A DNA stretch of 64,000 nucleotides from Pontibacter indicus (GTDB taxonomy: Bacteria; Bacteroidota; Bacteroidia; Cytophagales; Hymenobacteraceae): assembly GCF_900156345.1 (NCBI RefSeq), contig NZ_FTPP01000001.1:558001-622000 (forward strand), given 5' to 3'. Positions 1-64,000 of this stretch are shown one piece after another. The position numbers and the translations under genes were made by a program. Numbering within the stretch: position 1 is the first letter of the stretch; every line of letters starts with the position of its first letter. A model generated the notes under the pieces. The model did not search any database, had not been told where the DNA came from, and saw only the letters and a list, made by a program, of their open reading frames with translations.

Positions 1-1073
1 TGAAAAAGAAAGATGAAGCGGCAGTGACCGAACTTTATAACAGTGAGGATTTTTTAGACGGTATCGAGGCTACCAAGCCAGCTAAAAAGCGTCAAAAAGT
101 TAATCCTAAGAAAGCCACTTCAGCAAAGAAGTCTTCCAAATTCTCACCTGACAAGAGCCAAGAAGGTGATAGCAGGGAGGAGAAGAATATAGGTGGGCAG
201 GTCGTCTCTTTCAGTAACCTCGATAAATTTTACTGGCCCGCCGAAGGCATCACAAAAGGTGACCTGATTGCTTATTATCAAGGTATAGCGGAGGTACTAT
301 TGCCCTACCTGCAGGACCGGCCGCAGTCGCTGTTGCGCCACCCGAACGGGGCCGAAAAACCCGGATTTTACCAGAAGGACATCGACCATACACCCGACTG
401 GGTACGCACCGTGGCCCTGCATGCGGAGTCTACAGGCAAGGAGGTCGACTACCTGGTATGCGACAACAAGGCAACGCTGGCTTACATGAACAACCTGGGC
501 TGTATACAGTTAAACCCCTGGAACTCCCGTCTGGCCCACCTGGACAAACCGGATTACCTGGTCATTGACCTCGACCCGGATGAAAATCCTTATGACGAAG
601 TAGTGGAAACCGCGCTGGTAACCATGGAGGTGCTGGATAAGGCCGGTGCAGCCTGCTGTGTGAAAACATCGGGTGCTACGGGCATGCACCTCTACGTGCC
701 ACTGGGTGCCAAGTATACCTTTGAACTAGCAAAGCAATTTGCGCATACCGTAGCCCGGATGGTGCACGATCAGCTGCCCACCCTAACGAGCATGGAGCGC
801 AACCCAGCTTCGCGCAAAGGAAAGATCTACCTGGATTTTCTGCAGAATGCCATTGCGCAAACAGTGGCGGCTCCGTACAGTGTCCGACCAAGGGCAGGCG
901 CCCCGGTTTCGGCTCCGCTTCGTTGGGACGAGGTAAAGTCCGGTCTGCGACCAAGTGATTTTACGATCCTGAACATGCCGGACAGAGTACGTCAGTTGGG
1001 TGATATTTTCAGCGGCGTGTTGGGAGAGGGGGTAGACCTGGAGGCATGCCTTAAGAAACTTGAAGCAAAATAA
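1..1073 (+). CDS. ligD: LigD-type DNA ligase D, C-terminal polymerase/primase domain (5' truncated by window)
   Basis: Bacterial LigD repairs double-strand breaks by non-homologous end joining with Ku; its polymerase domain fills and extends ends. The reading frame is open to the left edge from base 3, so the true start and the phosphoesterase and ligase domains lie outside. A Lys-rich linker (about residues 1-55 counted from the GTG at 24) precedes an archaeo-eukaryotic-primase-type domain. Visible motifs are the catalytic Asp pair in VIDLDPDE, the SGATGMH nucleotide-binding motif (usually SGGKGxH) and the third metal Asp in YLDFLQN. Having the polymerase domain last matches the PE-ligase-polymerase order of Pseudomonas LigD. 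No ku gene is in the window. A strong hairpin follows the stop codon. Confidence 0.93.
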   Translation, partial: KKKDEAAVTELYNSEDFLDGIEATKPAKKRQKVNPKKATSAKKSSKFSPDKSQEGDSREEKNIGGQVVSFSNLDKFYWPAEGITKGDLIAYYQGIAEVLLPYLQDRPQSLLRHPNGAEKPGFYQKDIDHTPDWVRTVALHAESTGKEVDYLVCDNKATLAYMNNLGCIQLNPWNSRLAHLDKPDYLVIDLDPDENPYDEVVETALVTMEVLDKAGAACCVKTSGATGMHLYVPLGAKYTFELAKQFAHTVARMVHDQLPTLTSMERNPASRKGKIYLDFLQNAIAQTVAAPYSVRPRAGAPVSAPLRWDEVKSGLRPSDFTILNMPDRVRQLGDIFSGVLGEGVDLEACLKKLEAK

Positions 1074-1134
1074 CTTATACCTTAAATCACTCGCTTAAAC
1101 TTACTGACCGTCTGTTCTGATCAGTACAACCACC

Positions 1135-1170
1135 AAAGGCATCTGCTATTCCGCAGATGCCTTTGCTTTC
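1135..1170 (+). terminator. Intrinsic terminator after ligD
   Basis: A perfect 12-bp stem (1135-1146 with 1153-1164) has a 6-nt loop and is flanked by A and T runs. It lies between convergent genes (ligD on plus, GH13 on minus) and could serve both strands. Confidence 0.8.
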
Positions 1171-1242
1171 ATTAGCCCAACTTTAGGTATAGCTCTGTTT
1201 TCCTGATCCTGTTGTTGATTCAGAAGGCCCGCTATACCCTGA

Positions 1243-2853
1243 TCAGGATTGATCCAGCCGGATGATCATCCCTTCATCACCACTTAAACTGACGTGTCCG
1301 CTCACCCGCCCGCCTTCCCGCTCGGGCAGGGTATCGATTTCGATTGTGCCTTCGAAGCTGAAATGCTCCGGTGCGAAGTGGCAGGGCTTGTGGCTCAGGT
1401 TGAGCAGGACCAGGAAGCGCTGATCGGAGGTATAGCGCAGGTAGGCCAGAAGCGGAGCCTTGGCCTCCACAGGCCGGTAGTCGCCGATATGCAGGGCCGG
1501 TTCTTCCTGGCGCAGTTTGATCAGGCGCCTGTAGAGCGTGTAGGTCGAATACTTGTCATCAAGCTGTGCTTTCACATTCACACGGCGGTAGTCATCAGGC
1601 AGTCGCAGCCAGGGCTTGTTGTTGCTGAAGCCGGCATTTTCGCTGCTGTCCCACTGCATTGGCGTGCGCTGCGGGTCGCGACTCAGGTTAAGACCGGGCA
1701 TGTTGAGGCCTTGCGGATCCTGCACCTCGTTTTCAGGTATAGGCACATCACGCATCCCTATTTCATCACCATAATAGATCGTTGGTGTTCCGCGAAGCGT
1801 AAGCAGCAGCATAGCCGCGACACGTGCCTGTTCCATACCTACCCGACTCGTAATGCGGGGTTGGTCGTGGTTGCCCAATACCCAATTGGGCCAGCCGCCG
1901 TCGGGCAGGGCGCCCTCGTATTGGTTGATATTAGAGGCGATTTTAGTAGCATCCCAGTCAGTAGAGAGCAGCAGGAAGTTGAAAGGCAGGTGCGCTCCAT
2001 TCTGGTCGGTGCCGTAGTAAGTCATCAGTTTATGGATGGGTAGGTAAATTTCTCCTATCATCATGCGCTCATCGTAGCTGTCGAGTACTTCGCGCATCAT
2101 GTGCACAATGTCGTGCACCTCGGGCTGGTCGGTAGAATAGGCAGGTATAAGTTTTTCGTATGTAGCCTGGTGGGGCTTATAGTCTGGGTTGATGGGATTG
2201 TCACGCAACTGGTCGTCCTTGATCATGTGCCACATCACGTCCACCCGGAATCCGTCTACACCCTTATCGAGCCAGAAACGCATCACATCCATCATAACCT
2301 TTTGCACTTCGGGATTTCGCCAGTTCAGGTCGGGCTGCTCTTTCAGGAAAGCGTGGTAGTAGTACTGCTGTGTTTTCTCGTCCCATTCCCAGGCACTGCC
2401 TCCAAACATAGCGAGCCAGTTGTTCGGTTCGGAGCCGTCTTCTTTGGCATCTTGCCAGATGTACCAATCGCGTTTCGGATTATCCTTCGAAGAGCGCGAT
2501 TCCTTGAACCAGGGGTGCTCGCTGGAGGTATGGTTCGGCACCAGGTCCAGAATCAGCTTCATACCCCGGTCGTGCACAGCTTCGAGCAATTCGTCGAAAT
2601 CTTCCATCGTGCCGAACAGCGGATGAATGTCGCAGTAGTCGGAAATATCGTAGCCAAAATCAGCCATGGGAGAGGAGAAGATCGGGGAAATCCAGATGGC
2701 CGTTATACCCAGCGATTGGATGTGGTCGAGTCGCTTGATGATGCCCTGCAAGTCGCCCACGCCGTCACCGTCGCTGTCCTGGTACGAACGGGGGTAGATC
2801 TGGTAAATAATGCCTTCCTGCCACCACAGGTATTTATGCTGTTTGTCTTTCAT
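1243..2853 (-). CDS. GH13 alpha-glucosidase / oligo-1,6-glucosidase
   Basis: Cytoplasmic glycoside hydrolase family 13 enzyme, expected to release glucose from the non-reducing ends of short alpha-glucans. The four GH13 regions are clear: DLVPNHTS (about 103-110), GFRVDVMW with nucleophile Asp205, MIGEIY with acid/base Glu268, and VLGNHDQPR with the stabilising Asp330. QPDLNWRNP (about 173-181) is the oligo-1,6-glucosidase-type region V. There is no signal peptide. I chose the ATG at 2853 (536 residues, normal for the family); the frame stays open to a GTG at 2895. It stands alone with no SusC/SusD or regulator nearby. The GH97 gene 1.4 kb away could act upstream on the same alpha-glucan, which is inference. 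Confidence 0.93.
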   Translation of the reverse strand: MKDKQHKYLWWQEGIIYQIYPRSYQDSDGDGVGDLQGIIKRLDHIQSLGITAIWISPIFSSPMADFGYDISDYCDIHPLFGTMEDFDELLEAVHDRGMKLILDLVPNHTSSEHPWFKESRSSKDNPKRDWYIWQDAKEDGSEPNNWLAMFGGSAWEWDEKTQQYYYHAFLKEQPDLNWRNPEVQKVMMDVMRFWLDKGVDGFRVDVMWHMIKDDQLRDNPINPDYKPHQATYEKLIPAYSTDQPEVHDIVHMMREVLDSYDERMMIGEIYLPIHKLMTYYGTDQNGAHLPFNFLLLSTDWDATKIASNINQYEGALPDGGWPNWVLGNHDQPRITSRVGMEQARVAAMLLLTLRGTPTIYYGDEIGMRDVPIPENEVQDPQGLNMPGLNLSRDPQRTPMQWDSSENAGFSNNKPWLRLPDDYRRVNVKAQLDDKYSTYTLYRRLIKLRQEEPALHIGDYRPVEAKAPLLAYLRYTSDQRFLVLLNLSHKPCHFAPEHFSFEGTIEIDTLPEREGGRVSGHVSLSGDEGMIIRLDQS

Positions 2854-2895
2854 AGTTTGTCTGTTTGGTGTGCCAATTGGCTGTAGATTATACAC

Positions 2896-3613
2896 GTAAT
2901 AAGGTTTGGTGTACGGTAAACTCTTGGGAGGGTATAGGATAGATGGGGTGATGTAAGTTTTACCTCGCAGTGTTTTCTGGACTTGAGAGTGTCTGCTGAA
3001 TTGTGTGGATTAGGATTTTGGGATTAGCAGGATTCTGGTTCACAATTTATAATACCCGAGCCCATTCGTAGAGGATTTGGGAACGATTGTCATCCCCCTG
3101 CCCCCTTCGAAGGGGGACTTTTAGCTACTACTTTTTTAATTGTCATCCTGAAAGGATTTTGGTTGAGTCAGGTTAAGCATTAGCGATAACCCACCCCTTC
3201 TCCTCCCAGGAGGGGAATTTCTGCCGTTACCAATTGTCAGGTATAAGCGCTTTAGAACCTGTTAAAATTCACTGGCAGGTATAGCAAGACTAACTTGCAC
3301 GCTTACGATGAAAAAAGTAGCGGTGCCAGGTGCACCAAATGACACTCCACTGTTCGAGCGGTCAGCGAGTTTGGAGGGTCTTGACTTTTTTGCCTTCTTT
3401 TTGTGTCAAGACAAAAAGAAGGTGCCCGCCGCACAGGCGAAGCTACAAAGCAGTACAGGTTGCTATACCTACAACACTGCTACATCAGCAAGGTATAGGT
3501 ATACCTGCCACTAGACCAGAGGCCCCTATAAAGTAGACACAGGCGTGGACGCTCGCGCCATTTTCTCAACCGCATCTCACAACCTGCGTTATAAATTAGG
3601 TACAAATACGACT
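2896..3613. other. Gene-poor gap with intergenic repeat elements
   Basis: No convincing gene. The stretch holds a palindromic block around 3104 (CCCCTTCGAAGGGG), a C-rich motif near 3185-3220, and from about 3300 a copy of the dispersed repeat described separately. Short overlapping frames at 3308-3536 fall wholly inside that repeat and show no codon bias or domain. Confidence 0.6.
3405..3560 (+). repeat. Dispersed intergenic repeat, copy 1
   Basis: The segment beginning TCAAGACAAAAAGAAGG and running through CCCGCCGCACAGGCGAAGC recurs in degenerate form at 31304-31345 and, inverted, at 18533-18573. The right part (3513-3560, AGGCCCC then GCGTGGACGCTCGCGCC) matches 31503-31543. The copy also contains the doublet AGGTATAGGTATACCT. 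It encodes no transposase, so it may be a non-autonomous element or a decayed intergenic mosaic. Confidence 0.7.
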
Positions 3614-3844
3614 ATGGAGCAAAGCTACACATCCTTTCTGGCAGGCTTGGGTCTGATCGGCATTATCGTAGGTATAGTACTGCTGGTGTTTATTTTTTGG
3701 AGTGTGATCTGGTCCTACCAAGATGCCCGGAGGCGAGGCAAATCTCCCTGGCTGGTGGCGCTGATGGTCCTGCTGATGGTATGGCCGGTTGGTCTGATTA
3801 TCTGGCTATTGCTCCGGCCGCAAAAAACGGAACAGCAGGTATAG
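3614..3844 (+). CDS. Small two-helix inner-membrane protein (PLDc_N-like)
   Basis: A 76-residue protein with two hydrophobic helices (about residues 10-35 and 47-67) separated by a short charged turn, SYQDARRRGKSP. This is the arrangement of the phospholipase D nuclease N-terminal (PLDc_N) family of small membrane proteins, whose function is unknown when found alone. The ATG at 3614 gives the compact protein; the frame is open upstream to 3545, but those residues lie in the intergenic repeat and look non-coding. Its stop abuts the convergent GNAT gene by one base. The family assignment is tentative. Confidence 0.65.
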   Translation: MEQSYTSFLAGLGLIGIIVGIVLLVFIFWSVIWSYQDARRRGKSPWLVALMVLLMVWPVGLIIWLLLRPQKTEQQV

Positions 3845-3845
3845 C

Positions 3846-4124
3846 CTAATCCCATTGCACGATGGCGTCATACTTCTTGTGGCGTTTCACATAGGCCTCT
3901 ACTACGGGGCAGGAGGGTACTATCTGACATTTGCAAGCCCGTGCATGTTCCAACCCTTCCTTTACTAATTTGTCAGCTATACCTTGACCGCGGTGCTGCT
4001 CGGGTACATAGGTATGGTCAAAATCCATATGCCCCTGGTCGGTGATAGAATAAGTAAGTTCGGCCTCGCCACCTTCCAGCACAATATAAAAGCGGGTGTC
4101 CTCTTCGTCGTGTATGATTTCCAT
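3846..4124 (-). CDS. Small GNAT-fold N-acetyltransferase (YjdJ/Gcn5-CG type)
   Basis: A 92-residue minimal GNAT protein. It has the acetyl-CoA-binding signature V-P-E-Q-H-R-G-Q-G-I-A-D-K-L (about 40-53), matching the R/Q-x-x-G-x-G/A loop, preceded by the beta strands of the short Acetyltransf_CG family. These proteins are about 90-100 residues long, so this one is complete. The acceptor substrate is unknown. A 'CQIVPSCPVVEAYVKRHKKY' segment near the C-terminus is typical of the family. It converges on the small membrane gene with almost no spacing. Confidence 0.88.
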   Translation of the reverse strand: MEIIHDEEDTRFYIVLEGGEAELTYSITDQGHMDFDHTYVPEQHRGQGIADKLVKEGLEHARACKCQIVPSCPVVEAYVKRHKKYDAIVQWD

Positions 4125-4210
4125 GGGAGTATAGTTGTGTTTGCTTCAGGTATACGGGGTGTGAAAGAAGGTGTTAGAAAGGCTCCCTCGCTACTAAATA
4201 ATTTTTAATG

Positions 4211-4218
4211 TATTTTTG
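4211..4218 (+). promoter_or_regulatory. Candidate -7 box for the GH97 gene
   Basis: TATTTTTG matches the Bacteroidetes -7 consensus TAnnTTTG 76 bp upstream of the start codon. No good TTTG -33 element is visible at the expected spacing, so this is a weak call. Confidence 0.35.
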
Positions 4219-4291
4219 TAGACAGATAAATATAACCTGTGGAGGGTTGACAGAGTACAATCAGCGGTCCTTCACCATACACCCTTTATAA

Positions 4292-6463
<2,172 letters not shown>

Positions 6464-6506
6464 GCTAGCTTTAAACAAAGGAATTTTCGACCAAGAACAT
6501 AAACCA

Positions 6507-6544
6507 AAAAAAGCGCCGTGCAGAAATGTACGGCGCTTTTTTTG
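6507..6544 (+). terminator. Intrinsic terminator after GH97
   Basis: Stem AGCGCCGT/ACGGCGCT (6512-6519 with 6530-6537) with flanking A6 and T7 runs, 43 bp after the stop codon. Confidence 0.85.
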
Positions 6545-6613
6545 TCTTAAAACGAATTATTTTGACGTGTAATTTGTATCTTACTGATATGTAAACTTTT
6601 AGCCAATTTACCT

Positions 6614-6808
6614 ATGAACCCAGACGAATTTGAAGAGAACTATACCCAAATCCTCCAAACGCTTTTAAAAGCCTTCGCCAACAGCTCCGAAGTGAAGCCG
6701 GAAAAGTTTTACGATCTGGCGTCTGTGATCGACAAACTACAAGATGCCAGCCCAGCCCTCTATGATGCTATCAAAACGCTGGAAGACGAACGAAGCGAAG
6801 CCGCTTAA
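6614..6808 (+). CDS. Small acidic protein of unknown function
   Basis: A 64-residue acidic, helix-rich protein beginning MNPDEFEENYTQIL, with no signal peptide, Cys or recognisable domain. The start is well placed behind an AT-rich leader and the composition is protein-like (many Asp/Glu/Lys and Leu at heptad-like spacing). It is a single-gene unit between two terminators. I do not recognise a family. It could be a small cytosolic regulator or chaperone-like protein, but nothing in the sequence shows this. Confidence 0.6.
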   Translation: MNPDEFEENYTQILQTLLKAFANSSEVKPEKFYDLASVIDKLQDASPALYDAIKTLEDERSEAA

Positions 6809-6820
6809 TGCTTAAACCAA

Positions 6821-6875
6821 GCTGACTGTGCTGGCCCTGCAATTACAAGGCTCTCACAGCACAGTCAGCTTTTTG
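6821..6875 (+). terminator. Hairpin terminator overlapping the 3' end of the convergent gene
   Basis: A perfect 12-bp stem (6821-6832 with 6858-6869) with a 25-nt loop is followed by T5. It would end the plus-strand 64-residue gene. Its right arm encodes the last residues of the minus-strand TIG/T9SS protein, whose stop codon is in the loop. Confidence 0.55.
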
Positions 6876-9800
6876 GTGATCGTGCCGCGCTCGGTCTGGA
6901 TCTGCAGGAAGTACAGGCCGGCTTTGGCAGTCGGCAGGCTTATCTCCACTGCCTCGGGTCTCGGCCCGGTGATGTGCGTCTGGTGCAGGCGCTTGCCCAG
7001 CGCGTCGTATACCTCCATCTGCTGCACGTCGAAGTCGGCGTGGCGCAGGCTGACGGTGAACTGCCCGCTGTTCGGGTTGGGGTAGACGCTGATGGCCTCG
7101 GCCGGGGCCAGCTCCTCCACCACAAAATCCGCGCTGCTCTGGGCCTGGCCGCCGAAGCCGGTGATGGTCACCTTGCCGGTAGTAGTACCGCGCGGCACGC
7201 GCACCCTGTACCTGTCGCCGGCACTCTCCAGCACCAGCGCCTCCTTTCCGTTAAAGCGGATCACATCCTGCTGGCCCATGATGCCGAAGTGCTCGCCCGT
7301 GATCTCCACTACGGTACCGACCGTACCGCTGGCCGGCTGCATGGCCTTAAACCTCGGACCCGGAATAACTTCGAATCTAGTAGCAGTAGTAGCCTTCCCG
7401 CCAGGGGTCTCCACGGAGATGAAACCGGACTCGGCGCCCTCGGGCACGCGCACGGTCATTTGTCTCGGGCTGGCCTCCAGTACCTCGGCCATTGCCCTGC
7501 CGAAGCGCACCTTGTTGCGCGTCTTGTCTGCAGCAAAGTTCTCACCCGTGATTGTAACGCTGGCGCCCATAATATCCCTCTGCCTGCTCAGGGCCGTGAT
7601 GCCGGGGGCGTACCACACGGTATAGGCCGTGCTGCTCAACGTCTCGCCGCCTTTGGTGCTAATCCGGAAAGCGCCTGTTGTAGCTTCTGCCGGCACGCGT
7701 ACCGTTACCATGTTGGCGCTGCTGCTCACAATCTCACAGGTCAGCTCGCCCAGCTTCACCGTTTCGATCATATCCGACTGCAGGTGCTCCCCCGTGATTG
7801 TTACAGTCTGGCCCACCATCCCTTCCGCAGGACTGAAGGAGGCCAGCACCGGCGGCTGGTATACCTGGAACCTGTCAGCGGAGGTCACGCCGCCGTCCGG
7901 GGTAATGACCTTTAGGTTACCAGTGGCGGCGCCTGTCGGCACGAGCACCTTCAGCTCGGTGGCGGTGGCGCTCACCACGGTGGCCGGCTTGCCGTTCAGG
8001 TATACCTTGTTGTTGCCTGGCACTGTAGCGAAGCGCTGTCCGGTGATGGTGACCTCACTGCCAAACTTACCAGCACTAGGGAAGAAGCCTGCTATACCGG
8101 GTGTGGCCAGCACATCCTCCAGGTGCACGCGCACCGCTTCATTGACCACCGGCGGCATGTTGTAGATGCGGTTCTGGGTGATGTTGGTGCGGATGGGCGA
8201 GTTGAAGTCGAAGAAGATGTCGGCGAAGTTCTCCACCAGGGTCTTCACCGGTAAATCCGCTTTCGGCTTGATGCTGAAGAGGATGTAGCCGTGGCTGCCA
8301 GGCTCGTCTGCCGTGGAGTCGGGCAGCATGATGTTGTCGAAGGTCCAGGTGAGCACGGGGCGGCCCTTGCCCGATACCTCCACGCGGCTCGGGTGGGAGG
8401 TGGCCCCCAGCTGCAGGGTGGAGAGGTCCAGGTGCTCGGAGAGGGTGTCCACCACCACGATGCGGTAGGCCACGTCGGTGCCCGTGTTCTGGAAGCGGAT
8501 CTTGTACTTCAGTTCAGAACCTGTCGGGGTATAGAACTCCCCGGTGCGGCCCACGGGCGTGACGAGCTTGTCGTTGGGGTCGTAGGAGTCGGTGATGGGC
8601 ATGCACTCCTCCGACTTCTCGGCCTCCTCGTCGTCGGTGGGCAGGAGGTTGACCATGCCGGTGCTCACCGAGCTTGCCGCCTCGCTGGGGCAGCCCTCGA
8701 TGGTGACGCTGGCCGTGGTGTTGTCGCCATTGCCCGTTGGCTGGTCGGCCTCCAGGCGCCAGGTGTAGCCCAGCGAGGGCACCCAGAGCACCAGGCTGTC
8801 GCCGGCGGCCAGGCGGAACTGCTCCTGCGAGGCCAGTTCTCCATTCGCGTACTTGCGGAAGAGCTCGTACTGGTCCATGTCGGCCGTGCCGGTGTTGCGC
8901 ACCACAAAGCGGATCATGCCCAGCTCGGCATGGCAGCGGCCGGTGATGGAGATGGTCGGGGTGGGCTCAGCCGGCTTGTTGTTGGAGGGCGTGATCCAGG
9001 CGCGGGTGCAGACCGTGCGGCCGCGCACCGACTCGTCGCCGCAGGTGACCAAATCCTGGATGGTGATGGTGCCGTGCTGGCCCGCCGCCAAATCGCCCAC
9101 GGAGAACTCGTATGTGCCGTCTTTCAGCAAGGTATAGGGCTTATCGGCTGAGAGCAGCTCTACCTCACCGGGCAGCTGCAGGTATACCTTGGCGTCGGGG
9201 GCAATGGCGAATCCTGTGTTGCTGTACTTAACAGTCGTCGTGCTTTCAAAGCAGCGACGTCTTCTGTTTGACGAAACACTTACTGCAAGGTGGGGGGAGA
9301 GGGTGACGCGGTTGCCGAAGTTCACTGTAGTCTTTGCGCCTGCTTTTTGTGATAAGTCAACAATTTGTCCATCTGCTGGTTGCGGGCAGATCTGATGCAT
9401 CCGTTTTCCATTTTGATCCTGTAAGATCTGATTTACAGTATACACTCCAGGAGGAACTTGTAGACTAAACTGTCCGTAACTGTTGGTTTTGCTGTAGTAA
9501 GGACCCGGCGTGGCCATTACAATCATACCTCCCATACCTGCTTCTTCCTTATCCTGCACACAATCAGCGTTGCTGTCATTATAGATAGAACCAGTTATTA
9601 GATTTGGTAAGGGAGTGTTCACCGCATTCTTATTTTGGTAGATCAGAATATTATTGAAATGACCAAAATCCTTTACTGCCGTCCAGATCTTGCTGCCATC
9701 TTTGTTAACCCGGAAGTCAGGAATGATTGGATTGCCTGTCAGATGGTATTTATCCGGAATGGAGGCAATTAAATTTCCGGAAGCACTGTATTTCCTGACG

Positions 9801-11359
9801 GCCAATCTATCGGCAACATATATGAAACCATAGTCATCAATGTCCAATCTAGCACGGCCAGCCTCGTAATGCCTGCCTGGAGCCAGCACTTCAAATTTGG
9901 TAATTACTTTACCTACTTGATTGTATTTTGTGACATGTTGGTCCTGGATAGCGTAGAAGAACCCAAGAGCATCCATCCTTAAATCATGAATTGGGTAGAG
10001 GCTACCGTTCAATCCGGTTTGAAACTCAAAAGCAAAATCCCCGATTAGTTCTCCTGAAAGGTTATATTTAAGACAGCGGTTTTGCCCAATCAGGTATAAG
10101 TTGTCAGCACGGTCGAGTAGGATCCTATTGGGGGAAAAGTGGCCACCCTCCGGAAGTAAAGGCTGTTTCAACAGGATGCTGGTAAATTCGCCTGTGGGAG
10201 CAAATTTATGCACCAGTCCGTCGCTACTCTCCGCTAAAACATAAACAGCTTCCTGACTATCGAATGCCATATCTTTAATGGAAAAAAGATCATAGTCCGA
10301 ACCGCCTTTCCCTCTGAGCTTGCCTACATGATTGCCGCTGTTATCATACAGGTTTAGCTTGCCATCGTGATAGCTGTAGTAATTCCCATTATTATCGAAC
10401 CGCAAGGAAAAGTTCATGTTAACTTTACTCTTGTTATCGTCGCCAGCGTCACCGAAAGTAAGTGTGAACTCGAACGTTGGTGAAAGCTTGTGAATTCTCC
10501 CTTTCAAGCTACGAGGAGTATATTCCATCACCCAAAGGTTATGTTCCGGGTCTGTGGACAGTGCAGTATAGAGTCCTGATAAATTACCTTCTTCTGTTCC
10601 TTCGTTCAGATAGGTTGCTAATGTGTCGCCGGTGTAGCTGTACTTGGTAATGTATTGGCCTTCATTTAGTGGAACAGCCGTTAAGTAGATGTTTTTTTCC
10701 GCATCAAAGGCCATATCCTGTATAAAACCACCGTTAATAAGCAGATCGGGTGTGCCATTTTGTTTGATTCGTTTATACCAGTGTACCCCTACTATGTTCA
10801 GGTCATTGTTAGCATCTATTTTGATCTTGTAGGGTTCCATATACGCTTCTGGACCTATTTCTAATTTGTCATATACCTTCAAGATTTTCCCTTTGCTATC
10901 GAACTTTTGCACGCGGTAATTACCTGCATCTGCTACGTAGATATTACCTTCTGCATCAAGGTCTATACCCCCATGACTAACAAACTGACCTGGAGCTTTA
11001 CCAGCACTACCAAAGCACATGACCAATTTGCCCTCAACGGTGTATTTGCAGACTTGGTTATTGGGCCTGGATACAAAGAAATGTCCTTGGTTGTCAGTGG
11101 CAATTCCACTGCCTGCATAGGTATCGTCAAGATAAAGCTCTTTGAGTAATTCGCCTTTAGGACTAAAGACCTTAACGTTGAAGAGATCCAGGACATAGAT
11201 TTTTCCATCAGGAGCGATATCGAAATCCGATGGGTCCTGTAGTGTGAGCCCCATGAATTTCGTCCGGATGTATTCTTCCTGCAGGTTTGTTTGAGTTAAT
11301 CCAGGATTTGAGAAAAGTAATATAAACAGGGTCAATAGTAAAGTTGTTCTCATAGGCAC
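6854..11359 (-). CDS. Large secreted mosaic protein: NHL propeller, DUF7619-like, four TIG domains, T9SS sorting domain
   Basis: A 1,501-residue exported protein. In order: signal peptide (1-23), NHL-type beta-propeller repeats (about 35-580, recurrent DNxGN/FDSKGK units), a carboxypeptidase-regulatory/SdrD-B-like insert (about 595-660), Ig-like segments, a YDPNDK-containing DUF7619-like repeat (about 930-1070), four IPT/TIG domains (about 1087-1415, each with PxxGxxGxxVTITG), and a type IX secretion sorting domain (about 1420-1501: ISVYPNPNSGQF through GLYFLQIQT). It is therefore probably carried across the outer membrane by the T9SS and anchored there. An alternative start is the ATG at 11353. 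Base composition changes sharply near 9240: sampled 60-base lines are about 33% GC at 10381 and 70% at 8701. This suggests a recombined gene. Confidence 0.9.
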   Translation of the reverse strand: MPMRTTLLLTLFILLFSNPGLTQTNLQEEYIRTKFMGLTLQDPSDFDIAPDGKIYVLDLFNVKVFSPKGELLKELYLDDTYAGSGIATDNQGHFFVSRPNNQVCKYTVEGKLVMCFGSAGKAPGQFVSHGGIDLDAEGNIYVADAGNYRVQKFDSKGKILKVYDKLEIGPEAYMEPYKIKIDANNDLNIVGVHWYKRIKQNGTPDLLINGGFIQDMAFDAEKNIYLTAVPLNEGQYITKYSYTGDTLATYLNEGTEEGNLSGLYTALSTDPEHNLWVMEYTPRSLKGRIHKLSPTFEFTLTFGDAGDDNKSKVNMNFSLRFDNNGNYYSYHDGKLNLYDNSGNHVGKLRGKGGSDYDLFSIKDMAFDSQEAVYVLAESSDGLVHKFAPTGEFTSILLKQPLLPEGGHFSPNRILLDRADNLYLIGQNRCLKYNLSGELIGDFAFEFQTGLNGSLYPIHDLRMDALGFFYAIQDQHVTKYNQVGKVITKFEVLAPGRHYEAGRARLDIDDYGFIYVADRLAVRKYSASGNLIASIPDKYHLTGNPIIPDFRVNKDGSKIWTAVKDFGHFNNILIYQNKNAVNTPLPNLITGSIYNDSNADCVQDKEEAGMGGMIVMATPGPYYSKTNSYGQFSLQVPPGVYTVNQILQDQNGKRMHQICPQPADGQIVDLSQKAGAKTTVNFGNRVTLSPHLAVSVSSNRRRRCFESTTTVKYSNTGFAIAPDAKVYLQLPGEVELLSADKPYTLLKDGTYEFSVGDLAAGQHGTITIQDLVTCGDESVRGRTVCTRAWITPSNNKPAEPTPTISITGRCHAELGMIRFVVRNTGTADMDQYELFRKYANGELASQEQFRLAAGDSLVLWVPSLGYTWRLEADQPTGNGDNTTASVTIEGCPSEAASSVSTGMVNLLPTDDEEAEKSEECMPITDSYDPNDKLVTPVGRTGEFYTPTGSELKYKIRFQNTGTDVAYRIVVVDTLSEHLDLSTLQLGATSHPSRVEVSGKGRPVLTWTFDNIMLPDSTADEPGSHGYILFSIKPKADLPVKTLVENFADIFFDFNSPIRTNITQNRIYNMPPVVNEAVRVHLEDVLATPGIAGFFPSAGKFGSEVTITGQRFATVPGNNKVYLNGKPATVVSATATELKVLVPTGAATGNLKVITPDGGVTSADRFQVYQPPVLASFSPAEGMVGQTVTITGEHLQSDMIETVKLGELTCEIVSSSANMVTVRVPAEATTGAFRISTKGGETLSSTAYTVWYAPGITALSRQRDIMGASVTITGENFAADKTRNKVRFGRAMAEVLEASPRQMTVRVPEGAESGFISVETPGGKATTATRFEVIPGPRFKAMQPASGTVGTVVEITGEHFGIMGQQDVIRFNGKEALVLESAGDRYRVRVPRGTTTGKVTITGFGGQAQSSADFVVEELAPAEAISVYPNPNSGQFTVSLRHADFDVQQMEVYDALGKRLHQTHITGPRPEAVEISLPTAKAGLYFLQIQTERGTITKKLTVL

Positions 11360-11531
11360 TGAAGAGTGATTTTAAAGACGGTGTTATAAGTCTGTAAGTC
11401 TAGCAATTAGCGCATAAACTTAGCGCTATCTTAGCTGATTTGCTAGAGCAGTAAATAAAAAACAACCTGTGTTATAACCGCAAATCTTAACTTTACCATT
11501 AAAACTTCATTCTCACGATAATTCATTAACT

Positions 11532-11969
11532 ATGCCCCATACCTACACCAACAAAGTAATGTGGTCGCACCTGGATGCGAACATGCACATGCGCCACTCC
11601 GCCTATGCCGATTTCGCGGCGCAGGCCCGTATCGAAGCCCTGGAAGAGCTGGGAATGGATCTGAAAACCTTTCAGCGACTGCACATCGGGCCGATCCTGT
11701 TCAGGGAAGAAACCTCCTACCTGCGGGAGGTAGGCATTAACGAGGAGATCACCATCAAGACAGAATTGACAGCCAGCCGCAAAGACGGGTCCCGCTGGGC
11801 GCTGCGCCACGAACTTTACAAGCAAGACGGTGTAAAAGCAGCTGTGATAAAAGTGGAAGGCGCCTGGATGGATGTATTAAAGCGCAAACTAACCGTGCTG
11901 CCGGAAGAACTGGCGCAGCACTTTCTGGAACTGCCGCGTAGCGCCGATTATGTGGAGTTGGAGAGGTAG
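11532..11969 (+). CDS. Acyl-CoA thioesterase, hotdog fold (YbgC/4HBT type)
   Basis: A 145-residue single-domain hotdog protein. The N-terminal motif W-S-H-L-D-A-N-M-H-M-R-H-S-A-Y-A-D-F matches the 4HBT active-site helix with its catalytic Asp (D in HLDAN) and following His. The family hydrolyses acyl-CoA thioesters in the cytosol; chain-length preference cannot be read from sequence. It lies divergent from the large TIG protein, separated by 172 bp, and converges on the VOC gene. Length and start are ordinary. Confidence 0.88.
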   Translation: MPHTYTNKVMWSHLDANMHMRHSAYADFAAQARIEALEELGMDLKTFQRLHIGPILFREETSYLREVGINEEITIKTELTASRKDGSRWALRHELYKQDGVKAAVIKVEGAWMDVLKRKLTVLPEELAQHFLELPRSADYVELER

Positions 11970-11996
11970 GGCTATACCTATCTTTTAGGACTACCG

Positions 11997-12070
11997 GACA
12001 AAGGACTTTTGACAAAGGGCTATCTTCTCAGAGGATAAGCTTTAGCATTTTTTGTCAAAAGTCCTTTGTC
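11997..12070. terminator. Perfect 20-bp inverted repeat between convergent genes
   Basis: The arms 11997-12016 (GACAAAGGACTTTTGACAAA) and 12051-12070 are exact reverse complements with a 34-nt loop. Placement between convergent genes suggests a bidirectional terminator, but the long loop and A/T content would also fit a dispersed palindromic repeat. Confidence 0.6.
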
Positions 12071-12078
12071 AAGAAACA

Positions 12079-12576
12079 TCACTTTTCCAACTCCCCCAAC
12101 AAATCCTGCAGATCCAGCGGCTGGGTGTACATGGTGACTTTGCCTTCTTCGTCGAGGGGCCATTCTTCCTTCGGACGGTCCCAGTAGAGCTCCACGCCGT
12201 TGCCGTCAGGGTCCGACAGGTAGAGCGCTTCCGAAACGCCGTGGTCTGAGGCGCCGTCCAGGCGGTAACCCGCATCCCGGATCCGTTTCAGGATGGCAGC
12301 CAGGTCTTTTCGGGTAGGGTAGAGGATGGCGGTATGGAACAGTCCCGTGCTGCGTGGCGGGGGCGGCGTGCCTCCCTTGCTATACCAGGTGTTCAACCCG
12401 ATGTGATGGTGGTAACCGCCTGCCGAAATAAAAGCCGCATCCGGCCCATACATCATCATCAGTTCAAAGCCCAGCAGATCGCGGTAAAAAGCCAAGGCCC
12501 TGTCGAGGTCTGCTACTTTCAGGTGTACGTGCCCAATGCGGGTCTGCGCCGGAATGGTGTATTTCTCTGTTGCCAT
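12079..12576 (-). CDS. VOC-family (glyoxalase/extradiol dioxygenase-like, CatE) protein
   Basis: A 165-residue vicinal-oxygen-chelate protein with two beta-alpha-beta-beta-beta modules (about 12-75 and 80-135). Likely metal ligands are His18 in GHVHLKV, a His in HTAIL (about 81) and Glu129 in GVELYWDRP. The YHHHIGLN segment (55-62) and the spacing resemble CatE/YqjT-type catechol-2,3-dioxygenase-like proteins. The exact reaction is not predictable. It is a cytosolic single gene, convergent with the thioesterase. Confidence 0.87.
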   Translation of the reverse strand: MATEKYTIPAQTRIGHVHLKVADLDRALAFYRDLLGFELMMMYGPDAAFISAGGYHHHIGLNTWYSKGGTPPPPRSTGLFHTAILYPTRKDLAAILKRIRDAGYRLDGASDHGVSEALYLSDPDGNGVELYWDRPKEEWPLDEEGKVTMYTQPLDLQDLLGELEK

Positions 12577-12698
12577 ACCTAATTGGTTCTGTTGCTATAC
12601 CTTGCAGGTATAGTAGCCCATACGTATCCTGTCCTGTTTTGTGTTGAGGAGCACTGTCAACCTATTAGTCCTGCTTTCTCCTGAGTTTTCGGGGAGCT

Positions 12699-13721
12699 TT
12701 AGACAGGATCGGGGCGGTAAATGTCGTTCCAACTCCAGCCGTCCTGGTGCAAAAGATAAGTGAGGACTTCGCGCCGTTCTTTAAAGGTCTCCGGGGAATG
12801 AAAATCACTTAGAAGCGGCGTTTTTAACGGAATGCCGGCTTCCATGAGGGCGTCCCATTTCATTTCGGGAAAGGTATATGGCTTCTGCTCCTCGTTTTTG
12901 TGGTGTCGGTCCAGCACGTAGAGGTAATAGTCCTGCGCTCCCCTGATCGTGAGCAGCTCAGCATCGGATGGCCTGACCTCTTCCTGCACGCCAAACTTCA
13001 GGAAGTTGATGGCCTCGTCGAATATGGCCAGGTTGAGGACGACAGACTGACGTTGCTCAATGTTGTGGAAGAAGTGAATGATCGGATAGGCCTTGTGGTT
13101 CTGGCTGTGCTCTGTGATCATGTCGGCCAGATCGGCGTCGTGCCTGAGAAGGCGGTCGAAGTTCTCGCCGTTCCAGCAATTGAGCAGTACCTGTTGGGGC
13201 GAGTTACCAAGGCTGTTGAGAAACACGCTGAGCTTTACCTGCAGGATAACCGCCGAAAGCACCGGCATGATGTAGGTGATGGAAACCGTAATGAAAGCTA
13301 GTCCGCTAAAGGCGAGCAGGTTAGTTACAATGTCCCACAAATTGCTTCCAGGTTTGTAGTCGCCGTTGCCCACGGTAGATAAGGTATAGCCGGCAAAGTA
13401 AAGTTTCTCCGAAGCGGTGGTAATCTCTTCTGTCGTGCTGTTCAGTACCGAGGCCGGATCGGAGAGAAGGAGCAGAAAAGCGCCGAGCCACATCCCCATC
13501 ACCCATGTCAGGATGATGAGGACCAGCAGCATGTGGCCAACCCGCTCGAGCATTTTCTTTTTACCATCATGCCCTGCCAGTCTCAGGCACAGACGCCACA
13601 GGTTCTCTGATATGAAATTGGTCAGGTGTCCGCCCCCCTGAAAAGACAAGGTAGTAGTGATTAGGTCTTTCATCACATACACAATGATGGCTATACCTGC
13701 AATCGCGTAAAGTATTTGCAT
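12699..13721 (-). CDS. Potassium-channel-like protein with variant TVGNGD filter
   Basis: A 340-residue membrane protein. It has an N-terminal helix (about 1-17), a hydrophobic helix (about 62-86), a pore loop with T-V-G-N-G-D at 116-121, and a further helix (about 130-155), the Ion_trans_2 two-TM pore plan. A soluble C-terminal domain of about 185 residues with no recognised ligand-binding fold follows. The canonical K+ filter is TVGYGD; the Tyr is Asn here, which may alter selectivity or conductance. The ATG at 13721 is preferred over a TTG at 13730. It is a single-gene unit. Homologous 'ion channel' proteins of this layout occur in Bacteroidetes, but their function is not established. Confidence 0.82.
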   Translation of the reverse strand: MQILYAIAGIAIIVYVMKDLITTTLSFQGGGHLTNFISENLWRLCLRLAGHDGKKKMLERVGHMLLVLIILTWVMGMWLGAFLLLLSDPASVLNSTTEEITTASEKLYFAGYTLSTVGNGDYKPGSNLWDIVTNLLAFSGLAFITVSITYIMPVLSAVILQVKLSVFLNSLGNSPQQVLLNCWNGENFDRLLRHDADLADMITEHSQNHKAYPIIHFFHNIEQRQSVVLNLAIFDEAINFLKFGVQEEVRPSDAELLTIRGAQDYYLYVLDRHHKNEEQKPYTFPEMKWDALMEAGIPLKTPLLSDFHSPETFKERREVLTYLLHQDGWSWNDIYRPDPV

Positions 13722-13824
13722 AAACAACAAGCGTGGGTGCGCAATAAGTACCTCTTGTACTTTCTAAGAAGCCCTGGGGTTCTGTAAACTGCACAGACAC
13801 TACGCCATCTTTACCAGCTTGGCC

Positions 13825-14277
13825 TTATCGGTTCATTCCCCGTCGTATCCGGTTTAGCTGGGTGCTGTCCATCATACCCTGCTGTTGCATGCGCTCCATC
13901 ATACTGCGCATCATGCCCCGGTGCTGGAGCATCAGGCGGGTCATCTCGTTGCAGGCAACGGTGTCGGAGTCGCACAGGGTCATCATCTGCTTCATGTGCT
14001 GCTGCACTTGCTGGCGGTGGAGGTGCACCATGCCAGACGTGTCGCCTATCATACCGCCCTGCATCATGCCGCCGCGCATCATGCCCTCGCCCATATTCTG
14101 GTCCCGCATCTGGGCCATCAGCTCGTTTCGCATCTGCTCATCTTCCAGAATGGTGCTGTATACCTGCTGGCGTTCCTCTTCGTCTCGCAGCATGTCTTGT
14201 ACATTGTCAGACTGCTGGCAGCCGCTCACACCAATTAGCAGAATAGCCCGGAGGAAGTAATCCTTTACCATTTTCAT
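13825..14277 (-). CDS. Methionine-rich lipoprotein
   Basis: A 150-residue lipoprotein. The signal and lipobox L-L-I-G-V-S-G-C put the lipidated Cys at residue 20. The mature 131 residues contain 24 Met (about 18%), many in MM pairs and in a GEGMMRGGMMQGGM run (about 74-88), plus several His. Clusters of Met with His are typical of periplasmic Cu(I)/Ag(I)-binding proteins, so metal binding or metal resistance is a reasonable inference, not shown. The ATG at 14277 was chosen because it gives the signal peptide; the frame is open a further 99 bp. The next upstream gene is 38 bp from this start, so they may be co-transcribed. Confidence 0.75.
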   Translation of the reverse strand: MKMVKDYFLRAILLIGVSGCQQSDNVQDMLRDEEERQQVYSTILEDEQMRNELMAQMRDQNMGEGMMRGGMMQGGMIGDTSGMVHLHRQQVQQHMKQMMTLCDSDTVACNEMTRLMLQHRGMMRSMMERMQQQGMMDSTQLNRIRRGMNR

Positions 14278-14314
14278 TTTCCGTGTATTACGTGATAGAG
14301 TCGTTATGCCGGGT

Positions 14315-14617
14315 TTAAGCCCGCAGCTTTCGGGCCATTTCAGGTGTGATGGCCTGCGCATACGGTCCGTAGGCATCCACCAGCACGCCTTTCACACCGC
14401 TCGAAGAAGAGATGGCGTAGATCACTGAGTTGTCATCCGGATTGCTCATGCCCTCAAAACGGTGCACTTCATCAATGTAAAACTCTTCAGGTTTCAACTC
14501 CAAGGATTTGGAGGAGCAGACGATGCAGTTTTCTTCCAGATTGAAATCCTCGGTATACCCTCTTTTTTTGAGGTCGTTCAAGGCGCCGGAGAGGGTGGGA
14601 TAATTGTTATAAGGCAT
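14315..14617 (-). CDS. Conserved small cytosolic protein of unknown function
   Basis: A 100-residue protein beginning MPYNNYPTLSGALNDLKKRGY. Similar small Bacteroidetes proteins are sometimes labelled 'phosphoribosylpyrophosphate synthetase', but at 100 residues it has none of the PRPP synthetase catalytic loops, so that label should not be used. It has a compact alpha/beta pattern, two Cys (CIVCSS, about 31-34) and no signal peptide. Likely in one unit with the Met-rich lipoprotein downstream (38 bp gap). Confidence 0.7.
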   Translation of the reverse strand: MPYNNYPTLSGALNDLKKRGYTEDFNLEENCIVCSSKSLELKPEEFYIDEVHRFEGMSNPDDNSVIYAISSSSGVKGVLVDAYGPYAQAITPEMARKLRA

Positions 14618-14809
14618 ATTTTTATAGGTTTTAGGTTCATTACTATAGCTTTGTACTACGTGCGCTACGGTTTCGTTTTGAACTGCCCTTTTTGGAAGCT
14701 TCGACAGTGTCAGCAGTGCTTCACTGATGCTGGGTAGGGGAGTGTTTTAATTTGAGGAATAATTTGTAGCTTGTCCTCGTACAGTAGTACTTAAATAGAA
14801 CTTACAGCC

Positions 14810-15448
14810 ATGAAAAAAACATCTACCCGAATAGCGTTAGGGCTTGTGCTCACTGCCACCCTAACGTATTGCAACCACCCTGAGCAGGAAAACAGGCAGG
14901 AGACGCCTGTAGCACAGGAAAGCCATTCCGGGCATAATATGCAAGCCAGTGAAGGTTCCCGCATCATCGGGGTGCAGGCAGAGCCTGATACACTGAAAGG
15001 CAGCCTGAAGGCGGAAGCACACGGAATGATCGGCGACGCCCACCTCACCATAGCTTATCATTCGCCAGCCGTACGCGGACGCGTGATCTGGGGCGGTCTG
15101 GTAGCGTATAACCAGGTATGGGTAACGGGTGCGCATACCGCTACCAGCCTGACGACTGACAAGGACATCACGATTGGCGGAAAAGAGCTGCCCTCCGGCA
15201 AATATGCTTTGTTCACCATACCTGGTGAGGCCGAGTGGACGATCATCATCAACAAAAATTGGGACCAACACCTGGCTGACGATTATGCGGAGTCGGAGGA
15301 TGTGCTGCGCTTTACTGTAAAGCCTGAGGTGGCACCTACGAAACAGGAAAGGCTGCGCTACGAAATCATTTCCGGGGACGGCGGCGAAGGCAGCATCCAG
15401 ATCACCTGGGACATGCTGCGGGTAACGCTTCCCGTTTCGCAGCAGTAA
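14810..15448 (+). CDS. DUF2911-family lipoprotein
   Basis: A 212-residue lipoprotein: signal peptide with lipobox (TATLTYC, Cys21), a His/Met-containing linker (ESHSGHNMQ) and a DUF2911 domain (about 55-210). Conserved family features seen are SPAVRGR-x-I-W-G-G (about 83-95), P-S-G-K-Y-A-L-F-T-I-P (about 127-137) and W-T-I-I-I-N-K (about 142-148). DUF2911 proteins are common envelope proteins of Bacteroidetes with unknown function. The start is unambiguous. A strong terminator follows. Confidence 0.9.
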   Translation: MKKTSTRIALGLVLTATLTYCNHPEQENRQETPVAQESHSGHNMQASEGSRIIGVQAEPDTLKGSLKAEAHGMIGDAHLTIAYHSPAVRGRVIWGGLVAYNQVWVTGAHTATSLTTDKDITIGGKELPSGKYALFTIPGEAEWTIIINKNWDQHLADDYAESEDVLRFTVKPEVAPTKQERLRYEIISGDGGEGSIQITWDMLRVTLPVSQQ

Positions 15449-15468
15449 ACTTGGTATCGAACAGATAG

Positions 15469-15499
15469 AAAAAGGACAGGCGTATACCTGTCCTTTTTT
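15469..15499 (+). terminator. Intrinsic terminator after DUF2911 gene
   Basis: Stem AAAGGACAGG/CCTGTCCTTT (15471-15480 with 15487-15496), 6-nt loop, A-run before and T-run after. It lies between convergent genes and may work both ways. Confidence 0.85.
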
Positions 15500-15521
15500 A
15501 ATGCTGCTTTTTTAGAGGAGC

Positions 15522-16793
15522 TTACTGTTTAGGGCTTATCTTCCAGAGTTCGCCGTTTTCCTGATCGGTCACAACGTACAGCGCTCCGTCCGGTCCCTGG
15601 CGCACGTCACGTATACGCTGATCTCGGTCTTTGAGCAGGTGTTCTTCGCCCGTTACGCGGTTGTTCTCAATGCGCAAACGCACCAGCGCCTGTGCCCGCA
15701 GTCCCCCAACGAACAGGTTCCCCTTCCAATCCGGAAAAGCGTTGCCCGTATAGAATTGCGCTCCCGAAGGGGCGATCACCGGATCCCAATAGTAGATCGG
15801 GTCTACGAAGCCCTCTTTGGTGGTAACCGCGCTAGGTATAGGCTGACCGGAGTATTCCTCTCCAAACGTAACCACTGGCCAGCCGTAGTTTTTGCCTTTC
15901 TCCACTTTATTTACTTCATCACCACCTTGTGCCCCGTGGTCCACGATCCATAACTCGCCTGCATCATTAAAAGTGGCGGCCTGCACGTTGCGGTGGCCCA
16001 CAGACCAAATCTCAGGCAAGTGGTTTTCCTTGTTCACGAATGGGTTGTCATTTGGCACCTTGCCGTCCGGCGCAATGCGGATGATCTTGCCCATGTGGCT
16101 GTTCATTTGCTGTGCCTGCGGACGAATCTCGATGTCGGAGCGCTCACCCAGCGTAATGTACAGCATGCCGTCCGGACCGAAGTTGAGGCGGGAGCCAAAG
16201 TGCTTGTCGCCGTCGTAAGTGGGCTGTGCCTGAAAGATCACCTGCACGTTCTCCACGCGCGAGCGATCCTCTGACAACACGGCGCGGGCCACACTGGTGG
16301 CGTTGCCACCCTGGCGTGGTTCGGTATAGCTCCAGTAAATCATGCGGTCAGAGCCAAACTTCGGGCTGAGGGCCACGTCCAGCAAACCACCCTGACCGCG
16401 GGCGTCCACTTTCGGTATACCTGTAATTGGGTTGCCCACCTGGCCAGTAGCCGACACAATGCGCATCTGGCCGCCCTTTTCGGTTACAAGCAGGTTGCCA
16501 TCGGGGAGGGGCTCCACGGCCCAGGGCTTTTTCAGGCTCTTGGTGAGCACCTGTACCTGGTATGCCGTTGAATCGGTTTTCATCTCGCAGGCGCGTGTCT
16601 GGCCCTCGAAGGTAGGCTTCTGCTCAGGTACGTTGGCGGTGCCTCTGTCAATCGGCTGGCAGTCTTGCTCCGGAGTAGTGGCTACGGGCTCCTGCTGTTC
16701 GTTTTCCTGTTCGGTGGCTCTTTCTTCGCTACAGGAGGCACCCAGCGTGGCCATGCCGATGGCGCTCAGGAGGATGAGTCGGGATAGTTTCAT
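15522..16793 (-). CDS. PQQ-dependent aldose sugar dehydrogenase-like lipoprotein
   Basis: A 423-residue lipoprotein (lipobox LGASC, Cys21) with a Glu/Gln-rich linker and a six-bladed soluble glucose/sorbosone dehydrogenase (GSDH) propeller (about 75-423). Family motifs include KPWAVEPLPDGNLLVTEKGG, RGQGGLLDVALSPKF, HFGSRLNFGPDG and RNVQAATF. Relatives (Asd/YliI) oxidise aldoses in the periplasm with pyrroloquinoline quinone. Two Cys flank an inserted N-terminal region (DCQPIDRG... TRACEM) that may form a disulfide. No PQQ synthesis genes are in the window, so the cofactor may be scavenged. Single-gene unit. Confidence 0.9.
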   Translation of the reverse strand: MKLSRLILLSAIGMATLGASCSEERATEQENEQQEPVATTPEQDCQPIDRGTANVPEQKPTFEGQTRACEMKTDSTAYQVQVLTKSLKKPWAVEPLPDGNLLVTEKGGQMRIVSATGQVGNPITGIPKVDARGQGGLLDVALSPKFGSDRMIYWSYTEPRQGGNATSVARAVLSEDRSRVENVQVIFQAQPTYDGDKHFGSRLNFGPDGMLYITLGERSDIEIRPQAQQMNSHMGKIIRIAPDGKVPNDNPFVNKENHLPEIWSVGHRNVQAATFNDAGELWIVDHGAQGGDEVNKVEKGKNYGWPVVTFGEEYSGQPIPSAVTTKEGFVDPIYYWDPVIAPSGAQFYTGNAFPDWKGNLFVGGLRAQALVRLRIENNRVTGEEHLLKDRDQRIRDVRQGPDGALYVVTDQENGELWKISPKQ

Positions 16794-16940
16794 AGTGTTT
16801 TTTTTTTTGTGATTGGTGTTCTGCGTAAAGTCACTTGTTTTACTCTATTGTGTTGAATTTGTTCGCAATGCATTGTAAACCACAAAGCCGCACGCTTATC
16901 GGGTGCGGCTTTGCAGGTATAGGATAGGTCCAATGGCGGT

Positions 16941-17657
16941 CTAAGACTCCAGCGCCCTTCTCTTGAGGAGGTTGAATTCCTCTTCCGTAATAGAGCCGCG
17001 CTTGCGCAGGTTCTCCAGTCGCTCGATGGTGGCAATGGAATCTTCCACAGGCTTGGTGCGGTGGTCTCGGGTATCGGCAGTGTCGGTCGTCCGCTGCACC
17101 GATGCATCGCGGTCGTATACAGGTTCAGTGGCCGTATAAAAACGATCTTCGTTAAAGGACTCGTCGTTGTAAAAGTCCGGGTTGATGCGGCGCGTGGTGG
17201 TGGCGTCGCGCTGCAGGGCATCGTCAAACTCGGACTTGTACTCGGACTTGTCGCCGAAGGCTTCGTGGTGGGCCCGACGGAAATTGTCGCGCACGGCATA
17301 CTCATAATCCGGCGTAATGGGGCCGCCGCCGTAGGCCGGGTAGCGGGAAATGGTGTTGGCATCCACTGAAGCCACGAATATGTTCTTGCCTTTGCGGTCG
17401 AGGGCGGCTGCTCCGATTGGGATGAGCATGTAGGTGTCGCGGTCGCGGTTGAAGAAGCGGTTGTCACCGAGCACAGACAAATAGCGCACTTTCATGGCAT
17501 CCATGTCTACGATCAGGTCCTTCACGTCGCCCAGCTTTTCGCCGTCGGCGCCCACCACGCGCCAGCCTGTCACGTCGGTGTTGTTCTTGGCTACCTCGTA
17601 GTCTTTGAGCTCGCTTAGGGCCACCAATCTTTGGTTTCTTAGTTCGTTGTCGTTCAT
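16941..17657 (-). CDS. PRC-barrel protein with C-terminal SHOCT domain
   Basis: A 238-residue protein. The PRC-barrel (about 25-100, G-W-R-V-V-G-A-D-G-E-K-L-G-D-V-K-D-L-I-V-D) is followed by a second conserved segment (YPAYGGGPITPDYEYAVRDNF), an acidic/Thr-rich linker and a SHOCT motif at the C-terminus (IATIERLENLRKRGSITEEEF). PRC-barrel proteins of this type are common in stress-tolerant bacteria; their role is not known. There is no signal peptide. It is probably co-transcribed with the upstream 64-residue membrane protein (9-bp gap). Confidence 0.88.
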   Translation of the reverse strand: MNDNELRNQRLVALSELKDYEVAKNNTDVTGWRVVGADGEKLGDVKDLIVDMDAMKVRYLSVLGDNRFFNRDRDTYMLIPIGAAALDRKGKNIFVASVDANTISRYPAYGGGPITPDYEYAVRDNFRRAHHEAFGDKSEYKSEFDDALQRDATTTRRINPDFYNDESFNEDRFYTATEPVYDRDASVQRTTDTADTRDHRTKPVEDSIATIERLENLRKRGSITEEEFNLLKRRALES

Positions 17658-17666
17658 AATTTCAGG

Positions 17667-17861
17667 TTAAGTGCGTATCACATCAGGTATAAAGTCGAGG
17701 GTAGAGGCGGGCATCTGTGTGCAGACAGCGGCCAGCGCCTGGGCCTGTCCGTCCCGCAATACCAATTCATAAACTGCCCATCCCAACAGGAGCAGAATCA
17801 CTACCAGCAGGATCCAAGGCCAAACAGGTTTTTTCTTTTTTTGGATGTTTATCTCAGCCAT
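17667..17861 (-). CDS. Small single-pass membrane protein
   Basis: A 64-residue protein: a Lys-rich start (MAEINIQKKKKPVW), one TM helix (about 16-34) and a short outer tail ending DFIPDVIRT. There is no known domain. It lies 9 bp upstream of the PRC-barrel gene in the same direction, so the two probably form an operon and may act together at the membrane (inference). Confidence 0.72.
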   Translation of the reverse strand: MAEINIQKKKKPVWPWILLVVILLLLGWAVYELVLRDGQAQALAAVCTQMPASTLDFIPDVIRT

Positions 17862-17998
17862 TTTGCGTTGTTATTTTTTCATAGTTTTATCGGTTCACCT
17901 ATACCTGCCAATTAAGCGGAGGGAGGTGTTGAGCTTAATACGCTGTTGCAGAGATGATTGTTGAAAAAGCGGGGTGTTAGGAAACTTAGGCAAGATTT

Positions 17999-18406
17999 TC
18001 AGTGCTGATGCTGTTTGTTGAGCCACTCCACCGCATCCATGGTATGCCTGAAAAATCTTACATCCGGCGTCAGGCTCTTGCCTTCTATTGGCTCTGGAAT
18101 TGGGTCCTGGGGAGGCAGCACGTAGGCGATGAATTGGATGCCTGCCTCACGAAGTCCTTCCATGTTCCAGTCAGACCACATCAGATAATCAGCCGGCCCC
18201 TGGTGAAACTCCTGCACATCATTCAGAATTGAGCCGCAGGGGAAATCCCGGATCAATTCACTGAGCCCTTGCGCCACCTCCCGGATGCTCTCACGAGTGG
18301 CAGTACCTTTCCAGATAATGCTGATCATTTTCCGGGTTTCAAGGTAACGGATAGTGCAGTAGCGTTGGCCCAGGCTGTTCCAGTAGTGTTTGAATGATCG
18401 CTTCAT
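17999..18406 (-). CDS. STAS/SpoIIAA-like fold protein, function unknown
   Basis: A 135-residue cytosolic protein. The alternation of short strands and helices (YLETRKMISIIWKGTAT... ESIREVAQGLSELI... GSILNDVQEF... AGIQFIAYVLPP) resembles the SpoIIAA/STAS-like proteins common in Hymenobacteraceae. No active-site residue can be named. The start at 18406 is the first ATG and gives a family-sized protein. The assignment is structural pattern only. Confidence 0.62.
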   Translation of the reverse strand: MKRSFKHYWNSLGQRYCTIRYLETRKMISIIWKGTATRESIREVAQGLSELIRDFPCGSILNDVQEFHQGPADYLMWSDWNMEGLREAGIQFIAYVLPPQDPIPEPIEGKSLTPDVRFFRHTMDAVEWLNKQHQH

Positions 18407-18714
18407 AATTACTACTAATGTGGTTGTGCTGTAATAGCTTAGGCTTTCATGCTATATTATTACATGCTTTTTTGCCTTGTTGTTATAGTTGTTTATGTAG
18501 CTATTGCTGTGGGTATAGCGGGTGTATTGCATAGCTTCGCTTGTGCGGCGGGTACCTACTTTATTTCTTGATGGGGGTAGGGGATGACAATCGCACACGA
18601 GAATCCCTGTCGAACAGGCCAGAGGGAAGCATAACTGTACACACATGCTGGCGAAGAACCCCGACAATAGAACCTAGATAGAGCTCCCCTCGCTTAATTT
18701 TAGTATCTTGCAGG
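18407..18714. other. Intergenic gap holding an inverted copy of the dispersed repeat
   Basis: No gene is supported. An open frame of 71 codons at 18452-18667 lies across the repeat at 18533-18573 and has no protein-like features. Confidence 0.55.
18533..18573 (-). repeat. Dispersed intergenic repeat, copy 3 (inverted)
   Basis: Read on the minus strand, TCAAGAAATAAAGTAGG then ACCCGCCGCACAAGCGAAGCT aligns with the copies at 3405-3445 and 31304-31345, with a few substitutions. Confidence 0.7.
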
Positions 18715-19089
18715 GTGCACTACGCTGTCAAAAATATAGTATTCGCACTCTCGCTCTTTTTTGCTTTCTATGGAATGCAGACCAGGGCGGCGATGGAGAT
18801 GCGGGCCCAATCGGTAAAGGAGTGGGCTACTGATAGCGAAACATCCTATTTTGGCAAGGGCAAACTAAAGCACACAGCGGAGTTTCTTCAGCCCGAAGAG
18901 CAGCTACGCCTGTGGCAGCCAAGGCCGTCGGCACCGCTCAAGCAGGCTTCCCCGGGGCTGGCTACACTCGGCTGGGCACAGGAGTTCAGGCTGCAACTGC
19001 AGACAAAGCACTACCTGCAGCGCGCCCGGTATTTTAGTCCCAGCCTCACCATCTCGGACATTATCTTTCCCTTCCACTACTTCTGGTAG
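18715..19089 (+). CDS. Small exported protein, unknown
   Basis: A 124-residue product from a GTG start at 18715, with an N-terminal hydrophobic segment (IVFALSLFFAFYGMQTRAA) that looks like a signal peptide, and a basic/aromatic C-terminal half. No ATG would retain the signal, which is why the GTG is chosen. No family is recognised. The opposite strand also has an open frame here (18904-19191), so the coding call is only moderate. Confidence 0.5.
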   Translation: MHYAVKNIVFALSLFFAFYGMQTRAAMEMRAQSVKEWATDSETSYFGKGKLKHTAEFLQPEEQLRLWQPRPSAPLKQASPGLATLGWAQEFRLQLQTKHYLQRARYFSPSLTISDIIFPFHYFW

Positions 19090-19220
19090 ATTCTTTTCTT
19101 TTTTATCGGCCCACTGCTCATAAGCCCTGCTTTTGAGCAAGTTCAGGTATGATGCGGTCAAAGCACCGGCAAGCATACCTGTTCCTGTCATTTTATGTCA
19201 TTTAAAAGAAGAAAAGAGAA

Positions 19221-19715
19221 ATGGATACATCCACCATCGTAATGGGAATACTGGCGCTCGCACTTTTTGTAGTCCCGATTTATTATATACAACAAAAGCA
19301 AAAGTCAAAGTTAAACAAAGCAAAACAGCCCTTCCTGGATGCGGCACAGCGGCATGGTCTGCAACTAGGCAAATATGATTTCTGGAACGAGCAGTATGGG
19401 ATTGGGCTCGACGAAACCGAAAGCCGCCTGTTCTATTGGCACAACGAAACTGGTATTCCGCAGGAGATGATCACAGAATTGTCTTCTGTGAAGCAAAGCA
19501 TTGTAGACAGCGCGTACCGCGAAAATAACGGGAACCGTATCTTCGACGCGATCGGGCTACGCCTGATGTTGCAAGGAGCTAAAGAGTCGAGCGTATACCT
19601 GCCGTTCTATCTCACCAAGGACATCATGATGCTGAAAGGCGAACTGAAACTGGCAGAGGAATGGAATGCGATCATACAGCATAACATATCGAGCAGAAAG
19701 GCCGTGCAGGTATAG
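19221..19715 (+). CDS. Membrane-anchored protein of unknown function
   Basis: A 164-residue protein with one N-terminal TM helix (about 5-24) and a cytosolic domain beginning QQKQKSKLNKAKQPFLDAAQRHGLQLGKYDFWN. The domain is alpha/beta in pattern with no catalytic motif; similar anchored proteins occur across Cytophagales without known role. The start follows a purine-rich leader. A clear terminator lies just downstream, so it is probably monocistronic. Confidence 0.7.
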   Translation: MDTSTIVMGILALALFVVPIYYIQQKQKSKLNKAKQPFLDAAQRHGLQLGKYDFWNEQYGIGLDETESRLFYWHNETGIPQEMITELSSVKQSIVDSAYRENNGNRIFDAIGLRLMLQGAKESSVYLPFYLTKDIMMLKGELKLAEEWNAIIQHNISSRKAVQV

Positions 19716-19734
19716 GAAACTCCGAAAGCTGAGA

Positions 19735-19797
19735 AGGCCAGTGGGCAAAGGGAAAACCGTACTGCGGTATACCTTTGCTCACTGGCCATTTTTTTGA
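19735..19797 (+). terminator. Intrinsic terminator
   Basis: A 16-bp stem with one G-T wobble (19736-19751 with 19772-19787), a small inner hairpin and a T7 tail. Confidence 0.8.
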
Positions 19798-20246
19798 TGA
19801 TGATCGGGCCTGCCAATACAGATTGTTATTAAGATCAAATCCCCTCTTATTGTCATTCCGGCAACATGAAGAGATCTGGATTATTTTGAGAGGCCGAACC
19901 TGAGTTTATTCAGATTTCTCCCAAAGGTTGAAATGACAGAAAGAGTGCAAAAGGTCTGAATCTAAAAAAAACTTTATTAGGAGTGTTTCCTTCGAGGGGA
20001 CTACAGGGATGTTACCTAGACCGAAGACTAGTTAGTGCAGTAGCAACATAGCAAAACGGTAGCTATTTACAGCTCAATGGTTTCCCTCTCAGCTGCTTCG
20101 GATTCGCAATCCGACACAAAGCCATTATGGGGATTTAGATTCCGCCATTAGGTTTGTAGAAAAGGCACAGCGGTTGCAGGCTGTAAATCGGATTTCAAAT
20201 CCAGAAGAGCAGTAGTATCCCGCCCAACGCGCTGCCACAACTAGCC
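19798..20246. repeat. Intergenic gap with two repeat-like blocks
   Basis: No gene. From 19850 TGTCATTCCGGCAACATGAA, through 'GATCTGGATTATTTTGAG', to 'CAGATTTCTCCC' and GAAATGACA near 19941, the block has the imperfect inverted-repeat layout of a common Bacteroidetes intergenic element. A second block (about 20090-20215) carries GGATTCGCAATCC and ATCGGATTTCAAATCC hairpins. Similar 'CGGATnAnGAAATCCG' text occurs near 31405-31430. Confidence 0.5.
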
Positions 20247-20714
20247 CTACACACCAAACTGATTGAGGTGATGGTCGAGGTGTTTGTAGAACATGTTGTT
20301 CCACTCCTGGCTGCTGAGCGGGCCGAATGAATGGGAATCCAGGCCTTCGAAGTGGGCAGCTCCCAGGGACTCGGTGTAGCGGATGTACTGCAGGAGGCGG
20401 TCTTTCTCGGTGGCGAAGTTTTTGTCGCTCGACATTTTAAGCTGCGGTGCCGTGGCGCTGTTCCGTTTGTAAGGTGTTTCATTGACTACCGTGTTTTTCA
20501 GCAGGAGCCTCAGGATGGCGCGCTTGAAGGCATTGGGTTTCGGGTGCTTCTCTTCGTAGGCCATCTCGTAGATGACGTTGCAGTGGGCCAGCATCTGGGC
20601 AGGGTTCATTTTGCCCCACAACTGTTTTGTGCGGGTCTGTAGCTGGTTGATGCGCTGCGTGAGTGCGGCGGTGGTATCTGGTGAGAAGATATTTTTCATG
20701 TCTAGCGAATTCAT
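20247..20714 (-). CDS. DUF1569 (DinB-superfamily) protein
   Basis: A 155-residue four-helix protein. The family signature is MNPAQMLAHCNV (His in the first helix pair), HFEGLDSHSFGPLSSQEWNNMFYKHLDHHLNQFG at the C-terminus, with the His residues expected to form a DinB-type metal site. Function is unknown; related DinB proteins are thiol-dependent transferases or hydrolases. Two in-frame ATGs (20714 and 20699) lie in an 11-bp direct duplication (CTAGACATGAA on the coding strand), so the start is uncertain by five codons. Confidence 0.85.
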   Translation of the reverse strand: MNSLDMKNIFSPDTTAALTQRINQLQTRTKQLWGKMNPAQMLAHCNVIYEMAYEEKHPKPNAFKRAILRLLLKNTVVNETPYKRNSATAPQLKMSSDKNFATEKDRLLQYIRYTESLGAAHFEGLDSHSFGPLSSQEWNNMFYKHLDHHLNQFGV

Positions 20715-20874
20715 GTCTAGGGTTCAGGTTTTTGGTAGCCTAAAGATACTCTTTCGCAAGGTCTGCGCAGTACCTGGGAGTATTAAATTCTGATAAGCAT
20801 GTTGGGAAACACAGTAACCAGCTACTCTTGAATTTATACCTGCTGTGTGCATACCTTGTCTGGGAAAAAGGCTG

Positions 20875-21276
20875 CTATACCTGGCTTGATTGGGCAGGCA
20901 GCGGATGTCGGTAGAGCGTGAGGCCGAACCAGGCCGCCAGCCCGGCATATACGGCGCACAAGATCCAGAGTGTGAAGGGCTGCTCGGGGTAGCGGAACAA
21001 AAACTTGAACATGGCCATCGCGCCGATAAAGAAATGGGCGAAGTTGGCGATGCAGATCGGGCGGTTGTAAATGCCACCGACCCGGCTGCCTTTTGCCATC
21101 CAGTTGAGCATGGCGAAGCCTGCGTACAAGGCGCCTACCACCTGCAGCTGGAGCACATCAAGCGGACCCGGCTCCGAGCCTAGGTATACCGCCAGTTCTT
21201 CAGGCAGAAAGGTGAAGGCTATACCTAGCACGGCCAGCACGGCGGCGCTCAGGGTCATCATAATTTTGGTTTGCAT
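20875..21276 (-). CDS. Four-TM membrane protein of unknown function
   Basis: A 133-residue integral membrane protein with four helices (about 5-25, 42-61, 73-92, 101-121) and conserved-looking short loops (GSEPGPLDVLQLQVVGALYAGFAMLNWMAKGS, NRPICIANFAHFFIGA). It resembles small uncharacterised Bacteroidetes membrane proteins of about 130 residues. No transport or enzyme motif is visible. Monocistronic by context. Confidence 0.75.
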   Translation of the reverse strand: MQTKIMMTLSAAVLAVLGIAFTFLPEELAVYLGSEPGPLDVLQLQVVGALYAGFAMLNWMAKGSRVGGIYNRPICIANFAHFFIGAMAMFKFLFRYPEQPFTLWILCAVYAGLAAWFGLTLYRHPLPAQSSQV

Positions 21277-21852
21277 GTGTTATGAAGTGGGTTTAAGGTA
21301 TGGTTCGTTCTTATTTACTGATGTAATTCATGAAGTGAAAAATTAACGATCTCCACTTCCAACTTCATCGTTTCACCTGGTTTTATCGCTTCTCTGGAAT
21401 AGCCATGGTGAGAGTCGAATATTTCTCCTATTTTCAAGTAGTTTTCGCATTTGCAGCATAAAAATAGCATAAAAATATAGACAGCTTTAAATGTCCGCCT
21501 ATCCATTCCTCCGTTTTTAAAACCTGCATTTCCTGTAGCAGCCAACCTTCGCAGTTTAGTCGCCTGATCCCGACCTGGCCAGGCTCAAAGTTGCAATACG
21601 GTTTCCTAATTGGCATTTGTCTAGCTTTAAAATAAACCTTCCTTTGGTTTTACCGGCTTACTACACGCATTAGGTTCAGCAATCTGGCAAGTGGCAATTC
21701 CGGCATAACAACCGCTGTGCGTCTGGCTGGCTATACCCGTTATACAGGATGCTACTGCCGTTGTCTGTATGAAGCAGCGGGCTCTTCGTGTTCGGTGGTA
21801 TGGTAGCTGCAGGCTAGCGTGGTATCTTAGCACTTAAAATTACCTCACCCGA
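21277..21852. other. AT-rich gap without a confident gene
   Basis: The segment is AT-richer than its surroundings. Minus-strand frames at 21315-21545 and 21434-21616 overlap. From the ATG at 21506 the first could encode a short exported peptide (MDRRTFKAVYIFMLFLCC...), but it has no family and no codon bias, so I do not call it. Confidence 0.4.
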
Positions 21853-22119
21853 ATGAAGAAGTTACTTTTTGTAGCGCTCGCTTTTGGCGCTGCCTCCTGC
21901 TCCTCAGACCACAACCTGGAAGACACGCTTTACAATGTAGCCGAAGCCGGCGCCACCATGGTCATCGACTCGCTCCACCACTCCGCCAACAAGGAACTGG
22001 AACGCTACACCGGCATCGATTCACTCGCTCACAAGATCGGGGCAGTTGACACGATCAATGTGGAGCGCGAAGTAGAACGCGAAGTGAAGCGCAGGATCAT
22101 CGAAGAGCTCTCCAAGTAA
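21853..22119 (+). CDS. Small lipoprotein with charged C-terminal helix
   Basis: An 88-residue lipoprotein (lipobox A-A-S-C, Cys16). The mature part is largely helical, ending in a highly charged segment (VEREVEREVKRRIIEELSK) that could form a coiled coil. Function is unknown. The ATG at 21853 follows a TATCTTAG box (21823-21830) that loosely resembles the Bacteroidetes -7 element. It is the only gene in a stretch of about 1.4 kb. Confidence 0.72.
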   Translation: MKKLLFVALAFGAASCSSDHNLEDTLYNVAEAGATMVIDSLHHSANKELERYTGIDSLAHKIGAVDTINVEREVEREVKRRIIEELSK

Positions 22120-22302
22120 GGACGGTATGCCTGCTTCATTGCCTTTCTACGTCACGCTTATACCTACTCTTTCGTGCTTGAAATCCTTAAGCGTAGTGGT
22201 TTTGTAATATAGGAAATTGCTTTTGTACTCCGTTAATTTTTTGCTTGGTATATGGTTGTTTTCTTTTTAGGATTGTGGTGTGAATTGGGAGGATAAAGCA
22301 GC

Positions 22303-22348
22303 TTTTAAGATTGCTATTTTAAGATTGCTATACCTGTACCTGTACCTG
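22303..22348 (+). repeat. Two adjoining short tandem repeats
   Basis: An exact 14-bp duplication TTTTAAGATTGCTA (22303-22316, 22317-22330) is followed immediately by three exact TACCTG units (22331-22348). Confidence 0.9.
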
Positions 22349-22685
22349 GAAATACTGCTTCCAATCACCATTGCCGCTCCTTGTCTTTTAGCGTACCCTT
22401 ACCCACAGTAGGAGAGTTTTCCCCAATACATCAGCGTTCTAGCGTTTACCTACTCAAAGTCCCAACCCCACCTATAGGAGGCGGGTATTTCTGCTGCATG
22501 GATTATACCTGACTGAGCAGCAACTCAACGTGGTTTACACAATTGCATAGGGTTGTAACAAATAATAGTTTTTGTTTCTATCAGCCAACTACGACCATAA
22601 CAATAGGTATGAGGTTAAAAGACAGTATATTAATTACTTACAACTGATTTGCACTGCCGTATACAGCAACTATGTATGGTGAAAT

Positions 22686-22724
22686 CTGTATAAAGTATAA
22701 TTTACTTTGTTAAACTTTATACAG
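22686..22724 (+). promoter_or_regulatory. Inverted repeat flanking a candidate -7 box (possible operator)
   Basis: CTGTATAAAGT (22686-22696) and ACTTTATACAG (22714-22724) are perfect reverse complements spaced by 17 bp. Between them TTACTTTG (22702-22709) differs from TAnnTTTG at one position. The second arm ends 8 bp before the ATG at 22733, so a repressor bound here would cover the promoter and start site. No cognate regulator is adjacent. Confidence 0.5.
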
Positions 22725-22732
22725 AAAATTAG

Positions 22733-23986
22733 ATGGCAGATTTACTCGAGTCACTGCGGGGTTATATATCTCCGGACCTCATCTCAAGAACCAGCAGGGA
22801 GTTAGGCGAGAGCGAGCCTGCCACTGCGAAAGCTTTTGGTGGCATCATACCCGCCGTGTTAGGCGGATTAGTTAGCCGCACCTCCGAGCCGGGTGTGATG
22901 AGCTCTATTTATAACATGATCCGGGGCAGCGACAGAGGTATGCTGTCCAGTTTAAGCAACACTGTTCCGGGCGCACCCGGAAGTACATCACCTGTTGGCA
23001 ACCAGTTCTTATCCCAAATCTTTGGCAATAACATAGACGGGGTGAACAGCGCGCTCAGCAATTTCGCAGGTATAAAATCTACCTCCGTTTCTGCCATCCT
23101 TGGCTATATTGCTCCTTTGGTGCTGGGCTTTCTGGGGAAAAAGACCCACGACGATGAACTGGACGAAGCCGGATTGAGCAGCTATTTGAGCAGCCAGAAA
23201 TCCAGCATCATGAGTGCGCTTCCTCCTGGTCTGGTCAGTGTGCTCGGCTTAAGCGGATTAGGAGGCGCCGCAGCAGCAGCTGCATCCCACATCGAAAGAC
23301 CCAAACCGGCAGCTGCCGCAGCTACCGAACGCGTGCACCATACTCCGGAGGAGCCTCGCAAAAAGACAAACTGGCTCTGGCCGCTGCTGGCTATTGCTGC
23401 CCTGCTGCTACTTATTTTCGGACTTCGCAATTGCAACGACGATGCAGAGAACGTAACCACAGAGCCAACCACCACCACGGTGCCTCTAGCTACAACAGAA
23501 GAACCCATGGAGTCGAGACGATCTGATGTGGATTTTACAGAACGGGAGATACCGGGAGGGGTAGTGCTCAACATTCCGCCGGACGGCATAGAAAGCAAAC
23601 TGGTAGCGTTTATTGAGGACGACAACAAAGTGCCCGACAAAACCAGCTGGTTCAGTTTCGACCGACTGCATTTTGAGACCGGAAGCGCCCGCATTCAACC
23701 AGAATCGCAGGAGCAGATCGACAACATCGTGAAGATTCTGCAAGCCTACCCGCAGGTCAACATCAAAATTGGGGGCTATACCGACAACGTAGGGCAACCG
23801 GCCTCCAACCTCAAACTGTCCCAAAGCAGGGCAGAAGCGGTGCGGGATGCCATTCAGAAGCAAGGTATAGCGGCTAATCGTTTGGAGGCGGAAGGGTATG
23901 GCGAGCAGCACCCTGTCGCTGACAATGCTACGGAAGAAGGCCGCGCCCAGAACCGACGCATCGATGTGCTAGTGACCAAGAAGTAG
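22733..23986 (+). CDS. DUF937 / OmpA-like envelope protein
   Basis: A 417-residue protein. The N-terminal DUF937 (YidB-like, about 1-150: LLESLRGYISPDLISRTS, FGGIIPAVLGGLVSR) is followed by an Ala-rich linker, one TM helix (about 213-232), a Thr/Glu-rich spacer and a C-terminal OmpA peptidoglycan-binding domain (about 300-417) with L-H-F-E-T-G-S-A, GGYTDNVG, LSQSRAEAVRDAI and NRRIDVLV. It therefore spans the inner membrane with DUF937 in the cytosol and OmpA on the periplasmic wall, a layout common in Bacteroidetes. Role unknown, possibly envelope integrity. Its promoter region has an inverted-repeat operator candidate, and a terminator follows. Confidence 0.9.
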   Translation: MADLLESLRGYISPDLISRTSRELGESEPATAKAFGGIIPAVLGGLVSRTSEPGVMSSIYNMIRGSDRGMLSSLSNTVPGAPGSTSPVGNQFLSQIFGNNIDGVNSALSNFAGIKSTSVSAILGYIAPLVLGFLGKKTHDDELDEAGLSSYLSSQKSSIMSALPPGLVSVLGLSGLGGAAAAAASHIERPKPAAAAATERVHHTPEEPRKKTNWLWPLLAIAALLLLIFGLRNCNDDAENVTTEPTTTTVPLATTEEPMESRRSDVDFTEREIPGGVVLNIPPDGIESKLVAFIEDDNKVPDKTSWFSFDRLHFETGSARIQPESQEQIDNIVKILQAYPQVNIKIGGYTDNVGQPASNLKLSQSRAEAVRDAIQKQGIAANRLEAEGYGEQHPVADNATEEGRAQNRRIDVLVTKK

Positions 23987-24011
23987 GTAGTTTTTCAGGT
24001 ATACTAGAACA

Positions 24012-24058
24012 AGAACAGACAGGGAAACCACTTGGTCTTTCCTGTCTGTTTCTTTTTG
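24012..24058 (+). terminator. Intrinsic terminator between convergent genes
   Basis: Stem AACAGACAGG/CCTGTCTGTT (24014-24023 with 24041-24050) with an inner ACCA/TGGT pairing, then TCTTTTTG. It ends just before the cls stop codon. Confidence 0.8.
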
Positions 24059-24059
24059 A

Positions 24060-25535
24060 TCAAAGCAAAGGCGATATTAGCTTAAACACCTTTTCGATCA
24101 GCTGCCTGTAAACCGGGCGGGCTTTCCATTCCGCTGCATCCAGTAGCACGGCATGTTCCAGGTCCTGGAAAAAAGCTTCGCGGAGCTCACCGGCAAAAAC
24201 TGTGTCGTACACCACGGCGTTCACTTCAAAGTTCAGGTCGAAGCTGCGGTAGTCCATGTTCGCGGTGCCCACCATTGACAGTGTGTTGTCTACCACCAAG
24301 GTTTTGGCGTGCACGAAGCCTTTCTGGTAGAGGTAGATCTGCACGCCCACCTCCAACAGGTCCTCGAAATAAGATCGGGCAGCGGCGTTTACGATAAAAG
24401 AATCTGAGTTTTCGGGTACCAGCAGTCGCACCGTTACGCCGCCCATGGCTGCGATCGACAAAGCGTCCAGGATGCTTTCTCCAGGTATAAAGTAGGGGGT
24501 GGTTAGCAGGAATTCCTCTTTTGCCAAGGCAATCGCCTGCAGAATGGAAAACATGATGGTGGGCTTGGCGGAGTCGGGTCCGCTCGAGGCGAGCTGAACC
24601 ACGGTGTTGCCGTGCGCGTCGGTGGGTTTCGGGAAGTAGCTACTTTCCGGCTCCAGGTGTCGTTGCGACGAAAAATTCCAGTCTGTGAAGAAGAGGTACT
24701 GCAGGTAGAAAGCCCCCGGCCCGTCGATGCGCAGGTGCGAGTCGCGCCAGTAAGGTTTGCGCTCCTGTTGGTCGGAGTAGTTGATGTAGCTGTCGCTGAT
24801 GTTGATGCCGCCCACAAAGGCTGTGATGCTGTCTATCACGATGATCTTGCGATGGTTGCGGTAGTTGAGGCGGTTGGCCAGAAAGAGGATGTGGATCTTG
24901 TGGAAAGGGTATACCTCCACACCGGCTGCCTGCAGCTCCTTCCTGAAGCCATGCCGTATGGACCGGCTGCCAAAGTCGTCGTAGATGACCCGCACGATGA
25001 CACCTTCTTTCGCCTTTTTGATCAGCAGGTCTTTCAGATTGTTGCCGATATGGTCATTCTCGATGATGTAGTACTCCAGGTGGATGTGGTGGCGGGCGTT
25101 CTCAATGGCTTCGAATACTTCGGCAAATTTCTGCTCCCCGTTCAGCAGCAGCTTCACTTTGTTGCCTGCGGTTAGGGGGCTGAGGTTATCGCGCAGGAGC
25201 AATTTCGCCAGGGGGCGGTAGTGTTGTATCTCTTCACTGCTCGCCCTGAAGTTCTCTCGGGACGTGGTGATGATCCGCTGCCTGATCTGCTTCATGAGCT
25301 CTACGTTCTGCAACAGCTTTTTGGAGTACAGGCTACGCTTGCGGTAGTTGATGCCGAACGAGAAATAGAAAAAGATACCGGCAACCGGCAGAAAGATGAC
25401 CAGCAGCAAATAGGCGAGCGTTTTGATCGAGGAGCGGGTGTCGTAAATGATGCGCAGGCACACGAGCACCAACACGGCCAGGTATAGCGTTTCTCCGATC
25501 AGAAGCCAGTCGATGTCTGAGAGCGCACGCAGCAT
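24060..25535 (-). CDS. cls: Cardiolipin synthase
   Basis: A 491-residue inner-membrane enzyme that condenses two phosphatidylglycerol molecules (or PG with PE) into cardiolipin. Two N-terminal helices (about 10-60, PLDc_N) precede two phospholipase D domains with HxK(x)4D motifs: HRKIIVIDS (about 232-240) and HAKTLVVDN (about 411-419). Accessory motifs GGINISDSYI and GTANMDYRSFDLNFEVN are typical of bacterial Cls. Length is normal. It leads a run of same-strand membrane genes, with 28 bp to the antiporter gene upstream, suggesting co-transcription. Confidence 0.95.
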   Translation of the reverse strand: MLRALSDIDWLLIGETLYLAVLVLVCLRIIYDTRSSIKTLAYLLLVIFLPVAGIFFYFSFGINYRKRSLYSKKLLQNVELMKQIRQRIITTSRENFRASSEEIQHYRPLAKLLLRDNLSPLTAGNKVKLLLNGEQKFAEVFEAIENARHHIHLEYYIIENDHIGNNLKDLLIKKAKEGVIVRVIYDDFGSRSIRHGFRKELQAAGVEVYPFHKIHILFLANRLNYRNHRKIIVIDSITAFVGGINISDSYINYSDQQERKPYWRDSHLRIDGPGAFYLQYLFFTDWNFSSQRHLEPESSYFPKPTDAHGNTVVQLASSGPDSAKPTIMFSILQAIALAKEEFLLTTPYFIPGESILDALSIAAMGGVTVRLLVPENSDSFIVNAAARSYFEDLLEVGVQIYLYQKGFVHAKTLVVDNTLSMVGTANMDYRSFDLNFEVNAVVYDTVFAGELREAFFQDLEHAVLLDAAEWKARPVYRQLIEKVFKLISPLL

Positions 25536-25563
25536 GCAGGGCCGGGTTTTAGAACCAGTTATC

Positions 25564-26523
25564 TTATTCCTGACTGATCAGCAGCACGAGGTAGGCCACA
25601 TACAGGAGCAGGAACACAATGCCTTCTCCGCGCGACAACTGGCGTCCCCTGCCTGTGAAGATAAAGATGAATAGAAGCAGACTGGTGCCGATGTTCATGT
25701 AAATATCGGTGAAGGAAGCCGGGTTTACCGGCACTGGTGCCACAACCGTAGACACCCCCAGGATAAAGAAAATGTTGAAGATGTTGGAGCCCACCACGTT
25801 GCCGATGGCGATGTCCACGTTGCGTTTGCGCACCGCCACAATTGAGGTGGCCAGCTCCGGGAGCGAGGTGCCGATGGAAACGATGGTAAGGCCAATGATG
25901 CGTTCTGACAGCCCGAAAGCCGCGGCAATGTTTACGGCGCCCGTCACGATCAGCCGACCGCCAATCACCAGACCGGCCAGCCCCAGCACAATGAATAGCA
26001 CAGACTTCAGGTAGGTATAATCCTTGGTTTCCGTTTCTTCGTCGTCTGCATTTCCGCCAAGGCCGATTACCACGTTGTATACCAGGAAAATGGCGAAAAA
26101 GAGCAGCAGCACGAGGCCTTCGGAGCGGGTGATGACGTTGGTGGCAGCGCCGTCCAGCAACAAATCGCTGGCTAGGATCAGCACCACCACGGCCGCCAGA
26201 AAACTAAGCGGTATTTCGAGCCAGGTGGTGTTGCGCTTAACGGTGAGTGGGTAGATGGTGGCGCATAATCCCAGAATGGCCAGGACGTTGAAAAGGTTAC
26301 TCCCGATGACATTGCCCATCACCATGTCGGTGTTGTCGTTGGCAGCCGCAAACACGTTCACCACCAGTTCGGGAGCCGAAGTACCAAAGGCCACAATGGT
26401 CAGACCGATCACAATGTTCGGAACGCCCAGTTTCTTGGCGAGGGCGGAGGCGGCGTCTACCAGTTTGTCTGCCCCGAATATAAGCGCCGCAAAGCCGGCC
26501 AGTAAGAGTAGAATGTTTAGCAT
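25564..26523 (-). CDS. Calcium/sodium antiporter (CaCA family, YrbG-like)
   Basis: A 319-residue, 10-helix inner-membrane exchanger made of two inverted repeats. Each repeat carries the alpha motif with the ion-binding acidic residue: G-T-S-A-P-E-L-V-V-N (about 47-56) and G-T-S-L-P-E-L-A-T-S (about 218-227), plus G-N-V-I-G-S-N-L-F-N and G-N-V-V-G-S-N-I-F-N. An acidic loop (DDEETETKD) lies between the halves. It is expected to move Ca2+ out against Na+ or H+. It is 28 bp upstream of cls, in the same direction. Confidence 0.95.
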   Translation of the reverse strand: MLNILLLLAGFAALIFGADKLVDAASALAKKLGVPNIVIGLTIVAFGTSAPELVVNVFAAANDNTDMVMGNVIGSNLFNVLAILGLCATIYPLTVKRNTTWLEIPLSFLAAVVVLILASDLLLDGAATNVITRSEGLVLLLFFAIFLVYNVVIGLGGNADDEETETKDYTYLKSVLFIVLGLAGLVIGGRLIVTGAVNIAAAFGLSERIIGLTIVSIGTSLPELATSIVAVRKRNVDIAIGNVVGSNIFNIFFILGVSTVVAPVPVNPASFTDIYMNIGTSLLLFIFIFTGRGRQLSRGEGIVFLLLYVAYLVLLISQE

Positions 26524-26584
26524 GTAGGGATCAATTACCTGAGTCGCAAACCTGAAAGGGTTTGCGTTACGATTTAACGTAATT

Positions 26585-27052
26585 CTAAGGTAAAGTTTTC
26601 AATCCCATGTTTCCGAGGTAGGATCCGCCTGCCATGATGAGGCAGGAAATGATGACGCCAATACTCACTGCCAGGAAAGCCTGTCCGCGTTTGATCTTGA
26701 GCAGGTAGGCGGCAATGGTGCCCATGTAAGCGCCGGTGCCCGGCAACGGAATCATCACAAACACCATTAGTCCCCAGAAGCCATATTTCTGAACTTCTGC
26801 GCCAACTCCTTTCTTGGCCCGCCTTCCCAGCTTGATCACGCCCTTTTTGTAGGTTCTGTTTGGCCAGAGCTTCTTGCTGAAGGACTCGATCAGCCAGGCC
26901 AGTAAGGGGAAGATGAGCAGGTTGCCGACCAGGCCCACCACAAAGGCCCAGAATACGGGCATGTCGTTGAGCACGGCGTACGGAATGCCTGCCCGCGCCT
27001 CGCCGAAGGGAGAGATGCTGAGCAGAAAGGTATAGATCAGTATTTCAAACAT
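26585..27052 (-). CDS. COG2426 small multidrug-export-type membrane protein
   Basis: A 155-residue membrane protein matching the 'putative small multi-drug export protein' family: an N-terminal S-P-F-G-E-A-R-A-G-I-P-Y-A (about 14-26) and P-L-P-G-T-G-A-Y-M-G (about 102-111) before the last helices, with a basic cytosolic loop in between. The family name is historical and drug transport is not well shown; it is related to DedA/VTT-like proteins by the GxP motifs. It lies 61 bp upstream of the antiporter. Confidence 0.88.
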   Translation of the reverse strand: MFEILIYTFLLSISPFGEARAGIPYAVLNDMPVFWAFVVGLVGNLLIFPLLAWLIESFSKKLWPNRTYKKGVIKLGRRAKKGVGAEVQKYGFWGLMVFVMIPLPGTGAYMGTIAAYLLKIKRGQAFLAVSIGVIISCLIMAGGSYLGNMGLKTLP

Positions 27053-27121
27053 AAAGCGCCTCAGGGCAAATTAATGTGTACAATAGGGGAGATGGATGTT
27101 GCTCAGAAAATTTGAAGCAGA

Positions 27122-27155
27122 GCGACCCGGTCGGCTCTTTCGCTAACCGGGTCGC
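27122..27155 (-). terminator. Hairpin downstream of the dicarboxylate symporter
   Basis: A perfect 10-bp GC-rich stem (27122-27131 with 27146-27155) with a 14-nt loop, placed 32 bp after the stop codon on the minus strand. The U tract is weak (TTCAAATTTT). Confidence 0.55.
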
Positions 27156-27186
27156 CTTACTTTAGAATTAATTGCTTTGCGTGAGT

Positions 27187-28635
27187 TTAAGCGGTTACAG
27201 ATTTAGAAGACTCTTCTTCCGGCTTAGGAAGCGCATCGTGTAAATCCGGGTTCGTTGTTTCTACCAGGCCTACTTCCGGCTGCGGGTCAAACTCGCCTTC
27301 CCAACGGGCTACTACGGCAGTGGCCAGGCAGTTACCTGTCACGTTGATGGATGTACGGGCCATGTCCATCAGTTCGTCAATCCCCAGGATGGCAAACAGC
27401 GGCCATACCGGCAGGTTGAAAGAAGCAACCGTACCCAGCAGGATCACGAGGGAGGCACGCGGCACACCCGCTACGCCTTTGCTTGTCAGCATCAGCGTAA
27501 ACACCATTAGCAATTGCTGCTCCCAGCTCAGGTCTATACCTGCGGCCTGTGCCACAAACACCGCGGCCAGCGCCAGGTATAGTGTGGTGCCATCGAGGTT
27601 AAAGCTGTAGCCGGTCGGCATGACGAAGGCTACGATGCGGCGTGGTACGCCTAGTTTCTCCATCTCTTCCATGGCGCGTGGCAGGGCGGCCTCCGAGCTG
27701 GTCGTGGCAAAAGCAATGGACACCGGACCCGAGATGGCCTTCAGGAAACGCACGATTGGAATACGGGCGATGAGCGCGATTGGCAGGAGCACCAGCAGCA
27801 CAAAGGCAAGCAGCGCCACATAGAGCGTAGCCAGCAGTTGGAACAGGTTCACCAGGATACCGAAGCCCATATGACCCACCGTGTAGGCAATGGCAGCACC
27901 CACACCCACCGGTGCGAAGTACATGATGATGTTCGTGAACTTGAACATGGTCTCCGAAAGGCTCTCGCAGAAGTCGATCATAGGCTTGCGCTTCTTTTCG
28001 GTTACCATGGCCAGGCCAATAGCAAAGATCACGCTGAACACCACGATCTGCAGTACCTGTCCTTCGGCAACAGACTTGGCAATGTTTTCAGGGAAAATAT
28101 GCAGGATGATGTCTTGCCAGGTTTGTTTGACCGGAGCCACGATCTCCTCGGTCTCGGCTATACCTGTCATGTCAATGCCTTCGCCGGCTTTGCTGATGTT
28201 GATGGCAGCCAGACCGATGAAGAGGGCAATTGTCGTCACCACTTCGAAGTAAAGGAGCGCTTTCCATCCCATGCTGCCGATCTGTTTCAGGTTGGCATGG
28301 CCGGCTATACCCACTACCAGCGTAGCGAAGATGAGAGGCGCGATGATGGTCTTGATCAGTTTCAAAAATACCTTACTAAGCACGTTCAGGCTTTGCCCAA
28401 CATCCGGGAAGTCGTAGCCGATCTGGGCACCTACCACCATGCTCACCAGAATCCAGGTAGTAAGGGAGCGTTTCTGCAGGGCGTAAAGTAACAGCACGCC
28501 TGTGCCAGCCCAGCGGATGGCGGTGATGACAGCGGCTGGCAGTGCGATAATTTCGTACTGCTGCAGCACCGTCAGGAGGGCGGCAATGCTGATACAGATC
28601 AGGGTAGCCAGTGGCAGTATAGCCTTCTTGTTCAT
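27187..28635 (-). CDS. Dicarboxylate/amino acid:cation symporter (DAACS/GltP-DctA family)
   Basis: A 482-residue transporter with about eight TM helices plus re-entrant loops. Family motifs seen are GYDFPDVGQSLNVLSKVFLKLIK, the Ser-rich hairpin A-F-A-T-T-S-S-E-A-A-L-P (about 309-320), P-T-G-Y-S-F-N-L-D-G-T (about 340-350) and the C-terminal D-M-A-R-T-S-I-N-V-T-G-N (about 418-429) that binds the substrate carboxylate and cations. It imports glutamate, aspartate or C4-dicarboxylates with Na+ or H+. An N-terminal extension and an acidic C-terminal tail of about 40 residues are longer than usual. It is preceded by the DedA and tatA genes in the same direction. Confidence 0.93.
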   Translation of the reverse strand: MNKKAILPLATLICISIAALLTVLQQYEIIALPAAVITAIRWAGTGVLLLYALQKRSLTTWILVSMVVGAQIGYDFPDVGQSLNVLSKVFLKLIKTIIAPLIFATLVVGIAGHANLKQIGSMGWKALLYFEVVTTIALFIGLAAINISKAGEGIDMTGIAETEEIVAPVKQTWQDIILHIFPENIAKSVAEGQVLQIVVFSVIFAIGLAMVTEKKRKPMIDFCESLSETMFKFTNIIMYFAPVGVGAAIAYTVGHMGFGILVNLFQLLATLYVALLAFVLLVLLPIALIARIPIVRFLKAISGPVSIAFATTSSEAALPRAMEEMEKLGVPRRIVAFVMPTGYSFNLDGTTLYLALAAVFVAQAAGIDLSWEQQLLMVFTLMLTSKGVAGVPRASLVILLGTVASFNLPVWPLFAILGIDELMDMARTSINVTGNCLATAVVARWEGEFDPQPEVGLVETTNPDLHDALPKPEEESSKSVTA

Positions 28636-28664
28636 ATGTTAGTCGTCTAAAGCTTTAAGGTTCA

Positions 28665-29324
28665 TTAACTCTGCAAGGACTTTCTCTTCGACAGCCAGCC
28701 TTTGATGGCGGCGATGATAGGAGGGGTAATCGAAAGCACGATGATGGCCAGGATCAACAGGGAGAAGTGCCGCTTTACGGCCGGCAGGTTACCGAAGAGA
28801 TAGCCTGCCATCATAAAGAACACCACCCAAACAAACGCCCCGATCACGTTGAAGCTAAAAAAACGCTTGTAATCCATTTTGGCTATACCTGCCACGAAGG
28901 GAGCGAAGGTGCGGACGATCGGCACGAAACGCGCATAAATGATCGTAAGTCCGCCGTACTTCGCATAAAACTTCTGCGTCTGGTCGATGTGCGAGCGGCG
29001 CATAAACCAGAAGTCGCGCAGGTAAATGCGGCTTCCGATCTTGCTCCCCACATAGTAGTTGAAGGAGTCGCCCAGAATGGCGGCCGTGATCAACAACACG
29101 ATCAGAAGCGTCAGGTTGAGGCCGGAGGCAGGTATAGCCGCCAGCGCACCGAGCGCAAAAAGCAGTGAGTCTCCGGGTAGGAATGGGGTCACCACCAGGC
29201 CCGTCTCACAGAACACGATCAGGAACAGAATAAAATAAATCCACTGCTGATACTCCTGCACCAGCTCAACCAGATGCTGGTCGATGTGCAGAACGAAGTC
29301 TATCAAATAATAAACGAAATCCAT
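28665..29324 (-). CDS. DedA-family (VTT-domain) membrane protein
   Basis: A 219-residue inner-membrane protein of the DedA/SNARE-associated family, which is linked to undecaprenyl-phosphate and lipid scrambling and to membrane-potential homeostasis. Visible motifs are E-T-G-L-V-V-T-P-F-L-P-G-D (about 40-52), G-D-S-F-N-Y-Y-V-G (about 85-93) and F/Y-x3-R-[FVPIVRT]-F-A-P-F-V-A-G (about 131-147). It lies 29 bp upstream of the DAACS gene and 36 bp downstream of tatA, so the three may be co-transcribed. Confidence 0.94.
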   Translation of the reverse strand: MDFVYYLIDFVLHIDQHLVELVQEYQQWIYFILFLIVFCETGLVVTPFLPGDSLLFALGALAAIPASGLNLTLLIVLLITAAILGDSFNYYVGSKIGSRIYLRDFWFMRRSHIDQTQKFYAKYGGLTIIYARFVPIVRTFAPFVAGIAKMDYKRFFSFNVIGAFVWVVFFMMAGYLFGNLPAVKRHFSLLILAIIVLSITPPIIAAIKGWLSKRKSLQS

Positions 29325-29360
29325 CTGGTAAGCTGACGCTTTGTGTGCCGGACTAGCCTG

Positions 29361-29573
29361 TTATTTCTTTTCGTCGGTGTTCTGCACAGACTTGTCGAGC
29401 TCGCTCTTGATTTCGTTGGTGGCGTCCTTAAACTCGCGTATGCCGCGACCTAGTCCGCGTGCCAGTTCAGGTATGCGTTTGGCACCAAACAGTAGTAAGA
29501 AAGCGAAAATAATGAGGGCCACTTCAGCGCCTCCAAGACCGCCAATGAAGGCGAAAATTGCAGTGATGATCAT
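29361..29573 (-). CDS. tatA: Sec-independent translocase subunit TatA/TatE
   Basis: A 70-residue protein with one N-terminal helix (about 8-27), the hallmark hinge F-G-A-K-R-I-P-E-L-A-R-G-L-G (about 29-42), then an amphipathic helix and a charged tail. TatA oligomers form the pore that exports folded twin-arginine substrates. The polar residue before the helix is consistent with TatA/E rather than TatB. No tatC is adjacent. It leads the tatA-dedA-DAACS run. Confidence 0.94.
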   Translation of the reverse strand: MIITAIFAFIGGLGGAEVALIIFAFLLLFGAKRIPELARGLGRGIREFKDATNEIKSELDKSVQNTDEKK

Positions 29574-29726
29574 ATGATGTTGATAAAAAATCAGTTTAAA
29601 AAAAGTAAGTTAATCGACTGGCTGCCAGAAAAATAAGATGTGCATAGTTATACCTGCATTTGCCGGATAGGCCCTGCAGACTTTTGTAGAAGCAGATTGT
29701 GGCAGCTAAATGGACGTGGCAGCAGC

Positions 29727-30113
29727 CTAGGGGGCTTGTGGCTGAACGAAGGTATACAGGAACTGACAAAAGAAGCTCTCGCCCGGCGCCCGTACCGTGT
29801 AGGGTGTAATTGCCTGCTGATCGGCAAACGATAGTGCGTGTGTTCTTGTGTCGGTGGTGGCAGGGTGCAGGCTGAGTAGGCAGGAGGAAATCGTGCCTTC
29901 CTGGGCCAGGTATAACTGACCGGTCTGCAAATCATGGTCATAGTCGCTGCTGCCGCCGTTTTCCTGTGCTTGAACCGTTGTGCTTTCCTGCGCTTCTGGT
30001 ATGGCCGAATCGTACGCATACGCTGACCCGCAATGGAGCAAGACGGCCCAAAGCAGAGCGAGCGACATTATCAAATGCCTTAGTAAGCGGGGTTTAAGCG
30101 GAATCAGGACCAT
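29727..30113 (-). CDS. Small exported protein, unknown
   Basis: A 128-residue protein with a basic start (MVLIPLKPRLLRHL), a signal peptide hydrophobic core (IMSLALLWAVLLHCGSAYA, cleavage about residue 33) and a Gln/Ser/Asp-rich mature part ending in an aromatic motif (FFCQFLYTFVQPQ). No known domain. Two Cys near residues 78 and 115 could form a disulfide. The clear signal peptide and ATG support a real gene; function unknown. Confidence 0.62.
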   Translation of the reverse strand: MVLIPLKPRLLRHLIMSLALLWAVLLHCGSAYAYDSAIPEAQESTTVQAQENGGSSDYDHDLQTGQLYLAQEGTISSCLLSLHPATTDTRTHALSFADQQAITPYTVRAPGESFFCQFLYTFVQPQAP

Positions 30114-30269
30114 AAAACGGCGTAAATATACTACAATCTACAAGTAAGTCAGATACCTGTAAATTTAAATTTGCACAATTTTAGAAAATCCCATTGACGT
30201 GCTTTCTTGCCTGCAGGTAGTTCTTAAGCAGCCATTTAGCAGCGTATGCAGGTTTTCCGGCGCCCAACC

Positions 30270-30998
30270 TTATAGAAAAACCTGTTCCAGCACATCGCCG
30301 ACAAAATAAGCCAGTGATGCCGCCAGGCCACCCAGCAGAAGTGTCTCTGCTATACCTGCCAGCATGTTGCGCTCTGTTACCACGCTCTTCAGGGCGCCCA
30401 CTAGGGTCAGGGCGATGCCGGTGAGGATGCTTGAGTAAAGGAAAAGTTCGGAGCCGCCTATACCTGATCCGGAGCCGGAAAAGATGTAAGCCAGCAGCGG
30501 AATAGAGCCCACCAGCACGAAACTGATGAATGTGACCGATGCCGTTTTGACAGGTGTTTTATCGTCCTTGGTCATCTCCAGTTCTTCTTTCATCATGGTA
30601 TCCACCCATACATCTTTGTCAGAAGTGATCACCTCTACCACCTGGTCCAGCAGTGGGCCCTTAAAACCTTTGGCTGCGTAAATTTCCCGGACTTCCTCTT
30701 TCTCGGTCGTGCCCAGGTGCTCCACCTCCCAATACTCGCGGGCCTTGTGACGGTCAAAATTTTCGCGGGAAACCTTGGTAGAAAAGTAGTTGCCGACCGA
30801 CATGGAAAAGCCATCGGCGATCAGGTTGGCCAGCCCCAGAATGATTACCACCGCTACACCCAAACTCGCGCCCTCCGCCCCAGCAACCACCGCAAAGGTC
30901 GTAATAGCCCCATCGACACCGCCATACACAAATTCAGAAATGTAATCCTTCTTGAAGAAAAGGATTTTGTCTTCCGACTGTAGCTCGTGGTGTTGCAT
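30270..30998 (-). CDS. VIT1/CCC1-family Fe2+/Mn2+ transporter
   Basis: A 242-residue transporter with five TM helices. The first carries [16 protein letters not shown] (about 25-40), the second [13 protein letters not shown] (about 61-73). A cytosolic acidic region between TM2 and TM3 ([22 protein letters not shown], with E/H positions) matches the metal-binding domain of VIT proteins. Expected to export or sequester Fe2+ or Mn2+, protecting against metal excess. Single-gene unit; it is followed upstream by a long repeat-rich gap. Confidence 0.92.
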
Positions 30999-31114
30999 AG
31001 CGTGCTGCTGTTAAGTGAAGTCACATTGAAGTTACGGAAAAAATGGAAAGGAGAGGGGAAGAGTTTAGAAGTTAGAAAGTTAGAGAGTTTAGAAGGTAGA
31101 AAGGTTGAACTGTA

Positions 31115-31137
31115 GCGACGTTACGTTATAACGTCGC
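31115..31137. repeat. Hairpin-forming inverted repeat
   Basis: GCGACGTTA and TAACGTCGC are 9-bp perfect arms around a 5-nt loop. Confidence 0.7.
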
Positions 31138-31168
31138 GATACTACGCAAAATTCTCGTTTCCTTGTAG

Positions 31169-31188
31169 GGACAGGTCGCGACCTGTCC
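31169..31188. repeat. 20-bp perfect palindrome (shared core with 40469-40488)
   Basis: GGACAGGTCGCGACCTGTCC is its own reverse complement, and the identical 20 bases form the core of the longer palindrome at 40461-40496. Confidence 0.9.
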
Positions 31189-31303
31189 GAATCGTGCACA
31201 TGCCTATTTGTCTGAATCAGGATTTACAGGATTAGAGAATTTTTAGGATTCTGGTGCACGATCGTCAACCTGTGCCTACTTCTTTGTCGAGGGGCACTAC
31301 CGC

Positions 31304-31543
31304 CATCAAGGAAAAAAGTGAGTGACCGCCGCACAGGCGAAAAGCCAGCTATGCAATGGCTCAATTGCTACACCTATACATGGGGATGTGGTCATCCCCG
31401 ACAGTTTGCTTTCGGATCAGGAAATCCGAAAGAGCTTGTGCATAAATTGCTATACCTAATATAGAGCTACACTAGGTATAGGTATAGCTAGTTATACCTG
31501 CAACCAAGTCAAAGGCCCCTCACAAGCGTGGACTCTAGCGCCT
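31304..31543 (+). repeat. Dispersed intergenic repeat, copy 2
   Basis: The left part (31304-31345) and right part (31503-31543, AAAGGCCCC through GCGTGGACTCTAGCGCC) match copy 1 at 3405-3445 and 3513-3560. The middle is longer and unrelated except for an AGGTATAGGTATA doublet present in both. Confidence 0.68.
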
Positions 31544-31568
31544 TGCCTGAGGCAGGCGAAACCCAACC

Positions 31569-32513
31569 TCAATTCAACTGATCAACCTCTTCAGCAGGTA
31601 TAAACTGCTTTTCTTTTGCTGGTACAACCTCTTGCAGAGGTATAGCTGTACGCTCCTTGAAAGGCTGGAACTGCTGCTCCAGAAAAGACTTTGGATACAC
31701 TTCAACCTCATCAAAACCAAGTTCAATATCACGGCCATCCTTCGGCATGTAAGCCGTCCCGAAGAGGTAATCCCATACACTCAGGCTGATGCCGTAGTTC
31801 GCGCCATACCTGTTGGGCAAGCGCTTGGCGTGGTGCCAGATGTGCATTTGGGGGTTGTTGAAGAGATAGCGCAATGGACCAAGCGGGATATGCAGATTGG
31901 AGTGGTTGAAGTGCCCAATGGCCGTGGCGAAAATATGGACCAGGAAGAAGTCCTGAATGCCGAAGCCGATCATGGCCAGCGGAATATACTCAATGGTGCG
32001 GTAGACGATCGTTTCGCCCCAGTGGAAGCGCAGGTGCGCGGCAAAACCCATCTGCTGTACCGAGTGGTGTACCTTGTGGAAGCGCCACAGATAATCAGAG
32101 CGGTGGAGGAGGCGGTGCACGTTCCACTGAATGAAGTCGCGCAACACAAAGAGCGTGAGCAGCTGCGCCCACAGCGGCCAGGACTGAATTTCAAAAGCTA
32201 CTAAATTCTGAATCCCGAAAAGGGCCAGAAAATCATTGAAAGCCTCTACACCGATATTGGAGATGGCATTGAAACCGACCAGCGAGAAAAGGAAAAAATT
32301 GAAGAACATGTAGAAGCCGTCGAGCCAGAAATCCTGCCGGATAACAGGCTGGCCCTTGCGCCAGGGTACCACCACTTCCAACAGCCAGAAAAACAGCGAC
32401 AGCCCCAGCAGCCAGTAGAAATAGTTGCCCCAACTCGGGTTCAGTATTTCCCGCCACAGGTAATTACCGTAGTCTGAAAAAGAGCTCGTGAAGATGTTCC
32501 AGTATTTCTCCAT
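31569..32513 (-). CDS. Sterol desaturase / fatty acid hydroxylase family enzyme
   Basis: A 314-residue membrane di-iron enzyme. The His clusters of the family are present: H-R-L-L-H (about 133-137), H-K-V-H-H (about 146-150), a G-H-F-N-H-S-N (about 207-213) and H-I-W-H-H (about 228-232). Four hydrophobic segments surround them. Relatives hydroxylate or desaturate sterols, carotenoids or fatty acids; the substrate here cannot be told. The ATG at 32513 was chosen; the frame extends 26 codons further but that part looks non-coding. It is separated from the thioredoxin-like gene by that gene's terminator. Confidence 0.9.
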   Translation of the reverse strand: MEKYWNIFTSSFSDYGNYLWREILNPSWGNYFYWLLGLSLFFWLLEVVVPWRKGQPVIRQDFWLDGFYMFFNFFLFSLVGFNAISNIGVEAFNDFLALFGIQNLVAFEIQSWPLWAQLLTLFVLRDFIQWNVHRLLHRSDYLWRFHKVHHSVQQMGFAAHLRFHWGETIVYRTIEYIPLAMIGFGIQDFFLVHIFATAIGHFNHSNLHIPLGPLRYLFNNPQMHIWHHAKRLPNRYGANYGISLSVWDYLFGTAYMPKDGRDIELGFDEVEVYPKSFLEQQFQPFKERTAIPLQEVVPAKEKQFIPAEEVDQLN

Positions 32514-32572
32514 ACTAATTTCCCCAACAGCAGGTGGAGTTTGATTGTTTCGGCTGGTGGTACAAAATAAGC

Positions 32573-32613
32573 ATAAAAAATAAGCTGGCAACCCATTGCG
32601 CTGCCAGCTTATT
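32573..32613 (-). terminator. Intrinsic terminator after the TlpA-like gene
   Basis: A 12-bp stem (32579-32590 with 32602-32613) with an 11-nt loop. On the minus strand it is followed by a T6 run (TTTTTTATG). Confidence 0.8.
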
Positions 32614-32621
32614 CTGATCCT

Positions 32622-33251
32622 TTATTTCGCCAGGCCCATCAGAAACTCGCGCACCTCTTTCGTGTCATACTCCGCCATACCTTCCTGTTTGGCTACGATC
32701 TTGCCATCCGGCGAAATGATGAAGGTGGTAGGGATGGCCGTGCTATAGAACTCCTGCGGAAACTGACTGGCGGGCATGTACACCGGGAAGGTATAGCCTT
32801 TCTTGTCGATGAACTTCTTCACCTTGCCCATACCGCCTTCGTCTACCGACAGCATCACAAAGGCCACTTTGTTCGGGTCCATTTTTTTGTAGAGGCTGTG
32901 GATGTTGGGCATCTCGGCAATGCAGGGCGGACACCAAGTCGCCCAGATGTTCAGAAAAATGACCTTTCCCTTCAGGCTTTCAAATGCTACTGTTTTGCCG
33001 TTTAAGTCTACCATTTTGAATCCGGCACCAGCCATGGGTGCTCCGGCTGAGGTATAGGTAGCAGCCTCTGGGTTTGTAGACACTTCATCGATAGCAGGGA
33101 CATCTGCATTTTTGATGCCGGTTGCCAGCAAAATGCGCTGCACTTGCCCAATGGCTTCCGTGTGCAGTCCCGTCAGGTATAAGACACCAAAAATGGCCAG
33201 CGTCACAACCCAGCCCGGTATGTTCTTAATTGAAAATTTCTTCTTGTTCAT
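32622..33251 (-). CDS. TlpA/ResA-like thioredoxin-fold protein
   Basis: A 209-residue exported or membrane-anchored thiol oxidoreductase. One N-terminal helix (about 14-30) is followed by a thioredoxin domain (about 72-209) with the active site W-A-T-W-C-P-P-C (CxxC about 107-110) and the cis-Pro segment A-I-P-T-T-F. ResA/TlpA proteins reduce disulfides in the periplasm. Here it ends the sulfur island, 60 bp downstream of the DoxX-DsrE fusion, so a role in thiol/persulfide reduction is plausible (inference). Confidence 0.9.
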   Translation of the reverse strand: MNKKKFSIKNIPGWVVTLAIFGVLYLTGLHTEAIGQVQRILLATGIKNADVPAIDEVSTNPEAATYTSAGAPMAGAGFKMVDLNGKTVAFESLKGKVIFLNIWATWCPPCIAEMPNIHSLYKKMDPNKVAFVMLSVDEGGMGKVKKFIDKKGYTFPVYMPASQFPQEFYSTAIPTTFIISPDGKIVAKQEGMAEYDTKEVREFLMGLAK

Positions 33252-33311
33252 AATGTGCTTATTTGTTAAGTCAGATGACTTCGTAAAAGTTCGTTTTGAT
33301 GCTTGCCGTAC

Positions 33312-34208
33312 TTACAATTCCACGGTGGTGTAGCCTTCCGCCTGCAGTTCAAACATATAGGTCAGACCGTTCGGAATTATTTCCACGCCAGCCACTAGCG
33401 AACCGGCATCGATGTTGAACTGCTTGAGCGACATTCCGCATACCTTGTAAGTGATGCCGGCTGCTTTGCCTTTCTCAAACTCCTGCTCCATACCGCTGCC
33501 TTTCACAAAGGCTTCTACGGACTTGCCACAGGCCATCACCACAAAACGTTCGCGCTGGTAGCGGCTTTCTCTTGTGATGGTTTCGGCTGTGTTCACCGCA
33601 GCTTTCAGGTGGTTGGGCTGGGAGATCAGGACCGCGTATTTTTTTCCATCGGCATTTGTCTCAGTTTCTGCTGAGGCAGTGCTTTGGGCCAAGGTGGTAC
33701 CCGTTGTGCATGATCCTAAGAACGTCATCAGACCGAGTGCCAGCGCGGCTACGTAATTTCTTTTCAATTTAGGCTTTAAGTTTGATTTCAGCTGTTTATT
33801 CTGGAAAAGTGACTGGTCCAGTCCGTAATAGACGGCGCCGTTCACGGTGAAAAATAGTAGCAATCCAATTAGGGCAATGTTCTTAAACAGGGGGCCAGAG
33901 CCTTCGGCGCCAACCTGTACGGTGACTGTGATCGGAACGAGAATGGCCAGTAGCATACCTGCCGCCATTCTGGTTTTAAAGCCAGTCAGCAGCAGAAAGC
34001 CGCCAACCACCAGGCCCACACCAGACAAAATGATCAGTGTGTCGGGCGGCGCGATCCAGGTAGCGAGTTGTGCAAAGGTAGCTTTTTCGAGTCTGGCAGT
34101 AGCAGCGGCAGTTTGCAGCAGGTGGTTGAAGCCAGCCATTATAAAAATCAGGCTACCCATGACGCGTAGCACGAGGAATGATATTTTTTGGGAAGGATTA
34201 TTTTCCAT
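33312..34208 (-). CDS. DoxX-DsrE fusion protein
   Basis: A 298-residue two-domain protein. The N-terminal half has four TM helices of the DoxX family (about 10-140, VLRVMGSLIFIMAGFNHLL). After a basic linker and a second hydrophobic stretch containing L-G-S-C-T-T-G (about 165-172), the C-terminal half (about 190-298) is a DsrE-like domain with V-V-M-A-C-G-K-S (about 226-233) and Y-K-V-C-G-M-S-L-K (about 256-264). Those Cys positions are typical of DsrE/peroxiredoxin-like sulfur-relay proteins. The ATG at 34208 is favoured. The fusion of a quinone-linked-type membrane domain with a sulfur carrier fits sulfide/thiosulfate handling. Confidence 0.8.
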   Translation of the reverse strand: MENNPSQKISFLVLRVMGSLIFIMAGFNHLLQTAAATARLEKATFAQLATWIAPPDTLIILSGVGLVVGGFLLLTGFKTRMAAGMLLAILVPITVTVQVGAEGSGPLFKNIALIGLLLFFTVNGAVYYGLDQSLFQNKQLKSNLKPKLKRNYVAALALGLMTFLGSCTTGTTLAQSTASAETETNADGKKYAVLISQPNHLKAAVNTAETITRESRYQRERFVVMACGKSVEAFVKGSGMEQEFEKGKAAGITYKVCGMSLKQFNIDAGSLVAGVEIIPNGLTYMFELQAEGYTTVEL

Positions 34209-34359
34209 GATTGAGATTTTTTTCTTGAAATAATAGTAGCTGCACCAGCGCGTAAACTTGTTGCGCTGACAGGCTGAAAGGGCACAGCGATGGAACAGGT
34301 ATAGCAATTTGAGCAAACCCGGTCTGTACTGGCTGTGTCAGCATGATGCATGTAAAATG

Positions 34360-34722
34360 TCAAGAAAATCTCGGAGGGTCGGGGTCAGTACCCAGGTTGG
34401 GCGGCAAGTGCTTGCGCTGAACGGAACGGAAAAGCTGCTTTCTGACAGCGGCGCTTACATTCGCATCCGATTGTCCGTCAGCCACCACGGCGTACAGCTG
34501 CTGACCACACTCAAGAGTAACATTGGCGGAGCCTTTCCGCTCAGAATGAGTCTGGTGTTTGAGGCATTTTTTAGCGCATGGCCGCTTGAACTTCTGGTGA
34601 TTCGTGGCTGCTTTTAACTCACTTTTAACCGCGCAGGCAAACCCGTTCACTGGCTTTTGAGGTTGCGCCAGTGTGAAGAGGAAGAGGATTGTGCTTAAAA
34701 GTAGGAGCAGCGTATGCTTCAT
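34360..34722 (-). CDS. Small exported Cys-containing protein
   Basis: A 120-residue protein with a clean signal peptide (MKHTLLLLLSTILFLFTLAQ) and a basic mature part with four Cys (residues about 30, 49, 53 and 72; C-A-K-K-C pair in the middle). The CxxxC and following ECGQQLYAVVAD segment suggest a small redox or metal protein, but no family is recognised. It lies 55 bp after the MFS gene in the same direction and before the DoxX-DsrE gene, so it may belong to the sulfur operon. Confidence 0.6.
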   Translation of the reverse strand: MKHTLLLLLSTILFLFTLAQPQKPVNGFACAVKSELKAATNHQKFKRPCAKKCLKHQTHSERKGSANVTLECGQQLYAVVADGQSDANVSAAVRKQLFRSVQRKHLPPNLGTDPDPPRFS

Positions 34723-34777
34723 TGTTTATAGGTTAGCAGCAGTTATAACTGGCGCGTTCTCTCGTAAATTTACCATT

Positions 34778-36040
34778 TTAAGTTCTGGCCACCAAGTTTG
34801 TCCCGCATTCAGCACTATGCCAAAGCAGCTTTTTGGTGCAGCACATACGAAATTCGGACAGTATGCCTGCTCCAATGGTCAGGATGGCTGTGCCCAACAG
34901 TACAAATTCCACACCAAAAAGATCGCTAAACACGCCGGCTACCACGGCCCCAGCCACATAACCAAAGTCGCGCCAGAACCGGAAAATGCCCAGACTCTGT
35001 GGGCGCTGTTCCGGATGCGTGTTCTCCGCCACCACCGACAGGAAATTTGGGTATACCAAGGCAGTTCCGGCTCCCAGCAGCACAAGTGCCGCAATCACCA
35101 ACGCATAGGCCTGACTGAAGAACAGGACGCCAATGGCTATACCTTGCAACATCATACCTACACTCAGCAACTGTTTCTTGCAAAGCACATCCCCGAGTCG
35201 GCCTGTTACCAGTTGCCCAAGGCCCCAAACCGCCGGATAAACACCAGCCAGCAGTCCGACCTGATGCAGGGTATAGCCCTTGCTCATCAGCAGTACTGGC
35301 AGCAAGCCCCACAGGATGCCGTCGTTCATGTTGTTCACAAATCCGCTCAAAGTGACAGATCCCAGGTTGGCATGGCGCCAGGTCGTATCTTTCCAGACGT
35401 TTCGCAAAAGTGGAATGCTGGTCTGTGCTGTTTCGGTTTTGACGTGGGCATGCGTGTCGCGCACGAAAAACCAGGTGAGGAGCAGACCGATAAGGGAGAA
35501 GGCTATACCTGGAATAAAAGCGTACGTGACCTCACCGGTAGAAGAGGCGATGTAGCCAGCCAGGAAGGCCACCAAACCCACGGCCAGGTAACCGGCAAAT
35601 TCATTGATGCCCATGGCCAGCCCGCGGTTCTTTTCACCCACCAGGTCGATCTTCATCACCACCGTGGCAGACCAGGCCAGGCCCTGGTTTATACCCAGCA
35701 GCAGGTTTGCAAAGATCACCCACCACCAGTTGGTAGCATACAGTAACAGCCACGGAACCGGAAGCGCAAAGAGCCAGCCGATGAGCAGCAGTTGCTTGCG
35801 GGTAAATCTGCTGGTCAGGCGACCCATCATCATGTTGGCGATGGACTTGGCCAGACCAAAGGCCACGATAAATGACAGAAGCGCCGTGTGCCCGCTGATA
35901 CCGAAAACCGTTTCGGCAAACTCCGGGATCACAGAGCGCTCCAGTCCGACCATGGCACCCACGAAACCGTTGATGAGCACCAGCAGCCAGAACTGCATTG
36001 CGTTCTCTCTCAAGCCCAGTTTTGTTTCGTTTGTTGACAT
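34778..36040 (-). CDS. MFS transporter of the sulfur island
   Basis: A 420-residue, 12-TM major facilitator transporter. Loop 2-3 carries G-R-L-T-S-R-F-T-R-K (about 73-82), the standard MFS G-x3-D/T-R-x-G/F-R-K motif, and loop 8-9 has G-R-L-G-D-V-L-C-K-K. The substrate cannot be read. In this position, between two YeeE/YedE genes and a DsrE gene, export or import of a sulfur compound is a reasonable guess. The tail contains R-M-C-C-T-K-K. It is 90 bp downstream of the second YeeE gene. Confidence 0.88.
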   Translation of the reverse strand: MSTNETKLGLRENAMQFWLLVLINGFVGAMVGLERSVIPEFAETVFGISGHTALLSFIVAFGLAKSIANMMMGRLTSRFTRKQLLLIGWLFALPVPWLLLYATNWWWVIFANLLLGINQGLAWSATVVMKIDLVGEKNRGLAMGINEFAGYLAVGLVAFLAGYIASSTGEVTYAFIPGIAFSLIGLLLTWFFVRDTHAHVKTETAQTSIPLLRNVWKDTTWRHANLGSVTLSGFVNNMNDGILWGLLPVLLMSKGYTLHQVGLLAGVYPAVWGLGQLVTGRLGDVLCKKQLLSVGMMLQGIAIGVLFFSQAYALVIAALVLLGAGTALVYPNFLSVVAENTHPEQRPQSLGIFRFWRDFGYVAGAVVAGVFSDLFGVEFVLLGTAILTIGAGILSEFRMCCTKKLLWHSAECGTNLVART

Positions 36041-36130
36041 GGTCTTTCAATTTTTTAGAGAGTTGCATGAAAGCCACCGCCTGGGGCAAGCGACTTTCAG
36101 CAAACACTCAACTTTTAGCCAAATTCTTTT

Positions 36131-36544
36131 TTAGTGAGGCAGTCTGTCTTTGATAGCGCCATACACATAGGTACCGGATAACGCACCTGCTATGGCGATA
36201 AATATCGCCCAGTAGCTGAAGCCCACGTTCACAAACATCGGACCCGGGCAGGCACCAGTGAGCGCCCAACCCAAACCGAAAATAGTACCGCCAATAAGGT
36301 AGCGAGAAACAGACTTTTCCTTGGGCGTGAATACGATCGGGTTGCCCTGAATATCGCGCAGCTTGAACTTCTTGATCACAAAAGTGGCAATGGTACCCAG
36401 CACCACAGCTGTTCCGATAATGCCATACATGTGGAAGTCCTGGAAGCGGAACATCTCCTGAATACGATACCACGAAATCGCCTCCGACTTACTCATCACG
36501 ATGCCGAACAAAATACCGGCTATTATAAATTTTATACTTTTCAC
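36131..36544 (-). CDS. YeeE/YedE-type (DUF6691) sulfur transporter half
   Basis: A 137-residue membrane protein with about four helices and the motif G-L-G-W-A-L-T-G-A-C-P-G-P (about 94-106), whose Cys is the conserved sulfur-contact position of YeeE/YedE proteins. In E. coli and Spirochaeta, full-length YeeE (TsuA) imports thiosulfate; here the family is split into two half-size genes with this one second. It lies 121 bp downstream of the first half across an AT-rich hairpin. Confidence 0.88.
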   Translation of the reverse strand: MKSIKFIIAGILFGIVMSKSEAISWYRIQEMFRFQDFHMYGIIGTAVVLGTIATFVIKKFKLRDIQGNPIVFTPKEKSVSRYLIGGTIFGLGWALTGACPGPMFVNVGFSYWAIFIAIAGALSGTYVYGAIKDRLPH

Positions 36545-36550
36545 GATTCT

Positions 36551-36648
36551 TATTAATAATGATTAATGACGAATGAATAATGAGTAATCAGGAATGAATA
36601 ATGACGTATTATATAATATGCTCACTGAGAGAAATAATTAATCATTAT
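36551..36648. repeat. AT-rich inverted repeat inside the YeeE/YedE operon
   Basis: ATTAATAATGATTAAT (36551-36566) pairs with ATTAATCATTATT (36636-36648). Between them are direct repeats of AATGAATAATGA. The block resembles a small palindromic element inserted between the two transporter genes. Confidence 0.55.
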
Positions 36649-36665
36649 TCATTAATAACTACACA

Positions 36666-37223
36666 TTATAAAATTAATGGTAGCAGCACAAACGTGGTGA
36701 TCAGTCCGCCGATGAAGAAGCCGATCACGGCGATGAGGGAGGGAAGCTGCAGGTTGGAGATACCACTGATGGCGTGACCCGAAGTACAGCCTCCTGCGTA
36801 GCGCGCACCGAATCCTATCGCGAATCCGCCCAGCAGCAGAATCAGGAATCCTTTGAGGGTGAAGGCAGCGCTCAGGCTGAAGATCTCTGAAGGCTGCATG
36901 CCGTCAGGAGCAGAAATTCCGAGTTGCTGCAAGTCTTGGATCGTAGCCTGTGAGATTTGCACCGGCTCGCCGGAAGAAAGAAACTCCGCTGCGATAAAAC
37001 CGCCGATGATGGCACCTACCAGAAACAACAGGTTCCAGGTCTGGGCACGCCAATCATAATCGAAGAACTTAAGCTTTTTACCAGCACCGCAGGCTGAACA
37101 AATCACGCGCAGGTTCGACGAAAAACCGAACGACTTACCGAAAAACAACAGCAGCACCATGATAAAAGCGATCACGATACCCGAGGTATACCAGGGCCAT
37201 GGTTGGCTTATGAACTCTAACAT
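36666..37223 (-). CDS. YeeE/YedE-type sulfur transporter half
   Basis: A 185-residue membrane protein with four or five helices. The signature G-A-R-Y-A-G-G-C-T-S-G-H-A-I-S-G (about 138-153) holds the conserved Cys; a second C-S-A-C-G-A-G motif (about 42-48) follows the first helix. Together with the 137-residue partner it would make a complete thiosulfate/sulfur-compound permease. It is 88 bp downstream of the rhodanese gene; a GC-rich hairpin sits in that gap. Confidence 0.9.
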   Translation of the reverse strand: MLEFISQPWPWYTSGIVIAFIMVLLLFFGKSFGFSSNLRVICSACGAGKKLKFFDYDWRAQTWNLLFLVGAIIGGFIAAEFLSSGEPVQISQATIQDLQQLGISAPDGMQPSEIFSLSAAFTLKGFLILLLGGFAIGFGARYAGGCTSGHAISGISNLQLPSLIAVIGFFIGGLITTFVLLPLIL

Positions 37224-37261
37224 TTTTAGGTCAATTTAATATTTGGTGATAAAGAGAGATA

Positions 37262-37303
37262 GGCAGGGAAGGGGCGAGGTCGCGTGCCCCTTCCGGCTCT
37301 GCC
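37262..37303 (-). terminator. GC-rich hairpin between rhodanese and YeeE genes (possible attenuator)
   Basis: The stem GGAAGGGGC/GCCCCTTCC (37267-37275 with 37286-37294) is extended by GGCAG/CTGCC (37262-37266 with 37299-37303). The trailing T content on the minus strand is modest, so read-through into the transporter genes is likely. Confidence 0.5.
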
Positions 37304-37311
37304 CTTAGATT

Positions 37312-37644
37312 TTAATTTTTGTTTGGCCAAGCATCGATACCGCCCGCCAGGTTGTAACACTTAAAGCCTTGCGCGCTCATCAGGTCGCAGGCAGAACCGC
37401 TGCGGTTGCCGCTACGGCAGAACACAAAGTACGCTTTGTTTTTGTCTAGCGACTTCAGTGCGTTCTGGAACTGGCCTGTGGTTACGTCCAGGTTCCTGGC
37501 GCCTTTGATGGTGCCAGAGGCAAACTCACCAGCTGTGCGCACATCGAGCAGCTCGGCATTATCAGCGTTCTGGAATTGTGTTTTGAATGATTTTCCGTCC
37601 AGGTTTTCGTAGTTCTTTGGAGTGGATTTAAAGGTATTGAACAT
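37312..37644 (-). CDS. Single-domain rhodanese sulfurtransferase
   Basis: A 110-residue cytosolic rhodanese with the active-site loop F-C-R-S-G-N-R-S-G (about 75-83, catalytic Cys76) and the usual strands L-L-D-V-R-T-A-G-E-F. Single-domain rhodaneses move sulfane sulfur between persulfides, sulfite/thiosulfate and acceptors. It is the first gene of the unit that continues into the two YeeE/YedE halves, and its promoter carries the GTGAC-N4-GTCAC operator. Confidence 0.94.
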   Translation of the reverse strand: MFNTFKSTPKNYENLDGKSFKTQFQNADNAELLDVRTAGEFASGTIKGARNLDVTTGQFQNALKSLDKNKAYFVFCRSGNRSGSACDLMSAQGFKCYNLAGGIDAWPNKN

Positions 37645-37686
37645 GGCTTTATGCGTTTAATGTTGGTTCTGTTTTAAATTACTATA

Positions 37687-37730
37687 CAAAGGTACAGGTA
37701 GGATAAAACAGGTTCAGTGACTTTGGTCAC
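37687..37730 (-). promoter_or_regulatory. Crp/Fnr-type operator and -7 box of the rhodanese-YeeE operon
   Basis: On the minus strand the operator GTGAC-N4-GTCAC (37717-37730, centre 37723.5) lies 33 bp upstream of the perfect -7 box TACCTTTG (37687-37694, centre 37690.5). No TTTG -33 box is present where the operator sits, consistent with an activator-dependent class II promoter. The start codon is 43 bp further on. Confidence 0.8.
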
Positions 37731-37739
37731 GCTTAGCTT

Positions 37740-37780
37740 TTTTTCTAAAAAATCGGGGTCGGCTATTGACCGACCCCGTT
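37740..37780 (-). terminator. Intrinsic terminator after CstB-like gene 1
   Basis: Stem CGGGGTCGG/CCGACCCCG (37754-37762 with 37770-37778), 7-nt loop, followed on the minus strand by T6. Confidence 0.85.
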
Positions 37781-37806
37781 GCATTTAATCAAAATACTAA
37801 ACCATT

Positions 37807-39219
37807 TTATTTTAAGGTAGAAGGGCATACATAAGCCGTTCTAGGTATGTCAGTTTCAGAGATGGCTTTGTAGCCTCCTTCCACGTTGATCACGTTGTCA
37901 AAGCCTCTTGCCTTCAGGATAGAAGCTGCGATCATGGAGCGATAGCCACCGGCACAGTGGATGTACATGTCCTCGTTTTTCGGCAACTCGGCCAGGTGAT
38001 CGTTGAGGTAGTCGAGCGGAGCGTGCTGCGCTGTTTCTACGTGCTCGGCCTGGAACTCGCCTGGCTTGCGCACATCCACTACTTTGATGCTGTTATCTTT
38101 TGCGTAATCGGCAGCAAACGCAGCAGCAGAAATGGACTTGATGGTGTCTACTTTCTTGCCAGCAGCTTTCCATGCTTCGAGTCCGCCTTTGAGGTAACCC
38201 AGCGCAAAGTCGTAGCCTACGCGGGCCAGCCGGGTCACTACTTCCTCTTCACGGCCTTCGTCGGCAATGAACAGAATAGGCTGCTGGATATCCGGAATTA
38301 AAGCGCCGATCCAGGGAGCAAAGTTGCCGTCGATGCCAATGTTGATCGAGTTAGGTACAAATCCGGCAGCGAAAGTTTCTGGTTTGCGTGTATCGAGCAC
38401 CAGCGCACCCGTTTCGTTCACAGCCGCCTCAAAGGCGTCCGGTGAAAGCGCCTGCTGACCTTTTGCCAGTACCTCGTCAATGTTCGCGTAGCCTTCCTTG
38501 TTCATCTTCACGTTCATCGGAAAATAGCCTGGAGGAGGCAGCAAACCGTCGGTTACCTCTTTCACAAATTCTTCTTTGGTCATGTCGGCACGCAGGGCGT
38601 AGTTGGTCTTCTTCTGGTTCCCGAGCAGGTCACTTGTCTCTTTGCTCATGTTTTTGCCGCAGGCCGAACCGGCACCGTGCGCCGGGTATACCACTACATC
38701 ATCCGGCAAAGTCATAATCTTGCTGCGCAGCGAATCGAACAGGTGCTCAGCGAGTTGTTCCTCTGTCAGGTCAGACTTTACTGCCAGGTCCGGACGACCC
38801 ACATCGCCGATAAAGAGCGTGTCGCCTGAGAAGATAGCTGTTTCTTTTCCGTTCTCGTCGATGAGCAAATAGGTCGTTGACTCCATTGTGTGACCCGGTG
38901 TGTGCAGCACCTTGATGGTCACGTTGCCAAGCTTCAACTCTTCGCCGTCAGTGGCGATATGCGCTGCAAAAGTAGGCTGGGCATTTGGTCCGAAAACGAT
39001 CTGGGCGCCAGTGGCTTTTGCCAAATCCAGGTGACCTGAGACGAAGTCGGCGTGGAAGTGCGTCTCCAGTACATATTTGATTTTGGCATTGGCCTTTTCA
39101 GCCTTTTCGATGTAAGGTTTTACCTCCCGAAGCGGGTCGATGATGGCGACTTCGCCATCGCTTTCGATGTAGTATGCGCCTTGTGCCAGGCAACCTGTAT
39201 AGATCTGTTCTACTTTCAT
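37807..39219 (-). CDS. CstB-like persulfide dioxygenase / pseudo-rhodanese / rhodanese fusion 1
   Basis: A 470-residue cytosolic protein with three parts. The metallo-beta-lactamase persulfide dioxygenase (about 1-245) has H54-x-H56-x-D58, His110, Asp133 and His181 as iron ligands or near-site residues, and Cys187 in GAGSACGK. The middle rhodanese fold (about 265-355) has L-F-I-A-D-E-G-R at the active loop, with no Cys. The C-terminal rhodanese (about 370-455) has H-C-A-G-G-Y-R-S with Cys422. This is the layout of Staphylococcus aureus CstB, which oxidises persulfides and makes thiosulfate. The ATG at 39219 was chosen over an upstream in-frame start. It has its own operator and promoter, and a terminator. 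Confidence 0.92.
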   Translation of the reverse strand: MKVEQIYTGCLAQGAYYIESDGEVAIIDPLREVKPYIEKAEKANAKIKYVLETHFHADFVSGHLDLAKATGAQIVFGPNAQPTFAAHIATDGEELKLGNVTIKVLHTPGHTMESTTYLLIDENGKETAIFSGDTLFIGDVGRPDLAVKSDLTEEQLAEHLFDSLRSKIMTLPDDVVVYPAHGAGSACGKNMSKETSDLLGNQKKTNYALRADMTKEEFVKEVTDGLLPPPGYFPMNVKMNKEGYANIDEVLAKGQQALSPDAFEAAVNETGALVLDTRKPETFAAGFVPNSINIGIDGNFAPWIGALIPDIQQPILFIADEGREEEVVTRLARVGYDFALGYLKGGLEAWKAAGKKVDTIKSISAAAFAADYAKDNSIKVVDVRKPGEFQAEHVETAQHAPLDYLNDHLAELPKNEDMYIHCAGGYRSMIAASILKARGFDNVINVEGGYKAISETDIPRTAYVCPSTLK

Positions 39220-39283
39220 GGGTATAGGGTTATGAGTTCTTTCGTTTCTGTTTTCTGTTGTCACTTCTTATCCGATGACACTA

Positions 39284-39327
39284 CAAATATCAGTATATTA
39301 TTTGCGCGATACAGTGACTTAGGTCAC
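39284..39327 (-). promoter_or_regulatory. Crp/Fnr-type operator and -7 box of CstB-like gene 1
   Basis: GTGAC-N4-GTCAC (39314-39327, centre 39320.5) is again 33 bp from a -7-like box GATATTTG (39284-39291, centre 39287.5; one mismatch to TAnnTTTG). The operator also lies 15 bp from the stop codon of the next gene, so it can only serve this gene. Confidence 0.75.
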
Positions 39328-39341
39328 GCTGGTACATTTTT

Positions 39342-40199
39342 TTAGAAGAAAAGCTCTTTTCCGATGATATAAACACCCATCACCAGGACGAACCAACCAA
39401 AAGCGGTTTTGAGTTTGTCGGCGTGGATTTTGGCGGAAAGGTAAGTGCCCACGAAGATACCAGCAATGGAGATGGCTGAGAAAATACCCAGGAACATCCA
39501 GTCGATTTCGTAGTTGAATATGTCGCCGATAAAACCGAAAAGTGACTTAGCTGCGATGATCAGAAGGGAAGTACCTACGGCCATTTTCATGTCGAGTTTA
39601 CTGAAGAGCACCAGCGCAGGAATAATCAGGAAGCCACCGCCTGCTCCTACCAGACCGGTGAGCGTACCCACCACCAGACCTTCGGCCAGAATGCCGGCGT
39701 AGTTGAATTTTGGTTTCGGGTGGGGGGTGCCGTTTCCTTCCACATCAATCTCTGTGTCGATGTTTTCGTCCACCATGTCCACGGCTTCAGATGTGGCAGG
39801 AGTTTTCTTTTTCCTGATCATGCTGATGGAGGCAAACACCATCAGTCCGGCGAAAAGTAACATCAGCATAATGCCTTTGGTTACCATGAAATCGCCCACC
39901 GAGAAGATCTCTTCAGGTATAGCCGGCACCAGGTAACGGCGCGTGAGGTATACGGCAACGATAGAAGGTATACCAAACACGATGGCTGTCTTCATGCTGA
40001 CCAGCCCGTTTTTGTAGAATTTGTAAGAGCCCACCAGACTGGTCAAACCCACAATAAAGAGTGAGTAGGCGGTAGAGATAACGGGGCTCAAACCGATGAG
40101 GTATACCAGTACCGGCACTGTCAGAATAGAGCCACCACCACCAATCAAACCGAGAGAAAGCCCGATCAGCAGGGCCGCTATATAACCTAGTATTTCCAT
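39342..40199 (-). CDS. TauE/SafE-family sulfite/sulfonate exporter
   Basis: A 285-residue membrane protein with eight helices in two repeats: [17 protein letters not shown] (about 16-32) and [15 protein letters not shown] (about 181-195), the glycine-rich signatures of TauE/SafE. A charged cytosolic loop (about 125-165) separates them. Family members export sulfite or sulfonates, and tauE accompanies cstB in S. aureus. Own operator and promoter. Confidence 0.93.
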
Positions 40200-40228
40200 T
40201 GAGTGATAAATTTATGATTTTAACAACA

Positions 40229-40272
40229 CAAAGGTATAGCGGCTTTCAAAGGACTTCAGTGACTAGAATCAC
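40229..40272 (-). promoter_or_regulatory. Crp/Fnr-type operator and -7 box of the TauE gene
   Basis: GTGAC-N4-ATCAC (40259-40272, centre 40265.5), one change from perfect symmetry, is 33 bp upstream of TACCTTTG (40229-40236, centre 40232.5), which is identical to the -7 box of the rhodanese operon. Confidence 0.8.
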
Positions 40273-40460
40273 TTAAGGGAGGAAGGTTGAGCTTAAACTA
40301 AATGCTACCAAGATCCTTTCAGGATGACAAATGAAACTGATTGTTATGGTCTTTCTATTAAAAAGTGGAGGGTAGTTTATTTATGTGCGGATAATCACAA
40401 GCAAGAATTATATCTTTTAAGTAATTCAGAATTTATACCTTCCTGTTGCATAGAACAGCT

Positions 40461-40496
40461 TTTCGCACGGACAGGTCGCGACCTGTCCGTGCGAAA
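40461..40496. repeat. 36-bp perfect palindrome
   Basis: Bases 40461-40496 are identical to their reverse complement with no unpaired loop; the centre is CGCG at 40477-40480. The inner 20 bases are the same as the palindrome at 31169-31188. It sits 42 bp after the Crp/Fnr stop codon read in its own direction, so it may act as a terminator hairpin, but it lacks a U tract. Confidence 0.9.
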
Positions 40497-40538
40497 CCCG
40501 AACTTTCTACCTTTCTACCTTCCAAACTTTCTAACTTA

Positions 40539-41186
40539 TTAGACTACCTCCAGATCATGTACTTCAATAAAATTTCTGTGCAGGGTGATGGCGCCGGATT
40601 GCTCTAGTTTTTTGAGGAGGCGGGAGATCACTTCGCGGGAGCTGTTGAGCTCGAGGGCGATCTGTTGGTGGGAGAGGCGGATCTCTTTGCCACTCACTTT
40701 CACGTGGCGCTTGAGGTAGAACAAGAGACGCTCGTCGAGGCCTTTAAAGGCAATGCTGTCGAGGGTTTGCAGGAGCTCTTCGAAGCGCTGGCGGTAGGAG
40801 GCAATGACAAAATTGTGCCAGCTCTTATACTTGGCCAGCCATTGTTCCGACAGGTGGGAGGGAATCAGGATGACCTCTGCCACGGTGACGGCTTTGGCCA
40901 TGATTTGGCTCTGCTCGTCACGGGCGGTACACATCATGGATAGGGCGCAGGCATTGCCCGGCTCCAGGTAATACATCAGAAACTCATTGCCTTCGTCGTC
41001 CTCGCGGTATACCTTGAGCAGCCCGCTCAGGAGCAGGACGGTGGAGCGAATGTACTGCCCGGTACGCATCACTTCTTCGCCTTCTTCAACCTGTTTGATG
41101 GTGCTGTGCGTCAGTATTTCGTCGAGGAGAGTTTGCTCAAATTGGGGGAACTGTTGAAGGATAGCTTCTTTCTGTGATATTTCCAT
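40539..41186 (-). CDS. Crp/Fnr-family transcription regulator of the sulfur island
   Basis: A 215-residue protein: N-terminal cyclic-nucleotide-binding-like beta roll (about 1-115), dimer helix (about 118-145) and C-terminal winged helix (about 150-215). The recognition helix is N-S-S-R-E-V-I-S-R-L-L-K-K-L (about 182-195). Its R-E-x3-R pattern aligns with CRP Arg180, Glu181 and Arg185, which read GTGA, and matches the four nearby operators. The cAMP-contact residues are not conserved. Cys80 and Cys86 (ACALSMMC) could be a thiol or persulfide sensor, which is inference. No operator is seen in its own promoter region. Confidence 0.9.
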   Translation of the reverse strand: MEISQKEAILQQFPQFEQTLLDEILTHSTIKQVEEGEEVMRTGQYIRSTVLLLSGLLKVYREDDEGNEFLMYYLEPGNACALSMMCTARDEQSQIMAKAVTVAEVILIPSHLSEQWLAKYKSWHNFVIASYRQRFEELLQTLDSIAFKGLDERLLFYLKRHVKVSGKEIRLSHQQIALELNSSREVISRLLKKLEQSGAITLHRNFIEVHDLEVV

Positions 41187-41250
41187 ATTTTAGTATACGT
41201 GTCGTATAGGTTAGGATAGGTTTTAAGGTATGGCAAGTTTAAAGCAAAAA

Positions 41251-41283
41251 ACCAGTGCAGGCACTATGAGTACCCGCACTGGT
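41251..41283 (-). terminator. Terminator after CstB-like gene 2
   Basis: Stem ACCAGTGC/GCACTGGT (41251-41258 with 41276-41283), followed on the minus strand by T6. It separates this transcript from the regulator gene. Confidence 0.75.
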
Positions 41284-41304
41284 CATAATTAATTTATAAA
41301 AGGC

Positions 41305-42642
41305 TTATTTAAAGTCGTTTACAGCTTCGCTCAGGTCAAGCACTTTAGTGTTTGGCAAGGCGGCCTCCACAATGCTGCTGCCTGCCGCCGAACGGTAGCC
41401 TGCCGCGCAGTGCACCACAACCGGTTTGTCGGTCGGAATTTCCCTGGCACGCTCACGCAACTCTGGCAGTGGAATGTTAATGGAGTTTGAAAAGAATTTG
41501 CCACCCTTTACTTCCGAGACATTGCGAACGTCCACAATGGTGAACTGGTCCTGGTTTTCTCTGAACTCCGCTACATTCATCTCGGCAGATTTTTCTTTGC
41601 CAGCCTCGGTCTGCACAAAGGCTCCTTCGATCAGCAATTCATAACCGATTTTAGAAGCTTTCTGGATCAGGTCATTCAGTTCGTCTTCAGTTTCAGCGAT
41701 CAGGTAGTAGCGCTCGTTCGGACCGACAATGCTGCCCAGCCAGGTTTCGAACTTGCCACCGTTCTGGATGTTGATCGCACCTTCGAGGTGTCCTTTTTTG
41801 AAGACTTTCTCGCTGCGACTATCCACGATCAGAGCACCACCGCTCGGCTTATGGTTTTTCTCCAGTCTCTTCACTTTGTCCAGGCTTGGCTGGTAAGACG
41901 GAGCGCCTTGCTTGTTCAGTCCCACATCGTAGCCGAAGTATTTAGGTATAAACGGCTGGTCTTCGGTGAGCACTTTCACAAATTGATCTTCGCTCATGTC
42001 CTGCAGCGCGTAGTTGCTTCTTTTCTCGGCCCCGATGGTGCTGCTGTTGGCGCTACTTAAACCTTTACCGCAAAGCGAACCGGCCCCGTGCGCCGGGTAT
42101 ACCAACACAGCGTCGTCCAGCTTCATCAGCTTTCCGCGGGTGCTGTGGTACATCTGGCGGGCGAGTTCCTCGCGTTTGGCCGTCACATTGCCGGCACTCT
42201 CCCGTAGGTCCGGACGACCCACGTCACCGATGAAGAGCGTATCGCCTGTAAATACCGCTATGTCTTTGCCTTCTTGCTCCAGCACAACGCTGATGCTATC
42301 CGGCGAATGGCCCGGTGTGTGCAACGACTTCAGTTTTATCTCACCGATCTCCAGCACATCGCCTTCGTCGAAAGCAGTATGCGGATAATCTGCGCCTACC
42401 AGGCTGTGGGCATAAATAGTCGCACCTGTTTTTTCGTGAATCTCCAAATGCGAACTCACAAAGTCAGCGTGCGGGTGTGTTTCGATCACCCCAACGATTT
42501 TGGCATTATGCTGCTCGGCATAATCGTAGTAAGGCTGCGGATCACGCGCCGGATCAACCAACACAATTTCACCTGTTTTTTCATTTAGGATGGCATACGC
42601 GTAATGCGCTAAGCCTTTGTCTACGAACTGTTCTATTTTCAT
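41305..42642 (-). CDS. CstB-like persulfide dioxygenase / pseudo-rhodanese / rhodanese fusion 2
   Basis: A 445-residue paralogue with the same three parts as the 37807-39219 gene, and close to the 444 residues of S. aureus CstB. MBL domain: H56-x-H58-x-D60, His112, Asp134, His185, and Cys191 in GAGSLCGK, the position of the CstB domain-1 Cys. The middle domain has Y-L-I-A-E-T-E-D at the active loop, again without Cys. The C-terminal rhodanese has H-C-A-A-G-Y-R-S with Cys412. Divergence between the two copies is considerable (MKIEQF versus MKVEQI starts, different linkers), so they are probably not a recent duplicate and may prefer different persulfides. Confidence 0.92.
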   Translation of the reverse strand: MKIEQFVDKGLAHYAYAILNEKTGEIVLVDPARDPQPYYDYAEQHNAKIVGVIETHPHADFVSSHLEIHEKTGATIYAHSLVGADYPHTAFDEGDVLEIGEIKLKSLHTPGHSPDSISVVLEQEGKDIAVFTGDTLFIGDVGRPDLRESAGNVTAKREELARQMYHSTRGKLMKLDDAVLVYPAHGAGSLCGKGLSSANSSTIGAEKRSNYALQDMSEDQFVKVLTEDQPFIPKYFGYDVGLNKQGAPSYQPSLDKVKRLEKNHKPSGGALIVDSRSEKVFKKGHLEGAINIQNGGKFETWLGSIVGPNERYYLIAETEDELNDLIQKASKIGYELLIEGAFVQTEAGKEKSAEMNVAEFRENQDQFTIVDVRNVSEVKGGKFFSNSINIPLPELRERAREIPTDKPVVVHCAAGYRSAAGSSIVEAALPNTKVLDLSEAVNDFK

Positions 42643-42703
42643 GGGTTTTGGGTTTTACTTTTTATGTTTTCAGAAACCTGAGATGCATTTCTGATTTCTG
42701 ATA

Positions 42704-42747
42704 CAAAATTAAAGTATACGTTGCCGGCACACAGTGATGTAAGTCAC
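42704..42747 (-). promoter_or_regulatory. Crp/Fnr-type operator and -7 box of CstB-like gene 2
   Basis: GTGAT-N4-GTCAC (42734-42747, centre 42740.5) lies 33 bp from TAATTTTG (42704-42711, centre 42707.5), a perfect TAnnTTTG box. Confidence 0.8.
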
Positions 42748-43046
42748 AAAGCGTTAATCACGGGTAAAATGTTCTTATTTTGAGCTCGTTATACCTTGAA
42801 AGTCAGCTGAGATACAAAATTGAGGTTGTGAAAATGAGTGTTGTTTATATGTCCTTCAACGGGATGGAGATATCAGGGCAAGCTCCGACTACATAAAGCA
42901 GGAGGAAGACTCAACCATCGAGTACTGGTTTAGCCGGGCGGTATACCTGCTTTTACCTGTGGAGCTATTCGTTCGTTACAGAGTCGCTGCATCATGACTT
43001 AAATTCATTAACGATACAAAAATCGACCTCACGCGCAGCTTCTTTA

Positions 43047-43060
43047 GTGACTATAATTAC
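43047..43060 (+). promoter_or_regulatory. Weak match to the sulfur-regulon operator
   Basis: GTGAC-TATA-ATTAC differs from the consensus at two positions in its right half. It is 86 bp, not 33 bp, from the nearest good -7 box, so it may be chance. Confidence 0.25.
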
Positions 43061-43114
43061 AAAGTCGGAGTGTACCTGAAATTTTTTGCATTAATTTTAT
43101 TGTCGGGGTATGTA

Positions 43115-43143
43115 TTTGATTCCAACAATTCCATATACCTTTG
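43115..43143 (+). promoter_or_regulatory. Bacteroidetes-type promoter (TTTG-N17-TACCTTTG)
   Basis: TTTG (43115-43118) and TACCTTTG (43136-43143) are spaced by 17 bp, an exact fit to the phylum's primary sigma consensus. It would drive the 43175 gene and perhaps the RND operon. Confidence 0.75.
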
Positions 43144-43174
43144 CGGCTGTCCACTCACTGATTAGACTCCTTTT

Positions 43175-43537
43175 GTGAAAAGAATTCTGTTGCTTCTGCT
43201 TATTAGCTTTACCTGCCTGAATCTATCAGGTGGTTATGCTATTGCTGCGGCGGTCATCAATTCATCAAATGTCACCGATGGCACAGTGCCTGACCATGCC
43301 GGTCAGCAGGTGCTGAAGAAATCTTCTCTTGAGGTACAGGTACTGCAGGTAAACAAAGAGCACGAGGAGGATGATGTACCGCCCCTTTACTTGTCGCTTT
43401 TAGACGGCAGTTCCCTTTTCTATACCTACCAGCCTGATTTTGAGCTGGTTAACAAGCATTTTCTAGTGCATTACGGCGCAGCCATCAAAGACAGGCTGCC
43501 TGCTGTCTACCTCCTGCACTCCGTATTCCGATTATAA
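43175..43537 (+). CDS. Small exported protein upstream of the RND operon
   Basis: A 120-residue protein from a GTG start with a signal peptide (MKRILLLLLISFTCLNLSGGYAIAAA) and a mature part ending in a hydrophobic/aromatic C-terminus (LPAVYLLHSVFRL). A charged VNKEHEEDD stretch is in the middle. No family is recognised. It is preceded by a consensus promoter 32 bp upstream and lies 212 bp before the adaptor gene; it may be the first gene of the efflux operon. Confidence 0.62.
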   Translation: MKRILLLLLISFTCLNLSGGYAIAAAVINSSNVTDGTVPDHAGQQVLKKSSLEVQVLQVNKEHEEDDVPPLYLSLLDGSSLFYTYQPDFELVNKHFLVHYGAAIKDRLPAVYLLHSVFRL

Positions 43538-43749
43538 GCCCTTTTCCTTTCCGGTAGGCTGCCTTCTCCATGTGCAGCAATTGCTCTATGTTTTGCCGTT
43601 TCCTGGCTTGTAGAGCCATACTACCTATCCCCAACTTTTTATTTCTGCCGCATCCCATAGCCCAGGCTATGCAGGTGTTGCTGTGTATCTGTTTGATACA
43701 TACCTATTAGATTATTCCATCCATCAATAGCTATTTAGTCAATAACATC

Positions 43750-44847
43750 ATGAAAATCATGAAGAGCTTTCTCATGCTTATGGGATCGTGTGCCTTGCTG
43801 TGCCAATCCGGTTGTACAGACTCAAAAGGAGAAAAAGTAGAAGAAGCCCATACCAAGTACCTGGTCACAAGCCCGATGAAAATGGACACGACCATCACCG
43901 AAGACTATGTTAGCCAGGTGCATGCGATTCGCCACATCGAACTCAGGGCTCAGGAAAGAGGCTACCTGCAGAAGATCTATGTAGACGAAGGGCAGCTGGT
44001 GAAAAAAGGGCAGCTCCTGTTCAAGATCATGCCGAATCTGTACGAGGCGGAGCTGCTGAAAGCACAATCCGAAGCCAGTTTCGCCCGAATAGAGTACGAG
44101 AACACCAAAAAACTGGCAGACGGCAACATTGTGTCGCCCAACGAACTGGCAATGGCCAAAGCCAAATGGGACAAGGCCAAGGCTGATGTTGCCCTGGCAC
44201 AGGCACACCTGCAGTTTACCGAAATCAGAGCTCCTTTTGATGGTATCGTTGACCGTTTCCATGTAAGAGAGGGGAGCCTGCTGGAAGAGGGAGAATTGCT
44301 TTCTTCGCTGTCAGATAACAGCAAAATGTGGGTATACTACAACGTGCCCGAAGCTGAGTACCTGGATTATAAAACCAAAACGGAGCAGGGTCAGGCTGCT
44401 AACGTGAGCTTGCTGATGGCCAACAACCAGCTCTTCGCCCACCAGGGTGTGGTCGAGACCATTCAGGCCGATTTTAACCATGAAACGGGCAACATTGCCT
44501 TTCGGGCTACTTTCCCGAACCCCGAGGGCCTGCTCCGACACGGCGAAACAGGCAATATCCGCATGGCGATCCCGCTCCAAGATGTGCTGCTGATTCCGCA
44601 GAAAGCCACTTACGAAGTACTGGACAAGAAATATGTTTATGTACTGGACAAGGACAATGTGTTGCGCTCCCGCGAAATCACGATTGAGGCCGAAATACCG
44701 CACATCTACGTGGTACAGAAGGGCCTGCAGGAAAATGACAAGATCCTGCTGGAAGGCCTGCGTCTGGTGCGCGAGAACGAAAAGATCAACTCCCAATTCG
44801 TAGCGCCTGCTACCGTGCTCACACAGTTAGACCTGTATGCCGAGTAG
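43750..44847 (+). CDS. RND efflux periplasmic adaptor (MFP/HlyD family)
   Basis: A 365-residue lipoprotein adaptor (lipobox C-Q-S-G-C, Cys21). Order: beta-barrel strand, lipoyl half (about 62-85: V-D-E-G-Q-L-V-K-K-G-Q-L-L), an alpha hairpin (about 90-150), second lipoyl half (about 155-180: I-R-A-P-F-D-G-I-V-D), beta-barrel (about 190-270) and membrane-proximal domain. It links the inner-membrane pump to the TolC-like channel. The ATG at 43759 is an alternative start. It is followed 24 bp on by the pump gene. Confidence 0.93.
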   Translation: MKIMKSFLMLMGSCALLCQSGCTDSKGEKVEEAHTKYLVTSPMKMDTTITEDYVSQVHAIRHIELRAQERGYLQKIYVDEGQLVKKGQLLFKIMPNLYEAELLKAQSEASFARIEYENTKKLADGNIVSPNELAMAKAKWDKAKADVALAQAHLQFTEIRAPFDGIVDRFHVREGSLLEEGELLSSLSDNSKMWVYYNVPEAEYLDYKTKTEQGQAANVSLLMANNQLFAHQGVVETIQADFNHETGNIAFRATFPNPEGLLRHGETGNIRMAIPLQDVLLIPQKATYEVLDKKYVYVLDKDNVLRSREITIEAEIPHIYVVQKGLQENDKILLEGLRLVRENEKINSQFVAPATVLTQLDLYAE

Positions 44848-44871
44848 CCAGGTAATTTAAAAGCCAAAAAC

Positions 44872-47800
44872 ATGTTTAGTAAATTCATACACAGGCCCGT
44901 ATTCGCGATTGTGATATCGGTCATGATCGTTTTTGTGGGCACGCTGGCCATTAAAAAGCTGCCTATTTCCCAGTTCCCCGACATTGCACCTACTACGGTC
45001 AATATCTTTATCGCCTACCCGGGTTCCAGTGCCGATGTGCTGGTAAACTCGACCCTGATTACGCTCGAACAGGCCATCAACGGGGTGGAGGGCATGCGCT
45101 ACATCGCTACCGATGCCACCAGTGCGGGAGAGGCCACACTACGCATCATTTTTGAGCCAGGCACTGACCCCAATGATGCCGTGGTGCGGGTAAAGACCCG
45201 AGTAGACCAGGTGATGCCGCTCTTGCCAGAACTGGTACAGCGCGAAGGGGTGGTGATTACGCCCGTGCAGCCGAGTATGCTGATGTACGTGAACCTCTAC
45301 TCCAAAAATGAGAGCATGGACGAGAAGTTCCTCTTCAACTATGCCACTGTGAAGATGATCCCGGAAATACAGCGCATCAAAGGCGTGGCGCGGGCACAGA
45401 TTTTGGGTAGCCGCCGCTATGCCATGCGTATCTGGCTCAATCCTGACCGCATGCGCGCCTACAACATTTCGTCAGATGAGGTGATGAAGGCATTGGAGGA
45501 GCAGAGTATCATCGGTCGTCCGGGTCGTTTAGGCCAAAGTTCAGGTATAGCAGCGCAGTCGCTGGAGTATGTGCTCACCTACAAAGGCAGGTATAACAAA
45601 CCAGAGGAATACGAGGGCATCATTGTGCGGGCCAACGCCGAGGGCGAGATCATCCATCTGAAGGACATTGCCACAGTTGAGCTGGGCAGCGAATTCTTCG
45701 ACATTTACTCGAACCTGGACGGACGCCCGTCGGCGGCGATCGTGCTAAAGCAGAACTACGGGAGCAACGCCAGCGACGTGATTGCCGACGTGAAGTCACA
45801 GTTGGAGGAAATGCGTCCCTACTTCCCGCCAGGTATGGACTATAAGATCAGCTACGACGTGTCGCAGTTTCTCGATGCATCTATCGAACAGGTGATCCAT
45901 ACCTTGCGCGACGCCTTTATCCTGGTGGCCATTGTGGTGTTCATCTTCCTGGGCGACTGGCGCTCGACGCTAATCCCGATTCTGGCCGTGCCTGTGTCGC
46001 TGGTGGGCGCCTTTTTTGTGATTCAGTTCTTTGGGCTGTCTATCAACCTAGTGACACTCTTTGCATTGGTACTGGCAATTGGTATAGTGGTCGACGACGC
46101 GATTGTGGTGGTGGAGGCCGTTCATGCCAAAATGGAGGAAGAGCCGCACCTGTCGCCATACAACGCCGTGAAAAAAGTGCTGGGTGAGATCAGTGGGGCT
46201 ATTATCGCGATCACGGCCGTGATGGTGGCAGTGTTCCTGCCAATCTCGTTCATGTCGGGTCCGGTGGGTACTTTTTACCGCCAGTTCTCCATCACCATGG
46301 CGAGTTCTATTGTGATTTCGGCGCTGGTGGCCCTTACCCTCACGCCTGTGTTGTGCGCCATGTTGCTCAAGAACCACCACGGCCATCAGAAGAAGCAAAA
46401 CATCCTTACCAGGTCGCTCGATAGCTTTAACCGTGGGTTTGATAAACTGACGGGCAAGTATGTGGGTTTGCTGCGGCACATGGTGAGCCGCAAATGGCTG
46501 ACTTTTGCGATCCTACTGGCATTTGGCGCTGCCATTTTCGTGCAGAACCAGGTGCTGCCGTCCGGTTTTATCCCGAACGAAGACCAGGGAACCATCTACG
46601 CCATCATCCAGACGCCTCCAGGCTCTACCCTGGAGAAAACCAACGAGGTGTCGCAGCGGCTGCAGAAGATATGCGAAGAGATAGATGGCGTGGAGTCGGT
46701 GTCCTCGCTGGCGGGTTACGAGATCATGACCGAGGGCAGGGGCTCGAACGCAGGTACCTGTCTGATCAACCTGAAGCGCTGGTCAGAACGTCACCACAAC
46801 GTGAAGGAGATCATGGAAGAGCTGGAGGAAAAATCGCATGGCCTAGGTGCTGTGGTGGAGTTCTTCGAGCCACCGGCAATCCCTGGTTTCGGTTCGTCGG
46901 GCGGTTTCTCCATGCGCTTGCTCGACAAAAACTCCGAGACCGATTACCACGAGTTCGACAAGGTGAACCAGGAGTTCATGGACAACCTGCGCAAGCGAAA
47001 GGAGCTGACAGGTCTGTTCACATTCTTTGCGGCCAACTATCCGCAGTACGAACTGCAGATTGACAACAAGCTGGCCATGCAAAAGGGCGTGTCGATTGAG
47101 ACGGCCATGGAGAACCTGAACATTCTGATCGGCAGTACTTACGAGCAGGGCTTTATCAAATTCAACCAGTTCTTTAAGGTATACGTGCAGTCCGATCCTC
47201 AATTCAGAAGACTACCTTCAGATGTGATGAAGCTTTACGTTCGCAACGACCAGGGCGAGATGGTACCGTACTCGGCTTTCATGAAGCTGAAGAAAACACA
47301 GGGGCCGAATGAGGTCATGCGATTCAACCTCTACAACTCTTCCGCCATCCAAGGGCTTCCAGCCAAAGGTTATACCACGGCCGATGCCATTCAGGCGGTG
47401 CAGGAAGTAGCTAAAGAGACCCTGCCAAATGGCTACGATATTGCCTGGGAAGGCCTGTCGTACGACGAGGCGAGCAAGGGTAACGAGGCGCTTTACGTGT
47501 TCCTGATCGTGGTGGTGTTCGTGTACTTCGTCCTGGCGGCCCAGTACGAGAGCTTTATCATTCCGCTGGCAGTCGTGTTCTCCCTGCCTGTCGGGGTATT
47601 CGGTTCGTTTCTGGTACTGCAGCTGATGGGACTCGAAAACAACATCTACGCCCAGGTGGGGCTGATCATGCTGATCGGTCTGCTCGGTAAGAACGCCGTG
47701 CTGATCGTAGAGTTTGCCGTGCAGAAGCGGCAGGAGGGAGCCACTATTTTTGATGCTGCCATCGAAGGGGCCAAGGTGCGTTTCCGCCCGATCCTGATGA

Positions 47801-48075
47801 CGTCCTTTGCCTTTATCGCAGGTCTGATTCCGCTGATCATCGCGACGGGCGCGGGTGCCATCGGTAACCGCACTATAGGGGCTTCTGCGCTCGGAGGTAT
47901 GCTGTTCGGTACCATCTTCGGTGTCATCATTGTGCCTGGTCTGTACTACATATTCGCGCACCTGGCCGACGGTCGTCACCTGATCAGGCATGAACACGAA
48001 ACGCCTTTGACAGAAGGGCTCGGGGTCATGGAAGAGAAAGAACTTTTAACCGAAGAAGTTGAGTACAATGCTTAA
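44872..48075 (+). CDS. RND efflux pump, HAE1/AcrB family
   Basis: A 1,067-residue inner-membrane proton-driven exporter with 12 TM helices and two large periplasmic loops. Family marks include the start F-I-H-R-P-V-F-A-I-V, P-D-I-A-P-T-T-V (porter domain), and the TM4 proton-relay G-I-V-V-D-D-A-I-V-V-V-E (about 400-411) with its Asp pair. The C-terminal G-L-L-G-K-N-A-V-L-I-V-E (TM10) holds the Lys partner. Length is normal. Substrates are probably hydrophobic drugs or solvents but cannot be specified. The gene ends with an 8-bp overlap into the outer-membrane factor. Confidence 0.95.
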   Translation: MFSKFIHRPVFAIVISVMIVFVGTLAIKKLPISQFPDIAPTTVNIFIAYPGSSADVLVNSTLITLEQAINGVEGMRYIATDATSAGEATLRIIFEPGTDPNDAVVRVKTRVDQVMPLLPELVQREGVVITPVQPSMLMYVNLYSKNESMDEKFLFNYATVKMIPEIQRIKGVARAQILGSRRYAMRIWLNPDRMRAYNISSDEVMKALEEQSIIGRPGRLGQSSGIAAQSLEYVLTYKGRYNKPEEYEGIIVRANAEGEIIHLKDIATVELGSEFFDIYSNLDGRPSAAIVLKQNYGSNASDVIADVKSQLEEMRPYFPPGMDYKISYDVSQFLDASIEQVIHTLRDAFILVAIVVFIFLGDWRSTLIPILAVPVSLVGAFFVIQFFGLSINLVTLFALVLAIGIVVDDAIVVVEAVHAKMEEEPHLSPYNAVKKVLGEISGAIIAITAVMVAVFLPISFMSGPVGTFYRQFSITMASSIVISALVALTLTPVLCAMLLKNHHGHQKKQNILTRSLDSFNRGFDKLTGKYVGLLRHMVSRKWLTFAILLAFGAAIFVQNQVLPSGFIPNEDQGTIYAIIQTPPGSTLEKTNEVSQRLQKICEEIDGVESVSSLAGYEIMTEGRGSNAGTCLINLKRWSERHHNVKEIMEELEEKSHGLGAVVEFFEPPAIPGFGSSGGFSMRLLDKNSETDYHEFDKVNQEFMDNLRKRKELTGLFTFFAANYPQYELQIDNKLAMQKGVSIETAMENLNILIGSTYEQGFIKFNQFFKVYVQSDPQFRRLPSDVMKLYVRNDQGEMVPYSAFMKLKKTQGPNEVMRFNLYNSSAIQGLPAKGYTTADAIQAVQEVAKETLPNGYDIAWEGLSYDEASKGNEALYVFLIVVVFVYFVLAAQYESFIIPLAVVFSLPVGVFGSFLVLQLMGLENNIYAQVGLIMLIGLLGKNAVLIVEFAVQKRQEGATIFDAAIEGAKVRFRPILMTSFAFIAGLIPLIIATGAGAIGNRTIGASALGGMLFGTIFGVIIVPGLYYIFAHLADGRHLIRHEHETPLTEGLGVMEEKELLTEEVEYNA

Positions 48076-49498
48076 GAAAATCATCTATAAAGGCTTGGGG
48101 GTGGCCTGTCTGGCCTTGAGCCTGACGGCCTGTGTGACCCCATCGGCCATTCAAAAAACAGAGAACAGATCGGTGCCTGCTAGTTACGTAAACTCGCAGG
48201 ATACCACTAACACAGGCACAGCGGGCTGGCGAAGTTATTTCGCCGACCCTAACCTGGCCGCCCTGATCGACACAGCCCTGCAGCGCAACCAGGAGCTAAA
48301 CATCACGCTGCAGGAAATCGAGATTTCGAAAAACGAGGTGCGGACCCGCAAAGGAGAATATTTGCCAAGTGTAGGTATACGGACAGGCGCCGGGGTGGAC
48401 AAAGTAGGCCGCTTTACCAACATTGGCGCCATGGTGGCCAACACCAACATCGAAGGCGACAGGGCCATGCCGGAGCCCGTACCCGATTTCCTGGTAGGCG
48501 CCTTTGCTTCCTGGGAGGTAGACGTGTGGCACAAGCTGCGCAACGCCAAGAAAGCTGCGGTGTACCGCTACCTGTCTTCGGTGGAAGGACGGAACTTCAT
48601 GGTCACGAACCTGATCTCTGAGATAGCCGATGGCTACTACGAATTACTGGCACTCGACAGTGAACTGGCAATCGTGCAGCAGAACATTGACCTGCAGCAA
48701 AATGCTTTGCGCATTGTGAAAGTGCAGAAAGAAGCCACCCGTGTGACCGAACTGGCCGTGCGCAGGTTTGAGGCGCAGTTGCTGCATACGCAGCGGTTGC
48801 AGTACGACATTCAGCAGCAGATCGTCGAGACCGAAAACCACCTCAACTTTCTGGTCGGCAGGTTTCCGCAACCGATCGTTCGCAACGAGGGTGCCTTTGA
48901 GCAACTGACACCCGCCAAGGTGCAGGCAGGTATACCCACCCAACTGCTGGCCAATCGCCCAGATATCAAGCAGGCGGAGCTGGAGTTGGCAGCTGCCAAA
49001 CTGGACGTAAAAGTGGCCAAAGCGATGTTTTATCCATCAGTAGGCATCACAGCAGGTATAGGCTACCAGGCCTTTAACCCGAGTTTTCTGCTTAATCCTG
49101 AGTCCCTGCTCTATACCCTGGCAGGTGATCTGGCGGCTCCCTTGGTCAACCGAAATGCACTGAAGGCCAGCTATTACAGCGCCAATGCCAAGCAGCTGCA
49201 GGCGGTGTTCAACTACGAGCGAACGATCCTGAACGCCTACATCGAAGTAGTGAACCAGGTGTCCAAGATCGATAACCTGGAGAAAAGCTACGACCTGAAA
49301 GCCAGGGAAGTGGCGGCGCTCAACCAGTCGGTTTCGATTTCGAAAGATCTCTTCTCTTCCGCCAGGGCCGATTACATGGAAGTGCTCCTGACACAGCGGG
49401 AAGCGTTGGAAGCTAAGTTTGAGCTGATTGAAACGAAAAAAGAACAGCTAAACGCCAGAGTGCAGGTATACCGGGCACTTGGTGGCGGCTGGCAGTAA
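48068..49498 (+). CDS. Outer-membrane efflux factor (TolC/OprM-NodT family lipoprotein)
   Basis: A 476-residue lipoprotein (lipobox L-T-A-C, about residue 22) with two repeats of the outer membrane efflux domain (about 65-260 and 290-470). Family landmarks are the N-terminal W-R-S-Y-F-A-D-P-N-L-A-A-L-I and L-L-A-N-R-P-D-I-K-Q-A-E-L-E (about 300-313), the OprM/NodT hallmark. The ATG at 48068 overlaps the pump's stop (ATGCTTAA), indicating translational coupling. It completes the tripartite pump. No strong terminator is seen after it. Confidence 0.94.
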   Translation: MLKKIIYKGLGVACLALSLTACVTPSAIQKTENRSVPASYVNSQDTTNTGTAGWRSYFADPNLAALIDTALQRNQELNITLQEIEISKNEVRTRKGEYLPSVGIRTGAGVDKVGRFTNIGAMVANTNIEGDRAMPEPVPDFLVGAFASWEVDVWHKLRNAKKAAVYRYLSSVEGRNFMVTNLISEIADGYYELLALDSELAIVQQNIDLQQNALRIVKVQKEATRVTELAVRRFEAQLLHTQRLQYDIQQQIVETENHLNFLVGRFPQPIVRNEGAFEQLTPAKVQAGIPTQLLANRPDIKQAELELAAAKLDVKVAKAMFYPSVGITAGIGYQAFNPSFLLNPESLLYTLAGDLAAPLVNRNALKASYYSANAKQLQAVFNYERTILNAYIEVVNQVSKIDNLEKSYDLKAREVAALNQSVSISKDLFSSARADYMEVLLTQREALEAKFELIETKKEQLNARVQVYRALGGGWQ

Positions 49499-49713
49499 GA
49501 AACTGGTGCTGTGTAGGCAGCGTTAGACGGAATGTGATGTGCCTGAAAAAAAATATATTTCACGTACAACTGCAAGTTATTTCGAGTCGTTTATAACATA
49601 CACAGCACCAGATACTTCATTTGAACAGAGAAAATTACACACTGATTTTTTTGCAGTGATATTCTTCCCGCAAGGGCGGATAAAACTATTGTCTGATACA
49701 TTATCTGGTGATC

Positions 49714-50184
49714 ATGAAGCATCTATTTTCAGCGGTCCTACTCTGGGCCTTTCTGTTGGCTGGCTTTGCGGCCAATGCACAAACTTCTCAACACAAAACC
49801 ACCTGGCAGCACAGCTACGAGGCAGCCGCTAAGCAAGCCGCGGCAGAGCACAAACCTATCCTGATGGTGTTTGCTGGCTCCGACTGGTGCAAGCCCTGCA
49901 TCATGCTGCGCAAGGAGGTATGGGACTCACCCGAGTTTCAGAACTATGCCAATGACCATTTCGTGTTGCTGGAACTTGACTTTCCTCGCTTCAAAAAGAA
50001 CCAACTCCCCGTAGACCAGAAGAAGTACAACGAGCAACTGGCTGAGAAATATAACCAGGAGGGATTGTTTCCCCTCCTTGTCCTGACCGATGAACAGGGC
50101 AAGGTACTGGGCAAAACGGGCTACCAGGCGGGCGGCCCCGAGAAGTACATTGCCCACCTGGAGCATCTCCTGCAGCAGAAGTAA
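49714..50184 (+). CDS. Exported thioredoxin-like protein
   Basis: A 156-residue protein with a signal peptide (about 1-23, AANAQ) and a thioredoxin_7/DUF255-like domain with active site S-D-W-C-K-P-C (CxxC about 52-55) and a P-L-L-V-L-T-D segment holding the cis-Pro. The ATG at 49714 is preferred to a GTG two codons earlier. It begins the cluster with ApbE, DUF4266 and DUF3570 genes; in Bacteroidetes this set is often found together, suggesting joint maturation of an envelope protein (inference). Confidence 0.9.
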   Translation: MKHLFSAVLLWAFLLAGFAANAQTSQHKTTWQHSYEAAAKQAAAEHKPILMVFAGSDWCKPCIMLRKEVWDSPEFQNYANDHFVLLELDFPRFKKNQLPVDQKKYNEQLAEKYNQEGLFPLLVLTDEQGKVLGKTGYQAGGPEKYIAHLEHLLQQK

Positions 50185-50199
50185 TTAAGTTCTCTAGCA

Positions 50200-51261
50200 A
50201 TGTACAAACTACTGTATACCTTACTGGCCAGTATGCTCCTGATTCAGGGCGCGGCAGTGGCCCAGACTCCCCAACAGGCGCTGAAAACGTAGAAAAAAGT
50301 GCTCTTGCTGATGGGTACCCGCTTCGAGTTGGTGGCGGTGTCGGAGGACGAGCAGCTGGCCGACAAGGCCATTGAGGCAGGTATACTAGAAATCCAGCGA
50401 ATAGAGGCGCTAATTTCCGAGTGGCAACCAACTTCCCAAACCAGCGCCATCAACCGCAGTGCAGGCGGCATGCCTGTGTCTGTGGACGAAGAGCTGTACG
50501 AGCTCATCCGCCGCAGTCTGCGCATATCAGAACTCACGGGCGGCGCTTTCGACATAAGCTGGGCGGCGGCAGACAAAGTATGGAAGTTCGATGGATCCAT
50601 GAAAACGATGCCCGATTCCCAGGCGGTGGCCAATTCCATCCGCCACATCGGCTACCAGAAAATCCAGCTTATACCTGAAACGCACAGTGTATACCTGCAG
50701 GAACAGGGTATGAAGATCGGTTTCGGCGCAATCGGCAAAGGCTATGCCGCCAACAAGGCCCGCGATGTGATGCGTAATATGGGCATCAAGAGCGGTGTGG
50801 TGAACGCCGCGGGTGACCTAATTACCTGGGGTAAACAGGCTGACGGGCAACCTTGGTACATCGGCATTGCCGACCCTGCCGAGAAAGACAAGGTGTTCTC
50901 CTGGCTCACTGCCGACCACACCGCCATTGTGACCTCAGGCAGCTACGAGAAGTTCGCCGAAATTGACGGCAAGCGTTATGCCCACATCATCGACCCCCGC
51001 ACGGGCTATCCTGTTACAGGCCTGAAGAGTGTGACCATCATTTGTCCCGATGCCGAACTGGCGGATGCCCTGGCCACGGCCACCATGGTGCTGGGCCGTG
51101 AGGAGGGGCTCTACCTGATCAACCAGCTAAAAGGCGTGGAGTGCCTGATGATCACCGACCAGGATGAAATGGTGACCTCCGACAACCTGCACCTGCACTA
51201 CTACAAGAACAAGCCGCAGCCGGCCAAGGCGGCTATACCTGCCAAAACCTCTAAAATGTGA
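50200..51261 (+). pseudogene. apbE: ApbE (FAD:protein FMN transferase) with in-frame amber stop
   Basis: ApbE attaches FMN to Thr in target proteins such as RnfG/NqrC-type subunits. From ATG 50200 the frame encodes a signal peptide (MYKLLYTLLASMLLIQGAAVAQ), then TAG at 50290-50292, then continues in the same frame through the complete mature enzyme: GTRFELVAV, G-G-A-F-D-I-S-W, V-N-A-A-G-D-L-I-T-W-G, H-I-I-D-P-R-T-G-Y-P-V and the metal/FAD residues A-D-A-L-A-T-A. The whole span is 354 codons including both stops, normal for ApbE. Translation could restart at GTG 50299, but that product would lack a signal peptide and stay in the cytoplasm. Nonsense mutation, recoding or sequencing error are all possible. 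The rest of the frame is intact. Confidence 0.85.
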
Positions 51262-51266
51262 TCGGG

Positions 51267-51493
51267 ATGAAGAACATGAAAATCACTTTGCGATTGGCGC
51301 CTGCACTGCTGTTGCTGTCTTTGCTGAGCAGCTGCGAGGTGGTGAAGCCTTACCAGAAAACCCTGCTGAACGAGGAAGAGATGAAGCTGAGCGCCCGCAA
51401 ACTGGAGCGCTTCGAAACGAACTTTCAATCTTACCGCGAAGGTGCCTCAGGTGCGAACGGAGGTAAAGTAGGAGGGGGTGCGGATGCAACTAA
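51267..51493 (+). pseudogene. DUF4266 lipoprotein with one-base frameshift before its CxC end
   Basis: A small lipoprotein (lipobox L-S-S-C) of the DUF4266 family, with the family body P-Y-Q-K-T-L-L-N-E-E-E-M-K and R-E-G-A-S-G-A-N-G-G-K. DUF4266 proteins normally end GGGCGCN. Here the G run 51474-51478 has five Gs; one more G would restore GGG-CGCN and a TAA at 51491-51493. As read, the frame instead runs on through the next gene to 51794. The span is 227 bp, one short of a whole number of codons. Start at ATG 51267 (51276 is possible), 5 bp after the ApbE stop. A homopolymer error is a serious alternative to a real lesion. Confidence 0.8.
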
Positions 51494-52695
51494 GGTATAT
51501 CGGCTTGCTCGTGGCCTGTACCATGGCCACCTCGGCCTTTGCGCAAACTACCAGCACGACTGCCCCTGCACGACGTGTACGAAGACTCGAACCAGCCGAG
51601 GTGAACATCCTGGGCAGTTACTACAGTCAGGACGGCACCCACTCGCCTGTGACGGGGGGCATTGGCACCGAGCAGCTCACCGACGTGACGCCGACCGTGA
51701 TCGTGAATGTGCCGCTCGATACGGTCACCAACCTGAACATCAGCTTCGGGATGGACTTCTACTCCTCGGCCTCTACCGACAACATCGACTATAACGTGTC
51801 GTCGGCCTCGAGTTCGGACATGCGCACGCATCTGAACATCGGCTTGAGCCGCCGAAACTACCTGTCCCGCTCCACCAGAAGCCTGTTTGTGGGCGGCTCT
51901 ACCGAGTACGATTATCAATCAGTGTCGGTAGGCGCGGGCTGGGCGCAGGAGTCGCGGGACGGCAACCGAGAACTCAGCCTGATGGGCATGATTTACTATG
52001 ATACCTGGACGCTGATTTACCCGGAAGAGCTTCGTAATGGCAAGAGTTTGGTGAGCACCAACAAGCGGCAGTCCTATAATCTGTCGGCCACCTTGTCGCA
52101 GGTAATCAACCAGAAGATGCAGGCCTCGCTGAGTGCTGATATCGTGTACCAGTCGGGTTTGTTGTCCACACCATTTCACCGTGTATACTTTCAGGAACAG
52201 GCGCAGGCACAGGTGGAGCAATTGCCAGACCAGCGGTTGAAGTACCCAATCGGGCTGCGGGTGAACTATTATGTGAACGACTTTGTGACGTCACGATTTT
52301 TCTACCGTTTCTACAGCGATAATTGGGGCATCACGGCTAATACCATTGAGCTGGAGACACCCATCAAGTTCGGGCCTTTCTTTTCATTCTATCCGTTTTA
52401 CCGTTTCCATACCCAAACGGCTGCCAGCTACTTTGCCCCCTACAAAGCGCACAGTTTGAGCCAAGAGTTTTATACCTCCGACTACGACCTCTCTGGCTTC
52501 ACCAGTCATAAGGCAGGTCTGGGGCTGCGCTATTCGCCACTGTCAGGTATAGGGAAGTTTGGCCTGCCCTTCGGCAAAAACAAAACATCCCTGAAAGGAA
52601 TAGAGCTACGGGGCGCCAATTACTGGCGCAGCGATGGGCTGAAGGCTTTTATCATCAGCACGGATCTGAACTTCACGTTGCCTTCCAGAAAATAG
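51484..52695 (+). CDS. DUF3570 outer-membrane beta-barrel protein
   Basis: A 403-residue protein with a signal peptide (Q-L-R-Y-I-G-L-L-V-A-C-T-M-A-T-S-A-F-A) and a barrel-like mature part of alternating amphipathic strands ending in an aromatic pattern (F-I-I-S-T-D-L-N-F-T-L). It matches DUF3570, usually encoded beside DUF4266 and ApbE in Bacteroidetes and Proteobacteria. The ATG at 51484 overlaps the expected end of DUF4266 by 10 bp, indicating translational coupling in the ancestral operon. Function unknown. Confidence 0.88.
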   Translation: MQLRYIGLLVACTMATSAFAQTTSTTAPARRVRRLEPAEVNILGSYYSQDGTHSPVTGGIGTEQLTDVTPTVIVNVPLDTVTNLNISFGMDFYSSASTDNIDYNVSSASSSDMRTHLNIGLSRRNYLSRSTRSLFVGGSTEYDYQSVSVGAGWAQESRDGNRELSLMGMIYYDTWTLIYPEELRNGKSLVSTNKRQSYNLSATLSQVINQKMQASLSADIVYQSGLLSTPFHRVYFQEQAQAQVEQLPDQRLKYPIGLRVNYYVNDFVTSRFFYRFYSDNWGITANTIELETPIKFGPFFSFYPFYRFHTQTAASYFAPYKAHSLSQEFYTSDYDLSGFTSHKAGLGLRYSPLSGIGKFGLPFGKNKTSLKGIELRGANYWRSDGLKAFIISTDLNFTLPSRK

Positions 52696-52712
52696 GGTGA
52701 AATGGCTAAGTT

Positions 52713-53600
52713 ATGGCGAATCCCAAAAATACAGTTTTTCGCAATCGCGTTAGATTATTGCTGCTGGGAATGATTTTATTAGGCTACCAAAGGGTAGAGG
52801 CTCAAAATCTACCGGTTCAGCCAGATTCATTAGCTGATAAGGACTTTCTCAAAACTGAGCATGTACCTCAAGGCATTGATATACTTGCAACCCCAAAAAG
52901 GACAGGGCTGTCACCTTTGGCCAAAGGCGCAGCAATATTGGTAGCTGGCACGGGTATCTGGACAGCTACGTTTGCGCTGGCAGATGAACCTTTACAGCAG
53001 TATACACAACGTCATCGCAGCACTGCTGCAGACAAGATATCCGATGTGGTGCAACCGCTCGGACGCCAAGGTTTCATGGTGCCAGTCGCTGGAGTAGCTT
53101 TTGCAGGAGGTTTACTGTTGAAAGACTCCCAACTTCAGAAGGCAGGCTTTGTTTCCATGGGGAGTATACTGATCAGTTCGGGTTTGACGAGTATGCTGAA
53201 AAACCAGATTCACAGACATAGGCCGAGTGCCACCACTGAGAATCATATTTTTGACTGGGCGATCAGTACTTCAGACAATACCTCGCTGCCTTCTGCTCAT
53301 ACGGCAACAGCATTTGCGGTGGCAACTTCTGTGGCGACTGTATATGGCTACGAGAACAGGTATGTGCCACCCATTGCCTATGGTATTGCCACACTAGTGG
53401 GCTTGTCTCGCGTAAATGATAATGCCCATTGGGCCACAGATGTAATGGCTGGTGCAGTGGTAGGGTATATTTCTGCCAAAGGAACAATCTATCTATACGA
53501 TATGGTAAATCAGAAACTTAAAATTCGGAAACAACGGCTCTTGATCAATCCGCAGCTAGGCACGCAGTCAGGGGGCCTGAGCGCGACTTTGGTTTTCTAG
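52713..53600 (+). CDS. PAP2-family membrane phosphatase
   Basis: A 295-residue protein with an N-terminal signal or helix (about 10-30) and a PAP2 domain (about 90-265) holding the three motifs: K-N-Q-I-H-R-H-R-P (about 167-175), S-L-P-S-A-H-T (about 195-201) and G-L-S-R-V-N-D-N-A-H-W-A-T-D (about 230-243). Family members dephosphorylate phosphatidic acid, undecaprenyl pyrophosphate or lipid A. Base composition is more AT-rich than the genes before it. It is 17 bp after the DUF3570 stop. Confidence 0.92.
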   Translation: MANPKNTVFRNRVRLLLLGMILLGYQRVEAQNLPVQPDSLADKDFLKTEHVPQGIDILATPKRTGLSPLAKGAAILVAGTGIWTATFALADEPLQQYTQRHRSTAADKISDVVQPLGRQGFMVPVAGVAFAGGLLLKDSQLQKAGFVSMGSILISSGLTSMLKNQIHRHRPSATTENHIFDWAISTSDNTSLPSAHTATAFAVATSVATVYGYENRYVPPIAYGIATLVGLSRVNDNAHWATDVMAGAVVGYISAKGTIYLYDMVNQKLKIRKQRLLINPQLGTQSGGLSATLVF

Positions 53601-53615
53601 CAAGCGCAGTTAGGA

Positions 53616-56282
53616 TTATTGATCCACTATTTTCCTCCTCCAAACCCTTAGGTATATTTTACCCAGTTCATTGACCAGTAACGGAACCAAACCTAAAAAC
53701 AAGACCATAAACCAGCCGTTCTTATCCAGCATTTTCAGATTAAAGGCTTCCCGCATAAACGGAATAGCAATCACCACCAGTTGCAGCGCCAAACCCAGCA
53801 CAATGGCGCCAATCAGGTATTTATTCGTGAAAACACCCACCTGGAAGATGGATTTCGTTGGATGTCGCATGGCCAGGGCATAAAATAGCTGGCAGGCCAC
53901 CAGTGTCATAAAGGCCAGGGTTCGGGCATTCTCCAGTGTGGCAAAAGGCACGTTATCGTCGAATGGACTGTAGCCGTGCTCGTAGTAACCGAACCAGAAG
54001 GCAAAGATCGTCAGTAGGCCTATCAGGAAACCGCCACCCAGCACGCGCCAGCCCGCAATGCCGGCAAAGAAGCTTTCGTTCGGGTCACGCGGCTTTTCCC
54101 GCATCACGTCAGGGTCTCCGGGGTCCATCCCCAGCGCAACTGCCGGCATGGAGTCGGTGAGGAGGTTGATCCAAAGCAGCTGCGTCGCAATCAGGGGCGC
54201 CTCCCAACCGATTATCAGCGTAATGAACATGGTCACCACCTCGCCGAGGTTACAGGTCAGCAAAAAGAGAACGGCTTTGCGGATGTTGTTATAAATGTTC
54301 CGCCCCTGTTCGATGGCCGAAACGATGGTGGCAAAATTATCGTCTGTCAGGATCATGTCCGAAGCGCCTTTGGCCACGTCCGTACCTGCAATGCCCATGG
54401 CCACGCCAATGTCTGCGGCCTGGAGCGAGGGGGCATCGTTCACGCCGTCGCCCGTCATCGAGACCACATTGCCCTGGGCCTTGAGGGCGCGCACAATGCA
54501 TACCTTGTGCTCCGGCGAAACGCGGGCGAAAATGCGGTAATTGCGCACCTTTTCATTGAAGGTATGCTCGCCTAAGTCATCTATTTCCTGTCCCGTAATG
54601 GCCTGATCCAGGCATTCGGCTATACCTAGCTGGTGTGCGATGGCGTAGGCTGTGATCTTGTGGTCGCCCGTGATCATGATCGTCCGGATACCGGCTTCTT
54701 TTGCTTTTCTGACCGATCCTTTCACCTCGGTTCGCGGCGGGTCCATCATGCCGACAAGCCCCAGCAGAATCAGCTCCCGTTCCATTTCCTCGGCACAAAT
54801 TACCTTTTCGACCGGCTTATAGGCGACGCCCAGCGTGCGGAGCGCCTGTTCTGACATGCGAGCGGTCGCCGCCTGCACCTGCTGGCGGTGCTGCTCGGAA
54901 ATGGGCACTACCTGGCCTTTTTCCTGCACATGGGTGGCGAGTTTTAGAAGGTTGTCGATGGCGCCTTTTGTGTAGACGGTATACCTGCCGTTTTCTTCGT
55001 GCAGGGTCGACATCAGCTTGCGGTTCGAGTCAAACGAAAACTCGTCTATGCGTTTACTTTCCCTGTTCAAGGCCTCACGGTCTAAGCCCAGGTCGTCTCC
55101 CAGCATCAGCAGCGCGATTTCGGTCGGGTCGCCGGTTCCTTCACCGTTGGCGTACGTAGCGTCGGAGCAGAGCACCATGGCTTTGGCCAGTAGGCGGGCA
55201 TCTTCGGATGGGATGTTTCCTTTTCCGGGCTTCACCGTCGCTTCCCCCTCCATGTTGAAGTATTTGAGCACGGTCATCTTGTTCTGCGTCAGGGTGCCAG
55301 TTTTGTCGGAGCAGATGATGTTGACGGAGCCCAGCGTTTCGACGGCCGGCAGACGCCGGATGATGGCATTGCGTTTGGACATGCTCGTAACGCCGATCGA
55401 AAGCACAATAGCCACGATGGCGGCCAGCCCTTCAGGTATAGAGGCCACCGCCAGCGAGACCGATATAAGAAACATCTCCGCCAGGTCTCTGCCCTGCAGC
55501 AAGGCCACCCCGAAGATCAGCACGCAGATGCCGATGGCAAATTTGCCAAGCGACTTGCCGAGTCTGTTCAGCCTGATTTCAAGTGGGGTTTTGATCTGCT
55601 CCTCGGTATTGATGATGCGGGCTATTTTGCCCACCTCGGTGTGCATGCCCGTGCCCACGGTTACCCCAAGGCCCCTTCCTGCCGTGACCAGCGTGGACAT
55701 AAAGGCTGCATTGTCGCGGTCGCCGAGGGGCGTGTTGGGTACTTTTAAGGTAATGGAAGCGTCTTTAGGAGTGGGGACGGACTCGCCGGTCAGGGCCGAT
55801 TCCTCTATTTGCAGATGAGCAGACTCAAGCAGGCGCAAATCTGCAGCCACATACCTGCCCGCGTCCAGTACCAGGATGTCGCCGGGCACGACAGTTTCGG
55901 AGTCCACTTCCTGCACAACCCCATCGCGGCGAACGAGGGCCTTGGGCGAGGCCATTTTCTGCAGCGCCTCAATGGCATTGCCCGCCCGCACTTCCTGTAC
56001 CACACCCAATACTGCGTTCAGCACAATGACGGCTATGATGATGATGGCGTCGATGTACTCGCCCATGATGAGCGTAATAACGACCGCTGCGAACAGCACA
56101 TAAATGAGCCAGTCCTGCAGTTGCGCCAGAAACAGCTGAAAGACGCTCTTTTTCTTTCTCGCCTTCAGCTTGTTGGGTCCATACTTTTTCAAGCGGGCTT
56201 GCGCTTCGGCTTCTGTAAGTCCCCGGGAGGGGTCTACTTCCAGTTCATATAGAACAGCTTCTTTTGATTTGGAGAACCACAT
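53616..56282 (-). CDS. P-type Ca2+-transporting ATPase (P2A)
   Basis: An 888-residue pump with ten TM helices. Motifs in order: cation ATPase N-terminus (L-Y-E-L-E-V-D-P-S-R-G-L), actuator T-G-E-S, TM4 P-E-G-L, phosphorylation C-S-D-K-T-G-T-L-T, nucleotide-binding F-D-S-N-R-K-L-M-S and hinge M-T-G-D-G-V-N-D-A-P, and the C-terminal cation ATPase domain. The TM4/TM5/TM6 residues (PEGL, E-V-V-T-M, N-L-L-T-D-S) fit the P2A (SERCA/PMR1-like) class, expected to export Ca2+ or Mn2+. It converges on the PAP2 gene with 15 bp between. Single-gene unit. Confidence 0.94.
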   Translation of the reverse strand: MWFSKSKEAVLYELEVDPSRGLTEAEAQARLKKYGPNKLKARKKKSVFQLFLAQLQDWLIYVLFAAVVITLIMGEYIDAIIIIAVIVLNAVLGVVQEVRAGNAIEALQKMASPKALVRRDGVVQEVDSETVVPGDILVLDAGRYVAADLRLLESAHLQIEESALTGESVPTPKDASITLKVPNTPLGDRDNAAFMSTLVTAGRGLGVTVGTGMHTEVGKIARIINTEEQIKTPLEIRLNRLGKSLGKFAIGICVLIFGVALLQGRDLAEMFLISVSLAVASIPEGLAAIVAIVLSIGVTSMSKRNAIIRRLPAVETLGSVNIICSDKTGTLTQNKMTVLKYFNMEGEATVKPGKGNIPSEDARLLAKAMVLCSDATYANGEGTGDPTEIALLMLGDDLGLDREALNRESKRIDEFSFDSNRKLMSTLHEENGRYTVYTKGAIDNLLKLATHVQEKGQVVPISEQHRQQVQAATARMSEQALRTLGVAYKPVEKVICAEEMERELILLGLVGMMDPPRTEVKGSVRKAKEAGIRTIMITGDHKITAYAIAHQLGIAECLDQAITGQEIDDLGEHTFNEKVRNYRIFARVSPEHKVCIVRALKAQGNVVSMTGDGVNDAPSLQAADIGVAMGIAGTDVAKGASDMILTDDNFATIVSAIEQGRNIYNNIRKAVLFLLTCNLGEVVTMFITLIIGWEAPLIATQLLWINLLTDSMPAVALGMDPGDPDVMREKPRDPNESFFAGIAGWRVLGGGFLIGLLTIFAFWFGYYEHGYSPFDDNVPFATLENARTLAFMTLVACQLFYALAMRHPTKSIFQVGVFTNKYLIGAIVLGLALQLVVIAIPFMREAFNLKMLDKNGWFMVLFLGLVPLLVNELGKIYLRVWRRKIVDQ

Positions 56283-56744
56283 GTAGTTCCAGCATTAGGT
56301 TACATCAAAAAAACTACGCCACAGACCGTAATCAGACGGAGCAGGCTTATGCGCTTTGGTGAAATTCTGCCCCGAATCTTGCCACAAGGTATCCCAACAG
56401 AAGTAATACAATTAGCCAGGATATTTCGGACCGGGCTTATACCTGACGATGTATTTCTTTCCTTTATCGGAAGAAAGCAACTTGATCCGCAACCTCATGC
56501 TTCCCAAAATAAAAGCTTTCAAAATTTGCTGGGTATGCGACCTTTCCTAAGCCTATACCTTAAACCCTGTTCAAGTTAATCAAAACCAGAAATTTTACCT
56601 TCAATTAGTAGTGGTCTATAGTTTTTAAAAGAAAAACATTTAAAGATATTTTTGTGTTTGATTGTTGTATTTTATCTGCTTACGTATTTAATGTTTCAAG
56701 TATAGTTTTTTGAGGAGGGCATCTAAGTTCGGCTCTAGACGACT
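56283..56744. other. Intergenic gap with a candidate promoter
   Basis: No gene is supported (a 76-codon frame at 56349-56579 has no protein features). TATTTTTG at 56647-56654 fits TAnnTTTG about 90 bp upstream of the epimerase gene, but no -33 element is visible. Confidence 0.4.
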
Positions 56745-57809
56745 ATGAAGAAGAAGCAAAAAGTCTTGGTAACAGGAAGTGCAGGTTTCATCGGTCACCA
56801 TGTGGTCATGGCCTTGCAGGAAGCGCAATCCGAGGTGGTGGGGCTCGACATCATCAACGATTATTACGACCCGATTCTGAAGTATAACCGACTGAATGAG
56901 CAGGGATTCGACAAGTCGCTGATCGAATACGGAACTTGCATCAGCAGTGCCAAAACCCCTTCGTGCCAATTCGTGCTGCTCGATCTGACAGATAAGGTTG
57001 CGTTGGAGAAGCTCTTTCAAGAACAGCAGTTCGACTTGGTGGTGCACCTCGCGGCGCAGGCCGGTGTGCTCTATAGCCTGGAGAACCCGATGGCTTATGT
57101 GGAGAGTAATTTGGTAGGCTTTTCCAATATGCTGGAAGCGTGCCGGCAGCATCCTGTCAAGCATTTTCTGTTTGCCTCTTCCAGCTCGGTGTATGGCCAG
57201 AATGTGGAAATTCCTTTCGCCACGCACCACAGAACAGACCACCCGATTTCGTTTTATGCCGCCACCAAAAAGGCGAATGAAGTGATGGCTCACAGCTATG
57301 CCCATTTGTACGGCATCCCGACCACCGGCATGCGTTTTTTCACGGTGTATGGGCCGTGGGGCAGACCCGATATGGCCTGTTACCAGTTTGCCCGATGCAT
57401 TGCCGAGGGGCACACCATCCGGCTTTACAACCAGGGTAACATGTGGCGCGATTTCACTTACATAGACGATGTGGTGGCCGCCGTGATGAAACTGCTGACA
57501 CGTGCGCCAAAAATCACCAAGAAGAAACGTGCTACAGAAGCACCTTTTCGCCTGTACAACATCGGCAACAACCAGCCCGTGCAGCTGCTCGAGATGGTGG
57601 CTTTGCTGGAGCGCGGTCTGCGTAAAAAAGCCAACATCGATCTGCTGCCCATGCAACCCGGGGATGTGCCCGTGACCTATGCCGATGTGGAGTCGTTGGT
57701 GACGGCTACCGGCTACAGGCCCCGCACTACGCTGGAGGTAGGTATAGGCAAGTTCCTGTACTGGTTCGAGGCCTACTACACTGCATTGCCCATTGAAAAA
57801 GCTGCATAA
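56745..57809 (+). CDS. NAD-dependent UDP-sugar epimerase (UDP-glucuronate 4-epimerase-like)
   Basis: A 354-residue short-chain extended epimerase. Rossmann motif G-S-A-G-F-I-G (about 11-17), D-L-T-D and the active-site S-S-S-V-Y-G / F-Y-A-A-T-K-K (YxxxK about 172-176). The N-D-Y-Y-D-P-I-L-K-Y-N-R-L stretch and overall length match UDP-GlcA 4-epimerases, which make UDP-galacturonate. It opens a four-gene cassette with a polyprenyl-phosphate glycosyltransferase-type GT2 gene, LAB_N and GT39 genes, so its product probably feeds lipid A or glycan decoration (inference). Confidence 0.9.
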   Translation: MKKKQKVLVTGSAGFIGHHVVMALQEAQSEVVGLDIINDYYDPILKYNRLNEQGFDKSLIEYGTCISSAKTPSCQFVLLDLTDKVALEKLFQEQQFDLVVHLAAQAGVLYSLENPMAYVESNLVGFSNMLEACRQHPVKHFLFASSSSVYGQNVEIPFATHHRTDHPISFYAATKKANEVMAHSYAHLYGIPTTGMRFFTVYGPWGRPDMACYQFARCIAEGHTIRLYNQGNMWRDFTYIDDVVAAVMKLLTRAPKITKKKRATEAPFRLYNIGNNQPVQLLEMVALLERGLRKKANIDLLPMQPGDVPVTYADVESLVTATGYRPRTTLEVGIGKFLYWFEAYYTALPIEKAA

Positions 57810-57822
57810 AAATGATAAAGGT

Positions 57823-58599
57823 ATGGTAAATGAATTCTACCGTGAGGCGCCCGTAAAACCCTCCCTCACAATACTGGTACCGGTTTACAACGAAGCAGAA
57901 TGCCTGGTGCGGCTGAGCGAGGCCCTGGATGCTTTTCTCCCGCAGTCTCCAATCCCGGCGCAGGTGCTGTTCATCAACGATGGCTCGACAGACAACAGCC
58001 TGCACATGATGCGTGAAATATGTGCCCGCCGCCAGGGTTACGGCTACATTTCGCTGAGCCAAAACAAAGGGTTGAGCACGGCCATCAAGGCAGGTATTGA
58101 CCATTGCCAAAGCACCTACATTGGCTACATCGACGCTGACCTGCAAACCTCACCGCTCGATTTTCTGCTGTTTTTCGAGCACCTACCGGAGCACGAGATG
58201 GTGTGCGGCATCCGGATGAAACGCAAGGATACCTTTGTGAAGAAAATCTCCTCCCGCATTGCCAACGGGTTCAGGCGAAGGATGATTGACGACGGCATTG
58301 TCGATACGGGTTGCCCGCTCAAAATTGTGGATGCGGCCTATGCGAAGCGGGTGCCATTTTTTGACGGGATGCACCGCTTTTTGCCTGCCCTCATCCAGCT
58401 GCAAGGTGGCAGAGTAAAGCAAGTGCCGGTACAGCATTTTGAGCGCTACGCGGGCACTTCCAAATACCATTTGTTCAACCGCATCTGGGGACCGCTGAAC
58501 GACACCTTTGCCTTCCGGTGGATGCGCAAACGCTACATCCGCTATACCATTGCCGAACAATCCGTGAACAAGACAGCCGCACAACATGAGCAGGTCTGA
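57823..58599 (+). CDS. GT2 family glycosyltransferase (dolichyl/undecaprenyl-phosphate type)
   Basis: A 258-residue GT-A enzyme similar to DPM1/ArnC/RgtE: I-L-V-P-V-Y-N-E (about 18-25), I-N-D-G-S-T-D-N-S (about 52-60), and D-A-D-L-Q (about 105-109, DxD-type). It lacks the C-terminal TM helices of ArnC, so it is probably peripheral. It would transfer a sugar to a polyprenyl phosphate carrier. The ATG at 57823 is 14 bp after the epimerase stop; a TTG 30 bp earlier is less likely. The next gene overlaps by 14 bp. Confidence 0.9.
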   Translation: MVNEFYREAPVKPSLTILVPVYNEAECLVRLSEALDAFLPQSPIPAQVLFINDGSTDNSLHMMREICARRQGYGYISLSQNKGLSTAIKAGIDHCQSTYIGYIDADLQTSPLDFLLFFEHLPEHEMVCGIRMKRKDTFVKKISSRIANGFRRRMIDDGIVDTGCPLKIVDAAYAKRVPFFDGMHRFLPALIQLQGGRVKQVPVQHFERYAGTSKYHLFNRIWGPLNDTFAFRWMRKRYIRYTIAEQSVNKTAAQHEQV

Positions 58600-59236
58600 A
58601 CTAGGCATACTGAGTCTGGGGCTGATGGCGCAGGCGCTGTTTTCTGCGCGCATTCTGGTGCAATGGATCAAGTCGGAGCGGGCGGGCCGGGTGCTGTCGC
58701 CCACCTCTTTCTGGACCTTCAGCCTGCTGGCCTCTTTTCTGCTGATGCTCTACGGCATGTTCCGGCAGGACCTGGTGATCATCGGCGGGCAGGTGGTCTC
58801 ATACCTGATCTATTTGCGCAACCTGCAGTTTAAAGGGGTTTGGCGGGACTTGCCAGCCTGGGTGCGCTGGTCGGCGTTGCTGTTCCCGATCGCCACGTTT
58901 GCCTGGCTGCTTTTCGGGGATGCGTACAGCCTAGCCTATATCTGGAAGCACAACAATGCGTCGGGTTTGCTTATAGCCTGGGGTGGGGCGGGGCAGGTTA
59001 TTTTCACGCTTCGTTTTGTGTACCAGTGGTATTACTCCGAACTGGCTCAGGAGTCGATCCTGCCGAATGGTTTTTGGGTGATCAGCTTGGTGGGAAGCCT
59101 TATGATTGTGACCTATGCCGTGCTACGCCTTGATCCGGTCTTGCTGCTTGGGCAGGTGGTGGGCGTAGTGGCCTACAGTCGAAACTTATACCTGGGGTTG
59201 CAGAAGCAGTCGGCCAGTCAACGTACCATTTCCTGA
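58586..59236 (+). CDS. Double LAB_N (lipid-A-disaccharide synthase N-terminal domain) membrane protein
   Basis: A 216-residue membrane protein with two copies of the LAB_N helix-pair domain: one about 5-75 (F-S-A-R-I-L-V-Q-W-I-K-S-E, ending V-V-S-Y-L-I-Y-L-R-N) and one about 130-205 (F-T-L-R-F-V-Y-Q-W-Y-Y-S-E, ending V-V-A-Y-S-R-N). LAB_N is otherwise the N-terminal part of some LpxB proteins; alone it is often next to ArnT-like genes and may aid glycolipid flipping or transfer (inference). It overlaps the GT2 gene by 14 bp, showing tight coupling. Confidence 0.88.
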   Translation: MSRSELGILSLGLMAQALFSARILVQWIKSERAGRVLSPTSFWTFSLLASFLLMLYGMFRQDLVIIGGQVVSYLIYLRNLQFKGVWRDLPAWVRWSALLFPIATFAWLLFGDAYSLAYIWKHNNASGLLIAWGGAGQVIFTLRFVYQWYYSELAQESILPNGFWVISLVGSLMIVTYAVLRLDPVLLLGQVVGVVAYSRNLYLGLQKQSASQRTIS

Positions 59237-59242
59237 CCGGCT

Positions 59243-60874
59243 ATGAAGCGAACCTTGGCAGGTATGCAGGACCATACCCTGGTGGCCGTGTTGCTTCTTG
59301 TGCTGTTGTTGGCTTTGCTCTACAACCTTGGCGGTTGGGGCGTCATAGAGTCCAGCGAAGCCCGCTATGCCGAGATTAGCCGCGAAATGCTGGTGAGCGG
59401 CGACTGGCTATACCCGCGTCTGCTCGGCATCCAGCACTTCCATAAACCGCCTGTCACCTACCTTATCTCGGCAGCAGGAATGGGCCTCTTCGGGGTGAAT
59501 GAATTTGGGGTGCGTTTTTTTCTGCAGCTCTCTTTGCTGGCGCAGGCCCTACTGGTCTACCTGATCGCAATGGAAGTATTTCAATCGCGCAAGATTGCCA
59601 TAACTGCCTTTGTTATTTACGTCACCTTTCCGGCCGTGCTCATCGCTGCCCGTAACCTGACCACCGACTCCTTTTTGACTACCTTCGAGCTGCTGGCCAT
59701 TTGGGCCTGGCTCAGGTATAAGCCTGAAAAAAAAGTGGGCTGGCTATACCTGTTTTACCTGGCCCTGGCGCTGGCATTTCTCACCAAAGGCCCGGTGGGG
59801 CTGATCTTTCCGGTGCTTGTCGCGATAGGGTATAGGGTGGCGCACGCAACAGGCAAGGCCAGTGTTTCGCATCACTTCATTGCCTTCCTGCTGTTTTTGT
59901 TGTTGAGCGCTTCCTGGTACGTTTTCCTGATGTGGCAGGACCGGCAGTTTGTCGACTACTTTTTCCTGAATCACATCGTGAAGCGCTATACCAGCCCCGA
60001 AACCTTCAGCCGTTCCGAGCCCTGGTGGTTTTACATCGCGTATATTCCGCTCCTGAGTCTACCCTGGTCAGCTATCCTTTTGCTATACCTGCGTAAACTC
60101 CGCCTGCTTTCGACGAATCATAAACGCTTGTTTTTTCTGTGGCTGCTCGTGCCGCTGCTGTTTTTTTCTTTCTCCAGTTCTAAGCTTATCCTGTATGTAC
60201 TGCCCATGCTGGCAGGTATAGCCTTGCTCGTTTCCTGGCTGTTGCACCAGTTGTCTCCCAAAGAACTCCGTATTGTCTCACTTTTCACTTTCCTATACCT
60301 GGGTTTGCTTGGGATCGGACTGCTGTTGCTGCGCTGGCTGCCCACCGGCTTATACGTGCCGTTGCCACTGGTAGGGCTGGCAGTGCTCATGCTTGTGGTG
60401 TTATACCTGATCTGGCGTTTTGCGGAAATTGGAGTAGGGAAAATAACGGCCGCCGCGCTTGCTTTCACGCTGCTTCTGTTACCTTATTCCACGCACCTGC
60501 TGGGAGCTAACCCCGAACAAATCAAATCCAGCGAAGAAATGGCCAACCTGATCAGGGAAAAGGGTTTACAGAACAGGACCATTGTCGTATACGACCGCCT
60601 GCTTCCCTCGCTGGCCTTTGAGCTGAACAAGGACATTGTCTCCATCAGCGACCAGCACCACAGCCTGATTCGCGAAACACAGTTTGAGCGAGATGAAGAC
60701 TGGCGCAACCACCTGTTGCGCATTCAGGACAAACAGGATTCTGTCAAAATTCAGGCTTTGCTCCAGCAGCAAGCGGTCCTGATATCGAAAAGAGCTTTGC
60801 CGGAAAACAGGAGTTGGCTGATCGCTCCTTTTGAAAATAGGAAAGAGGTGGGGGTGTGGATCGTGTATTACTAA
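59243..60874 (+). CDS. GT39 (ArnT-like) membrane glycosyltransferase
   Basis: A 543-residue integral membrane glycosyltransferase with 11-12 TM helices and an early periplasmic loop E-S-S-E-A-R-Y-A-E-I-S-R-E-M (about 33-46), the GT39/PMT_2 motif with catalytic acidic residues, then H-F-H-K-P-P-V-T-Y (about 66-74). A C-terminal soluble domain (about 420-543) follows. It would move a sugar from polyprenyl phosphate to lipid A or a protein in the periplasm. The gene carries at least nine copies of GGTATA/TATACC. It is 6 bp after the LAB_N stop. Confidence 0.92.
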   Translation: MKRTLAGMQDHTLVAVLLLVLLLALLYNLGGWGVIESSEARYAEISREMLVSGDWLYPRLLGIQHFHKPPVTYLISAAGMGLFGVNEFGVRFFLQLSLLAQALLVYLIAMEVFQSRKIAITAFVIYVTFPAVLIAARNLTTDSFLTTFELLAIWAWLRYKPEKKVGWLYLFYLALALAFLTKGPVGLIFPVLVAIGYRVAHATGKASVSHHFIAFLLFLLLSASWYVFLMWQDRQFVDYFFLNHIVKRYTSPETFSRSEPWWFYIAYIPLLSLPWSAILLLYLRKLRLLSTNHKRLFFLWLLVPLLFFSFSSSKLILYVLPMLAGIALLVSWLLHQLSPKELRIVSLFTFLYLGLLGIGLLLLRWLPTGLYVPLPLVGLAVLMLVVLYLIWRFAEIGVGKITAAALAFTLLLLPYSTHLLGANPEQIKSSEEMANLIREKGLQNRTIVVYDRLLPSLAFELNKDIVSISDQHHSLIRETQFERDEDWRNHLLRIQDKQDSVKIQALLQQQAVLISKRALPENRSWLIAPFENRKEVGVWIVYY

Positions 60875-60886
60875 GTTGACGAACTG

Positions 60887-61783
60887 CTAACAGCCTGAAG
60901 ATGGACAGGTATAGGCAACCAAAGCCTTGTGGCAGAGTTCGCGTCCCAGTTCGATCTGGCTTTCCGCTCTATGGAATTCAAAAATAGAGCACGAGTCCAC
61001 CGGTATTTCGACCAACACGTCGGGTGGGTATACCTGCTGCATAAGGCTGGTCAGGCGGTCCTGGGTCATTTGGTAGGACAGTAACAGCAGTTCTCTGAGG
61101 GAATAATCTGAGAGCGGCGAAAAATCTCCGGTAGCGTTCTCCTTGTCCTGGCCTGTCAGGTGCAGCCATTTCCAAAGGGCCGACACAGCCTCCGGGCGCT
61201 CGTTCACCTTCAGAATCGGCTTTTCTCCGGTTGCCGGGCCGTTGAGGTTGACTGCTACGACCAATTCATGTTCCTTTTTCTGCACCAGGTTAAGGGGGAG
61301 GGGATTGAGCACCCCGCCGTCTACCAGAAACTGTCCGTTCTCGAGCACGGGTGTAAACAAGCCCGGTATGGCAATAGAGGCGCGCAGGGCTTTGTACAGG
61401 TCGCCGGAGGTATAGTGGACCTCGTGGTTACGGAGCATATCGGTGGCCACAGCCGTGAAAGGGATTTTGAGGTGTTGTATTTCCTGCGCACCTGTTACTT
61501 CCCGCAGTACATTGAACACCTTTTCGCCCTTGATGAAACCTTGCCGGGTAAAGGTGAAGTCAAGCAGGTTGAAGACAGTGCTTCGGGTCATGGTGAGCAT
61601 CCACTCTTTGTAGGCTTGGTAATAGCCGGCGGCGTACAGCCCGCCCACCACAGCGCCCATCGAGCAGCCGGCCACGCTCACGATCGCGAAGCCCTTTTCC
61701 TCCAGCACTTCGATCACGCCAATGTGCGCCAATCCACGCGCGCCGCCGCTTCCCAGCACCAAATGTACCTTCTTGTTTTCCAT
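60887..61783 (-). CDS. Patatin-like phospholipase (RssA/NTE type)
   Basis: A 298-residue cytosolic or membrane-associated serine hydrolase. Oxyanion motif G-S-G-G-A-R-G (about 12-18), nucleophile elbow G-C-S-M-G (about 39-43, Ser41) and the catalytic Asp in D-G-G-V-L-N-P-L-P. Expected to hydrolyse (lyso)phospholipids. An in-frame ATG at 61807 would add eight residues; 61783 was chosen because the conserved V-H-L-V-L-G-S-G-G starts soon after. It converges on the GT39 gene with 12 bp between. Confidence 0.92.
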   Translation of the reverse strand: MENKKVHLVLGSGGARGLAHIGVIEVLEEKGFAIVSVAGCSMGAVVGGLYAAGYYQAYKEWMLTMTRSTVFNLLDFTFTRQGFIKGEKVFNVLREVTGAQEIQHLKIPFTAVATDMLRNHEVHYTSGDLYKALRASIAIPGLFTPVLENGQFLVDGGVLNPLPLNLVQKKEHELVVAVNLNGPATGEKPILKVNERPEAVSALWKWLHLTGQDKENATGDFSPLSDYSLRELLLLSYQMTQDRLTSLMQQVYPPDVLVEIPVDSCSIFEFHRAESQIELGRELCHKALVAYTCPSSGC

Positions 61784-62024
61784 TCCCCGACAAGATATGT
61801 TTTTCATCCAGCATCTTCATACAAAAGTCCCCTATGCTGCCTAAAATTCGTATGTGAAGAGGATGCTTTGTACAAATTCTAGTTTGTTCTCACCACCCAA
61901 TAAGGTGATAGCACTATATATTCTGGTCCAACTACTCAACCCATAGCGGCATTTTTCGTTTAGCCCTCTGAACCTCCGTAACATTGCCTTAGCAAGGTGT
62001 TTTCATTTGATTCATTTAGTTTGT

Positions 62025-64000
62025 ATGAATAAATTCTACTCTTTCGCCTACAGAGAACAAACCAGACGTGCGTTTTTTTTAGTGCTCTTTATAGTAGCTG
62101 CATTTGCCGGAATCAAAAGTACAGCTGCCTCTTTTTCCTTTGCTTTTTTCGCCACCGCACCAGCCGCAGTCAAAGCGCAGCCCTCACTAGTGGGAGCCAT
62201 CACGGTGCAGTGGAATGCCGTAACTGGCGCCAGCCAATACATTATTGAGCGTTCGCTGCTGGCCGACAGAGGCTTTGAGGCGCACGCCACGGTTGCTCCC
62301 GTCAGCGGCAAAACAACCTATACCTACCGCGATACCGGACTGGGCTACGGCGAAAGCTATTTCTACCGCGTGAAAGCCGTGACAAGCTCCGGCGACTCTC
62401 CCTGGAGCACGACGGTGAGCGCCACTACATACGCGCAGACCAAAACATTTAACATCATGCCGCTCGGCGACTCCAACACCCACGGCACCCGATTCAGCGA
62501 CATGCGCCCGGACGAGCAACGCATCGCGTACCGCAAACAGCTTTATGACCTGCTCACTGGGGCCCGTGCCCGTTTCACCTATGTGGGCAGTGAGCGGTCG
62601 GGCAGTGCTTTTCTGGCAAACGATCAGAACGCAGGCTTTTCAGGATCACGCACAGGTGATATAGCAAGCCTGCTTAAAACCAGCAGTTACCGCAACCAGG
62701 GCAATGAATTGGTATCGCGTGGCTCGGGCACCTACCTGGACAAATTTAACCCGGATGTGGTGCTGCTGCACCTGGGCACCAACGGCGGGCAGTGGGGCGT
62801 GACGGACGATGACCAGGCCATTGCCGAAATGGCCGCCATACTCGACGAAGTGGACGCTTATGAAGCCAGAGCCAACAAGGAAGTGACCGTTGTGTTGGGA
62901 CTTATCATCAACCGGGTACTTCAGCCGAATGATCCGGCGGCAGTTGAGTTTACTTCCCGATTCAACGTGAAGCTGGCCGCCATGGCCGAAAACCGCATCC
63001 GTACCAAAAGCGACCGCCTGATCGTGGTGGACATGGAGAAAGCGGCCGGCCTCGTTTACCGCATGGCCAGTGAGGGAGGCGACTTCGACGACAGCCTGCA
63101 TCCATCAGTGTCGGGCTATCAGAAAATGGCAAACCAGTGGTTCAAGGCTTTGGAGCCTTTGCTCAAGCCCTCTACCGTTGGCACCGGTGCCCCGGAAACC
63201 ACCATCACGCAAAAGCCGACCGAGATATCAAAAGAGAAATCGCCCGCCTTCGCCTTTACAAGCAATAAAAGCCCCGTTTACTTTGAAGTAAGTCTGAACG
63301 GTGCGGAATACGCGGTGGTGAGTACGCCCTATACCTTGAGCAACCTGGCTGACGGACGCTATACCTTGTCGGTGCGGGCAGTGGATGCCGCCGGCCGAAA
63401 AGATGCCACACCAGCCACCCATACCTGGACCATCGTCACCGAACCGCCAACGCCACCCGTTTTCACAGCGGTGACCGAAGACCGTGGCCCTGTCAACAAC
63501 GACCGTGTGACTTCGGATAACACCATCCGCTTATCTGGAAAGGCACAGAATGGGGTAGAGGTAACGGTGAGCGAAGCCGAACGCGGCGTGCTGGGCAAAG
63601 TGAACACCAACGACAACGGCGACTGGACTTTCAATTACGAAGGCACAGCCTTGCCGGCGGGCGTTTACCGTTTCACCGCTACCGCAACCGACATAGCAGG
63701 CAATGTGAGCAAGGTCAGCAGCACTTTTGAAGTTACCATCGACCTGACCCGTCCGGATGTAGCCCTGAGCACCGATGCCAAAGCGCCGGTTACCGCAGCC
63801 TTCCCGGTACAGCTTAAATTCACAGAAGAGGTATACGGCCTGGCTGCGGGGGACATTACCGTGACGGGCGCTACATTGGGTGATCTGAAGGAAGTAAACA
63901 AATCTACCTACACGGCCACCATCACGCCACCTGCCAATGGGCAGGGTACGGTTGCCATTAGTCTGGCTGCGTCCAAAGCGACTGACCTGGCCGGCAATGC
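62025..64000 (+). CDS. Large secreted SGNH/GDSL-hydrolase surface protein (3' truncated by window)
   Basis: From the ATG at 62025 the frame is open for 658 codons to the window's right edge. A long hydrophobic N-terminus (about 15-50, ending V-K-A-Q-P) is followed by a fibronectin III domain (about 57-140), then an SGNH hydrolase (about 143-385) with G-D-S-N (Asp149, Ser150), L-G-T-N-G (Gly251, Asn253) and D-S-L-H (Asp356, His359), matching blocks I, III and V. Ig-like segments follow (about 400-490, 500-570, 570-650). The catalytic Ser/Asp/His all appear present. Likely a carbohydrate or peptidoglycan esterase on a multidomain surface protein; a C-terminal sorting domain may lie beyond. Confidence 0.9.
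   Translation, partial: MNKFYSFAYREQTRRAFFLVLFIVAAFAGIKSTAASFSFAFFATAPAAVKAQPSLVGAITVQWNAVTGASQYIIERSLLADRGFEAHATVAPVSGKTTYTYRDTGLGYGESYFYRVKAVTSSGDSPWSTTVSATTYAQTKTFNIMPLGDSNTHGTRFSDMRPDEQRIAYRKQLYDLLTGARARFTYVGSERSGSAFLANDQNAGFSGSRTGDIASLLKTSSYRNQGNELVSRGSGTYLDKFNPDVVLLHLGTNGGQWGVTDDDQAIAEMAAILDEVDAYEARANKEVTVVLGLIINRVLQPNDPAAVEFTSRFNVKLAAMAENRIRTKSDRLIVVDMEKAAGLVYRMASEGGDFDDSLHPSVSGYQKMANQWFKALEPLLKPSTVGTGAPETTITQKPTEISKEKSPAFAFTSNKSPVYFEVSLNGAEYAVVSTPYTLSNLADGRYTLSVRAVDAAGRKDATPATHTWTIVTEPPTPPVFTAVTEDRGPVNNDRVTSDNTIRLSGKAQNGVEVTVSEAERGVLGKVNTNDNGDWTFNYEGTALPAGVYRFTATATDIAGNVSKVSSTFEVTIDLTRPDVALSTDAKAPVTAAFPVQLKFTEEVYGLAAGDITVTGATLGDLKEVNKSTYTATITPPANGQGTVAISLAASKATDLAGN

Follow-up and report, generated by a model that had tools for sequence, protein, structure and literature searches.

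A Crp/Fnr protein marked by a conserved cysteine as a probable thiol-based reactive-sulfur sensor and class II activator of a sulfide-detoxification island in Pontibacter

Introduction

Sulfur genes comparable to those described here are elsewhere under the control of CstR, SqrR/BigR, SoxR, sHdrR or FisR (PMC9774590; PMC7315123; PMC12423496). CstR of Staphylococcus aureus, a member of the CsoR family with two cysteines, is an all-helical, tetrameric repressor of a set that includes tauE, rhodanese and MBL persulfide dioxygenase genes. SqrR/BigR, SoxR and sHdrR are repressors with the ArsR fold, in which thiol sensing of sulfane sulfur is tied to sulfur oxidation and to YeeE-type transport; in Hyphomicrobium, a YeeE-type protein relays the sulfur signal to SoxR (PMC11582611). 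FisR is an AAA+, sigma54-dependent activator of sulfide-detoxification genes and a persulfide sensor. Finally, the Crp protein of A. baumannii is persulfidated at a cysteine described as lying opposite the ligand pocket, with unknown effect (PMC7315123). No Crp/Fnr sulfide sensor or island regulator was described in the full-text, largely non-subscription literature searched.

We identified a Crp/Fnr regulator in a sulfur island of Pontibacter, within a window of 64,000 nt (the whole stretch of DNA that was analysed). It has a comparable set of neighbouring genes to CstR, and likewise two cysteines, but the two proteins are unrelated, the regulator having the Crp fold and probably being an activator. 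This agrees with the initial annotation, which had placed the regulator with the island and viewed it as a regulatory solution different from CstR. Its putative sulfane-sulfur sensing would liken it to the ArsR-fold repressors, and its putative activation and persulfide sensing to FisR, which has another fold and promoter type. With Escherichia coli CRP it shares the fold, the residues R180, E181 and R185, the GTGA half-site with a 6-bp spacer (TGTGAN6TCACA) and the predicted class II site at -41.5; CRP, however, serves catabolite genes, whereas the regulator appears to serve one sulfur regulon with the Bacteroidota TAnnTTTG promoter.

The regulator and the sulfur island

The regulator belongs to the Crp/Fnr superfamily, with a beta-roll N-terminus of the cNMP-binding type, a long dimer helix and a C-terminal Crp HTH. 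Its domain matches, all above cut-off, are to the Crp-type HTH profiles PF13545 (E = 3.8e-11) and PF00325, and to the cNMP-binding-type profile PF00027 (E = 5.4e-8). The AlphaFold model (pLDDT 87.7) has the CRP fold, with Z ~17 to CRP/Vfr. The top PDB match, by sequence and by Foldseek, is 3dv8 (EUBREC_1222 of Eubacterium rectale, a Crp/Fnr protein of unknown function), which differs in its low identity (26%) and its Firmicutes origin but has a C-x5-C motif at the same place (MCLLSASC), and which possibly represents the same functional group in Firmicutes. The next-best cNMP-domain protein of this genome scored 37 bits against 395, and no other Crp/cNMP protein encoded in it that aligns across the Cys80 column has a cysteine there.

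Both cAMP contacts of CRP are replaced in the regulator, Glu72 by Leu82 and Arg82 by Gln92, in keeping with the lack of a clear cAMP-binding signature remarked on at the outset. Across 138 relatives sampled in the phylum (see below), position 82 is Met, Ile or Leu, and position 92 is mostly Lys, Thr or Pro. With both contacts absent and a score of 55.7 bits under the NCBIfam CRP model, far below its cut-off of 266, we rejected an identity as CRP proper, activated by cAMP. The only cysteines of the protein are Cys80 and Cys86, which had been noted in the effector domain. By alignment with CRP, Cys80 occupies the position of Ile70, immediately ahead of the phosphate-binding cassette; in the model, a short helix (81-84) would begin at this residue, with a confidence of only ~65 there and poor confidence across residues 81-90.

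The island genes and their promoter elements are listed in Table 1. The regulator gene is predicted to be its own transcription unit. A terminator hairpin parts it from the MBL-rhodanese gene upstream, and its own upstream region in the window contains no GTGAN6TCAC operator. Several Chitinophagaceae loci (L045, L048, L053 and L061) do have, unlike the window, a GTGA palindrome ahead of the regulator ORF itself, at a distance of 58-77 nt, which possibly indicates autoregulation. The true start of MBL-rhodanese B is probably an inner ATG (MKVEQIY). Beyond the YeeE/YedE halves lie MFS, DoxX/DsrE and ResA-like genes, and an efflux operon (HlyD, RND and outer-membrane factor; 43750-49498, plus strand) runs divergently from the island, which it adjoins in some relatives only (L001, L010).

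Table 1. Positions in the window of the regulator gene, the sulfur island genes and their promoter elements.
Feature	Position	Strand	Basis
Crp/Fnr regulator gene, 215 aa	40539..41186	-	ORF, domain profiles, structure model
Terminator (strong hairpin and T-run) separating the regulator gene from MBL-rhodanese A	41240..41300	-	z = -6.3
MBL-rhodanese A: MBL-fold and two rhodanese domains, persulfide dioxygenase/sulfurtransferase type	41305..42642	-	profiles
tauE, TauE/SafE sulfite-exporter family	39342..40199	-	profiles
MBL-rhodanese B: MBL-fold and two rhodanese domains	37807..39264	-	profiles
Single-domain rhodanese	37312..37644	-	profiles
YeeE/YedE sulfur-transport half 1	36666..37223	-	profiles
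YeeE/YedE sulfur-transport half 2	36131..36544	-	profiles
Operator GTGACTTACATCAC, upstream of MBL-rhodanese A	42734..42747	-	motif search
-7 box TAATTTTG, MBL-rhodanese A, 36 nt past operator start	42704..42711	-	
Operator GTGATTCTAGTCAC, upstream of tauE	40259..40272	-	motif search
-7 box TACCTTTG, tauE	40229..40236	-	
Operator GTGACCTAAGTCAC, upstream of MBL-rhodanese B	39314..39327	-	motif search
-7 box GATATTTG, one mismatch, MBL-rhodanese B	39284..39291	-	
Operator GTGACCAAAGTCAC, upstream of rhodanese	37717..37730	-	motif search
-7 box TACCTTTG, rhodanese	37687..37694	-	

The association between regulator and island extends over the phylum. The regulator adjoins tauE, MBL, rhodanese or yeeE genes from Pontibacter to Chitinophagaceae and Pedobacter, and 80 of the 138 sampled relatives lie within 5 kb of such genes; among the 58 unlinked relatives, 19 adjoin a thioredoxin gene, a small membrane protein gene or both. 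The window protein groups with other regulators of this island and not, as would have spoken against the initial annotation, with those of unrelated loci. Two unlinked copies (L136 and L137), whose loci contain GTGA sites, face a gene pair, the first gene of which in L136 (6942-8333) encodes subunit I of cytochrome bd, a sulfide-tolerant oxidase. The cydAB genes are induced by sulfide in A. baumannii (PMC7315123). In Flavobacterium davisii (L073), the regulator gene adjoins an MBL-rhodanese gene and is split over two frames, reflecting either a broken gene or a sequencing error.

Operators, regulon and promoter geometry

We identified five GTGAN6TCAC sites in the window, against 0.78 expected and with none of 100 shuffles reaching five, which upholds the GTGA half-sites of the initial annotation. 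Four are upstream of island genes (MBL-rhodanese A and B, both of the persulfide-dioxygenase/rhodanese type, tauE and rhodanese), and the fifth (41966) is within coding sequence. All four island operators start exactly 36 nt ahead of a TAnnTTTG box, the Bacteroidota -7 element, and a single mismatch occurs in only one of these boxes.

A composite of operator and box (GTGAN6TCAC-N(21-23)-NAnnTTTG) was searched for across the whole genome, with the reversed motif as a control. Six matches were found in 4.57 Mb and none in the control; the strict form, with a 22-nt gap, accounted for five, namely the promoters of the four island genes and that of a thioredoxin gene, which lies on a different contig, 106 nt downstream of its composite (G000:C7:222389; L079; L085:3390-3816). 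The sixth match (C8:1570177), which has a gap of 23 and overlaps a start codon, was set aside as chance. Two congeners (L261 and L262) carry the same composite ahead of thioredoxin, and 13 genomes of the genus together contain 63 strict composites, versus 3 in controls. The targets in 33 of 33 readings, which are all that were readable and count some sites twice through overlapping loci, are MBL-rhodanese, tauE, rhodanese, yeeE, thioredoxin (in three genomes), and SoxB-like or DUF6132 genes. Among the Pontibacter promoters read, none belongs to a peroxidase, catalase or metal pump. The SoxB-like and DUF6132 targets were seen in congeners L273 and L264, where the composite precedes genes for a SoxB-like protein of the 5'-nucleotidase family (TIGR04486, 278 bits, under the cut-off of 550) and a DUF6132 small membrane protein; these are possible further sulfur genes.

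The spacing between operator and box is rigid. Across 76 loci (75 related loci and the window), 90 TAnnTTTG boxes stand at +36 and at most two at any other spacing; for all loci with a Glu185-type regulator, the corresponding counts of NAnnTTTG boxes are 176 and at most seven. When each distinct composite promoter is counted once, Pontibacter/Adhaeribacter contribute 129, Chitinophagaceae and others 34 and the wide sample 19, and there are 23 of a GTAA type; the 36-nt spacing is thus repeated in more than 180 distinct promoters across the phylum. The strict composite is absent from 49 of 134 Glu185 loci. Most Flavobacterium-like loci have hybrid sites or no perfect ones. No perfect GTGA sites were found in L121-L129; five loci have a GTAAC-N4-GTCAC hybrid with the 36-nt spacing retained, and in L121-L125, of the same class, this operator of one half-site of each kind occurs despite a Glu185 helix.

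Crp/Fnr proteins that bind at -41.5 are typically activators, and this is the class II activator position of CRP. RNA-seq in Flavobacterium johnsoniae places the box at -12 to -5 (PMC6847099), and its position is the same in F. psychrophilum (PMC9723704). Taking start sites from Flavobacterium rather than Pontibacter, the 36-nt spacing would thus put the operator at -48 to -35, centred on -41.5. Such rigid spacing points to contact with RNA polymerase, and hence to activation. The fixed geometry, which the initial annotation had missed, argues for activation over CstR-like repression.

Recognition helix and operator

The recognition helix, 182-SSREVISR-189, retains the DNA-contacting residues of CRP, as originally proposed, with R184, E185 and R189 corresponding to CRP R180, E181 and R185. 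Within the TGTGA half-site of CRP, G2 is a contact of Arg180, and the C:G pair at position 4 is one of Glu181 and Arg185 (PMC11253593). A sister clade in the phylum-wide sample has Val185, at the position of CRP Glu181, and operators of the form GTAAN6TTAC with the same 36-nt spacing, so that the changed helix residue is the one that reads the changed operator base. Among loci with a composite, Glu185 accompanies 19 GTGA and 1 GTAA operators and Val185 accompanies 1 GTGA and 18 GTAA (Fisher P = 5.8e-9, which overstates the independent evidence, as the tree implies only about two operator changes; an independent-pairs test of helix against operator had too few pairs for significance). Two loci (L160 and L175) each contain two paralogous regulators, one with Glu185 and one with Val185, and both operators, one GTGA and one GTAA. 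The Val185 clade without Cys86 gives a weak GTAA signal, with some exceptions.

The prediction of the GTGA operator from the helix, made in the initial annotation, is thus extended: there is a strong case that the helix predicts the operator and that DNA recognition is of the CRP type, because Val185 relatives pair with GTAAN6TTAC at the same spacing. A change of CRP specificity of this Glu/Val, GTGA/GTAA kind was reportedly made by mutation in the 1980s, and the pairing identified here is a natural case of such a change.

Conservation of the cysteines

Cys80 and Cys86 are both invariant in the nearer relatives, in 79 of 79 rows, among them a second copy of the window gene and two fragments of one broken gene, one of the search peptides having spanned Cys86. 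The free variation among close orthologues that would have undermined the initial annotation is therefore not seen. A second sample was gathered by profile from 392 Bacteroidota genomes, of which 157 had a match and 138 relatives were read. In these, which have a median identity of 38% to the window protein, Cys80 is present in 138 of 138, a count somewhat biased by a search profile built solely from Cys80-bearing sequences. Only three other columns are fully invariant: Tyr72 and the two DNA-contacting arginines, R184 and R189. Position 86, in contrast with Cys80, is Cys in 71 relatives, Gly in 32, Ala in 20, Asn in 5, Thr in 5, Ser in 4 and Glu in 1.

We accordingly rejected the cysteine pair as a signature of the family, the pair being conserved in the nearer clade; the family mark is a universal Cys80 with a clade-specific partner. 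The suggestion that the pair might be invariant in island-linked copies only did not hold, since Cys80 is invariant everywhere and Cys86 is absent from 23 of the 80 linked copies. The island-linked subclades without it include L186, L189, L193, L198, L202 and L210, and copies without Cys86 likewise adjoin tauE, MBL, rhodanese and yeeE genes. Linkage is nevertheless commoner with Cys86 (57 of 71 copies, versus 23 of the 67 without it; P = 5e-8, kinship ignored). Since several subclades linked to the island do without Cys86, a two-cysteine switch is not the general mechanism. The conserved cysteine that could react is Cys80.

Proposed mechanism and rival explanations

In the mechanism that we propose, a dimer of the CRP fold, dedicated to this island, occupies GTGAN6TCAC with its centre at -41.5 and would recruit RNA polymerase in class II fashion at both MBL-rhodanese genes, tauE, rhodanese and, elsewhere in the genome, thioredoxin. 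It would not read a cyclic nucleotide; instead, the signal is probably a persulfide, polysulfide or sulfane sulfur that reacts with Cys80 in what was once the cNMP pocket, with Cys86, where present, as a possible partner thiol (through a disulfide or polysulfide link). The YeeE halves of the island could likewise relay a sulfur signal, by analogy with the YeeE-type protein that does so for SoxR in Hyphomicrobium. The case for the predicted DNA recognition, regulon and promoter geometry is strong. That the regulator activates the sulfur island, as the promoter geometry suggests, we consider very likely. We infer from its invariance that Cys80 is an essential functional residue, and thiol sensing there is probable. 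For the chemistry of the signal, the make-up of the regulon and the example of other sulfur sensors lead us to favour reactive sulfur somewhat. As a whole, the reading of the protein as a thiol-based reactive-sulfur sensor and class II activator of a sulfide-detoxification island is one that we hold to be reasonably probable.

The same regulon and sites could instead serve a repressor released by reactive sulfur, similar to CstR or SqrR. Several of the sulfur sensors already described act by repression (PMC9774590; PMC12423496), and there would be overlap between the operator and the -33 region; yet a repressor has no need of an exact spacing from the -7 box, which here is constant to the nucleotide throughout the phylum and equals a position typical of activator sites, making this improbable. 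A structural role for Cys80, or one in adapting the pocket to a non-covalently bound small ligand (thiosulfate, sulfite or a low-molecular-weight thiol) in the way of PrfA and glutathione, we find unlikely. The place of Cys80 in the former cNMP pocket region, the sufficiency of a single cysteine in half of the relatives and the existence of glutathione-activated Crp-family proteins, PrfA and Vfr (cited in PMC7315123), would fit such a role, but replacement by Ser, Ala or Val is never seen in the 138 diverged sequences, which suggests that the thiol itself matters.

Sensing of general thiol oxidation (H2O2, HOCl or electrophiles) or of a metal by Cys80 and Cys86, with the island induced for thiol repair, would accommodate two cysteines able to form a disulfide, the thioredoxin gene in the regulon and the thioredoxin genes that adjoin some relatives. 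The Pontibacter composites are, however, almost wholly at sulfur genes, with none of the peroxidase, catalase or metal pump promoters mentioned above, and we view this explanation as rather unlikely. An Fe-S or O2 sensor of the FNR type is largely refuted and carries very little probability: it would come from the same superfamily, and sulfide oxidation requires O2, but the regulator has only two cysteines, neither of them close to the N-terminal end that provides the cluster ligands in FNR, and many relatives have a single one. The FNR class was rejected for the regulator on this lack of further cysteines and on its operators, which are GTGA and not TTGAT.

Conclusion

A broader statement of the reactive-sulfur sensor, to which we give even chances, is that an undescribed Crp/Fnr family extends through the phylum, using an invariant pocket cysteine as a covalent reactive-sulfur sensor and activating persulfide detoxification from -41.5, in which a change of the Glu181-to-Val type has re-tuned GTGA to GTAA, allowing two paralogues to operate next to each other in a single locus. 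The proposal lends itself to direct testing, since it specifies the genes targeted, the operators to the base, where the promoters lie and which residue to mutate. The reviews consulted name dedicated bacterial persulfide sensors of the CsoR, ArsR and sigma54-activator types; a Crp/Fnr activator, if true, would explain how Bacteroidota control sulfide detoxification.
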